Origin: Eunapius fragilis
Taxonomy: Eukaryota > Porifera > Demospongiae > Spongillida > Spongillidae
Assembly (NCBI GenBank): GCA_963681505.1
Contig: OY811971.1
Span: 18,554,234 to 18,618,233, forward strand
Reading direction: 5' to 3'
DNA: 64,000 nucleotides
A program made the position numbers and the translations under genes. Shown here piece after piece: positions 1 through 64,000 of this stretch. Below the pieces are notes generated by a model. The model saw nothing but the letters and a program-made list of their open reading frames with translations. It did no database searches and was not told where the DNA came from. Position 1 is the stretch's first letter. Each line of letters starts with the position of its first letter.

Positions 1-1312
1 CACTCCCCCCTAGACCAGCACATGTGAAGGGTGTGTCACCATCACTATCCTGAGCATTGAGGTCACAGCTGTACTTGGTGACTAGCAGTCTGACCAGGGA
101 GGTGTGGCCTTTGGCACATGCCTTATGTAGTATACTCTGGCCATCAGCACCCTTTGTGTTGATGTCACAATGAAACTTATTGATCAATTGCTCCACACAC
201 TCCACACTACCACTAAGACCAGAACATGTGAATGGTGTGTCACCATTAGAATCACGAGCATTGAGATCACAGTGGTACTCAGTGACCAGCAGTCTCACCA
301 GGGAGGTGTGGCCATAGACACACGCATTATGCAGTATAGTTCTTCCATAGGAGCCTTTAGTATTGATTTTACAGTCGAATGTATTGATCAATACTTTCAC
401 ACACTCCACACTACCACCTAGACCAGCACATGTGAAGGGTGTGTCACCATACGAATCACGAGCATTGAGGTCACAGATGTACTTGGTAACCAACAGTCTC
501 ACCAGGGAGGTGTGGCCCTTGACACATGCGTTATGTAGTATAGTCCTACCAGAAACACTTCTTGTGTTGATGTCGCAGTGAAACTCATTGATCAATAGCT
601 CCACACATTCCACACTACCACCTTGACCAGCACATGTGAAGGGTGTGTCACCATTTGTATCACAAGCGTTGAGATCACAGCTGTACTTGGTAACCAGTAG
701 ACACACCAAGGAGGTGTGGCCATTGGAACATGCTTTGTGCAGTATAGTTCTACCAATGGAGCCTTTTGTGTTGATGTCACAGTGAAACTCGTTGATCAAT
801 ATCTCCACACACTCCACACTACCACTAAGACCAGAACATGTGAATGGTGTGTCACCATTAGAATCACGAGCATTGAGATCACAGTGGTACTTTGTGACTA
901 GCAGTCTCACCAGCGAGGTGTGGCCTTTGGCACATGCCTTATGCAGTATACTCTGGCCATCAGCACCCTTTGTGTTGATGTCACACTGAAACTCATTGAT
1001 CAATAGCTCCACACACTCCATACTACCACCTTGACCAGCACATGTGAATGGTGTGTCACCATTTGAGTCACGAGCATTGAGATCACAGCGGTACTTGGTA
1101 ACCAGTAGACTCACCCAGGAGGTGTGGCCATTGGAACATGCCGCATGCAGGATCGTTTTCCCGTTGATTTTACTGAATTGAGATTTAAATCCTTTTATCA
1201 TTTCAGTAACTCCCATCTCATCGCCTCTTAGTGCAGCTGAATAAATATCCTTCAAGAAATCTTCACTCGCTCGATGTTTTGCGTGGGTGTCCTTTTTCAT
1301 CGTATGTTCCAT
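1..1312 (-). CDS. Ankyrin-repeat protein, N-terminal part (gene continues beyond the window start)
   Basis: An uninterrupted minus-strand frame runs from an ATG at 1312 (Met-Glu-His-Thr-Met) to base 1, about 437 codons, with an in-frame TAA just upstream of the ATG. After a roughly 60-residue leader rich in charged residues, it consists of ankyrin repeats. Recurring phrases such as GDTPFTCAG, SVECVELLI, TILHNAC, GHTSLVRLLV and CDLNARD match the ankyrin consensus (TPLHxAAxxGH, LLxxGAxxN). The repeats come as a 66-residue (198-bp) double unit present about six times, with very high nucleotide similarity between copies. Ankyrin arrays are protein-interaction surfaces and the partner cannot be told from this part. 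No intron is needed in the visible part. The C-terminal effector domain, if any, lies outside the window. The repeat identity and open frame make the call secure; the function is unknown. Confidence 0.85.
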   Translation of the reverse strand, partial: MEHTMKKDTHAKHRASEDFLKDIYSAALRGDEMGVTEMIKGFKSQFSKINGKTILHAACSNGHTSWVSLLVTKYRCDLNARDSNGDTPFTCAGQGGSMECVELLINEFQCDINTKGADGQSILHKACAKGHTSLVRLLVTKYHCDLNARDSNGDTPFTCSGLSGSVECVEILINEFHCDINTKGSIGRTILHKACSNGHTSLVCLLVTKYSCDLNACDTNGDTPFTCAGQGGSVECVELLINEFHCDINTRSVSGRTILHNACVKGHTSLVRLLVTKYICDLNARDSYGDTPFTCAGLGGSVECVKVLINTFDCKINTKGSYGRTILHNACVYGHTSLVRLLVTEYHCDLNARDSNGDTPFTCSGLSGSVECVEQLINKFHCDINTKGADGQSILHKACAKGHTSLVRLLVTKYSCDLNAQDSDGDTPFTCAGLGGS

Positions 1313-1927
1313 CGTTATGTCCACCGTTTCTGATTTCCAAACTTAATAACTTAGCACTGTATGTTCTGCGGGGGTGGCGGGGGTGTATTAGTTCGACCAC
1401 AACATGTAAATTTAGGCCTGGTTAGCTATCAAGTTTTCAAATTTTCAGTGAACTCGAAGGAATTTTTATCAAATCGTCCTTACGCATCCTAAATTGGACT
1501 ATCCATCACAAAGTTATTACGTACTGAATTTATAATAAGCCATACATTTCAATGCGAGCGTTGCTCGTCCTGGAAAATTTGATAAAGTATCATTTTGACA
1601 CTGTTCCATATATACACATGCAAAAGAAATAAAAGAAAGGCCAAATAGAATTTCAATATACTCAAATGGTATTCAGCTTTCTGAGCAGGATAGGTCAATT
1701 GCCGGTCCAATTGCCTCACTAAATTGGTCTACCTCGAGCCTGATGCACATTATTGCAGATCGCAATAAGGAGACTAGAAAAACTCAGCTTGCATCTTAAC
1801 GGGTAAACATGGTAGTATTTTTCAGCTATGAGCAAGGCCATTCTTTTGTACACGGTTGTGGCTATCGGGCTCATAGCTTCTGAGATTCACAGTTACGTAA
1901 ATCTGGAGGGGATGTACTTCACGGCTT
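1313..1927. other. Non-coding spacer upstream of the ankyrin gene
   Basis: AT-rich sequence with no convincing exon or RNA gene. It must contain the promoter of the minus-strand ankyrin gene, but no specific element could be recognised. Confidence 0.4.
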
Positions 1928-2207
1928 CAGGGGCGGATCCAGGATTTTTGAAAGGGGGGGGGGGGGGGGGGGGGCTTATTATAAAAAAGTTGTTTTCTAA
2001 ATCTGTGCATGGGGCACTAATTAAATACCATTTCGGTTCAAGTAGGAACGATGCTTCACTTTGTGCACATAAGTTAATACAGGTATAGCATTATAAAAAT
2101 ACATGCAGCAGTGCTAGTGAGCGCGTATATACATGTAGTTAATTAGTCGTAATTATTTTCGTTACTTATCCAAAAGGGGGGGGGGGGGGGGGGCTACAGC
2201 CCCCATA

Positions 2208-2243
<36 letters not shown>

Positions 2244-2258
2244 TTGGATACGCCTCTG
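1928..2258. mobile_element. hAT-like MITE with poly-G/poly-C arms
   Basis: The 331-bp element starts CAGGGGCGGATCCAGG and ends with the imperfect inverse CCTTGGATACGCCTCTG. It is flanked directly on both sides by GGCTT, a perfect 5-bp target-site duplication (1923-1927 and 2259-2263). Long G runs (about 1956-1974 and 2177-2193) and a very long C run (about 2211-2243) lie inside the ends. No transposase is encoded. The CAGRGGCGGATCC terminus is common among non-autonomous hAT-type elements of animals, and a 5-bp duplication fits some hAT subgroups; the superfamily is inferred. A second member lies at 42651-43386. Confidence 0.75.
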
Positions 2259-2263
2259 GGCTT

Positions 2264-3334
2264 AGGGCTGGATTGGCAATTAATATAGTCATCAGCACAG
2301 GTAGGAGAACACATAAAAAACAAGCCACCGTTGATCAGGGCAATAGGGTTTTCTAGTACTCCACAGAAGCATACAGCGATAATCGTTACGTCATGAGGGT
2401 ATGGGAATGAGACTGCTGTGATAATATCCATACTGTACAGAAATATACACTTTTCTGTCGTTTGAGGAACAAATTAGCCAGAAAATATGCTCCCAGCAGG
2501 ATATGGAGACGTGGCCTATATGTATACTTTGTAAATTCATGAGGATGATAGTGTGGGAACTTATGCAGCTGCATGATGTTTTCATATGAGTACGTGTGTG
2601 CGCATGAACTCTGGATTCTGGAAACATAAGGTTGGTGAAGGAGTCTAAGTGTTCTGTGCAAGACCACTGGCAGATCTTTTTTCACCCCATTTTTTTCACC
2701 ACATTGCAGGTGAAAAAAATTGACACAATAGCTCAAGACTGATCATCACGGCGGTAACGGCTATATGGCAGTAAAAGTCTGAATTCTGCACTTCATGAAC
2801 CTTTGAGCAGCTTGAACTCAGTTTTTCCTTTTTTAAGGGATTGTTTTCCAGAAGGCGTGGGCCCGCCTCCTCTAAATATAGGGAAATCTCTGCTTATGTT
2901 GGGTGTTATGAGGCTAGTACTGGTGGTGTACACAACGGACGCTGCACCAATATTGTACTGATATGTGATATGCATGAGGCAGAGCATATGACGTTGAGAG
3001 TACACCCTGGTTTGACCCACAACATTAACTGTATGTATTCTATGATCTGGTCCTTGCTTTGAATTATCGCTTTGCGGCTAGTACAAAGCAGAGAATTAAT
3101 CCCCTTCTCTCCGTAACGCTTGCATGTAAGACAGCCGCTACATGTGTCTTCCCTTAAGGATACAGGTCACTCTCTTCACTCCACCATTAAAAACTTCCAC
3201 CTATTACCACTAAAGCTTCTAGCCATGGTATAGATCATAATATGACAGTCCTTAATTGAACATGTCTTTTTTCATTTCCCACAGTCCCCACGTTGTTTAG
3301 TTTCAATGTGTACAACATTAGACAATACCTGTTG
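2264..3334. other. Non-coding spacer with possible Merlin-element relict
   Basis: No gene is supported. A stretch near 2450-2510 (CTGTCGTTTGA, then AAATATGCTCCC) resembles the subterminal part of the Merlin-type element at about 26300-26350, so a decayed copy may be present. Short minus-strand frames here are not protein-like. Confidence 0.3.
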
Positions 3335-4186
3335 AAAACCAGCTGACTTCAAATTTAATAATCATGTACTTTGGTGTGCACACAGTAGAAAGGTTCTCTC
3401 TGTACGTTAAGTCAACATACAAAGTTCTGCTCTTCTCATGAGAAGACACAAAAACTGGTCAAGACCTTCTTGCAAGCATTTCCTCGGTGTGTGTGGGTTT
3501 GCCCTCCACCTACTAACCCAGGAGATTTTTAGTACCTAGCAATGTTAGAAAACAAATCATTAACCATTAGGTGAACATCTTTGTACTTACCTTGGTTTAT
3601 ACTGTCTCTCTGTCTGAACCCTCCTCCTCCTCCTCCCCCTCCTCCTCTACGACGCTCCTCCTGATCACTCTGCTGCTTGGTGGTTGCAATGGCTTCTCTC
3701 TCTCCAGGATGTGGTTAGGCTGGCCATACTGGTCATCCTGGTGATGCTTAGATCCTTGGTCATAAGAGAGCCGCAGGGCCACACCTCCTGGTCTTGTTTG
3801 CCCCACCTGCTGTTGATACTGCTGACCATTATAAAGGCCACCTCCCATCCTCCTCCTCCTCCTCTTCCCCCTGCTCTATGCTGTTGGTTCACCTGCTCCC
3901 TCACTGATGGCACCCTCTGATCGTAGTAAGAGTTCTGCTGCATCTTAAGATGCTTCAACTGCTCATACTCTTGTTGTCTAACAATCTCCATGGCTACAAA
4001 GGCACGCCCCTTAGTTTACACATGTCATCCTGACAACGGACCACACCCACCTCTGCTTTCCTCTTCCTCCTGTCTCTTCTCATGATCAAGAACCAACTTC
4101 GTCATCTCAAGGTGCTCATGCTTCAGAGCCTGGTGGACAGGAATAGAGGTGACATCATACAAGCAACCACACACACACACACACGC

Positions 4187-4234
<48 letters not shown>

Positions 4235-5660
4235 GCTTTGTATCCCATAGGCACAGACACAGGTAATACCATCATTAATTAACCATGTGCCCATTCCCAT
4301 GTGCCTATTCCCAGGTTAACTTTCCACTGTACACTGATTATAAATGTAGACCACTATTCCATCATCACCCCTAGGACCATGTAACTGGAAAACATCATCT
4401 CTAGCCCAAACCATCATTATCGCAACAACAAAGTCATAAACATAACCACACCCCCAAGCTGTAACCTGGACTGACCATCACGATCCTTCAGACCACCACT
4501 CTTGCACTGCATTGGAATGGCAACCTCCATCCTAACCTTCACAGCTTCTGTTCTCCTCAACTAATAAATACACACACACACACACACCCATGTCATCATT
4601 AAAAGCGAGGGAAGGGAGGGGGGGGGGCTATGAGGGCGGGGCCTGACCTGGAGTTCCTTACTCATCATCTTATCAAAAGCCAACTGGAACTCATCATCCT
4701 CCTTACAGGGGAGAGGCAGTTCAAGGAGAACCTAGGGGAGGGGGCCCTCCCCTGATGATGGGGAGGAGTCTGAGGAGGAGGAGATGATCGAGAGAAAACC
4801 TGAGGGGGATGTGGGAAAACCAGTGGAGGTGAGAGGGTGGATGGGAGAGCTAGTGGAAACATTTATTTAAATGAGACAGTTGGGTATGAAGCGGGATATG
4901 ACTACAGTAGAGGACATTTAATGTGGTTGGTATGTGGGAGTGGTTACGAAGTAGAGGACATTTAATGAGGGGTTAGGGCATGAAGGTTGGTGTTTCTTGC
5001 AATGTGAGTGGTTAGCAAGTCTTACATCTGATGTGATGACAAGATGTGACCCTTGTAGGAGGAGAAGGAGGAGGAAGAGGAGGAGGGCAATGATGAAGAG
5101 GTGGGGGAGGATCAGCCTAACACGAAACATATGGATCCAGATGTGATGGTGATCCTGAGGGAGAGGATGAGGTAGAGGGAGGGAGATGAGGAGGAGGGTG
5201 AGGTAGAGGGCGGGAGATGGGGAGGAGGGTGAGGTAGAGGGAGGGAGATGAGGAGGAGGGTGAGGTAGAGGGCGGGAGATGGGGAGGAGTGTGAGGTAGA
5301 GGGAGGGAGATGGGGAGGAGGGTGAGGCAGAGGGAGATGGGGAGGTTGAGGTAGAGGGAGGGAGATGGGGAGGAGGGTTAGGTAGATCTATCATTATAGC
5401 TATACCCTTTGCTCACCCTCCCTTCTCTCGCACCTCCACTTGTTTTTCCTTTCCCATCTCTTCTTCTACGTCCCCTCACCCTCCCTCATTCTCCACTCAC
5501 CTTATTGTTCCAAGGTTCTTAGGCAGATACGTAAATTTAAATGGAGTGACCCAGAGGTAGGTGAAGATGGCTGATGTGGTGTACACGTTAGTGATGGTGC
5601 CCCTTCACCACATGTATCTCATCGGATTGGGATATGTGGGGGATATTCAACATGCTGGTC
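3335..5660 (-). pseudogene. UPF2 partial duplicate, rearranged
   Basis: Bases 3335 to about 4708 are collinear with 17945-19350 of the intact UPF2 gene: last exon, exons 31, 30 (partial), 28, 27 (partial) and flanking introns, with the region around exon 29 deleted at about 4252. After about 4708 the match switches strand. 4710-5100 is the inverse of about 19500-19990 (exons 25-26 region), 5105-5160 is direct to about 20345-20400 (exon 24 edge), and 5470-5650 is inverse to about 21730-22040 (exon 21 region, exon 22 lost). In the last-exon copy the frame is broken: the MEIVRQQEYEQL start (3991) runs in one frame while LYNGQQYQQQVG and GQPNHI continue in another. With no first half, no intact frame and two inversions, this is a non-functional fragment. 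Confidence 0.88.
5155..5390 (+). repeat. Purine-rich minisatellite (about 32-bp units) inside the UPF2 pseudocopy
   Basis: Repeats of GAGGTAGAGGGAGGGAGATG followed by GGGAGGAGGGT occur about six to seven times. The same unit occurs only about twice at the matching place in the intact gene (about 20402-20462, a UPF2 intron), so the array expanded in the copy or shrank in the source. Confidence 0.8.
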
Positions 5661-7028
5661 ATGTGAGTTTAAAGGAGGCCGGTATTTTGCATCTTGCAGT
5701 CTAGAGTACATTTACATGTGTGTATGCTAGGAAATGTTAGTGGTCCCATCCAGCCATATACAGTTTGATCACAAACCATATGCATGAGTCCCCTGGAAAA
5801 AGTGACTCCCCGGACAATAAACCCTAGGTTAAATTGTCTATCGGACAAGACTTCATTATTGTCCACTCCCTGATCATACTATCCCCTATGCAGGCAGTAT
5901 ACCCAGATGTAACAGGTGTTTAAAAAACCACCTAGACAACAGAAATACATTACATGGCATGCAGGACAATCCCTCTGCACATACTGCGCAAATCCATGCT
6001 TCGCGCGTGTTATGGGGCATGATGAAAGAAAGGTATGCAAGACACATATTTTGCCGCCGCACGCAGTTTCTAAACATAGAACATGCAGTTTCTAAATATA
6101 AACCCATCATCGGTCTATATGAATCACCTTTGTTTCTATGATCGATTCAACAAGTTTACCGTTTCAAAATTAAAACCATGCCTAAGTATTCGCACAAAAA
6201 GGTACTCGAAAAATACAACATTAAGAGAGGTAAGTGCGTAATAGTTCATTGAATTGGCCGCGAGGTCAGTTTGAAGTAATAGACACTTTAAGATGCACGC
6301 AACTTGTCTAGTTAATACGCTGCATGCATGTCATATTCCTATCTGAATCGCTTCGTTTCTGCACCGCGTTCTATGTAATCCTCTGCAATATCTCCATTAA
6401 TTGTAAAGATTGAACGACACCTTCAAATCCCTCAAGCCTAATACAGCATCCTGAGTGATGTATACACTCATGAATTGGATTGGATTGGAAATGCAATATT
6501 TAAAACAATTCCTACAATATTTTTCCTATAAACGAATCCAAGCCATGCATCTGCTAGAATAGTATCTGCGCAGAATGAGTCGTTTAGAATGTGCATAGCA
6601 TCATCACCACCGACTCACCGTGAATTGAACCCCCAACAATTTGATTAACCATACACATAAAATATGATTACATATGAAAAATCACGCGCTGATTCTGGTA
6701 CAATTAAGAAATTAATAAGTTTCTCATACCTTGTATACAGTTTATTATACTACACAACCCATATAACATGCCCGCGCAAAATAATACTACATGTTGATTT
6801 ATTGCTGTCACAAGGAACTACATGTGCTCCATATACGTATATGTATATATACGATGTGAGAATGAACACTGTACTTGATGCGCACGAGTATGTTTAAGCT
6901 TGATGTGGTTGCTAAGTACGCGTTGCTATAAGTATATATTTGTGTGGGCAAGCAACTAAATACATCGGAAATTATATCGTACCCCTCCCCCTCCCCCCCC
7001 TACTTATCGTACCTGGCCTGACCTGAAG

Positions 7029-7063
<35 letters not shown>

Positions 7064-8623
7064 GCTGAAACACTGGATATGCCGGCCCTGCCGTAGTGTG
7101 CAGGTATTCGCGTCGTGGTCAATTTGAGATAATAAAGTAATGTCTTACTTCGCGCTTGCCTACCAGGGTTAGTATTACTATATACTTCAATCACACTAAC
7201 ATCGAAAGTCAGCCGGTCATCAAGACACACCTCCCCCAGTCTGATCGAGGTTATTTATATTATTGCGAGCGGAGTTTTATAATTGCCCATAAATTAACAT
7301 TGTTTTATTCGTTTAATCGTTTGTTAATCGATCCTCAAAAATTACACTCTGCAGCGTTGCTGGACCTTATAGTTGTGCGGATCGAGTCAACTACTGTGAC
7401 CGAATTGTATAACAAACTAGGCCGATTATTCATGAAAAACACATTCGTGATTTGTATGTTGAAAGAAAAAATGTGACACGTCCTGAACCATGTATTTGCC
7501 TTTGCTATAATTGGGATAATCTTTAATTTATCAACATTTCTCATCGTTTTCAACACATGCACCATCTTCAAATGATTACAACTGTGCATTACAAATAGTA
7601 AATGGTGTGAAAATGTTCCATTTCACGCATTGTCTATGGCAGTAGTTAATAACACCCAAGATTAATACATTGCATGTATGATGGAACCAGGCTTTGTGAA
7701 ATTGCTGAAACTGACTGGGAGGTTTGCATTTGTCAGATCTATCACATGGTTAAAATAGTCACGTGGAAACATGGTGCAGAAGCAGTCTTCAACTGAATGG
7801 AGTTGATTGGACCATTTGATGCAGAAATCCTTCATGCAGCTCTGCTTGCAGCTCGCTGACAAAATCCAACATCGAGCACCTCCCACTTTTGCCCGTGCGG
7901 TTCCAAACGGTTGGCATCTTGCGAGGTCTGTACAACGTGCTGTTCTCCACTTAACGTGAATTCATCTGCTTCATCCTCTATCTGGAGGTCTTTTATGTCT
8001 TTTTCTCTATCAAAATCCTCGTTTTATTTCCTGCTCGCTTAGGCTGGCCGGGCGTCCTAAGTATCGACATTGGGTGTAGGCAGAGGCGGAATCATCAAAC
8101 TGACAGGCTGCTGGTCTTTGGAAAATGCGGCTCCATGCACTGATGTCAACAATTTATCCGCAATAGTCCACTGAACTCTGAACTTTTGTTTTGAAGGTTG
8201 TGCCACTATGGTACCTTTAATACGAGTCGTTTTCCACGCGGTACCATACGCGAGCCTTAAACGACACTTTTGATTCCGGTTTTGTTACTGCAGCGTGGAT
8301 CGTACGAATGCCAGTAGCTTGTGCTACGACTTTGCGCGGGAATTGAGCCTAGACCCTGGCACACCATTTGACGCCATAAAAGTTTACTGTACAGCACTTA
8401 TTACATGTTATTCAAAACATTGAATATTGTAAGGGATACCTTACATCCGGCAATTATTGGTTAAAGTACATGGCAAGCTTATATTTTTAAAGATAAATGC
8501 ATGTACAAATGGTGAGTCAATCATGCATGACTGTTTACACAAGCACATCAACTAATTATTCCTATGTAGGTCCTTTACTATTAACTACACATCTCTGATC
8601 AACACTGAATTAAGATGCATAAA
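5661..8623. other. Gene-poor spacer
   Basis: No gene with real support. It contains a 44-bp poly-C tract at about 7019-7062, next to a terminus-like GGATATGCCGGCCCTG that resembles the end of the GGATCC-type MITEs but has no visible partner. The sequence is otherwise AT-rich. Confidence 0.35.
7662..7886 (-). pseudogene. Possible transposase fragment (piggyBac-like start, uncertain)
   Basis: A 74-codon minus-strand frame without ATG contains the phrase FPRDYFNHVIDLTNANL. This is reminiscent of the N-terminal part of piggyBac-type transposases, where a hydrophobic FF...Y/F block precedes an ETN or KTN motif. An acidic stretch (DLQIEDEADEF) lies upstream around 7960-8020 in a different segment. 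No catalytic aspartates are visible, and the frame stops at 7662. This is a weak resemblance only. Confidence 0.25.
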
Positions 8624-10273
8624 CTACCAGTACTTTAATTCATGCAGGTACATGATTATGTAGCGAGGTAAGATAGCAGCTTCTTTGTATAGCAATAACT
8701 CAGCATATTCCAAGCCACCTGTAGGCAGGCCATAAACACTATCACAGTCTGATGGAGCTGTGAGGTTAACACAGTAGCGCATTACAACGTGTTTCTTCCC
8801 AGGAAGTACATCACAAAGGAGCATTGATCTGTATTTTGTATTTTCCGTCGTGTATAAGTGAGATGTGGAGGAGTTGGGAGCAAGATACAACCCTGGACCT
8901 AGGTTTGGCTGACTAAGAGACTTTTTTACGTCACAATCAAGTTTCATTCCATGTCGGCTTATACCACACACGCTGCAATGAGAATTTTCACACAGGGTCT
9001 TGGTTTTGTCTAGGTAACATTCCATCCTAGTACCATGATAATACTCCTCCACACCCACAGGAGACCCTTTGTTTGTTAGAGTGGCTTTGTAGGCATCCCA
9101 TCGTGACTGCAGTTCATTACTGACGACAACTTCAAAGATGTACTCTACCTTTGGACACAGACCTTCTTCCAGTGCCCATTTTTTCTGGAACTTTGAGCAA
9201 ACGATATTGTAAATATCCGAACCAGCTATAACCTCACGGCAGAATGACTCATAGCGCAGAAGCAGTGATGTAAGTCTTTTGCTGCTCACTTCAAGTAGTT
9301 TTTTGTCCTTTTCTGAAGCCTGTAACCTCTCTCTAAGCTGAGTGAGTTCTTGCCTAATGGATTTTAGCTCTTTTGTCTGTTTTCTATCTTCGTCTACAGC
9401 TTCAAAGTATTGTCTGCTCCTCTTTATCTCCAAAACATGAGAACACAAATCTTTTGATGTTGGTCTGCTATTCTCATCATAGCACAGACATTTGAGTGCA
9501 AGTTTTAAAAGTGGATGACCAGGCTCTATCAAATCAATGTGGGACTTGCGACGCTCAATTTCAGGAATTGGTACTTCAACAGGATGTGGGTAATTTGGGT
9601 CATTTACTCTCTTGCATGCAGATCCTGGATCAGGAAACTTGCGGGTCAGTGTCTGTATTGTTACCACACCAAGTGAAAAGCAGTCTAGCTTGTTTGAGTA
9701 CACAGGGTGGTCCCTTAGAGCCTCTGGTGGCATGTACACGATACAACCTGGTGCCTGAGTGAGACGCAACATATTTTGATTGGATCCTATCAACTTGGAC
9801 ATGCCAAAGTCTGTGACTTTTGCTCTCTTATCCTTAGTCAGCAGAACATTATTGCTGGAGAGGTCACGATGGATAATATTGTTAGAGTGGAGATAGGCAA
9901 GGGCCAGGGATACATCGTGAAATATGTCGACCTGATAGTGAAATTGGAGTGGGCATGGGGACTCCTCCAAGTAGGAGGTGAGGCTTTGTTCCATCAGCTC
10001 AATGATAAGAACTGGATTTTGGGGACCCTCGTCGTAAGTACCGAGATATTGAATGATGTTAGGATGCTTAACGGAGCGAAGCAGCTGGCACTCTTCATGA
10101 AACTTTTGGATGGTCCAATCACTCATAATTGTCGGATGCAGGAGCTTAGCTGCACACAACAGTTCGTCACATTGCGCCTTGCATACCATTCCGTAGGATC
10201 CGGTTCCAAGCGGCTGGTCTCTAAAAATGTGGATCTTCTGAAAGCAGCTACCGTAAGCCATTATTTTCGCCAT
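8624..10273 (-). CDS. Protein kinase / coiled coil / PARP-like ADP-ribosyltransferase fusion protein
   Basis: A single 549-codon exon with ATG at 10273. Residues about 18-290 form a complete protein kinase domain: glycine loop GTGSYGMV (23-30), VAIK-type lysine in CAAKLL (Lys43), HRDLSSNNVLL (136-145, Asp137), DFG (155-157) and an APE-like MPPEAL (181-186). The HRDLSxxN form and the overall style resemble TKL/mixed-lineage or receptor-interacting kinases. Residues about 292-335 are strongly charged heptad-like sequence (coiled coil). Residues about 375-549 resemble a PARP catalytic fold: YYHGT (His413), GPGLYLAP (Tyr463), DSVYGLP, EYAELLLY (Glu522) and LPRYIIMYL. These sit where the His-Tyr-Glu triad, the DSV loop and the last strand occur in PARPs. 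A CxxC pair (Cys433, Cys436) between His and Tyr is unusual. The protein could phosphorylate substrates and ADP-ribosylate itself or partners; this is inferred. The absence of introns is odd beside intron-rich neighbours. Confidence 0.85.
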   Translation of the reverse strand: MAKIMAYGSCFQKIHIFRDQPLGTGSYGMVCKAQCDELLCAAKLLHPTIMSDWTIQKFHEECQLLRSVKHPNIIQYLGTYDEGPQNPVLIIELMEQSLTSYLEESPCPLQFHYQVDIFHDVSLALAYLHSNNIIHRDLSSNNVLLTKDKRAKVTDFGMSKLIGSNQNMLRLTQAPGCIVYMPPEALRDHPVYSNKLDCFSLGVVTIQTLTRKFPDPGSACKRVNDPNYPHPVEVPIPEIERRKSHIDLIEPGHPLLKLALKCLCYDENSRPTSKDLCSHVLEIKRSRQYFEAVDEDRKQTKELKSIRQELTQLRERLQASEKDKKLLEVSSKRLTSLLLRYESFCREVIAGSDIYNIVCSKFQKKWALEEGLCPKVEYIFEVVVSNELQSRWDAYKATLTNKGSPVGVEEYYHGTRMECYLDKTKTLCENSHCSVCGISRHGMKLDCDVKKSLSQPNLGPGLYLAPNSSTSHLYTTENTKYRSMLLCDVLPGKKHVVMRYCVNLTAPSDCDSVYGLPTGGLEYAELLLYKEAAILPRYIIMYLHELKYW

Positions 10274-12265
10274 CTGCGCTGCAGGCTATTAATAATTTCA
10301 ATGAAATTATTTACGTCCACAATAGATGTAGACGAGCCACGGTGTTGTACTCCGGATGTGTAATTGCGTAATACAGTCTGACCTTGCTAAGAGCGCCACG
10401 TTTGTTCCCCTAGGGCATAGATTGTACATTGTAGACATATATATAGATAGTACCCGCATTAACCGTGAATATAATTTTCAATACATCTAACGAAGGAATG
10501 CGCCCATAATGGGTACGGAGGTCAGACTGTACTTTTGTGGCGGACTGAACTGTTAATTGTTTATGTGGTAATGGGGATTGCCCAAGGCGCCCTGCGCTGA
10601 ACTCAACGGGGGCGCTTTTGTCTGCGCCGCATTATTGTGTTGGCTTATCGGAACCTGCGGAAGCAGGTTCCATATAGGATTGATGCGGTATAATGCATGT
10701 CATTAAAAAAACGTGACTCACGTCTGGAGGGACGACGGTGAATCGGATCATTTCCCTCTTTGTCGCTATCGAACGATAACACAAATAAGAACAGTTTAGC
10801 GTTGGTTCTGTGTCACAATAGTGCGCGCGTTTAGAGAACGAAAATACTCGTGCCCATGTCTCGTACCCGGTCCAACTGTTATTCACCGTCATTTCTATTC
10901 TTCATCTTCTTCCTTCCGCCATGAAGAACTCGAGCTAGAAACGTTGTCCACGAGCGCCAATAGCATCAATCGCTTCAGCATATATCCGGATTTTATCCTT
11001 GGGGGTCAGAAACATGTATAACGCATCAGGCGAAATAAAAAAGCGAGTAGTCCACAAACAAAAAATCTCGTACCTGACCATACATCTACTATGCTATTCA
11101 CTGACATACGGTAAGACACACCTATTAATACCAGTTTAACAAGGCGAGCACGATGTCTAGATGGTTATACGTACTTTTACATCACCACTACGTGCGGTGA
11201 TGTAATCCACCCGCAGCTGTGGGAATCAGGGGTGATGTAACTGGGAATCACAGCTGTGGGAATCAGGGTCTGGGTACGAGACTAAGCCACAAGGTTCTAC
11301 CAGAAAGATGGTCTATGAGCGTGACAGCGGCACTGACAGCTATGAGGCTGAACCAGAAAAGTAGGAGACCTATGAGCGCGACAGCCACCTCTCACTCAGT
11401 AAGTCCAGAAAATGATTGGTAATGTACTTTTAAAAGTCTACCTAAGCAGTTGCTAGTGGCTCCGCCGGCTATGTGCATGTATATTAAAACTGTCCGATTT
11501 ACTAAGCGAATTCAATACGAGACCCGACGTCCAGTCGCAAAGCTTGCTCCAAAGATGACGCATTGCCGTAGGGTCTTAGAACTACCAACAGAACTACCAT
11601 CAAATTCAAAAAGGTAAGATCAATAGCATATATGAACCTCGCTTTATCAATTCGCGCGTGGGTTCACGTTGTAGATTGGATTGGAAGCACGTCACGTGAG
11701 AGCATACTCTATATTGGCACTCCATGATACGGTAAGAACTATCCCTTGATTTCTGCCATCCTATGCGACTATTAGGTTTTAAAGCATGTTCGTGTAGCTT
11801 GGTCTGTGCTGCATCCCACTGCGTAATTCGTTTCAAACCAGGTGGATGTGGATTGCGCAAGGGATAGTTCTTACTGTATCACGGAGTACCACACTATAGA
11901 AGTATGCTCTCATGTGGAAGTGCTTCTAATCCTCTATATGGTTGTAGTAAGGGAGGTTCATTATCTGATGTATGTGTAAGGCTTCACATGCAGGTCTGTG
12001 CATGCCTTGTTAACACCTGGCGTGCATGCTGGTGAAATTAATCACACTGCTATTTTACATATACCTGTGGCTAAAATGTAACGTAGGTAAAAGAAATGTT
12101 TTTTATGACTGCAATCATTTCCTATAGCTACTCCCTGTATGAACCCAGGAGTATAACGGTGGTGCTTGAAAAAGCTCCGCAAGCTGTACTGTAATAGTGT
12201 CCATTGGACTTCCACCAGTGGACACCCAGCTGCTAGCTTCATCAAGTTCCCTTCATGTTGGGTAG
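10274..12265. other. Non-coding spacer upstream of the kinase-PARP gene
   Basis: No protein-like frame or RNA gene recognised. It includes a short tandem unit at about 11213-11270 (CAGCTGTGGGAATCAGGG twice) and a foldback element at 11669-11938, listed separately. Confidence 0.4.
11669..11938. repeat. Foldback (inverted-repeat) element
   Basis: Two arms of about 75 bp face each other. The left arm has GAGAGCATACTCTATATTGG and ATACGGTAAGAACTATCCCTT. The right arm, read in reverse, has GAGAGCATACTTCTATAGTG and ATACAGTAAGAACTATCCCTT. The spacer is about 115 bp, with no coding content. Probably a non-autonomous DNA element; no clear target duplication was found. Confidence 0.7.
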
Positions 12266-12403
12266 ATTATCCCCCGTAACAATTGATCCTCCGGGTAATC
12301 TATTCCGGAATTGTTTATCCGCCCCCCCTCCCCCCCCCGATAAATTATTCCGGAATAGTTTATCCTCCCTCGGAATAATTAATCCCCCCCCCACCACAAT
12401 TCA

Positions 12404-12404
12404 A

Positions 12405-12462
<58 letters not shown>
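12404..12462. repeat. GT microsatellite
   Basis: About 58 bp of nearly pure GT, followed by degenerate GT/GC repeats to about 12690. No coding significance. Confidence 0.9.
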
Positions 12463-13885
12463 TTGTGTGTATGATGTACATGTCTGTGTGCGCGCGCGTG
12501 TGAACTGAATTTATAATTAAAAGTGTGTGTATGTGTGTAAGCGTGTGTGTGTGTGTACGCGTGCAGGTGTATGTGCATGTGGAGTGTGTGCGCGCGTACG
12601 CGTGTTAGTGTGCATCCAGAGATACATGTATATTATCTCTGGTGCAACGTACATGCTTCATCGTGTGTGTGCTCGCGCGGGCACGCGAATACCATATAGA
12701 GCTCAAGATCTATAGAAGTATAGATGCTGGAATATGGGGAGCTATTATATAGCCAGGAAGTTGTGCTGTGAATCATGACGGGCACATGTAAAAATGAGTA
12801 AAATTTTCTTTGGCCCCGTCCCTCTTAGTTAAACTTTGTGCGACTAACCTTTTGAAAGTACAACTTGAAGTTATCCGCCATGCATATAATTTCAATTCAT
12901 TACACAAACACAAATAAAAATCAGGACATAACGTTTTCCACGTAATACTTTGCTGCTTCTTCCCGTTTCATCCTTGCTCGTTTTAAATCAAACAGATCAT
13001 CAACTTCATACATAATATATAATATAGACGCCTGATGTGATTTTATTTTTAACTCATACAATTTACATACCTCTGCATGGACACAAAACATCTAATGCAA
13101 GGATGTTTGCTCTCATTGATGCCTCCATAACCCTCATCAATGGCAATACCATACAGAAAATGCTCACCTTTTTGCATAAACAGCTAGAGTACAAATCTCA
13201 TTTACCCATGCAGGGTGCAATTTAAAACTTACAACGTGACAGTTATCAATCGGCCATTTTCTAAAAACAACACTAACGATAAATCTTGTCACATCTTCCA
13301 TCAATGTAAACATTGAAAAAGCTAAAATTAATGATTTTATCAACCTCAGATGTCCCTGCAGGAGATAACTCATGACAAATGGTTTTACAAACATTTGTGG
13401 CCGACCTCATTGTAAGTTTTTTGTGATATGTCTCAAAGTGGCAAATGATATATGTTGATCCCTGAATGTACATCAATAGTTCATAGTACCCACAAAAAAC
13501 TCATCAAAACCATGTTCCCTGTCAACAAGTAGCCTGAATGGGCTTTTTCCAAAGCCTTAATTTCTTTGCGTGTTTTCATAACTATACATATCTCGGGTAG
13601 AGGATCAATTGGGCTCACTTCAGGAATCGGTGACTTGAAGCGTGGCGATAAGTCGTTGTATGTAGTATACATGAAGATATTATACTCTACATGCACTGAA
13701 GCTAGAACATAATACCAACCCTGCACTCCTTCACCATTGGTTATGAAAATCCGTAAACTGTATATATGAAGAGATTATTATAGTACATATAATACTAACC
13801 CACTTTGTACATGCATGTGTACAGGTGTACAGGCACGTAATATGATCAAATCAAAAGCGCTAGCAGCAGTGCATGCGGTGCTATT

Positions 13886-14194
13886 TTATGAACACCAAAG
13901 TGACCCCCCTGCTGGATCTTTGTGGATCCAATCGAGCAGGCGCATCTTTTCATACATTTTAATCACACGGTACCTGCTTTGATCCTCAGCTCGCATAGAC
14001 GACAACGCTCCAGTCTCATGCTTCATCCGTCTGTTCGTCTTAAACAGAAGACCGTCATGAGTGGCAAAGTCCTCGCATTTCTTGCGATATGCCCTTTTCG
14101 CCTCCTTATCTTTAGATTCTTCTACCCTCCGAGGCCAAGTTCGGTGCTTATCGTCTTTGCTCTCAAGGAAAGCGTTGTATTCTCGACCATCCAT
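13886..14194 (-). pseudogene. Integrase-like fragment (zinc-binding HHCC region start)
   Basis: A 102-codon frame starts with ATG at 14194 (Met-Asp-Gly-Arg). It is highly charged and ends with DGLLFKTNRR, then YRVIKMYEKMRLLDWIHKDP and AGG, followed by a stop at 13886. The final part matches the start of the integrase zinc-binding module of retroelements, Ginger elements and KRBA2-like domesticated integrases, where a histidine helix (xxIHxxPxGGHxGRDKT) follows a short beta hairpin. The frame breaks exactly where GGHxGRDKT should continue. Truncated element gene; the family is uncertain. Confidence 0.45.
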
Positions 14195-14614
14195 CTGACA
14201 GCTGCTGTGCTTTGTGTGCGGTAAACAATAACTTCACGTGGTTATGTTTAATATATGTTTGGGGTTTGGGGGGGAGGGGGAGACTATTTCAAGGTATCCC
14301 GGAATAATCTAACCCAGGAGGATTAATTATTCCGGAATAGACTATCCGGGGGGATGAAATAATAGGGGGATAAACAATTCCGTGACAGCTGCACTTCCAC
14401 ATCGGGACACTGCCTCTCTAGGACCCCCCTCCATACATTATTCCCCCGGCTGCTCCACCACTACATCAGATCCAACCCCCACTTCCACCTCCACAATTAC
14501 ACACCATTTGGGTATCCTAATACACCATCTTCATATCTGGGGAGGGTCTGTTGCAACTAAATATTCTTCAGCCCAATTGGACACCATGTTATTATCAGAA
14601 ATTAAAAAACAGAT

Positions 14615-14885
14615 GAAACAAGTAATAAAAACATTCCCTAGGATTGGAATAAGGCAATATTGGTGTAAAAAGGAAGGAAACAAGGGTCTAATAAGAAGGG
14701 GAAATGTATAATAGTCCTATAGTTCGCCCATTTGTAGGACATTACGTTTGTGTGCGAAATATAGGACTATTATACATTTCCCCTTCTTATTACACCCTTG
14801 TTTCTTTTCCTTTTTACACCAATATTGCCTTATTCCTATATGCCACCAACTTTCTCATAGAGATTGTTTTTATTACTTCTATAAG
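14615..14885. repeat. Foldback MITE, copy 1 of a two-member family
   Basis: Near-palindrome. The left arm contains AATAAGGCAATATTGGTGTA, AAACAAGGGTCTAATAAG and GGGGAAATGTATAATAGTCC. The right arm (14750-14885) is its inverse and ends with CACCAACTTTCTCATAGAGA. A related copy is at 17085-17370. It sits directly upstream of the LTR-like sequence. Confidence 0.75.
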
Positions 14886-15462
14886 TGCATAGAGTTGTGT
14901 ATTGAGGTATTCTTGCGCAGTGTTGCATTAAAGTTGCCGTACCCCTGTCTCTGAGGATATATTACGCGTCGGGCCGTGCGATCAGTCCTTCACAAGTGGT
15001 GGCAAGCGGCAGGATCGTCTTCAGTCGGGTACTGTAGGGACCTAGCGAGTTGTTTCAGTGGATGACCACACGGTCTGGGCGTAAGTACACGAGTGTCGTA
15101 ACACAACCTCAAGGAGAGACAGCGGATATGGGCAATACGGCGGAGTCGATCGCAGCATTGCAAGAACTGTTCAAAAGCCTACTTGATGAGAGAAAGAGAC
15201 GAGAAGAGGAGGAGGCGCGTCGACGGGAGCAGGAGCGACTAGAGCGCGAAGAAGAGAGGAAACAACTAGAGGCACAGTGGGAGAAAGAACGTCAGGAGCA
15301 TTTAGCGGAAAAGGAACGAGAGAGGCAGAGGAGAGAGGAAGACTTGCGGCGTCGCGATAAGGAGCTGCAGGCACATATGAAACTGTTATCTTCGAGTCTA
15401 AGAAGGAGGACTCGTCACCCGCAACAGGCAGCCGTGCTGTGGACCATGCAGGAACTATGTAC
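14886..15462 (+). mobile_element. LTR retrotransposon 5' end with gag fragment
   Basis: A sequence ending TCAGTCCTTCACA is followed by AGTGGTGGCAAGCGGCAGGA. This is typical of an LTR 3' edge followed by a primer-binding site of TGGTGGC type in Gypsy-like elements. An ATG at 15062 opens a frame (MTTRSGRKYTSV, then MGNTAESIAALQELF) leading into a very long Glu/Arg coiled coil (about residues 45-110), as in the N-terminus of gag proteins of metazoan Gypsy elements. After about 15462 the frame enters UPF2-derived DNA and stops at 15562. No protease, reverse transcriptase or second LTR is present, so the element is truncated. The class is inferred. Confidence 0.6.
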
Positions 15463-15471
15463 TACGCGTAA

Positions 15472-15594
15472 TAGTGTTCTGAAGATGACGTTGGACTCCA
15501 CTTCCCAGGAACTTCACACAGCTGATCCTGCGCTGGTATGTTCATCTCCATACCCATCCTGATGTCCTCAAGCAGACCATCCACAGCACGTACC
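15472..15594 (-). pseudogene. UPF2 exon 23 fragment
   Basis: This stretch matches bases 20788-20938 (UPF2 exon 23) in the same orientation: AGTGTTCTGAAGATGACGTT, then AGGAACTTCACACAGCTGAT, then ATCCTGATGTCCTCAAGCAG. Two short deletions (the TATCTGGTAGTTG block and about 8 bases near TTCAGCTC) destroy the frame. It abuts the gag fragment, so a retrotransposon-associated or repair-associated capture is possible. Confidence 0.85.
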
Positions 15595-15599
15595 AGTGG

Positions 15600-16140
15600 A
15601 GGAGGGGCAGCTAAGGGGTGGAGGGAGGGGTAGGGGTGGAGGATCGATCCACCACACATACCGGAGTGTACTCTACAGATAGTACGGACTACTGTTGTCA
15701 AGTTAAAACAGGTCTTATCAACTATTACGGCTTGAAGCCTCAAGATGGTTTGCTTGACAACGAGAACGCTGGAGCAGGAGGAAAGAAGGCCCGTTTGTGG
15801 TTTTCGTTACTGGCAGGATGCAAGCGGAGGTGAGTTAGTACGCCCTCTATAACAAATACGACGTGGTATTATTTATTTCAAGGGCAAACATTTGACGATG
15901 GCTACAGTGGTGTGGCTCCATCCAAAGGTCACTGGAAGAATGTAGCAGCAGAAGTGAAGCGACATATCACCCGCTCTCTTCAAATTTCTAGAAGTCGAAG
16001 GATTGGAATAACATATCAATGGGATCCGTTGCTGATGGAATGAAAAGTATCGAGATCTGGGTATGGACCATATAGCCTGGGTGTACTCTACAGGGTAGTA
16101 TGGCATGCATACATTTGCAATGACAAAGCTGATCATGAAT
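15600..16140. other. Non-coding spacer
   Basis: No supported gene. A short plus-strand frame ending near 15833 has an ordinary-looking composition but no recognisable domain. Confidence 0.3.
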
Positions 16141-16355
16141 TGGGCTGTTCCAGTAAATAACTGCACGGGGGGGGGGGGGGGGGGGGGGGGGGATGAACAG
16201 ACCCCCTGTAAACCCCCCCCCCCCCCCCCCCCCCCTGACAAAAGATTCATGTAAGTCCACATCCCTTGTTATCTAATGCAATCTGCTTCACTTAACCTCA
16301 CCCACCCACCCACCCCCCCACACACACACCCCTGGACAGCCTCTCGTTTTCATCC

Positions 16356-16387
<32 letters not shown>

Positions 16388-16412
16388 TGCACTTATTTAC
16401 TGCAACAGCCCA
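16141..16412. mobile_element. MITE with poly-G/poly-C arms
   Basis: Terminal inverted repeats of about 30 bp: the left end is TGGGCTGTTCCAGTAAATAA then CTGCACGGGG; the right end is CCCCGTGCACTTATTTACTG then CAACAGCCCA. Three homopolymer runs (about 16168-16191 G, 16214-16235 C, 16359-16386 C) lie inside. No coding content and no clear target duplication. The ends differ from the GGATCC-type MITEs at 1928 and 42651. Confidence 0.65.
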
Positions 16413-17084
16413 TTACTTTAGAACGTTTCGTCTCAAGGTACATGTATGTAATACTCCCATGCTTTGCTCCTACTCAAAAGAGAGAGTGCAGGTTGTTAAT
16501 ATTGAATATTAGTGAATATAGATATCCTTGTGACCCTTACCACAAAAGATAGGTCATCCATACACTGCGACCTCTTGACAATCGGAAGCTTCGCTAGCAA
16601 CTTCGACTATGACTATCATTATAAACACGCGACCTGTTTATAACGAGACTCCTGACGATCGGATCGTTTAGCTAGTTATTGTAATGGAACGAACGAGAAG
16701 ACGAAAGCGAGTAATTTCGTCGTTTGTTTCATGTCGCAAAACCGCGCAGCTGTATAGTGAACAAAAGGGTACTGCCTACCGGCCCAGTCCCGGAATTATC
16801 CTACTTGACCACGCATAACATAACGCATAACTTGGGGTAAGAACGAATGGCCAATAGGCTGGAAGAGTGCCTACTGTGATCAAATAGTCGATGGTATATT
16901 TTGGTAATTATATCGTTAGATTTGGGCCGTATACTAAACGTTACTCGTCCGAATCTTGACAAGTTTAGAATTGTCGATACTAAACCAGAAAACTACAGGA
17001 GCATGCAGTAGCAAATGATGATTTACAATCAACTATGCGGTCAGTGTAAGACGTATAATTAGTTATAAGGAAAAATCTATGAAA
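16413..17084. other. Non-coding spacer
   Basis: AT-rich unique sequence. No exon, RNA gene or repeat recognised. Confidence 0.35.
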
Positions 17085-17370
17085 CACGTAACTAAAAGTA
17101 TTCTCTAAGAGAAAGTTGGTAAGATATAGAATTTGAAGGCAATGGTGGTATAAAAAGCAAAGAAACAAGGGTCTGCAATAGTAAGGGAAAATGTCATAGT
17201 CCTATATCTAACACACGAACATAGTATATGCTACAAACGGGCTAAATATAATACTGGCTTTTCCCCTTACTATTACTGACATTGTTTCCTTGCTTCTCAC
17301 ATCAATATTCCCTTTAAAATCCTATATCTCACCAACTTTCTCATAGAGAATGTTTTTAGTTACTTATAAT
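17085..17370. repeat. Foldback MITE, copy 2 of the family at 14615
   Basis: Left arm GAGAAAGTTGGTAAGATATA and GAAACAAGGGTCTGCAATAG; the right arm is the inverse, ending CACCAACTTTCTCATAGAGA. It shares AAGTTGGT, AAACAAGGGTCT and ATAGTCCTATA with copy 1 but has diverged internally. Confidence 0.72.
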
Positions 17371-18220
17371 ATATAGGACATTAGGAAACTATTGGATCAC
17401 TATGGGGTATATGTGATTTCAAAATCATTCTGTTTTCTGGTGTGTATGACAATCCAACAGAACGTTTTAACGTGTATTACTGTATTATGGTGATAAAATT
17501 ACTGACCTTACTGCACTATAACCGTACACATAACCACACACAATACAAAATATTACACACAAAGTTCATCCATTAAATTTACTCACCTTACATGTACATA
17601 TTGTGGCATGACACGTAACAAGATTCATAATGCCTCAACCCTGAAACCAATGGACCCTTGCACACTGAAAGATGTAGAATTTCATAGCACATCTGAAGAC
17701 AACCACAGCCAAGCTATGACCACATCAGCAGGCAACTATACATGTACATCAAAGTGATGATGGAGTGACCCGATAAGACATTAACTCTAAAAGACTTTCT
17801 ACCCAATTAAATTGTCTGCTTAAAGGGTAGAGTGGATTACCCTTTGTAGTTGTTATTTATTAACCACCAACATAGTTTAAGTCACAGGAACACAGCCATG
17901 CTTCAGATCCAATGTCTCTACATCAATCCCTAACCAGGACAGTTATTATAGCACATGAAACCAGCCGACTTCAAATTTAATTTGGCTTTGGGCATGTACT
18001 TTAGTGTGCACACATTAGAAAGGTTCTCTCTGGGCGTTAAGTCAACATACAAAGTTCTGCTCTTCTCATGAGAAGACACAAAAGCTGGTCAAGACCTTCT
18101 TGCAAGCATTTCCTCGGTGTGTGTGGGTTTGCCCCCCACCTACTAACCCAGGAGATTTTTAGTACCTAGCAATGTTAGAAAACAAATCATTAACCATTAG
18201 GTGAACATGTCCGTTTGTAC
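17371..18220. other. Downstream flank of UPF2
   Basis: No gene. The part from about 17945 was included in the duplication that made the pseudocopy at 3335. It holds the 3' UTR of UPF2; no polyadenylation signal could be fixed. Confidence 0.4.
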
Positions 18221-18816
18221 TTACCTTGGTTTATACTGTCTCTGTCTGAACCCTCCTCCTCCTCCTCCCCCACCTCCTCTACGACGCTCCTCCTGATCAC
18301 TCTGCTGCAGGGTTGGTTGCAATGGCTTCTCTCTCTCCTGGATGTGGTTAGGCTGGCCATACTGGTCATCCTGGTGATGCTTAGATCGCTGGTTATAAGA
18401 GAACTGATCATAGCCTCGTGGCCACACCCCCTGGTCTTGTTTACCCACCTGCTGTTGATACTGCTGACCATTATACAGGCCACCTCCTCCTCCTCCTCCT
18501 CCTCCTCCTCCTCCTCCTCCTCCTCTTCCCCCTCCTCTCTGCTGTTGGTTCACCTGCTCCCTCACTGATGGCACCCTCTGATCGTAATAAGAGTTCTGCT
18601 GCATCTTAAGATGCCTCAACTGTTCGTACTCTTGTTGCCTAACAATCTCCATGGCTACAAAGGCATGCCGCTTAGTTTATACAGTGCGGCCCTGACAATG
18701 GACCACACCCACCTCTGCTTTCCTCTTCCTCCTGTCTCTTCTCATGATCAAGAACCAACTTCTTCATCTCAAGGTGCTCATGCTTCACGGCCTGGTGGAC
18801 AGGAATAGAGGTGACA

Positions 18817-18866
<50 letters not shown>

Positions 18867-20144
18867 GCTTTGTATCCCGTAGGCTTGATGCCAGACCTGA
18901 ATCCAAAGGTATGTTCAGCTCTTTCATCTATCATAAAAGTCAAACCCATCAATGAGGTGATGGGGTGTTGCTGATAGGTCTACCTGCTGCTTGTTGCCTT
19001 TCTTCAACATCACTTTGAACCTGACAGCAGTCACCTCACCATTCTCTACCACAGGGTCTGCAATGGAGGACACAGGTAATACCATCACTAATTAACCATG
19101 TGCCCATTAACCATAAACATAACCACACCCCCAAGCCATAACCCTGACTGACCATCACGATCCTTCAGACCACCACTCTTGCACTGCATTGGCATGGCAA
19201 CCTCCATCCTAACCTTCACAGCTTCTGTTCTCCTCAACTAATAACAGAGACACTCATCATACGGAGGGAGAGGAGCCTATGGGGGCGTGGCCTGACCTGC
19301 AGTTCCTCGCTCATCATCTTATCAAAAGCCAACTGGAACTCATCATCCTCCTTACAGGGGACAAGCTGGGGCTGGGACTTGAGAATGAAGTCCTGACAAC
19401 AGGAAGGAATGGGGACCAGCAGTTGGGTAACCACCATAGGGTAGCAGTGTTTGTGACCTTACATCATCCTGCTCGTTTTCCTCCTCCACTTCAGCTGCCT
19501 CATCCTCTCCCTCCTCCCCTACCTCTTCATCATTCCCCTCCTCCTCTTCCTCCTCCTTCTCCTCCTACAAGGGTCACATCTTGTCATCACATCAGATGTA
19601 AGACTTGCTAACCACTCACATTGCAAGAGACACCAACCAACATCATGCCCTAACCCCTCATTAAATGTCCTCTACTTTGTAACCACTCCCACATACCAAC
19701 CACATTAAATGTCCTCTACTGTAGTCACATCTCACTTCATACCCAACTGTCTCATTTAAATAAACGTTTCCACTGGCTTCCCCACCCACCCCCTCACCTC
19801 CACTGGCTTCCCCATCCACCCCCTCACCTTCACTCTCTTCTCCACCCACACCCTCACCTCCACTAGCTTTCCCACATGACCCTCACCTCCACATCTCCCT
19901 CCTCCTCAGGTTTACTCTCGATCATCTCCTCCTCCTCCTCAGACTCCTCCCCATCATCGGGAGAGGCCCCCTCCCCTAGGTTCTCCCTGAACTGCCTCTC
20001 CAGGACCAGGGCTGCCTCGTAGGCCTTCTCTGGGGTAGCAAACAGTGTCAGTGTGGGACGAAGGGACTCCACTGTGTCTGCAACCAGGTGGTCCACTTCT
20101 AACGGCAGGGGCCTCCTCTTACCAAACAGGTAACACTGAGGGAT

Positions 20145-20225
<81 letters not shown>

Positions 20226-23141
20226 ACCAGCCCGGGAGTCAGGCGATGGTTGCCATGGTTACCTGGAAGAAGACGAGGAATGTGTCTAGCTTCTTCTTGC
20301 TGCTTCCTCTGTCAAAGTACTGACCACAGCTGTCCAGGAGCACACAGATCAGCCTAACACGAAAGTAGGAGTCATATGGATCCAGAGGTGATGGTGATCC
20401 TGAGGGAGAGGGTAGAGGGAGGGAGATGGGGAGGAGGGTGAGGTAGAAGGAGGGAGATGGGGAGAGGCATAGAACACATCTCTGTATGGTGTACCATTAA
20501 AAATAACCACACCCTCTGCCACCATCTAAATACATTTGCACAAACGTTTTCAATGTCACTAAATAAAATAGTAATCCCATAAACACGTGGTTTAGTAAAA
20601 AGTAAGCAGAAACATTCACAGATACACAAGCCATTTGATTTTTTGTCAATTGATTATGATGCGATGACTCTTGGCGGTACCATACGACATGCATGTCGTG
20701 TGTCCATATATGTCCATGTGTTTTGAGTGTGTGGGTGTACATACTCACCATCAGCGTTCCTCCCAAAGGTAAGGAATGAGTATAGTGTTCTGAAGATGAC
20801 GTTGGACTCCACTATCTGGTAGTTGTAGAGCTCCCCCAGGAACTTCACACAGCTGATCCTGCGCTGGTTCAGCTCTGGTATGTTCACCTCCATGCCCATC
20901 CTGATGTCCTCAAGCAGACCATCCACCACACGTACCACGGCATCCTCCTGATTGGTGGGACGAGGAAGAGGAGGTCTGGTCACCACACACACATATAGTT
21001 ACCTTTGTATTGCCATACATTATAGTGCAGTTCATTGAATAATGTGACATTTCCTTAAATTTATGCGGTACTGGGTGTCATCCCCGCGGATACAATTGTA
21101 TTATTGCACTGAATGTCACACAATTGCACAATTGTACGTGTGTACGTCAAAATGAACTTTGCGCCGTTCAGACTTAATCACATTTCATCAACAGCAAGTC
21201 CTTTTATGATTGGGCCAAAAGAAAAGTAAGGCCATAGATGTATCTTGCGTTAAATGTACAACTGTATATCGGTATGCACATGTACAGCAAAGAGGATTTT
21301 GCCATCCAGACCTACTTGTAGTTACATTTAACGATACTACAGTTCCTTTATGATTGAGCCGAGAAAAGTAAGGCTTAAATCCTATTGACAACGCATACAA
21401 CAAACCATGCTAGCAGAACCTCCATGTGATGCGCAGGTAGCTATAAGCTATAAGCTAGAACGGCCTGCTATAAGAATTTATCTCAAAAAGTACTTTACTA
21501 CATCCCAGTACCACTGAATGTAACTAGATGCTAGATGGCACAAACTTTCAACTGTAACCCCAGATATTAAGAAGTGTTACATGTATAAAAAAATCCAACT
21601 GAACAGAATGAAAGCAACGCAATAATCAGAATTCATGACCGATATTCTAAACACCAATGTACCTTACGCACATGTAAATATACAATACCTCCTTCACAAA
21701 CTCCCATGACCATAATGCCTTCACATGATGCATATCCCCCGCATATCCCAATACCATGTACACATACCTGGTGAGGCTTCAGGCCTGCAAGAAGGTTGGC
21801 CACACAGTGGACATTATTAAACTTGACATTCCATATCCCCGTGATAGACGTCACCAAATATTGGAACATCTGTGTACGATGAAATATGAAGGGGCACCAT
21901 CACTAATGTGTACACCACATCAGCCCATCTTCACCTACCTCTGGGTCACTCCATTTAAATTTACGTATCTGCCTAAGAACCTTGGGGAACGATAAGGTGA
22001 GAGGGAGGAATGAGGGAGGGTGAGGAGGACGTAGGAAGAAGAGATGGGGAAGTAAGAACAAGTGAAGGTGGGAGAGGAGGGAGGGGAGGAGAGTGACCAA
22101 AGGTGGGAGGGAGTATTGTTATAATGAACAATGGAAGCAGTGGTCAGCACTTGAATATGTCCAACACACGTCTGTCTACCTTCTCAGTGTTTAGCTTATT
22201 GAGGTCCTTATAGAGCAGGGTCCTCAGGTACTCCTCTATTGGAGGCCTGGTGACGACAGGTCTGTGGGTCACCTCTGGGGGGTGGGCATAGTACACTGCA
22301 TTCTCTATCATGCTCCTCTGTCTGGGGTCAAGGTGCAGCACCATCTTCTTGCGTACCATGATCTCCTGTGGTTACAGGAGGGGAGAGTACATAATCACAG
22401 TGATTGAGCAAATACAGTAGAAAACAAGTACATCAACTAAGTGAACAGTTTCACTTTCACCCGCACATATATTACCAAAGTGAAAACTGTTCACTTAGTT
22501 GATATTGAAATATATGTATGCTATATCCCTAGTCTAGAATAGGGTTAGGGTAAAGCCTGGTTCACAATATGCCCGTGATGCGTCGCGATGAATGAAAAAA
22601 AGTTCTGCACTGGACTCAGCCATCACTTTTTAATAACATACCAGTATCTGTGTAAGTGTGGTTTATCGTTCACAAATTGACGCAAGTCAATTTGTGAACT
22701 AGGCTTATTCATTTTTTTTTTAAATTTATAAACTTCCCATGTGAATGCTTGTATAAAAGTATGAACAAAATATGGCAGCGGTGGGATTTGAACCCACGCC
22801 ATCAAAATGACTGTACCTTAAACCAGCGCCTTAGACCGCTCGGCCACGCTACCTCAACATGCACATACACACCAGCACACACACCAGCACACACACATAC
22901 ACACACACACCAGCACCAACACACACACACACACACACATACACACACACCACACACACACACACACATACACACACACACACACACTCACCAACAATGC
23001 CCTGGCACGGAGGTTGGAGTCTTTAGACCTCAGCAAGAAGCGACCACAGTGTTCCATTAAGGTGCAGGCCATTTCAATGTTGTGGTGGGAAAAGTCATGC
23101 AACAGCAGCTGAAGAGAGACATAAGCCAGACATCACAACCA

Positions 23142-23173
<32 letters not shown>

Positions 23174-24621
23174 AGGGGTACAATAATGGAAGAATACACA
23201 TGTAGATTAATTATATCAAACAGGCTTTATTTGTTGGTACAAGTGAATGATAAGAATTGTGTGGGGAGAGTAGTATTAAAATATAACTTTTGTCTTTTTC
23301 CTCTAACGCACATTAAGGTGTGTTTATCAATTCTACACTTACTCTGCCCTCTTTAAATTTAAAGGACCATCTACTATTACTTAAAGGACATAGCAGGTCT
23401 CCCACCACTTCCTCCCTCTCCCTTTACCCCCTCCTCCCAACTCCCACCACTCACCGTCATACACCTCATGGTTTCTGGTTTCGGACATAACCCAAATTTT
23501 GTCAACTCAGCTTTATAGATGGAGGAAGAACAGGATGGCCAATAAGATGACTCCCCATGACCTCTGACCTCTCTATGCACATCCCACCTTACCAATAAAC
23601 CGTACGTTCTTAAGTTTGGACTGTATGTGGATCTGATCCTTCTTCTTGACCTGGTAGCGGAACTCCCTCACCACCATGTCTACCAGGAGGAGAGCCACAT
23701 CCTCCACACAGGGATGGAGGGTGGCCACAAGACGTGAGTAGAAAGGTATCAGGTCCATTCTAACAACAAAAGAGATGATGGACAAGTTAGGAATACTGTA
23801 GAGTACTTGCTTATGGTAAGATGATTGAACAATGAGCATATGCGCACATGTGTGCAGAAGACTTACCTGTTGCGATCCACACTGAACAGTGCTTTGGCTA
23901 GCTTCCGTCTGTTGAGCTTAGTGTTCATGTTGAGACAGAACTCCACAGCAAACTGATGTGTGTGTGTGCAATTAGAGCATCCACTGATACATCACATGTA
24001 ACCATGGCAACCACCGATTACATGTAACCATGGCACCCACTGATACATACATACATGTATATATCCATGTAACATGCATGTACACACACCTGCACACAAT
24101 ACAAGCATAGCAGTATAAAATACATGCATTCACACCCACCCACAACACACCCTACCTCATCCACAAACTTGCGGTTCATGAGGTTGGGTAACCTTCCCAA
24201 CAGCTCGTCCAACTGGGGACCTGTGGGTTCAGTGGTGGGGGCACCCGAGGCCCCAGGCTCATCCTCCTGGGACGGATGATCCTCCTCTGTCTCCACCCCC
24301 TCCTCCATGGCAACGGCCTCCTCAGTATCCTGGATCATCTTCTCCAGTGCAGCCTTCTCATCTGTTGGAGGGTTAACAGAGAAAGAAGAGAACAGATGAT
24401 AGCGATTGTACATGTACAATATGGAAGGTTAAGAAATGGCTGTGTAGGGGTTAATTGGATGTGAATGTGCAGGGAAGTTATTTTTACCAGTCTCTGGGTC
24501 ACCCGTTTCCATGGCAGCGACCTCCTCACCCCCACCAGCCAATAGTTTGTCTTCAGGAGAAGACTCATCAGTGGAAGGCTTCTTCTTTCCCTCCAATAGA
24601 ATCTGAATGCACAAGTTGTAG

Positions 24622-24675
<54 letters not shown>

Positions 24676-27600
24676 CATGTATAAACAAGGAAGTGGAACA
24701 AAACAATGGCGACCAGTAGGCCAATAAACTCACAGCGGGGACAAAAGGCTTGATGTCCGTGATGCCTTCATAGAATGACCTCACGTCCTCGTCCTCCCAC
24801 AGAGAATGGGCATCAAAGATCTCCTGTGAGTGCAGTTGAGGGAATCATGCTGAGATACATGTCATCGACCACCTCAAGGAAAGAACAAACTACCTGTACC
24901 TTAGACCAAGTAAGAAGCTTAGGTCTCAAGCCGTTTACGTGTTACCCAAAATGCACACAAAAGTTACAGGTCCTATACCCATTAGGCCTATTGTAGCAGA
25001 CTGAATGAGAAGATATCAAAATTTCTCAGTTTTCTACTTAACCCTGTCATAAGGAAAACTAATTTCCTACATATGAGACTCCAAACACTTTTGTAAGTAT
25101 AAATAGAATCCACCACTGTGGATAGTAACACCATTCTTGTCACCATGGACCGTGGAAGCTTGTACACCAACACCCCCCAAGGTATGGAGGGTAGCCATCG
25201 AATTTAAGTAACGAGGTGGCCATGAAGTATTAAAGCATAATATTTGGTTACTCAAACAAAGAAAACATGAAGAAAATGATGCCAAATACAAGGAGCTAGG
25301 GTGGGTTTGCGTCCCCATGGTGGTTGAGGCATATGGTGCTTGGGGGGGACAGAAGCAATGGAGTCATTTTCTCTTCTGGCCTCTCGCCTTGCAACTAGCT
25401 CCAACAGGGCTAAGGCTGAGGTCCTAGCTGCCTTATACGGGAGGCTGAACGTCAACTCAATGCCACAGCCATCCTCTCCAGATGCTTTATCCCTGACTAT
25501 TACCTATAGTAGGGTGCATTTATTTATCTTACTGCTGTATAATTGTGGCTTACTCAATACAAACAAATAATGGTACATTGTATGGCTATGGGTACCAGTG
25601 TAGCCCCTCCCTTTGCCATCTTGTATGGCTATGGGTACCAGTGTAGCCCCTCCCTTTGCCATCTTGTATGGCTATGGGCACCAGTGTAGCCCCTCCCTTT
25701 GCCATCTTGTATGGCTATGGGTACCAGTGTAGCCCCTCCCTTTGCCATCTTGTATGGCTATGGGTACCAGTGTAGCCCCTCCCTTTGCCATCTTGTATGG
25801 CTATGGGCACCAGTGTAGCCCCTCCCTTTGCCATCTTGTATGGCTATGGGCACCAGTGTAGCCCCTCCCTTTGCCATCTTGTATGGCTATGGGTACCAGT
25901 GTAGCCCCTCCCTTTGCCATCTTGTATGGCTATGGGCACCAGTGTAGCCCCTTTGCCATCTTGTATGGCTATGGGTACCAGTGTAGCCCCTCCCTTTGCC
26001 ATCTTGTATGGCTACGGGTACCAGTGTAGCCCCTTTGCCATCTTGTACATGTATACGGCGCACCTAGAGGAAAGCTTCAGATGGAAGGAATTTGCCTTAT
26101 AGAATATGACAATATAGAATCGCATGGGAAAGCACTTCGGAAGAATGACCAAGCGCTGAAAGAAAGAACCATCATGGCGTCCCCATCTTTTCTAGGACAT
26201 CCCCCCCCTCCCAATTGTTAACAGCCTTTGATGTAATCAACAGTGATCCGTAACTGTCTCTCAAGAGCAGTCGCTTCTATTACACGCGCGTAATCATATA
26301 CACTTTCCTGTCGTTTGAAAGTATTGAATTGGACAGGAAATATGCTCCCGCCTAAATAGGGACTGTAGTCATGGTAATGAGAGGGATGTATGGCAAGGCG
26401 GGGTTGTGCAAGGTTATTGGCGGGGGGGGCAGCTGGATTCGCCAGCTGGGGAATGAAGATATAAGCAGTTGGTGGCAACTGCTGGGTCATTCTGAGCGTT
26501 CGTGCACGCAACTTTTGGATACCAATTTGCATTTTTGGACACCAATTTGCATTATGGCTAGCCACGACAACGTGTGACTGGAGGGCCGCGACCCACTGGA
26601 GGTGGTACTGGCGGCCATCAATACCTCACAGACTGAGCAGCGCGAGCTAAGAGAGGAGGTGCGGGGCGCACAGGAAGACACAGCTGCGAAGTTGGCCGCG
26701 TTAAAGACCGAGCGGCCCTATAGCTTCCGGAAGAAGGGTCACGAGGAGCAGTACGTCTTTAATGCCGCCGTCAATAGCAAGATCGTGGAGGCAGGGCTGC
26801 AGCTCTCCAGGGTCGAGCGGGGCGTGGCTGACGGTGAGATATAAGCAGTTGGTGGCAACTGCTGGGTCATTCTGAGCGTTCGTGCACGCAACTTTTGGAC
26901 ACCAATTTGCATTTTTGGTGTATGGTGGTATTGAAATTGTATGTTTGTGATCACATGAGCAGATTCCTTGACTGTTGACAGATGAGCCCTGACATGGAGC
27001 TGCGACTACGGACTTTTGTGTGGAGTTATGCTGTATGTATGTGTTGTATGTGGCTGGGCAGTGCTAGATAGCCGGTTTTTCCCCCGTTATTTATGTGGAT
27101 TTCCCTATTAGAGGTTTGCCACAGAGGGTTTTTCCATAAGGAGATGTGGGCTCATCTTCCTTTAAAATATAGGTTCGTGTTGAGCCCCCTGCCCAACCTT
27201 TGTGTGTGGTGTTTGTCGTGTATTCAGTGTGGATGTTGGTGGTGGCAGTGTGATGTTACCGTTGTGTACTCTGTACCCTGTACTGTATACTGTTTATCAC
27301 TGTATATCTCTGTACTCTGATCTGTTTATTAAGTTGGCGTGCAGGCGACGCTACACCAAAAGTTATGTGATAGGGAAGGGTGGGATTACCATGTAAGGCA
27401 TGTGGCGGGAGGTGTATAAAAGGTGAGTTAAAAGAATAAGCTTCATTTCAGCGTGAGAGATGGCTCAAGCTCAGTTGCCACAGTGGTTGGTTGGCCACAT
27501 CACGTGTACAGAGATCTCTGCACAGCATTGTCTGACGTTGAATCCACGGTGCATTGGTGCCAGCGACACAAACTCCTAGCAGAGAGGAAAAGCTGCCCGA

Positions 27601-30600
27601 AATTTGGACGGGATATGCACCTCGTGAAGAGGAAAGCAGTAAATGGATGGAGAAAATGGGATGGAGAAAAGGTTGTAGGCAGGAAGTAGCTCTGCATTCA
27701 GGGACCTTCTTTGAAGGTACATTCAGATGGCTGAGTGTCTATGCAGTCCCTTTTATCTGTTGCAGGAAGTCAATTGGTATAGAGAAGATTATGAGAATGG
27801 TGTATCTGTGGTCTGTAAAGACACCCCTTGGCAAAATGAAGGAAGAAATAGAAGTAAGGTTATGACATGTGATTTATACATCCGCCTGCATACATGTCTG
27901 CTTTGAACAGGTTGCTGCCCAAACGGTGGTGGACTGGTACAATTTTATTCGTGACATCTGTGCTCAGTATTTTACTGATCACCCGGCCATCATTGGAGGA
28001 CCAGGAGTGGAAGTAGAAATTGATGAGAGCAAGTTTGGAAAGAGAAAGTACAACCGAGGCAGGCAGGTGGGAGGTCACTGGGTGTAGGGAGGGACTGAGA
28101 GAATAACTGGAGAGTGATTCCTAGTCGAGGTCGAGCACCGAGATGCTGCCACACTCCTCCCTCTCATCCAGCACCACAATCGTCCTGGCAGTGTCATCTA
28201 CAGCGATGAATGGAAGGCGTACAGTAGAATTACTGCAACTACTGGGATGTGAAATGAGACCGTGAACCACTCCCTCCACTCTGAATTCATGTGGAGACGT
28301 CGATTTAATGGACCTGAAACTTTCTCTAATATTGTAAGCACATAGCAGAACAGTATCCTGTTTAGGTTGTAGTTTGAATATGTTATGGAAATGTACATGG
28401 TGAGTGATGTGTTACAAACACACTAGCTCACCTCTTATCTTATCACGCACATAACATAAACACACAGATCCACAACATACAACACACACCGTCCACACCG
28501 TCCATAAGCGACTGCTCTTGAGAGACAGTTACGGGACACTGTTGATTACATCAAAGGCTGTTAATTGATTTGTTGATCAGTAACAATTGGAATAAACAGG
28601 ACGAAGATACCTCTAAACTTGTTTCATCATCTTCTACACATGTACATGTAAGTACACAATAATCCACAAATACTTTTGGAGGAGGGACGTGTCAACAGGT
28701 GCAATTGTGTTGTGAAAGAGCACGCTTCTCCCCAATGTAAGAGCACATACGGGATGGTAGTCATGGTTGCGTAATCTTTTTTTTTTTTCTGCAAGACATT
28801 ATTTTTTGTTTCATCCAATGGCCAATCCAACCAGGAATATATTGACGACATATTTCTGACATGGCCATGAGTTACAAGATACTTTTACTAAACGCAGTAG
28901 AAAAAGTAGACTTCCTTGACGTGACAGTATACAAAGGGGATAGATTTCGAACTAGTGGCAAATTGGATATAAAACCATTCTTTATTTCAACTTTTACCAT
29001 TGGGGAAACAAGAAAGAGCATGCCTAGCCTATTTAGAGAACAGTGAAGATGAGAGAAGAAAGTGCAAGCACCACTGGTGGAGAGGAGGTGGGCGTTAATT
29101 GGAACAGCATAGAATTAAGTGAGGGGGAAGAGGGAGGTGCTATGCTGATGATGATGGAAAGAATGGAGCCCACTGTTACAGTAAGGAATGACAACATGGG
29201 GCAGTAGGGAGAAATGGGGTGGGGAGCATGGCCTTGGATGGGGGATGCACCACTCAATGGAAGAGAGAGGACACTGACATAAACTACATGTATGGCTGCA
29301 GAGGAAACAAGGATGGAGACTAACAGGAATGGGGAATCGGGTGTGGGGTTGAACCCGGGGACTATTGGGTCCCACAAAAAAATTAATTACACCGCTTGCT
29401 AGAGGGACTGGTTACAATTTGGAGCAGTCCGCCATCATGATGAAGTAACAACCATCAGTACCATCGACAGCGATTATGCAAAACAAATACTCCAAGGCAA
29501 TCAAATCTCACTTTGGTGAACCATACAAAGCTAAAACACAATTCACAGTTCTACATTGTATGTGTGGTTCCACAAGATGGGAAAAATTATAACTACCAAG
29601 AACTGGTGTCTTTCGAATACACACTAAAAAAGAAGAAAATTCATACTGAAGATATACTTCTGAAAGGCCTTCATAAACTAATAGAAAACCAAGAGACCTA
29701 CTGAAATGACAGTACATGTACCTTTTGACCCCTATGAACACTCCATGTGGAAGGTGCAGTCCCGCGTATAATTTTTTTTTTAAACTTAACTGTATGGGTC
29801 CCAATATAGATACTCACAAGCTTCTGATCATTTATACCAAGCCGTACATCCATCGAAGACATGACCCTAGTGGTGATAAGAACCTCAAAACCCTATCTGA
29901 TGGAATTGATACATTCAACAAGGATCTTGCTCACGTAAAGCCGGGTCGTCACATTAGGCTGACTCCAGAGGCTATAACTTGAAGACTTTACTCATACATA
30001 ATACACACGTAACTACATGCATTACGCAGGTCTGCATTTCGTTGTATATACAAGCTGCACGTTGCTTTGTTACGGTGTATAACGTATTTCAAACAAAAGT
30101 CGAGGAAAACGTTACATTATATTTATATTGCGGCAAAAAATTTTCTCGTACAAATAATATAATACTCAGGTCATAGAGATGGCTTTACGGAAAGAATATG
30201 AAGGGAATATGGTAATCACTCTATAAATAGACAGCAGTTTCAGTTGTGATCGAACCATAAAACAGGACCAATCAACCTTAGTTTACTCCTCGACACGCTG
30301 CACAACGTAGCGGGTGCTTTTAAAAATTTAATCAAGATTATGGGGATCAAGATGTAAGGATTATGGGTTCACTGTGATCTAGACAGACAAAGGGCCTTGA
30401 AAGCATCTTGATAGATGTACAGTGTACATCATGGTGGGAACATTTGTCTCCAGTACAAGCCTCCACGTTTTAGAAAGCACAACTTTTTTTTTACGTAGAT
30501 CAAATATGACCATGACCACTTCTAATTTAGATGTTCAGGCCATCAGCGATATGCACGTGGTTCTAAACTAAAGCATTAATGTGATGGATGTGGGGCCACA

Positions 30601-30901
30601 GTTTACAAGCCCCTCTCACATCACACACACACACTCACACACACTCACCTCAGTGAAGGCTGTAGGTAGCTGGATGTCAATGGACATAGGGTTCTGGTCC
30701 TCAGTGATAGGATCATCAGGGAGATCAGGGAGGTCCTCGTCTATTATTTCCTAACAGCAGTGCAGACACATCTAACCACATGTACACGCACACATACATG
30801 TATATACACACATGTACGCACATACACACAACACATACATGTACATACATAAGCACATGTACACAACATGCAACATACATGTATGCACAAACATCCACAC
30901 A

Positions 30902-30953
<52 letters not shown>

Positions 30954-32374
30954 ACAATACTAATACTTACGGCCAATGTGGAGGCATTTGTTACCAGCTT
31001 CTCATATGTTGCCTGTGCCACTGTATTCTCCTCCTCTCTCTCCTTCGACAGCTCTCCTTTGGACTGGGGAGGAGGGGAGGGGGAACCAAAGATGGTTACA
31101 TAATGATCTGACGCCCACACATAAGGGGTGTGGCTACACAAGCAGACCTGTAACATGTGTCTGTCTCTCCTCAGTTGTCTCTGTCTCTCCTTGTGCTCAC
31201 TCACCACGTACCGGGAGAGGGACACAAAGTAGCTGTGTAGAGCACTCCTGAAGTCAGCCCTGCGCCTCTCCGCTATCAGCTACATGGTGGAGGGGAGAGG
31301 GGAGGGAGGAGGGGTGGCAGAGGGGAGGGAGGAGGGGTGGAAGGGGGAGGGAGGAGGGATGGAAGAGGGGAGGGAGGAGGGGTGGAAGAGGTCGAAGTGA
31401 GGACAGAAATATATGGCATCGTTGCAGCATAAAAGAGACAGCAATATTATCCAAAAGGAAGGAGCATCAAAGTTAACACGTTGAATTAATATTATGTACA
31501 CATAATTAAAAATTGAGGCACTATGGACTAGCTAATTGTCAGTTGTAGAGGACATAGTGTGTCCTGGAATATCAAATATATAACCATTTACATAACCATT
31601 CCACATAACCACTACATAACCGCTCTAAATAACCACTACATAACCATCTACATAAACATAACCACTACATTACATAACCACTCTACATAACCGCTCTAAA
31701 TAACCATTCTATATAACCATCTACATAACCACTCTACATAACCACTCTAAATAACCACTACATAACAATCTACATTATGTAACCACTCTAAATAACCACT
31801 ACATAACAATCTACATAACCACTACATAACCATTCTACATAACCATCTACATAACCATTCTACATAACCACTACATAACATAACCACTCTACATAACCAC
31901 TCAGGGGTCCACACACACACCCCTTTCCCTTACCTCTGACTTAGGTACCACACAGCCGTACTGCAGTGCCATCAGTCTGTTGCTCCTGGGGACTATTCCC
32001 GCCACGTCCTCCGCACAGTGCCGGGCAAAGCTCAGGACCACGGGGAGGTAGGCGTGGCTTTCCTTGTCCGCGTGGACCACGTCGTTGAACATGTCCATGA
32101 GAAGGGAGAACCCCACGTCCTCATTGACCACACCCACCACCACCAGCTGATGTAGGGGGAGGGAAAGGAGAAGGGAGAATTAATTTTTGAATTCTCCTTG
32201 GCACACACACACACACACACACACACAGCATAGCAACGGGGAGCACTAAATAAAATACACAAACAATTGAGGACATGTTTATAAGTGCTCATCACAATGA
32301 AGAGGCAAAAGTAACATCATTTGGTGTGGCTGTGCAAAATACTTCAAAACACATACACAAACACTTGTAACACA

Positions 32375-32410
<36 letters not shown>

Positions 32411-34658
32411 AATCTTTAAAAAGTAGGCTTGCAATAATAATGACGCTTACATAACTACCTCCCCCATGATTGTGTACTGTACTAGGGGGGTTCAAGACCC
32501 CTCCCCTCCCCTCCCCCCGGTGCACTTATACATGAACACATGTGCCTTCATCATACATGTACATGATCAAGATTAACATCACTTCCTTGTTGAACAACCC
32601 ATAACACTGGGGGGCTCATTTAACAAGGAAGTGGTGATGTCAAATTGCTTTGGTAGCCGACAGACGCGCGTGTGTAGACTTACCTCCCCAAGTAGTCTCA
32701 GACCTAGCCGGTACTTGGTGACCACTGCAGCCTGTGTGTGTGTGTGAGTGAGGGTAGTACTGAAAACCTTACATGATTCCCCCTCCCCTTCCCCCTCTGT
32801 GTGCATAAGTGAGGGGTAGTATTAAATGATTCCACCTCCCCCATGTGCACATGAGGTTAGGGTAGTACTGAAAACCTTAAATGATTCCCCCTCCCCTCCC
32901 ATGCTATGTGCGTGAGTGAGGAACTGAAAACCATTAATGATCCCCCCCCCCACCCGTGTGTGTGTGAGGGTAGTACTGAAATTGGTCGTTAATATAATTG
33001 CAACCCCCCTCTGTATCCACCCCCCTCCTGCCTAACCCCTCCCCCCCCCCCCACATCATATGTGAAGTACCTTAAACAATTTCGCACCCCCCCCCCCCCT
33101 GTGTACGTGAGGGTAGGACTGAAATTGGTCGTTAATATAATTGCAAACCCCCCCCCCCCCACCTCTGTATCCACCCCCTCACCCCTAACCCCCCCCCCCC
33201 CCCCCCCCACATCATATGTGAAGTACCTTGTCCTCCTCGCGGGTGATGCCTGGGGAGTAGATCTTCTGGAGCTGCTCCATGAGGTTGGGTGAGAAGTCAT
33301 GGTACCTCTGGTGGAGCAGGGAGCACATGTGTACTGCACACCCCACGTCGTTGATCTGAGGGGAGGGACCAGCAGTGTGAGAGGGGAGGGGCCAGCAGTG
33401 TGAGAGGGGAGGGGCCAGCAGTGAGAGGGGAGGGGCCAGCAGTGTGAGAGGGGAGGGGCCAGCAGTGAGAGGGGAGAGGCCAGCAGTGTGAGAGGGAAGG
33501 GGACAGCAGTGTAAGAGAGGAGGAGGGGCCATGCATAAGCATCAGGTGGTTAAAGAGTGGGAGGAGAGGATAAACAAAATGCCACCATTGTGAAAACAAT
33601 GAATGGCACATTCAGTTACCTTCAATTTCGCCTCTGCAATGCTGGTTGCCTGGTTTATAGGTGTATGTATATGGTGTGTGTGATGTGTGGTGTGTGTGTG
33701 GTGTGTGTGGTGTGTGTGTGTGGTGTGTGTGGTGTGTGTGTGTGGTGTGTGTGATGTGTGGTGTGTGTGTGTTGTGTGTAAATTTACAGGCGTAACTCTT
33801 GTTGTTCAGGGGACAGCAGCTACACTTACGGCTTCTTGGATGTACTTGCTTAGGTTGAGAGACTTAAAGTCAGCAGTCAGTGTGTCCCTCTGCTGTTCTG
33901 TTAGAGTCCTCTGAAGACGAGGAGAGGGGAGGAGGCAGAAAGTGGGAGAGTGTAGGAGGGTAGAGGGAAACGAGGGGAGAGAGAGGAGGAGGAGGGGAAG
34001 GAGGGGAGAGAGAGGAGGAGGAGGGGAGAGTAGTAGGGGGGAAAATGTAACTAAATGTCAACCCCCACCAACAATACTATCTCAACTCACCAACTTCTTA
34101 ACAAAGGCTGTGTTCTTTTTTATTGTTCCGTCAAGCTTCCTCAGCGCTTCAGGATCAGAAGGCTTCCCTTGCGTTTCGAAAATAAAAAAATGGTGGCACA
34201 CCCAAAGTAACCACATCCCCACAAAACGTCGTCCCCACTTCCCCCCACCCCCACAACCACCACCGAAGTGGGTCCCTTTTCCTGCCCGCTACAACCACCC
34301 CCTTACATGTACCTGAGGCCTGCATGTTCGCTTCCCTCAGCTCTTTCTTAGTCTGAAGCTTCGCCTTCAGGTCTTCAGCCCAATGCATGGCGGAATGCTG
34401 TGGGGAGGAAACTGCTACCATTAGAACACACGCACAGCTCTCCAAAATGCCGCATACAAGAAACGTACCGCGTCCTCTTCCTTCTTGGTGGCTCCCTGCT
34501 CGCTGCTCGCCTAACCAAAAAAAAAAAAAAAAAAGAGTGGGGCAGAGAGCCTTTTACTTCTTTATTCTTCCTAGCTTCCCTTGCATGACCCTGCGCATTG
34601 GTTTTACCTGTTGCTCTGTCGCTTTGGTGATATTGCTAGCTTTGACCGAGTCTTCCAT
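18221..34658 (-). CDS. UPF2: Regulator of nonsense transcripts 2 (UPF2), complete gene
   Basis: UPF2 bridges UPF1 and the UPF3/exon-junction complex in nonsense-mediated mRNA decay (cytoplasm, perinuclear). I read 32 coding exons with GT-AG borders and continuous phase, 1252 aa (human about 1272): 34608-34658, 34469-34510, 34313-34397, 34091-34167, 33830-33910, 33620-33649, 33227-33355, 32684-32731, 31934-32146, 31148-31279, 30971-31063, 30649-30750, 24734-24823, 24488-24602, 24156-24361, 23867-23952, 23593-23759, 23455-23510, 22992-23108, 22180-22365, 21939-21980, 21768-21869, 20749-20947, 20263-20399, 19887-20135, 19463-19564, 19297-19392, 19153-19237, 18984-19057, 18865-18918, 18713-18791, 18221-18654. 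Diagnostic phrases: INDVGCAVHMCSLLHQRYHD (MIF4G-1, about 75-300), LIPFYSRLVATLHPC and KKKDQIHI (MIF4G-2, about 490-700), IWNVKFNNVHCVANLLAGL and QRRISCVKFLGELYNYQ (MIF4G-3, about 705-910), an acidic stretch (about 915-980), and a UPF1-binding region (about 1000-1110). The tail is Gln/Gly-rich. The last codon reads AGG-TAA, so the stop overlaps a donor-like GTAAGT; a further exon is possible but not needed. Confidence 0.95.
20148..20223. repeat. GT microsatellite in a UPF2 intron
   Basis: About 75 bp of pure GT directly upstream (in gene sense) of exon 25. Similar CA/GT runs sit in several other UPF2 introns (18818-18864, 22861-22987, 24627-24671, 30898-30949). Confidence 0.9.
22431..22506. 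repeat. Short perfect-arm hairpin in a UPF2 intron
   Basis: ATCAACTAAGTGAACAGTTT on the left is answered by its inverse AAACTGTTCACTTAGTTGAT on the right with a loop of about 30 bases. Possibly the remnant of a small foldback element. Confidence 0.6.
22773..22853 (-). tRNA. tRNA-Leu (AAG), possibly a pseudogene
   Basis: The minus strand folds as a class II tRNA: acceptor GGTAGCG/CGCTGCC plus discriminator A, D arm with box A TGGCCGAGCGG, a long variable arm (CAT/ATG stem), T arm GTGGG-TTCAAAT-CCCAC with box B. The anticodon loop TTAAGGT gives anticodon AAG (Leu). Compared with ordinary metazoan tRNA-Leu-AAG, one base is missing on the 3' side of the anticodon stem, leaving four pairs and a bulged G. 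It lies within the UPF2 intron between exons 19 and 20, same strand. Function is uncertain because of the stem defect. Confidence 0.78.
25577..26050. repeat. 43-bp minisatellite, about 11 copies
   Basis: The unit begins TTGTATGGCTATGGGTACCA, continues GTGTAGCCCCTCCCTTTGCC and ends ATC. Copies differ mainly by GGGTACC versus GGGCACC and by a 5-bp deletion (CTCCC) in two units. It lies in the 5.8-kb UPF2 intron 12. Confidence 0.92.
26572..26844 (+). pseudogene. Retroelement-like ORF fragment inside the Merlin element
   Basis: An open frame reads LEVVLAAINTSQTEQRELRE, a charged coiled stretch, then YSFRKKGHEEQYVFNAAV. The last block resembles the N-terminal region of DIRS/tyrosine-recombinase element ORFs of marine invertebrates (FKKKGNExQYxFN). 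It is flanked by 80-bp direct repeats. The attribution is from memory of the motif and weak. Confidence 0.35.
27440..28330 (+). pseudogene. Merlin / ISXO2-like transposase, inactivated
   Basis: The N-terminal part (CxxHKLLAERKSCPKFGRDM, NGWRKWDG) continues in another frame (SGTFFEGTFRW), then AAQTVVDWYNFIRDICAQYF, IGGPGVEVEIDESKFGKRKY, NRGRQVGGHWV, FLVEVEHRDAATLLPLIQHH and GSVIYSDEWKAY. The VEIDESKF aspartate, the YSDEW aspartate and the RDAATLLP block are hallmarks of the DDE ISXO2/Merlin family. At least one frameshift (near 27690) and in-frame stops (about 28085, 28114, 28247) kill it. Confidence 0.82.
28833..29045 (+). pseudogene. Penelope-like reverse transcriptase remnant
   Basis: QEYIDDIFLTW (28833-28865) matches the YxDD catalytic box of reverse transcriptases, and KVDFLDVTVYKGDRFRTSGK with LDIKPFF follows at about 28907-28980. 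The order YIDDI...FLDV...KP is characteristic of Penelope-like and related elements. A stop and frame change separate the two blocks. It is a short relict in UPF2 intron 12. Confidence 0.55.
29400..30640. other. Remaining UPF2 intron 12 sequence
   Basis: It contains a short plus-strand frame (29716-29982) with the phrase TKPYIHRRHDPSGDKNLKTL, possibly from an unidentified element; otherwise nothing recognised. Confidence 0.25.
31565..31905. repeat. Imperfect ATAACCACTCTAC tandem repeat in a UPF2 intron
   Basis: Units of ACATAACCACT / CTACATAACCA / TAAATAACCACT recur irregularly for about 340 bp between exons 9 and 10. Confidence 0.85.
32966..33235. repeat. Tandem duplication of about 155 bp copying the exon 7 splice donor
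   Basis: The block with GTACTGAAATTGGTCGTTAA, a poly-C tract and CACATCATATGTGAAGTACCTT occurs twice (up to about 33073 and up to about 33231). The second copy ends in the true exon 7 donor (exon border at 33227); the first carries a duplicate of the donor context. Confidence 0.8.
33365..33530. repeat. Minisatellite AGAGGGGAGGGGCCAGCAGTG
   Basis: About seven copies of a 17-21-bp unit GAGAGGGGAGGGGCCAGCAG in the UPF2 intron between exons 6 and 7. Confidence 0.85.
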
Positions 34659-35087
34659 TCTTTCACGAGTCAAAATTATACCACAGTCTCATTCGCGTAA
34701 AATAACAAAGACAATACAAAACCCTAGGGATACTAGTCAACTTTTTTCTTGAAAATACTACGCTCGAGTTATAGTTGAACAAAAGAGTAGCGCTTATTAG
34801 AATAATATTGTGTGCAAAAATAAAATTAAAAAAATGCGTTCTCGTGTGACGTCACTGCACTACGACTAAATTTAATTTCGTTATACTAGCTTTGTATTGC
34901 TCGATGCTGGCGCAATACGTATACTGTATATACACATGGCAGGCGCGACAGCTACATACAGCTGCGAGTACCAGCGACGCTGCATCACAAGTTCACAACG
35001 CAGCCGGTTTCACGAAGCCATCATAAACCTGGCTTACTAAAATCAGAAAGCGCTGAGCTAAAAGAATAGAGGTCTCACACAGTTAAG
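34659..35087. promoter_or_regulatory. Shared spacer between divergent UPF2 and HEAT-like genes
   Basis: The 429 bp between the UPF2 ATG (34658, minus) and the HEAT-like ATG (35088, plus) must contain both promoters. CpG dinucleotides and short AT blocks are present; no individual element is claimed. Confidence 0.5.
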
Positions 35088-35426
35088 ATGTGCGATTCAG
35101 AGGAAACCATGGAGCAGTACCTGGCTCGCACTTACGACCCCAATCCCGTCAAGCGGAGGAGGGCCCTGAAGGATCTGTGCCCGTGCCGCGTCAGGACGGA
35201 CATCCCGGAGCTGTGGGAGAGGATATTCGCCATGCTGGGGGACGAGGACGGCTCCGTCAGGGACCAGGCGCTCCACAACCTCGGAGACGGGTCGCCCTCG
35301 CACATGGAGGAGCGGATACTCGAGGCCGCGCAGAGGATGTACAACGATCCGCACCACGGGGCCAGGAAGAAGGCGCGTAGGATGGTAAACGCTTACAAGA
35401 GGACGGGGAGATGGAACGTTTTATGA
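35088..35426 (+). CDS. Small HEAT-like repeat protein, intronless
   Basis: An intact 112-codon frame starts with MCDSEETMEQYLARTYDPNP and has two to three helical HEAT-like repeats: NPVKRRRALKDLCPCRVRTD, VRDQALHNLGDGSP, and ARKKARRMVNAYKRTG ending WNVL. The layout (PxxRRRAxxxLCPCxVRxDxPxxWERIF, then VRDQxLHxLxDGSP) resembles short HEAT-repeat proteins of bacteria. High GC content, strict periodicity and absence of introns contrast with the neighbours, so horizontal acquisition is conceivable. Alternatively it is an ancient single-exon gene. Function unknown; probably an adaptor or binding protein. Divergent from UPF2. Confidence 0.8.
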   Translation: MCDSEETMEQYLARTYDPNPVKRRRALKDLCPCRVRTDIPELWERIFAMLGDEDGSVRDQALHNLGDGSPSHMEERILEAAQRMYNDPHHGARKKARRMVNAYKRTGRWNVL

Positions 35427-35705
35427 TTTATTTTTCCGTGCATGGTCTGCGATGACGGAAATCTCAGCACAGTTGTGTCATGTTGTTGTCTGTTGCAATT
35501 TTACTTAATGTTGCTCGTGACAAAAACAATTACAGTTTCCCGCCTGTATACATACAGTTGCACGGCAGTAATCTAATGTTTTACTGAAACTATAATTGAA
35601 TTCAGTGCGGGTCTTACCGTATATGGATGACGCGTTTGTGTGTCGCCATAGCAACGGTGGCAAAGCAAACATCTGCTGGAGGCGTAAATTGAGCAGTAAA
35701 AAAAG

Positions 35706-36933
35706 ATGAACAAGATTTGGAACATTATAGCTGCCGTCTGCGCAGCAATTGTCTTCACCCCCAGTGCAGGTAAGATTCAATAAGTAGACGTGGCAGTGAG
35801 CGTTTACGCCGCACATTCTTCTTTTGACATCTCACACATACTAGCTCAAGTGACAGTATCCCCCTCCCTTTCCATACCCATATCACCCTCTGCGAGCTTT
35901 CCTACTGGAGTTACGACCCCTGTTTTGAATTCAACTCGAGTTCCGATCGCGACACCCGTGTTGAGTCCCACCCCCTCACCAGTTCAGGCCCTCAATGCGA
36001 CCTGCCAAGCCTTCTGCCAGGGAATCTGCGACCCGCTCGGGAATGGAACGTGCATTTGCGCGCCTGGCTCCATGCTGGTCGGTCAGTGGACGTGCGTAGG
36101 TGAGGAACATAGAAATGTTTGGCTAACACCAAATCAATAAGAAAAAATAAATAAACAAAAATTCCAAAAACGCAGCATGTCCGCGTGGAAAGTACGGTGA
36201 CAACTGCTCGAGGAACTGCACCTGCAGCAACCTGGAGAAAGGAAACGGCTGCGACCCTGTCAACGGGACGTGCAGGTGTAGCGGTTGCTTCGCGTCGGCC
36301 AACTGCTCCGGTGAGCTGCATAAGCCGCCACGTTGGGGGCTCTATTGATCAATTAATTTCTCAATGATGACGCAGTGTCCAACGGAACTAAGTGTATCAA
36401 TAATTACTTGGCTTTGGACAACGCGGCGAAGGTCAGTATTCCATCTAATGGAAAAGGCAACATGGCGCCAATTTGTATTCTCAATGATAGGCAGCCTATC
36501 TAAACACCTATGGAGCTCCGCCCATACCCCCCACGAATCAAGAAAAGGACGCCATTATTGGTCTTATCGGGGTAGGCTCCCCCCCCCCCCCCCCCCCCCC
36601 TCCCGTCAATTAATTAGATCGTTTGCAAATAGGGTAATATGCCTTTCTCTTACGATTCCCTCCTCCCCACCTCTCTCTAGGGTGTGTACACGACAACCCC
36701 AGTGTTCACTGCAATACCACGTACCAATGCAAGAACTTTGTTACAGGTATGACTGTACCAAACCCTATACAAGTACACACACATACAAAACCCTATATAC
36801 ATGTACACACACTTAAACGAAGCCTGCAAAACGGTACGGGAACGAGTTTTCATGTCACGAAGCCACAAAGATGCAGCGGATCGAGGATTTTATTTGCATC
36901 TGATAAGACAACAATTACCATTCCACCTCCCCC

Positions 36934-36970
<37 letters not shown>

Positions 36971-37132
36971 CAGGTACAAGTGACTCTTGACAGACTTACT
37001 AACAGCGTCTCCGGTGTACAAAACATCCTTACCAAACTCCAGAATCAGGTGAAGAGTGGCCAACTAAGGACCACCCTCGTCATACAGGACAACCCCGCCT
37101 TGGCATACGCCACAGCCACCCTCAACACGTAA
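35706..37132 (+). CDS. Secreted EGF-like domain protein
   Basis: Six exons with matching phases: 35706-35769, 35851-36099, 36176-36310, 36376-36431, 36681-36746, 36974-37132 (242 aa). Exon 1 encodes a signal peptide (MNKIWNIIAAVCAAIVFTPS). Exon 2 is a Ser/Thr/Pro-rich stretch (mucin-like) plus a Cys-rich module (ATCQAFCQGICDPLGNGTCI). Exon 3 is a laminin/MEGF-type EGF module (CPRGKYGDNCSRNCTC, then GCDPVNGTCRC). Exon 5 is a short Thr-rich linker. Exon 6 has an amphipathic helix (VTLDRLTNSVSGVQNILTKL) and ends LAYATATLNT. N-glycosylation sequons (NCS, NGT) are frequent. There is no transmembrane segment, so it is secreted. The ligand or role is unknown. Convergent with the PKA regulatory subunit. 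Confidence 0.75.
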
Positions 37133-37448
37133 AATATAATTATACATATTAGCTGCCAAACGAGATGGCTGGGAGAAAAGGAATACCTTTGCTTCATGTG
37201 AAAACTTTACATAGTCGTGTTATTCATTATTGTTAGTAAAACCTGACTGTTTTTTTTTGTTTGTTTGTATTGTTCTTTTTTTTTTAAACAAGCAATAATG
37301 CGGAGATCTCGTATCCAATGATTCATCACTGCTGTGTGAAAGTGGTGTATGTAGTGTGTGATAACATATAGATCTGCAAAGTGGGGTAGTGGTTTTTAAA
37401 TACTACATCATAGTGTCATGAAAAAAGAACAGTCAAGGAGAAGGTGGA
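37133..37448. other. Convergent 3' spacer
   Basis: 317 bp between the stops of the EGF-like gene and PKA-R; T-rich, no gene. Confidence 0.5.
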
Positions 37449-37856
37449 CTAGCGGTAGTCTGTTATGTTCATGGTGGTCCCAAAGAGCTGCATGAGCTGT
37501 TCCTCGTAGTGTTCAAAGTTACGCTTCATGATGTCCATGCACGGACCCAGGAGCCGCTCAAAGGCGGCCACATCTAGTACTGGGGAGGAGGAGTTGAGGA
37601 GATTAATGTAATGTGAGCATGAGGGTACACACACACACACACACACACACACACCTGCACATGTCACTGGTCCCGCAGCGTGAACGGAAGCAGCCCGGGG
37701 CCTGTGTGTCAACAGAGCCAGCTCTGTGAAAGAGAGAGAGATAGATACATGTGCATCCTCTCTCCCCTCCCCTCTCTTACCTCCAAAGTAGCTCCCTTTA
37801 CCACAGGTGTTCAGATGGACAGAGTTACCACGATGGTGCTATGTAGAGGGGTACGT

Positions 37857-37916
<60 letters not shown>

Positions 37917-39051
37917 CACAACGAGATCAAAACTCAAGTTCTGTGCAGGACACACTAAAAACATATCACAGGTCCCCCTTGCACTTGTAAGCGAACATAC
38001 AGTTAACCTAGGTATTGTGCGCGCATAAAGATACACATATGTACAAAACTTTTAATCACTTGTTAGATTATCGTGCAGTACTAGCCTACTATCCCTCCTT
38101 CACCCCCCCCCCCCTCCTCCTCCTCTTGGACCCCACCCCTACACGCTCACAGGGTCCTCTTTGGTTATGCAAACTGTGCCCTCTTCAACGATGTAGAAGG
38201 CATCAGCTTTGTCTCCCTGTTTGTGTAGGTGGTGGTGGTATGTGTGGAGGAGAGATGCCTTCATTTAGAGCCCACCCACCACCTGAGGGGGCCCCCCTCT
38301 GACCTGTCTGATGATGCATTCCATGTCACCAAACATCCTCCTCTGAAGGCCATCAGCTAGGTTCATGAGTTCATAAGGCTGAAGGGAGGGGAGGGGGTAG
38401 GAGGGAGGAGGAGGAGGAGGGAGGAGGGAGGTGGAGGAGGGAGAAGGAGGGAGGTGGAGGAAGAGGAGAGTTGCAAAGCATATATAAGCGCACATGCCAT
38501 AGACAGATTACAATGCATGCACACATGCACACACATAGACACACATGTGTGCGCAAACCTTACCTCAAGCGATCGAAGCATGGGAACACTCTCTAGAAAG
38601 ATCTGGTAGGTCTGCCTCTGAACACGGGACGGATTGGTAATACGAACAGATCACAGCACTTGTGGGTTATCAAGGGGTTAAAATACCTTTCTACAAGCAG
38701 CGTCACATATGATCCTTCTGAACGTGAGTCTGTCCTATAACCATAGCCAGCAAATAAGAAATGTGTATACATGTGTGCGTGTTTATGTGCATGTGCGTGT
38801 ACACATGTACATGCATGTGTGTACATGCATGTGTGTGCACACACGTTGTGATATGGACCTACCAAAGCCCAGAGCACACCTGGAGTTGCAGCAACAACAG
38901 TCGCAGCCCTGTACACACACACACAGACGCACGCACACACAAAACCATTCAGTTATTTGAGCCACCACATAGACTAGGCACACACTCACCCCAACAACAA
39001 AGCATACGTCACACACATGCACTCAAACACACACACACACACACACATGCG

Positions 39052-39086
<35 letters not shown>

Positions 39087-40887
39087 CACACCTAGGAGTG
39101 TTGTACATCAGAGCCAGTTCACCAAAGCATCCTTCATTGTTGTAATGAAACACCTGTGTGCATAAGTGTGAATAATTGAGATTGGGGGTGGGGCAGATCA
39201 CCTGACCACATCATTAGGGGATCACATGACTCACCGGTTTGGACATTCCATTGTTACTGATGTAGACTTCGAACACACCACTGTGGTAGGAAGGGGGGAG
39301 GGGGTGGGAAGAGGGGATGGGAGGGGGCAGTGACGGAATGCACACAAGCATACTTCACACCTCATCACCTGTCAATGACGTAGAAGTTGTCCCCGTCGTC
39401 TCCTTGCACTATGACCTGTTCGCCTGTTGTGACCTAGCGCCAGTTTGAAAAAAAAACGACAGCTGGTGTAAATAAATTTTTACATTAGCGCCAGGGATGG
39501 TGGGGCATCACATCGGAACAGAGCAGGTTAGGAAGCCCTCTTCCTAACCACCCCTCTACACTCCCCCTCTCCTCCCTCCCTCCCTATCCCCCCCCCCTCC
39601 AAAACATACCCTCTTCTCAAACATGGCATCCAAAATGTCCTTGGTCTGCTCCTACAGAGGTTGAAGGTCACATGACTGCGGACACATGTGGAGGTTGCCA
39701 CCCACCAACCCAATCATCTCACAATAATCACACCATCACCACCATCACACAGCACCACTTACAGTGTCTAAAGACCCAAACAAGAACACTTTTCTCACTG
39801 CTTGCACCAATCTGGCTCGCTGGTCATCTGACTTAGGGTGGATGGTCTGAGGGGAGAGGAGGGAGAGGAGGGATGGGAGAGTGGAGGGAGGGGAGTGGAG
39901 GAGGGGAGAGGAGGGAGGGGAGAGGAGGGAGAGGAAGGGAGAGGAGGTAGGAGAGAGAGGGGGGAGGGGAGAGGAGGGAGGGGAGAGAGGAGGGAGGGGA
40001 GAGGAGGGAGGGGAGTGGAGGAGGGGAGAGGAGGAGGGCAGAGGAGGGAGGGAGAGGAGGGAGGGGAGAGGAGGGGGAGGAGAGGAGGGAGAGGAGAGAG
40101 GAGGGAGGGGAGAGGAGGGAGAGGAAGGGAGAGGAGGTAGGAGAGAGAGGGGGGGAGGGGAGAGGAGGGAGGGGAGAGAGGAGGGAGGGGAGAGGAGGGA
40201 GGGGAGAGAGGAGGGAGGGGAGAGGAGGGAGGGGAGAGGAGGGAGGGGAGAGGAGGGAGAGGGGGGAGAGCGTGAGAGGAAATGTCACTGTTCCTATACA
40301 TTCAAACAGTGTATATATTATTCATTGTTACAAGCAAGCATGGACATCAGATACCCCCACTGTAATTGAACAGACCACACAATAGAATGGAACGCCTACA
40401 ACACCACGTCCGAAGTGTTAGAAGCGGTGTGACGTCACATTGCGCACATGCTGTTGCAAGGTTTCCCCCACCACTGTGCGCGCCTTTTAGTCATTAATCA
40501 TAGCATTTACCTTGTCATGAGAGGAGTGTGCCGACGGGTCGTATGGTTCCGCAAACACCGACTTCCTCCTCCGGTCCATGCCCAGGCGGTAAGAATTTGA
40601 CGGCAGGTGACCAACGTCTGAATCTATTTATGGCGGAATTCAGTTGTTAAGGGGGAGAGCCACGTCAGCCACATACCGCAGTCCGCGTTCATGTCGTCTT
40701 CCACAGGCGTAGCGTGACCTAAAGCGGTGGTTCCGTCTACCAAACACCTTGCGCGATCGCGAGACTTCACCAAATCGTTAAAATAACCGGCTGCAAATGC
40801 CACCAGGTCACCCGGCTTCTCCCTGAGTACCGCTACTGCAAACTCCTCAAGAAGTTGACTGAGGCCTTCCGGTACAGAAGCGTTCAT
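37449..40887 (-). CDS. PRKAR2: cAMP-dependent protein kinase type II regulatory subunit
   Basis: Fifteen exons with continuous phase, 389 aa: 40677-40887, 40511-40623, 39763-39846, 39610-39651, 39369-39433, 39235-39280, 39092-39153, 38863-38908, 38687-38734, 38564-38617, 38304-38378, 38151-38216, 37781-37838, 37655-37723, 37449-37579. The N-terminus ([20 protein letters not shown]) is the RIIa dimerisation/docking helix pair that binds AKAPs. [14 protein letters not shown] is the inhibitor site with a phosphorylatable serine, hence type II. cAMP site A has [12 protein letters not shown] and [18 protein letters not shown]. Site B has [13 protein letters not shown] and [15 protein letters not shown]. 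The C-terminus [20 protein letters not shown] is family-typical. It holds PKA catalytic subunits inactive until cAMP binds. Both phosphate-binding cassettes keep Gly-Glu and Arg. Splice borders were inferred by eye. Confidence 0.94.
39847..40272. repeat. Pure purine (GGAGAGGAGGGAGG) minisatellite in PKA-R intron 2
   Basis: About 425 bp of G/A only on the plus strand, in 13-26-bp units. Immediately next to the exon 3 acceptor; its antisense frames are artefacts. Confidence 0.9.
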
Positions 40888-41123
40888 CTTTTACCCATCA
40901 GCGGAACGGGCTCTCTTTTAGAGCTCTAGCTGCGATTATTATAAATAATATTGACAAGTTCGCCTCGCGTATAAATAGATTATTTTTCACACGTAAAACG
41001 ATTATGGTTTACATATAAATAGTAAACAAACGACACGTGTGCGCGGCCGGAAACATTTAGTACGTCACAGTCAAGCCAGCCAGATATTTCGTTTAGACTG
41101 CGATAAGACTTCAATGGAAAGCG

Positions 41124-41194
<71 letters not shown>

Positions 41195-42271
41195 TGTGTA
41201 TGCATAGATTACGTGTGCGTGCATTGCGCTATATTAATAGGTCGTTTTACATACATAGGTTTCTTTCATTCTCTGAAGCTTGTTTAGATGGCAATTCCTA
41301 TGTATATACATCTATGCACAACATGCATCAATTCATAGACCTTATTCGCAAAACGACCTTTTAAATTGGAACATGATTTTAACGGCATTCCTTCAGTGCA
41401 TGTACTTGTAAAGGCATGGCCCGCCCGATAGCCATGTACCGTTAATCCACGTTTTATTAAAATGAGTTCTCATCGCAGTTCAAATTAATAACCAAGGTAC
41501 TCGACCCCATGAATATGGGTAAGAGTCCAGTACGTGTATATAAACTCCCGAGTTGCAACCAAGACCCGTGGAGCTTAATTAAAGGCCACTGTAACACTAT
41601 ATTGACAACATGTTGCCCTGCAACTCAAACTGTTAAACATCATGTGATTCGGTATATTTTAAATGTTGGCATCTTGCACTGATTAGTCCCTAACTGAATC
41701 AATGATGATGATGCGCCAGCACTGACCACTGATCAAAACATGCCCTGGAGCTTACTGTATACACCAGTACATTGGAGCAACAGATATAGAGCGAAGCCAT
41801 GGAGGCTGGACGTACGGCTTTGTACTAGGTAAGGGTAAGCGCATGCTAACTGCAACGTTTTTTTTTTGTTTTTTTTTTTCTTGAATCGGGGTTCAGTGTG
41901 ACAGCTGGGTCTGCAAGCCATAGAGGACGCAAGCATCGATGTCAGTATGTTGCGTATCCTTCTCACTTCATTATACATGTGTATCAACTTTGCTATAGGG
42001 AAGTGCGTGGGCTGCACCGCTCTCATGCAGCTCCGATTGGCCACAAGACAGACCGAACTGCCCGCGAAGTCACAGCTATCGCACGCAGCATTTGGTGTCC
42101 CCAGTTCTGTTCCAATTTGTAAATTGGACATGTGCATGTCGTCAGCAGATCAACAGCTAAACCGCTATGTGGCCGAGCTATGGCATCAGCTCTGATATCT
42201 CAGCTTAATTATACAATAGCTGTAGGTTGACATTCAGCTGTCCAGTCATAGTCGTTGTGGTGATAATAATA
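40888..42271. other. Non-coding spacer upstream of PKA-R
   Basis: It contains a GT microsatellite at 41127-41200. Nothing else recognised; the PKA-R promoter should lie in the first few hundred bases. Confidence 0.4.
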
Positions 42272-42274
42272 TTA

Positions 42275-42328
42275 GGGGGCGTCTCCAAACTATTTTGGAA
42301 AAGTTAACGTCATTTTGACGTTTCATTA

Positions 42329-42359
<31 letters not shown>

Positions 42360-44007
42360 TCATAACGTCATTGATATCGAAGGTTGTGGGAGTCCGGCCG
42401 CCATTTTTTTGATCAGTACATCGGATAACGTCACGAGCCTGAACCCCCCCCCCCCCCCCCCCCTAGTCTGGGGACCAGACTGATGGTTGTACTATCAGTC
42501 TGGGCGCATCGAACTAGTTCCTCTGGAATGTTATGAATTTATAATGTGGTTTAGTGGTTCATTTCAAAATATATTCATTCAGCAAGGTCCCCAGACTTTT
42601 TTGTGGGCCTTATTCAGAGATGATGGTAAACTGCTTCGCGTGTGGAAAGGCAGAGGCGGATCCAGGGGGGGGGGGGGTTGGGGGGGTTGCAACCCCCCCT
42701 TTCAAACCCGTAACCCTAGAAAATTTTTATTCTATTTTTTATTCTATTTGCAGGTTTCTAGGGATAATAGCTGAGCGTGTTATTCTACATACTGCGTGAT
42801 TATTACCCAATGCTGAACAGCTATTTCTATAAATTGACTATAATCTCATTTCAGTTAAGCCACTTACACTTTAAAAGCATAAATTATACTAGCGTACACC
42901 TCTATTTTATTCTATTGCGTAGAATAAAAGCTACAAATTTTTACCATCTACGTATCCCCGTAATCGCACTGCCTTAGCTCCGCTACAGCTTCCGCTCTTA
43001 ACATTTGTGTTTGGGATTCTATTTGTAGTGTGATGCTGTATACAATATCTGTGCACTGGATGTCTTAAAGAAACGTGGTTTTCACGATATTCTAAGTTAA
43101 AGTTTTTTTATTCTATTTTTTATTCTATTTGAGAGTTTCTAGGGTAATGAATAATTATCATTAGTAACAATTAAGAATTATTGCGAAGTAAAGATGGCTG
43201 AAATTCGTAATACAACTGCAGCTCTAGATCTGCGAGGAACAAACGGCAAGGCAGTATTATGTAGTGTTGTGCGCATGATATGATAAAAAAGCGTTGGCGG
43301 CTGGGGCTCCGCCCCAGACCCCCTCCCCCGCTTCGTGAATATTAATTAGCAACCCCCCCTTTTCTGAAATCCTGGATCCGCCCCTGAAAGGACATAGGAG
43401 TGAGTACTGAAAGACGAAGTTTTTCTGGTGAAAGACCATCAGAGAGTAAAATACGTGCATGTACTTCATGCTTGGCGGTTCACGGTACAAGAGGAGTTGT
43501 CCCTTAGTGGTCATCGTATTGAGAGCATCGACCATTTATTCCAACCATACACCAAAAAAATGCACCGATCATGCTTTGAGAGCTACAAAAGAATTGATGA
43601 ACTTGATGCAATGCTTCGAAACAATATCAGAACCATTTTGACATCAACGGATTGCAGCTTCTCAGATCGCAGGAACGAGAGTCATCCAACCATATTAAAT
43701 TGTGGGCAGTCATTCTACTCCTGTAACGGTAAGACCTTATATAGGAATTGTAATTGTTATGCATTGTTTAATGCATATTTTTCTAGATTAGGCTACAAGT
43801 AATGTTATTCATAGGGATGTAGGTTAACAAAATGATTTCATGTATGAAGGTAGGGCATAAATGAGATTCATGCTGACTGCAGAACGGGACAACTTTGATG
43901 CGCGGTTGTTCCCAGACTGATAGTACAACCATCAGTCTGGTCCCCAGACTACCCCCCCCCAAAAAACGTTAATTGTAACTTTTCCAAAATAGTTTGGAGA
44001 CGCCCTC
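42275..44007. mobile_element. Harbinger-like DNA element with long terminal inverted repeats
   Basis: The left end GGGGGCGTCTCCAAACTATT (then TTGGAAAAGTTA) is mirrored at the right end (44007 back to about 43970). Direct TTA on each side (42272-42274, 44008-44010) is a 3-bp target duplication as made by PIF/Harbinger elements. Subterminal inverted copies of GTCTGGGGACCAGACTGATG / ATAGTACAACCATCAGTCTG occur at about 42464-42505 and 43912-43951. No transposase was recognised; a 124-codon plus frame (43428-43802) inside is of unknown origin. A MITE is nested at 42651-43386. The superfamily is inferred from the 3-bp TTA duplication and GG-start ends. Confidence 0.72.
42651..43386. mobile_element. 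hAT-like MITE nested in the Harbinger-like element
   Basis: Ends CAGAGGCGGATCCAGG and CCTGGATCCGCCCCTG, flanked by direct AAAGG (42646-42650, 43387-43391). Length 736 bp, internally AT-rich, with repeated TTTTTATTCTATTTTTTATT blocks (about 42726 and 43106). Same family as 1928-2258, again with a 5-bp duplication. Confidence 0.78.
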
Positions 44008-44010
44008 TTA

Positions 44011-44712
44011 ATAAGAATAACATCATGTCATTGAGCTTCAGCCTGCCATAGAGCCCTGACCGTTATATTCTCCAAGCGTGGAGCAAGAACTTTATATACT
44101 CTTGGACTAACACGGCTACCAACTAATTAACACCCCACCTTTAAATAGAGTTTAAGGTAGTTAAACGCGGTTAACCGACGCGAGCCGCCACGCCTACATC
44201 GGCTACATATGGGCTGGAGCGCATGCGCCTGGCACACGTGCTCCTCAGTCTGCCGCGTGCATTGACATTTCTTTTTAATTTAATTCCTCCGTCACTAGTA
44301 AAGTTAGTGACGTGATCTGGGCAGGGTCGGCACACCCACGGATGGGCAGTGCCTAGTGCCACACCCCCAAACGGAAGGGGAATGGCTAGCACCCATCGAA
44401 GCCCGGGGTCCGCCAAACTAGCAGCGCTGGTCTATCACCGATCGACAGCATGGAGGTTAACCTATCCTCCCCCACATGGATATTACATTCTTGTCAACAC
44501 CCATGGATACCACTGCCATATCCATTACACACCAGGCCTGTAACCAAAGAAACGGTTAGAAAGCATTCACATAACCTTTTAATGTGGTCAGGTTACAAAA
44601 GGGAAAAATGATCTGTTGCACAAATGAAGTAGTCATACACAAAGAATAGCCAAACACTAGGAGGAGGGAGGATGGAGGATGAGGGAACAGGTGAAAGAGA
44701 AGAATATATATG
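44011..44712. other. Downstream flank of BRPF
   Basis: No gene recognised; it should hold the BRPF 3' UTR. CpG-rich sequence around 44170-44340 is unexplained. Confidence 0.35.
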
Positions 44713-47700
44713 CTACGTTTCTCTGTTGCTCGGGTCAACCTCTCTGCCAGCCACCACACCGTCCAGCTTTCCCTGGTACTCCTTGGCTCTTACGTAGGCC
44801 TGCTGCACGGATCTCTTGCTGGCCCCACTGGAGGCTATCTTGTGTTGGTCGTGCTGCCCATCAGTGCCCAGGGGCTCAATCTTGTCAGCTGGAAGCCATT
44901 GCCTGGAATGTGATGTGGTGAATTGAAAATCAAATACACAAGTATACACCTACAGTCCCATAAATACAGCTCATGTGTGCATAACTGAGAAATCAACACT
45001 CCCCACCTCCTTACCCAGGTGCATTACATCCCCCCCACGGGGCTCCCACGGGGCTCCCCCGGGGGCCCTCTCCTCCTCCCCACTTACCATGATCTCCTTC
45101 CGTCAAAGAATCGTACGAGGAACACCTCCCCTGGGATCTTCTCCCTCAGCTCCAGAACCTCCTCGGAGGGTGGCTGGATGCTCTCACCGTTGATGTCCAG
45201 ACCCTTCTCTGGTAGGCTGTCTGGATCAATGACCTATTACAGTTGGGAGGGGGGGGGAGGGGAGAAGGGCGGTATGGGTAAAATGGCTTGCTTACAACGT
45301 ATGTACAACAGGCTAAAGTTGTGGTCCCACCTTTTTTCTCCTTCTACTCACAAGCTGTTTTAGTTGTACCCTTAGTGTTTTACATGGAATTGAGTGGGTG
45401 TTACATGTACATAACCATCGCGGGCACGGCAGCCATCTAAATTGCCACCATACTTTTGACACACCCTCTAGAACGTTCGGAAGGCCAAAACCTTACTTTG
45501 TTTGATTGGGTTTTTACATTTTTCAGCGAGGAGTACAATATTGTTCCAACCCTTTTCCCAGGAGTCATATACGCCCACCACCAGGAGCCACACCAGCAAT
45601 GGTGGGCACACCACACCCATCATTTGGTACAATAAGGTGTGTGTGTGTGTGTGTGTATTTAAATTGACTCATGAACGGCGAAGTAAAAATCAGACCAAAG
45701 CCATGTGTATGTTATGGTGGTAGCTGGGAGCTATGATATGATGCGCTAAATGCCGCAACACTTTGTGTGTTTGTGATTGTAGAGGAGGACTCAATAGCTG
45801 AGAAGAAATAAAAGCCGACCACATCATGATGCTTACATGTAGCTGTGTGAGGTACTCAAACATTTTATGAAACATGGAGACTACAATATTGCGAAATAAA
45901 AAAACTCCAGTATTTGAAATTGAACTCACTTATGTAAAGTATGCTTTAAGCAAGTACCATTTTAAAAACCCTTTCACATCCCCCCCCCCCTCCCCCCCTT
46001 GATTCACACAGTTCAGTTATACAAGCTCCAATTTGATGGTCAACCCTACCACCCATTGCACCATGGGTAGCTGCTATAACCTTTGTGGTTAGGTGGGGAC
46101 ATGGGTCCACTTCCTGCTGATGAATAACAGTAAAAGGTCACACATGCTTGATTGAAGTGAACATTAACCGAAAATTATTGCTGTGTATGGTAACCAAAGA
46201 TTGTGAAAAATAACGGAATGATGTAATGTGGATTTTGAGATTATTATGGTAAATAAGAATCATGAAAAGAAGACCCTTGACTTGGTACTCGAGCTTATTG
46301 TGCACATAGTCAGGTATCCAGAGCCCAATAAATTTGTAGGGACTTCAGTAACACTTCAAAGATGAACAATGCATATTGCCGTACATGGTACTAAAAACTG
46401 GACTAGTAGAAAACCACACTTTGGGACTTTGTGACACTTTGTGATCGGCCGCTTTTTTATTGCCACGCACGAAAATGAAATTACCAACGTAACAAGGTTA
46501 GCTACGATAACATATGCATCGCAGTAGGTATTACCCTCAAGAGATGGTACTGCCCCTTAAAACCTCCAAACACATCACCATGGAGATACTCTCCCTCCCT
46601 CCCCACACACAAACACACATCACACCTACCAGAGCAGGATAAGGAGGGTACCCTCTGCACTTGGCCCACACTAGGTCCAGAGGTTTGATCTGGTACTCGC
46701 CGTTCGGCACCAACACGACACCGTTAGCAGTCCGATTGGGAGTGGCAGGGGGAAGAGGAGGGGGCGGAACCCTGTCAGCCACCTCCCCCCTCCCCTTCTT
46801 CCTCTTCCTGTGCCTCTCCTCCCCGTCGCTGGAACACGTCCTTCTCTTCCTGTTGCCCACCCCTCCACTCGTCACCCCGGGCAACATCAGGGGCACCCTC
46901 ACGGTCAGGTCCTCACTGCTGCTGGCACTCGGTATGGGTGCGTCCGAGGACGACGTCACCCTCACTCGCGGGACAAAGCGCGGGAGGTGGTGGGTGGAGG
47001 AGGAGGAAGAGAAGGGCGTCGCCCCCCGCCCCCCCGACGACGACGAGGGCCGCGTCTGGCGAAGACGGGGAAGCCATGCCCTCACTGCTGGCCACGTCGT
47101 CTGTGGCCGTCTCGTACACAGAGGACGAGCTAGCAGGCCTCTTTCGCAATGAGGGGCGCGGCCTGGTACCGCTCTCGTCCGCCTTCTTTGTCGGGGTGAC
47201 GGTAGTGGGGGGCGTGGCCACGGTCGACGACGGCGTTGCCTGGGGCTTCGCTCTCGAGGCGGTGACGTGGGACCTGTTGCGTCGCGGTGGGGTGTGCCGG
47301 TGGTGGTGGTGGTGGTGATGACGGAGGTCTTGAATGGCCTGGGGATCCCCGCCGCGTGTTCTACCCTTCTGCCTCTCCTGCTGCTCTGAATCATACCCAT
47401 CGCCTCCCACCTCCTCCTCCTCTGGCGGTGTCGGTGGTGGAGGTGGTGTCGGCGGTACAGGGGTGGGTAAAGAGGCAACGCCCACCACACTCTTCCCAGC
47501 ACGCTCCAAAGTAACTTTGGTCGGTTGTTCCGCGAGGAGTGTCTGGGGAGGAGGAGACAAAGAGATGTGCTGCGAGTGGGGCGGTGGTGGTGGTGGTGGT
47601 GGTGGGTGTGGCTGCGAGGGAGGAGGAGGAGGTGGTGGGTGGTGGTGCGGCTGCGGACACTCGCCGCTCCGTTCCAACGCGGCCAAGCCGTTCTGCATCA

Positions 47701-49084
47701 TCATCATGGTGCTGAGGGCAGAGGCAGCCGCACGCTCCTCCAGGCTGATCCCCGAGCAGCACAGGATCTGGTGGCGGCTGGGGGTGAGGCGAAGGCTACC
47801 CTGGAGCATCTGGCTGGCCAGACCCTCCGCATTCCTGCTGCCCAGGTGAGGGGGAGGAGGTCTCCTCGGTGGTGGGGAGGGGCACGTGTCCGACTCTGCG
47901 TGTTGGGTGGAGTGAGTGGACAGAGAGGGGGTGGAGGGAGAGGATGGGGAGAGGGTGGAGGGAGAGGATGGGGAGAGGGTGGGGGGGAGAGGATGGGAGG
48001 AGGGTGGAGGGGAGGAGGGTGGAGGGAGAGGATGGGGAGAGGGTGGAGGGAGAGGATGGGGAGAGGGTGGGGGGAGAGGATGGGGAGGAGGGTGGAGGGT
48101 TGGAGAGAGAAGAAAGGACGAGAGATGGAGATACGAATTTGTCAATAACATCGGGAAGGGGGAGGGGGCCTGTGTGTGTGTGTGTGTGTGGGCACTCCTA
48201 CCTGAGTTGGGAGGGTTGTTGGACTTGTGTTGCGCCCTCATGCGTCGCTTTAGCGTGTTCAGCTCTTTTATAAGCATCTTCTTCTTAGCCTTGCGACCTG
48301 TGTGTGTGTGTGTGCAACCATGTGTGTAGTGTTATGGTGCGTGGTACATGTACATGTACAGCCTACAGTCTCGTACCCAGACCCACACATCTGCGGACAT
48401 CATTACATCACCCCTACGCTACGCCCGTAGCACTGGTTAGGGGTCGACACAACATGTGATGCACATGGGTCTGGGTACCACGAAGCTTATAAATATCTAT
48501 GAGATAGCTACGGGTTCACATGTTGCAAGAGATGATGAACTGAAGTGGTGCCCAAAAGGACCAGACACCTCCCTAACACCAGACACCACCCTAACACCAG
48601 ACACCTCCCTAACACCAGACACCTCCCTAACACCAGACACCTCCCTAACACCAGACACCTCCCTAACACCAGACACCTCCCTAACACCAGACATCTCCCT
48701 AACACCAGACATCTCCCTAACACCAGACATCTCCCTAACACCAGACACCTCCCTAACACCAGACACCTCCCTAACACCAGACACCTCCCTAACACCAGAC
48801 ACCTCCCTAACACCAGACACCTCCCTAACACCAGACACCTCCCTAACGACTTTTTGGATGGACCATATCAATGAGTGTATCGCGTTATCCTCACCAGCCT
48901 ACTGTCACAGATAACTGCTATTGTGAAGGTTCAAATTAGACACGTGTGAACATGGTCCACATGTGAAGCCTCCATATGATAGACCATATATGGATCATGC
49001 ATGCATCACAGGCCCCTCCATCAAGGTGAGCAGATCTACAGTACATGACAACACTCCCCCCCTCCCCACAAGTGAGCGATTCAA

Positions 49085-49123
<39 letters not shown>

Positions 49124-51415
49124 TGTACATGTGTATGTGCACGTGTGTGTGTGTGCACGTGTGTGTGTGCACATGTGTGTGTGTACATGTGTATGTCATG
49201 TGTATGTGTGTGTACATGTGTGTGTACATGTACATGTGTGTGCCCCTCCATTGCCCTACCTCCAGGCTGGGACCTCAGCAGGCTTAGCCTCTCCTCCAGT
49301 ATCTGGACCTGCTCCTCCAGAGTGGTGCTCTCAAGCCTGGCCCTGGGGAGGGCGTGGTCGACCTCCTTGGCCACACCCTCTTCATCATCTAACCAAAGGT
49401 AACGAGAGAATGGGTGAGTCACCGACACACACACACACACAAACATGTACAAACATGAAAAAAACACACACACACACACACACAATGTTAACATGTGTGA
49501 GACCATTATACAAATGTGGGTTACGTGTATTAGTGGTAGTACTCACACATACACACACACTCACACACACACACACACTCACTTCCATCAAACACGTCCT
49601 GCAGGTCCAAATCTTCCATCGTCACCGCGGTTGCGGTCGCATTGGAAGCAGAAGAGGGGAGGGGCTCCGGCTCCAACACCTCCGGCACGTGGACCCCCGT
49701 GCCCTCGCTGACCCCCGCCCTCCTCAGCATATCCCGGGCCTCGGCCAGTATCTTCTCCCCCGCGTCCCTTATACGAGTGGCAGCGCGATAGTATATGGTC
49801 TCCTTCTCATTGTAGATGGTGGCATTCCTCCAGACCTGGTTGAAGTCCTGCTCAAAGTCGTCCAGGGTGAGGTATTCGTGGGACGACACCTTGGTACGCA
49901 TGGTGCCAAAGTCCATGGGTACCTTTATGACCTGGAGGTAGTCTGGGACCTAGAGGGTGGGAGGGGAGGAGAGAGGGAGGGGAAGGAGAGAGGGAGGGGA
50001 GGAGAGAGGGAGGGGAGGAGAGAGGGAGAGGAGGAAGGAGAGGGAGGGGAAGAAGGAGGGAGGGGAGGGAGATATGGGGAATGAGGAGTTAGATAGACAC
50101 AGAATATAAACAAATTTGAACATTGTGGGGAGTAATTGGTTTGTAAGTAACGGCAGTTATAAAAAATATTAAGGTGTGAAAGGATTTTGGGAGGTGGTGG
50201 TGAGGGTAACAGCAATGCGATGACTTCAACGTGAGGCCTTCCCACTCCCCACTTCACCCCTCCCACCCCCCACTTCACCCCTCCCACCCCCACTTCACCC
50301 CTCCCACTCCCCACTTCACCCCTCCCACCCCCACTTCACCCCTCCCACCCCCCACTTCACCCCTCCCACCCCCCACTTCACCCCTCCCACCCCCACTTCA
50401 CCCCTCCCACTCCCACTTCACCCCTCCCACCCCCACTTCACCCCTCCTATCCCCACTTCACCCCTCCCACCCCCACTTCACCCCTCCCACCCCCACCTTC
50501 TCCTCCCCCATTACTTACGTCCTCGACTGATACAGGTTGGGCAAATATGTTGGCGGGGTCCTTCCTCATGAGCCTGTCGAGTACCCTCTTCAGCACAACG
50601 TCCAGAGGACACAGCTGTAGGTCCATCACGTGCTGACACATCTTCATCTAAAAGGGAAGAGAGGGGGTTGGAGGGAGGGGGATGAGGTGAGGTAATGCAA
50701 GCATGCAACACACCACTGTCCGTCCGCACCCAGACCACACCCACCTGCTGTTTGAGCCCCACCCAGACCCCACCCACCTGCTGTTTGAGCCCCACCCAGA
50801 CCCCACCCACCTGCTGTTTGAGCCACACCCAGACCCCACCCACCTGCTGTTTGAGTTGCACCCGGACCCCACCCTCCTGCTTGAACCACACCCAGACCAC
50901 ACCCACCTGCTCCTGCTTGAGCCGCTCCCTCTTCCGTATCAGCTCCATCAGTAGCCGCACCCTCTCCAGGTCCCTCCTCAGGGTACGCCACACCTCCAGC
51001 TGCTCCATCAACACCTCCCTCTCCTCCGCCATATTCTGAGGTGGGAGGAGGAGGAAGAGACATCTAATATTCTGCACAATATCCCGTCATTTAGAACATC
51101 TTTCTTTTCAAGATGTTTTGATGTCTATCTCGACTCAATCACCTACAACTAACCCCTCCGACTAATCCTCACTAACTCCACCCTCCCACTAACCCCACCC
51201 CCCACTAGCCCCACCCTCCCACTAACCCCACCCTCCCCACTCACAGTGGTGGTGGCCCTGTGGCTGCGGTTGTTGCTGGCCTGTAGCCTCCTCAACAAGG
51301 GGACACCATTACGCGACTGTCTCTTCAGCTTCCAGTAGTTCACCAGCTTTGGTATGAACTGGGACTTCTTGTGGAGGCTAACCCTGCCAATGATACGGTC
51401 CAACCTGTGGAGGGG

Positions 51416-51457
<42 letters not shown>

Positions 51458-54091
51458 GCGTGCGTATCAACATATGGACTGAACCAAGAGTGTACTGTTA
51501 AATTTCCATAATCATCATTATGACATGAGGTGTTACACATTTGTTTATAAATGTGCTGCTAGTATGTCTGTTTTTTTTTATTTCAGCGTTTGGCTGGGGA
51601 GTTTTGGACAATACTGGACTCTTTCGATTCCTTTCTACGACGACTTTTTTCCTCACGCTTTTCTCTCTGCATGCTGCATGTACGACGTTATTATGTACAT
51701 GATGCCCAATGTACACTATTACATTTGTTTGTATGTACATTAACGGTACATTAATGGTGATGATACGCCACGCAATCTGTATAATGCACGAAAAATTGCA
51801 TCGGGCCTCTAGTCTATACAAACCTCACGACAAATCCATGGCAACGAATTATAATAAACAGATCTACAATAATCATCATGTCAACATGCTCTACATGCAT
51901 ATATGCTGCTGGAAAGAAAAAAAAAAAAGAGGGAAAAAAAAAAGAAGCTATCTAAGGGAAGAGAATCTTTGACACGTGCAATGGAATAAGCAATCCCCGT
52001 CACTACAGACCAATCTCAAATGGGTTAGAATAAGTCCACCAATATACATACTTGTCAATACATTGGTTTTTGGTATATTTCTGCGATGACCCCACCACAT
52101 ACCCACCTACTGTGCACTTAGCAAATGACCAAATGCTCCCCCTCTTCCCCCCCCCCCCCTCCACCCCACCCCTCTCCACCTCACCTGTGCTGGGGTACAT
52201 ATGGTATGTTCACCACCGGCTGCATCATGGAGCTCCTCCGGTCCTCCAAAGACATCCTCATTGTCCCCTTGCTCCCCGAACCCTGCCCTAATCTCGCCCC
52301 GCCTCCCTCCTCCTCCTCCTCCTCCTGGCTCGCATCCCCAGCATCCGCATCACTGTCCTCCAACGACCCATCGTTGTCGCCCCCTCTCCTCGCCCCCCGG
52401 GAGTCCTCATCCTTCTCTTTCCCCTCCTCTCCATCCTTCTCATCGTCATCCGACCCCTCCTCTTCCTCTTCCTCCTTCCTTTTATGGTCCACACTCATGT
52501 CCCCCTCCTCCACCACCACCTTCTCCTTCCCCTCCTCTTCCTCCTCCACCTCCTCCCCTCCTCCTCCTCCTCCTCCTCCACCAACAGTCTCCGCCCCCTT
52601 CCCCCTGGCGGCAGCCACCATCATCATCTTCTTCTTCACAGACACGGGCGTGTGGGCGTCGCAGTAGGCCAGCTTCTTGATCTCGGCCCCACCCCTCGCC
52701 GGAGCCTCGATCTTCATGTGCAGACCGGCCTGCTGGGCGCAGGTCACGTGGAACGCCACGTAGCAGTTGGCCTTGGCGCACTGGATGCAGGCCCCGCCCC
52801 TCCTCCTGCACACGTAGCACGTGAGCTTCCACCGGGCCTGGGGGATCTCCCTGATCCCGTCGATGGGCTCCAGGAAGACCGTGTTGGCAAACTGGACCTC
52901 CGGTATCCAGAGGGCGCACGACACGTGCGCCCACTGCCCCTCCACCGTCTGCTTGAAGGCGCCGCCCTTGTTGGGACAGAGGAGGCAGTCCACCGCCCTG
53001 GACGGGGACTGCAGGCACCGCCTGCACAGCCACTGGCCCTCCGGTATGTAAGGGACGCCGTAGCACTCCTGGTGGACGGCCAGGTTGCACATGTCGCAGA
53101 AGAGGATGGCGTTGGTGTTGTGGCACTCGCCGTCGTTGCATATGCAGCAGACGGCGTTCTCGTCAATGTTGTAAGGGTTTCCGGCCTCGCCGTTCTCCCC
53201 CACGGTGCGCACCTCGAAGAAGCACTCCTTCTCCAGGCGGTCCATGAGGACCTCGAAGGCGTCCTGGGGGACGGACGTGAGCCCCTGGGACTTGCGGTCC
53301 TCGTTCACCAGGGAGAGCCACTGGTAGTCTTCCTCGTCCATGTCGTACTCCACCATCTCGTCCAAGTCTTCGGAGGTCTGCTCCACAAAGCGGTAGTAGG
53401 CTGGGTCACGGGCTGGGGCATCCGAGTAGTCGAAAGACGAGTCGAGGATTGTGAAGTCGGCGACGAGGCGGGCGATGGAGGAAGAGGAGTGGTGGGCGGG
53501 GTCGGAGGAGGCGTGGTCGGTGGAGGATGGGGCCTTCTTGGAAGAGCGTCGCTTGCCTTTGTTCTTGGAGGGGGCGGATTTGCCGCTCTTCGGGGTCGAC
53601 GTCGCCTTCGTCTCGCACTTGGTCCTGCGCTGAGGCGTGCGGAGGGAGGTGGAAGAAGGGGTGGTGGCGGGAGTCGGCGCGCTTGGGTCGAGCGGGTCTT
53701 CCGCGGGCGTTTCGGCGGGTTCTTTTGCCGCCTCTTCGTCGCCCTCTTCCTCGCTCAGGTGCACGGTGTCCAGGTCATGGTCGATCTCTATGCGGTAGTA
53801 CTCGTTGTTGAATTCCACCTCCACCATGCGCTGCGACTCTGCCCACGTGAGATCCCGCCTGGCCCGCCGCCTCACTATCCCGGGCGACCCCGGGGTGCCG
53901 CGAGGACTGACGCCCTCACCGCCCTTGTTCCTGCACCTCGGGACCCTGGTGGGGGGGCCGATCTGCCCGAGGTGGTACATGATGCCGGTCAAGCTTCGGT
54001 AGTTTTTGAGACAGGCGGGGCATTTGAAGGGAACCTGGTGACCCCTGATGCTTTGGACGATAGCGGCGAGGTCGTATTCTTCGTTCTCCAT
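44713..54091 (-). CDS. BRPF: BRPF-family bromodomain and PHD finger protein (MOZ/MORF or HBO1 acetyltransferase scaffold)
   Basis: Ten exons: 52185-54091, 51245-51404, 50907-51035, 50519-50647, 49583-49949, 49260-49388, 48202-48297, 46630-47895, 45088-45233, 44713-44902 (about 1505 aa). Domain order is that of BRPF1/BRD1/BRPF3: an N-terminal zinc-finger-like [21 protein letters not shown]1-like [20 protein letters not shown] and [11 protein letters not shown]1 ([20 protein letters not shown]), an extended PHD ([36 protein letters not shown]), a bromodomain ([12 protein letters not shown], [16 protein letters not shown]) and a C-terminal PWWP ([19 protein letters not shown], then [17 protein letters not shown]). 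The protein reads unmodified H3 tails, acetyl-lysine and H3K36 methylation and scaffolds KAT6/KAT7 complexes. The start is the first ATG (Met-Glu-Asn-Glu-Glu). Exon 8 (His/Pro/Ser-rich linker) shifts frame near 47020: its length is one base too long for the flanking phases, see findings. Exon 1 has a long acidic/Lys/Gly tail. Confidence 0.93.
47925..48110. repeat. GGTGGAGGGAGAGGATGGGGAGA minisatellite in BRPF intron 7
   Basis: About seven imperfect 23-bp units next to the exon 8 acceptor. Confidence 0.88.
48562..48846. repeat. 18-bp minisatellite in BRPF intron 6, 16 copies
   Basis: The unit CCCTAACACCAGACACCT repeats 16 times almost perfectly; three adjacent units carry ACATCT instead of ACACCT. 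All six frames read as short peptide repeats, which is incidental. Confidence 0.95.
50235..50505. repeat. CACTTCACCCCTCCCACCCC minisatellite in BRPF intron 4
   Basis: About 14 copies of a 19-20-bp pyrimidine-rich unit next to the exon 4 donor. Confidence 0.92.
50722..50905. repeat. 33-bp repeat duplicating the exon 3 end and splice donor of BRPF
   Basis: About five units. In the gene sense each contains CTCAAACAGCAGGTGGGTGG, i.e. the end of exon 3 (CTCAAGCAGGAGCAG) plus its GTGGGT donor. The array is open in the coding frame, 11 residues per unit ([11 protein letters not shown]). Confidence 0.88.
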
Positions 54092-54582
54092 CTCTCGGTC
54101 CGCTCTCAAAAGCAACAGAACATGGTTTGTGAATTATTCCTTTTTTACTTATAGGCCAATAAGTGCCCACCAGAGCTAAGAAGCCTAATGAGTTACCAAG
54201 GAAAGGTTTTTTTTTTTAAACGTACGTCCTCGTTCGGCTGGTTTCTTCCACGTGTGATACCTTGAGTAGCCTTTCCGTTTTCCGATTATCCTTAGCGATG
54301 CTCTCTGCTTACACAACGAGTTCTCTATTTCATATGTGACTTCGCGCCAAATAGACTAAAATTCCAAATTGGCGGCCATTTTCTGCACTTTCGAAGAAAA
54401 AAAAAAAAAAGCGCTCTAATAAAACAGCACATGACCTCACGCGATTATTGATCGGGTAAACATATTTCCTTTGAGGCGTGGCCAGGTTTAATCCTGTTCC
54501 TCGCAGTCTTGCACTTCCTTCCGTTAAGCAGGGTTGTTTGTATTTGGAAAAGCATATAAGCTTCGTAGAATTTGAAGACATC
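54092..54582. promoter_or_regulatory. Shared spacer between divergent BRPF and ALAS genes
   Basis: 491 bp between the two start codons must carry both promoters. A CpG-containing block and poly-A/T runs are visible; no TATA-type element is claimed. Confidence 0.5.
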
Positions 54583-59759
<5,177 letters not shown>

Positions 59760-61199
59760 CGCGCGCCGTACCTAAACAAAAAAGCTGCCATGTAGTAGAG
59801 TTAGTTTCCTGAGTGGTTAGAAAGAGACTGTATTTTTTAAAAAATCAAAGTATATTTTGCATTGATCATAATATTTCTGCTCCCAGACTTGTAGCTGGTA
59901 CGCGTGCGCAAAATTCATGCGCGATATAACCATTAAAAATACCGCATTGAAACTTATAGCGTAGGCTTGCCCCATAGGTGGCATGAAAGACTTATGATTT
60001 AAATACGGCGGCTATTAGAGGCCGGGTGTCGTCTGGGAAGGCAAGATATTTAATTTTGCGTACATTTACATTTCAACTACACACGTCATCTCTGATGCTC
60101 CTTCCAGTACAATCTAATTTAGCGAAATGCTTAGCATTTTTGACTGAGATAACGCGCTTTCATTAATGCGATATCGACTTCCTATTTAAATTTACCACAC
60201 AATTTCTGCAAAAAATTATATTAAAAAAAGTCCAAAGCATAACATTATACCTTTAGGTGATGTCTCATTGCCATAAACGTTGGTCATTGTAACTCCATGG
60301 TGACGGGTCTAATTCCAGTCCGTATAAGAGTTAACTATAGAGAAAAAAAAAAAACTGTGCCCGCGTGTTAGGGACTCGTGATCTTTCCGCGACAACGATG
60401 ACCGGCCAATTATGTTGTAACTTATTGTCAGTGCTAACCCGACCGCAAATCCAGCCTCAATGGTTATTAATATGGTTATTAACATGTCATGTTTCAGCAC
60501 ATAACGGTTATTCACATACTATTTACTATCTAATAGCCGAAACGAGAAAAAAAATCAGTTGAAATATTTTAAAGTAGAAAACATTGTATATAAACTAAAA
60601 AAAATAGAAACATTATCAGCAAAAAATATCTACCGTATAGAGGAATTTTTTACAATAAAAAAGTCTAGATGGATTATTTTTTGCTTAATATATGCAAATT
60701 GAATTGCGGAGTCTTGACATCATTGATAGTTGATCTGACTGCAAAATGTTTTTGTTGTTGATTTGGCTCCAGTGCAGTTTAACTCTGCGCTATTTGCGAC
60801 ATCCATCTAATCTGCCAGCCAAATGTGACAGTTGCGGGACCGCTTCATGCAGTACTAGCTGTTGCTTTAATCATTTTGCACATTCTTGTATCCACACTTT
60901 GTAAATGCGTACGCCCTTGCTTTATTGCAGCCTAATGTGCGTTTTTATTATTATTGCTATCTTTACAATGTAATTGGTTCAAATCATGATCAAAGTTCAC
61001 TTCAGTGTCAAGATTCATCTTCGCTTATAACTGGTATGACATGCGGCGTGAAAAAAAGAAAGGTTATAGAAGTACTATAATGAACTACACAACTAGATTA
61101 TAAATTATCCTGCGAAATGTCATATTTGCAACATTCAACCTTTGCATTCATATGATGTGCATTGCAAATCGTCACTTATAACCAACGTGTAATTATCAA
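59760..61199. other. Intergenic spacer between convergent ALAS and the LamG-like gene
   Basis: The ALAS 3' UTR and AT-rich spacer. No exon, RNA gene or element recognised. Confidence 0.4.
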
Positions 61200-61908
61200 T
61201 CAGAATGAGTAATCTAGATTATAAATCTCAGCATTTGCAGCCGGGTACCAAGGATCACCAGCATAGACTATGAGGCTTCCAGCAAATCGACTGGTGGGTT
61301 GCTTAGCAGTATACACAGTCGCTCCAACGGTCAGCTTCACATCACGTCCATTGCACTCGAGCATAACTTTGGTACGGACATTAAATGGCAGTTTACGTGC
61401 GTCAATGCCCCAGTTTCCATTAATAGAATCGCCAATTCTACAATGCATTCGAGTGTCATCTGGAAAGAACCAAAACCCCGGTGAGCGGCTTCCCAGCGTG
61501 CAGCAGTTATCGCCAGTAGTAAAGTGCAAAATACTGCTCCAATTGCTTACTGTACCAGTTGGTACAATTTCAAATGACAGTGTGTAGTTTCCAGTTGTTC
61601 CGGAGAGTACACCAATTTGATTGCCTTTAACCAATATTGGGTGATTAGGAAGATCGGTGGACGGAAGAATTGTAGGAGGATCCGTAAGAGGAGGAGGGGG
61701 AGGAGGAGGAGGAGGTTTAGTGGGATCATTGGGAGGAGGGTTTGCTGTAAGAGGCTTATTGTTGGAATTGCATCCATCTTAGCGTTGACGTTATAGCATG
61801 GTGCAGGGCGGAAAGATTAAGATAGATTAAGCAAGGTTAGCATGCAAGAACGCTAATATGCACATGCACACACATACACGCACACACACATGTACACACG
61901 CAAGCGCG

Positions 61909-61957
<49 letters not shown>

Positions 61958-63126
61958 ACACAGACACATGCAACACACATGTATACACACGCACGCACAC
62001 CTTTGATATTGCTGGTGCCTGAGAATGCATTCAGGCATCGAAGGTAAGCTGCAGATAGAAATGAAATTAAGTCACATAGTTACAATTAACGCGTGCAGAG
62101 CCATGCACACAAGGTCATGAGCTGAATATCGGGATCCATTATAAATAAGTATGTTTTGCATGCGTGCATGCACGAAGTGCCTACAGACACCTTATTACTG
62201 AGGGGTCTAGCAAGTTGAATATATATATATTTCTGCAGGAGTGTCCTAATCGATATGTATCTAGCAGAGCGATATATAGATATCGCGCGTGTTTGTTCCT
62301 AATTCCCTGGCCTGCATGAAACGAGACCTGGGGTTATAAATAAAAAAAAACATACGCAGGTCTGAAGTGTCCAAATCGCTTTTTAATTAGCTAAAATCCT
62401 GTTGCAATTATTTTTTCCTGTTAGACTACATACAGAATGTATTTCGTTCTTAATTCAAATGGAGGTAACTAAAAATCAGAAGAAATCCCTATAAAACGCG
62501 AGCCAGGATATTCAAATGACACGTTAATTATCGCATAGCGGGTGTCAAAAGAATAGGTATGCTCCTTGCATGTTTACCTCTCGGAATCTTTGTGAAAAGC
62601 GACAATCGCAACGTCCCTTTCGTTCCCAATCAAGCATGGCCGAGTTGGCTATACAATAGTGCCATTCCGTAAACGAGCTCTGTGTTATCCGAACATATAT
62701 ATAAAGCTTAATATAGCGAATGCTGTATTAAACAAGATACTGGTACATTAACATTTATATTTTATTTAAATTTGTCGTTCAAACGTGCATAGTTCGAAAG
62801 ATAATTTAACGAGCTCTGGTCGCACGTCCTCGCGAATGGAAATTCAGTTGTCAAATTACGCTCTTATATTCAGTATACATATTGGAGAATTAAAGTGTTA
62901 TGATCCGAAACTAACCAGTTTTGCATATCCCATCATCGTACACCGCCTTTGGATATCCTCCGCTGTACCCAGTTGTGGCAACAGCGCGGTTGCTTTCTAC
63001 CGCCGTTATAGCTTCCGTATCGCTAGTAGTGTTCTTAGAATCTAACCTGTTCGCTGCCCCACAGATAGCAGAAAGTACAAGGTACATGGCTATCGTCCAC
63101 TGCAGCTTAGCGCACTCCATTTCCAT
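61200..63126 (-). CDS. Secreted protein with proline-rich linker and lectin/LamG-like domain
   Basis: Three exons with matching phases: 62916-63126, 62001-62048, 61200-61777 (278 aa from the ATG at 63126; an in-frame ATG at 63156 would add 10 residues). The start region MEMECAKLQWTIAMYLVLSA is a signal peptide. The middle contains YDDGICKTAYLRCLNAFSGT, then DGCNSN, perhaps one small Cys-bonded module. A Pro-rich hinge follows ([18 protein letters not shown]). The C-terminal 140 residues (YTLSFEIVPTGTVSNWSSIL, GDNCCTLGSRSPGFWFFPDD, SLIVYAGDPWYPAANAEIYN) look like a concanavalin/LamG-type beta sandwich, as in uncharacterised extracellular proteins of marine invertebrates. It may bind carbohydrate; inferred. 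Weak conservation makes the exact family open. Confidence 0.7.
61907..61952. repeat. CG/CA microsatellite in intron 2 of the LamG-like gene
   Basis: CGCGCGCG followed by a CA run of about 35 bp. Confidence 0.85.
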
Positions 63127-63156
63127 GAGACAAGTTTGAACGTTGCGACTGCGCAT

Positions 63157-64000
63157 CGACTCCAACACATCAATTAATGAGACGTTTCTCTAAGTATAAG
63201 GTGCGAGGAATGCATTTCCGGCGTCACGCACGTTCCTTTTTTTTTAATTCATGAACGTACACTTCTTGAGAGCCTATTTTAAAGATCCTAATACACTTAT
63301 TTGTACATGCAGGAAACTTAACCTACTATACACGGAGTGTAAACGTAATAGATTACAGGTCCACCTTAGATGCGCTATATATTAAAAATAACAAAAACAA
63401 CCCTATGCGACGATATAGCAGCATGCATGCATATTACGATTCCTGGTGTTAACGGTTAAATTCAAATTGAAACGGCAGTTCTGGTCTTACTTGTTTCATG
63501 GTGTTGGCAGGCACAAATAGGCATACCAATCGCTTCAGATGGGCTGGGCTTCATTTATAAATGGTGAAATTTTCATGACATGGCTAGCAACTGCGGACAT
63601 GAATTATTTGAATTCCGTAATTTTTTGGATCTTGCTTAACCTCCCGACCTCTTAAAAAGTAAACAATACCCACAGGGGCTCTTTTTTGTCGGTTTACGCA
63701 CCACTCTGCAGGGTTCTTTACGTCCGCTAAGTAGGCCACACCAACACTATACTGCTCACAACAAGAGCAGCCTTGTTACAGGCAATCCACCATCCGCAAG
63801 AGGACAATAGAAAAGCGAGGGAATATTTATTCTTCATCACGGGACTATTATCACGATCCATCCTGCCATTCACGAATGCGCTTTCAGCACGCCCTGATAC
63901 AATTCCAACGATCACACATACACGCCTTACTACTTATGTTAAGGAACGTAGCGATGAGTAAATATGAAGTGGCCATTTGATTTGAATAACATGTAGCTTG
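63157..64000. other. Terminal spacer
   Basis: Upstream region of the LamG-like gene; AT-rich. No further gene recognised up to the window end. Confidence 0.35.

Follow-up and report, generated by a model that had tools for sequence, protein, structure and literature searches.

Can a single sponge gene encode both a protein kinase and a PARP-type ADP-ribosyltransferase (ART), and, if so, is it a working gene or a chance juxtaposition? The question arises from a minus-strand frame in a 64,000-nucleotide stretch of the Eunapius fragilis genome (contig OY811971.1, positions 18,554,234 to 18,618,233; hereafter the window). This frame runs stop-free from an ATG at 10273 to a stop at 8624 and specifies 549 aa, in line with the initial annotation, which had described one uninterrupted frame joining a kinase to an ART. 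By simple arithmetic, the chance of a random 549-codon open frame is about (61/64)^549, i.e., near 4e-12. Judging from the sequence, the kinase–PARP fusion is genuine and probably functional. Its parts and surroundings, which include DNA repeats on both sides (same-genome DNA comparison), are as follows.

8624..10273, minus strand (OY811971.1:18562857-18564506): kinase–ART fusion gene, 549 aa in a single frame
9437..10216, minus strand: protein kinase domain, aa 20-279 (Pkinase E 2.2e-45; PDB matches)
10145-10147, 9863-9865, and 9809-9811, minus strand: kinase catalytic residues K43, HRD Asp137, and DFG Asp155, respectively
9236..9427, minus strand: charged linker, aa 283-346, possible short coiled coil (tblastn ends and sequences of paralogues)
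8627..9241, minus strand: PARP-type ART domain, aa 345-549 (PF00644, PDB profile, alignments, profile-profile comparison)
9035-9037, 8885-8887, and 8699-8701, minus strand: ART triad H413, Y463, and E525, respectively
8966..9019, minus strand: four-Cys insert (C419, C428, C433, C436) between the catalytic His and Tyr (alignment)
8488..8623, minus strand: 3' flank common to the gene and a decayed copy at C1:19796238-19797431 (DNA matches)
8200..8464, no strand assigned: dispersed repeat 3' of the gene (many same-genome matches, the longer ones at 75-96%), which may extend past 8200, the end of the query
10372..10531, no strand assigned: dispersed repeat 5' of the gene (many same-genome matches at 75-84%)

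An hmmscan search against Pfam, which had been suggested as a check of the fusion, placed both Pkinase and PF00644 (PARP) above their cut-offs in one chain. The kinase match is the stronger of the two, covering aa 20-279 at 155.6 bits against a cut-off of 31.7 (E 2.2e-45). The catalytic motifs that had been named for this half (Lys43, the HRD Asp137, and the DFG Asp155) are indeed present as K43, H135-R-D137, and D155-FG, with N142 alongside, and the Pfam match together with K43, D137, and D155 assigns the domain to the protein kinase superfamily. The nearest solved kinase domains with a single clean match are those of TKL-type kinases, namely B-Raf, then TNNI3K, as well as CTR1; the PDB list as a whole is headed by an EGFR structure, which gives two equal, partial domain hits at 50 bits apiece. 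The likeness has its limits. The sponge HRDLSSNN has a Ser at the position where the RAF match has a Lys, and Pfam detected none of the RAF or TNNI3K accessory domains in the sponge frame, whose C-terminal part is an ART. In a kinase tree, the window kinase was not placed with any single paralogue group. On the opposite strand, an antisense frame of 195-214 aa (9719/9776-10363, plus strand) lies over the kinase and is taken as a shadow of its coding strand.

The C-terminal half requires more support. In the full chain, PF00644 matches aa 355-513 at 30.9 bits (cut-off 26.7, E 2.4e-7), a modest single-sequence match whose best stretch ends at profile position 140 of 199; searching the ART region alone raises this to 35.2 bits against the same cut-off. 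Eight same-genome ART domains, i.e., the window gene and seven paralogues, were aligned into a profile, and all eight also match PF00644 individually at E up to 0.1. Against the PDB, this profile finds PARP4 (8e-13), tankyrase-1 (6e-11), PARP3 (1.6e-9), and PARP1 (3e-5 to 7e-5). None of the leading matches (PARP4 and the tankyrases) reaches back to the His region, as they set in at profile positions 90-112; that region is matched only by PARP10 and PARP12, whose rows are weaker (1e-7 to 7e-6). A profile-profile comparison that includes the His region gives 98.1% with four PARP-like domains of this genome, among which one pair is 97% alike. The proposed fusion of a kinase to a PARP is thus upheld by curated-family and profile matches and, in addition, by a second, decayed copy in which the junction is the same and to which we return below.

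The initial annotation had also assigned a His413/Tyr463/Glu522 triad, of which two members stand: four other PARP-like genes of this genome have their His and Tyr in the alignment columns of H413 and Y463. The third has to be moved. All seven aligned ART paralogues have Asn or Gly in place of E522, which rules it out as the catalytic Glu, and the family Glu is E525, three residues later, which is Glu in seven of the eight ART domains (Met in the remaining one) and aligns with the Glu of the tankyrase YAEYVIY. The DSV loop, on the other hand, was correctly recognized, as D511-S512-V513 is kept across the eight domains, with Asn replacing D511 in a single case and Ile replacing V513 in a single case. 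With PF00644 above its gathering cut-off and an H-Y-E triad of H413, Y463, and E525, the domain belongs to the PARP (ARTD) superfamily. G414, S471, and Y474 sit at what we take to be the offsets of PARP1 G863, S904, and Y907, and S471 presumably fits the PARP1-type serine.

Among known PARPs, PARP4 (vault PARP) and the tankyrases give the best PDB profile matches to this sponge ART family and have a similar DSV segment; the window protein differs from them by its N-terminal kinase and by the four-Cys insert between His and Tyr. Tankyrases combine ankyrin repeats and a SAM domain with their catalytic domain, and neither is among the Pfam matches to the sponge protein at E up to 10. The sponge motifs HGT, YLA, and YAE are near those of tankyrase-1 (HGS, YFA, YAE) and share HGT with PARP3 (HGT, YFA, QSE), as these are given in PMC7955679. 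PARP4 carries VIT and vWA domains, and forms without them are described as well (PMC4245714); Pfam matches to the sponge protein at E up to 10 include neither domain.

Is this ART half then an enzyme? The fused gene could be real and its ART half non-catalytic, an NAD+- or ADP-ribose-binding module or scaffold that only regulates or localizes the kinase. Such losses have precedents, since one paralogue (L027) has lost the catalytic Glu and several PARP clades are reported to have variant triads (Citarelli et al.). We nevertheless regard this explanation as unlikely, given that the window gene retains H413, G414, Y463, S471, Y474, and E525 alike and has a Ser at position 471 versus Cys or Ala in the seven aligned paralogues.

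Two further elements of the protein need qualifying. The insert with its CxxC motif had been considered an extra of this gene. C419, C428, C433, and C436 are, however, invariant in all eight aligned ART domains. The insert therefore characterizes the family as a whole and is not peculiar to the window gene; perhaps it forms a metal site. A coiled coil had also been placed between the two domains, a claim that a crude heptad test did not bear out: of 10000 shuffles of aa 283-346, 1551 did as well as the real sequence, a non-significant result.

Both halves have many relatives in the genome (218,937,333 bases searched, on 24 contigs, C1 and so on). The whole protein yields at least 80 matches, a lower bound because scoring covered 79 of the 307 first-look candidates, and the ART alone yields 20 matches including fragments, from 21 candidates that were all scored. 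Kinase relatives are 52-69% identical over the kinase domain. Paralogues that are single-frame over the kinase occur on C13 (L009), C1, C15, C6, C19, C12, and C9, the single frames measuring 402, 430, 421, 353, 567, 1199, and 730 codons, and the members read include a C15 set with 349-353-codon frames; others are broken (L016 over two frames, L018 by stops). Several of these intronless kinases possess a charged C-terminal tail, and, except for the decayed copy L019, those read are devoid of ART similarity (tblastn). The C9 paralogue (L017) carries Kelch repeats after its kinase in the 730-codon frame (1768-3957 on the minus strand of the locus stretch; Pfam), which is another module swap in the same kinase family. 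For L015 and L014, the kinase is the only Pfam match; the 1199-codon frame of L015 (C12; 765-4361, minus strand) additionally has a long repeat rich in Gly, Pro, Ser, and Gln, and Pfam matches nothing in its C-terminal region. Contig 18 holds at least 25 further kinase matches (C18:40041-2220017), 36-44% identical to the window kinase, and is the site of a large kinase expansion.

The ART-only genes (C1 at 6.8, 16.6-16.7, and 18.8 Mb; C10, C2, and C6) are 36-48% identical to the window ART over the main match, share the four Cys in 7/7 aligned domains and the H-Y-E triad in 6/7, and lack kinase similarity in the stretch read around each of the 11 loci. At nine of these 11, the ART lies in one frame (L020, L021, L023, L024, L025, and L027-L030). 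It is split by a TAG in L022 and L026, two closely similar genes on C1 at 18.83 and 18.81 Mb, where the in-frame TAG follows just after HGT (L022:3417-3419 and the matching site in L026); L022 is otherwise open over the ART, and L026 also shifts frame near aa 505. In L027 (C6:8942905), which has Met at the catalytic Glu, the ART ends a 767-codon frame whose N-terminal part is without a Pfam match. Fifteen stretches were read for both halves (L001, L019-L030, L044, and L045, leaving out two further weak ART places). ART similarity was present in 13 of them, two of which, the window gene and L019, also had kinase similarity; with stretches 4.6 to 8 kb long, any kinase exon farther off would have escaped notice.

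How could these parts have come together? Kinase homology stops and ART homology starts near aa 340-350. In the C15 paralogues, similarity to the window kinase extends to aa 344-345, and the frames stop about five codons beyond. Seven of eight ART paralogues show, by eye, a splice-acceptor-like stretch ending in AG just upstream of the ART homology; the exception is L024, and the signal is weak in L022 and L026. These observations place the junction near the ancestral kinase C-terminus and the start of an ART exon. An intronless TKL-like kinase may thus have acquired, in frame and close to where its ancestral C-terminus lay, an ART exon of a four-Cys PARP-like family. Joining a single-frame kinase to a one-frame ART would give an intronless gene without any special event. 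The lack of introns had been read as a sign of retroposition or transfer, an interpretation that loses its ground here because most kinase paralogues are single-frame and the ART is in one frame at nine of 11 loci.

Further evidence on the fusion comes from L019 (C1:19796238-19797431), a decayed kinase–ART copy that lies 1.2 Mb from the gene, is about 85% identical to it at the DNA level, and has the same junction. The two align with 84.7% identity over 1004 columns, which begin at codon ~106, span the junction, and extend into the ART; a second match, at 80.7%, takes in the 3' end of the gene plus 136 bases past the stop. L019 has accumulated 12 frame-shifting indels (not counting two gaps that precede the homology, a third that follows the stop, and the in-frame ones of 3 and 237) and 4 stops, none of which occur in the window gene; its ART half holds 4 of the frame-shifts and 2 of the stops, or 6 of the 16 disruptions. 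Over 338 compared codons (108-549), the copies differ by 24 synonymous and 54 amino-acid differences. The paralogues side with the gene at 30 of these 54, with L019 at 8, and are undecided at 16, where it should be kept in mind that distant paralogues as reference favour conserved sites and that codons 56-107, outside the homology, were excluded. The 30 versus 8 split is significant (two-sided binomial p 5e-4), and the ART half alone shows the same tendency, with 14 differences at which the paralogues side with the gene versus 4 with L019. As L019 is disrupted and the differences are mostly on its side, the fused frame has probably been maintained by selection, and both halves of the window gene look constrained.

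These data also bear on the possibility of a non-functional chimaera, whose halves would be transcribed separately or never and whose frame would be open by chance or recency. That the sole other kinase–ART copy found is a pseudogene would suit this idea. By sequence comparison, however, the junction is older than a duplication now about 15% diverged, and in that time the other copy has gained all of its disruptions, in the ART half too, and the window gene none; we therefore hold a non-functional chimaera to be quite improbable. Viral or microbial transfer, or recent retroposition of an already spliced fusion mRNA, would account for the intronless gene and the 5'-truncated decayed copy, yet is very improbable, as both halves are multi-copy in this genome (which makes recent transfer unlikely), viral, prokaryotic, and phage collections yielded no confirmed relative of the ART half (14 viral and 13 prokaryotic pattern stretches all failed the tblastn check), and no long poly(A) tract was seen by eye past the shared 3' flank in either copy.

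Taken as a whole, the explanation that we find reasonably likely is that of a sponge host fusion gene, kept by selection. Neither set of catalytic residues shows a gap, which makes a bifunctional writer the likeliest arrangement, one whose kinase arm would either control the ART arm or work alongside it. In such a protein, both domains would be active; the kinase would autophosphorylate or respond to some upstream signal. Phosphorylation at the linker or within the ART domain could control NAD+-dependent ADP-ribosylation, so that one protein would convert a kinase signal into an ADP-ribose mark. The coupling of the two modifications that the initial annotation expected, in signalling or immunity, would be a possible role. 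Our guess is that mono- or short-chain modification is likelier than long poly(ADP-ribose). A more far-reaching version, which we offer tentatively and rather doubt, has kinase and ADP-ribosyltransferase gating each other in one chain and sees the gene as a product of a kinase family that repeatedly gains C-terminal modules (ART, Kelch) as a fast-evolving signalling or immune repertoire.

Searches of open-access PMC literature brought up no description of a kinase–PARP fusion. In two PARP surveys, no passage containing the word kinase names a kinase–PARP protein; the word appears twice in PMC4245714 and twice, both times among the references, in PMC2964712. What is new is the combination of two known domain families, not the kind of enzyme. 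Work on the cross-talk of phosphorylation with ADP-ribosylation usually deals with separate enzymes. A natural single-chain kinase–PARP would offer a compact system for testing whether one mark controls the other, and a sponge fusion for which both part families are expanded shows domain combinations arising and being kept.

Some other features of the window deserve a brief mention. A tandem array at 1-1157 consists of 5.7 copies of a 204-bp repeat, and one of its minus-strand frames, translated with stops as X, gave no Pfam match. On the minus strand, 52181-54133 holds a 650-codon frame with EPL1 and PHD fingers (Pfam), which we take to be BRPF-like. Finally, an aminotransferase class I/II stretch (Pfam) lies at 57945-59378 on the plus strand and is presumably a 5-aminolevulinate synthase.
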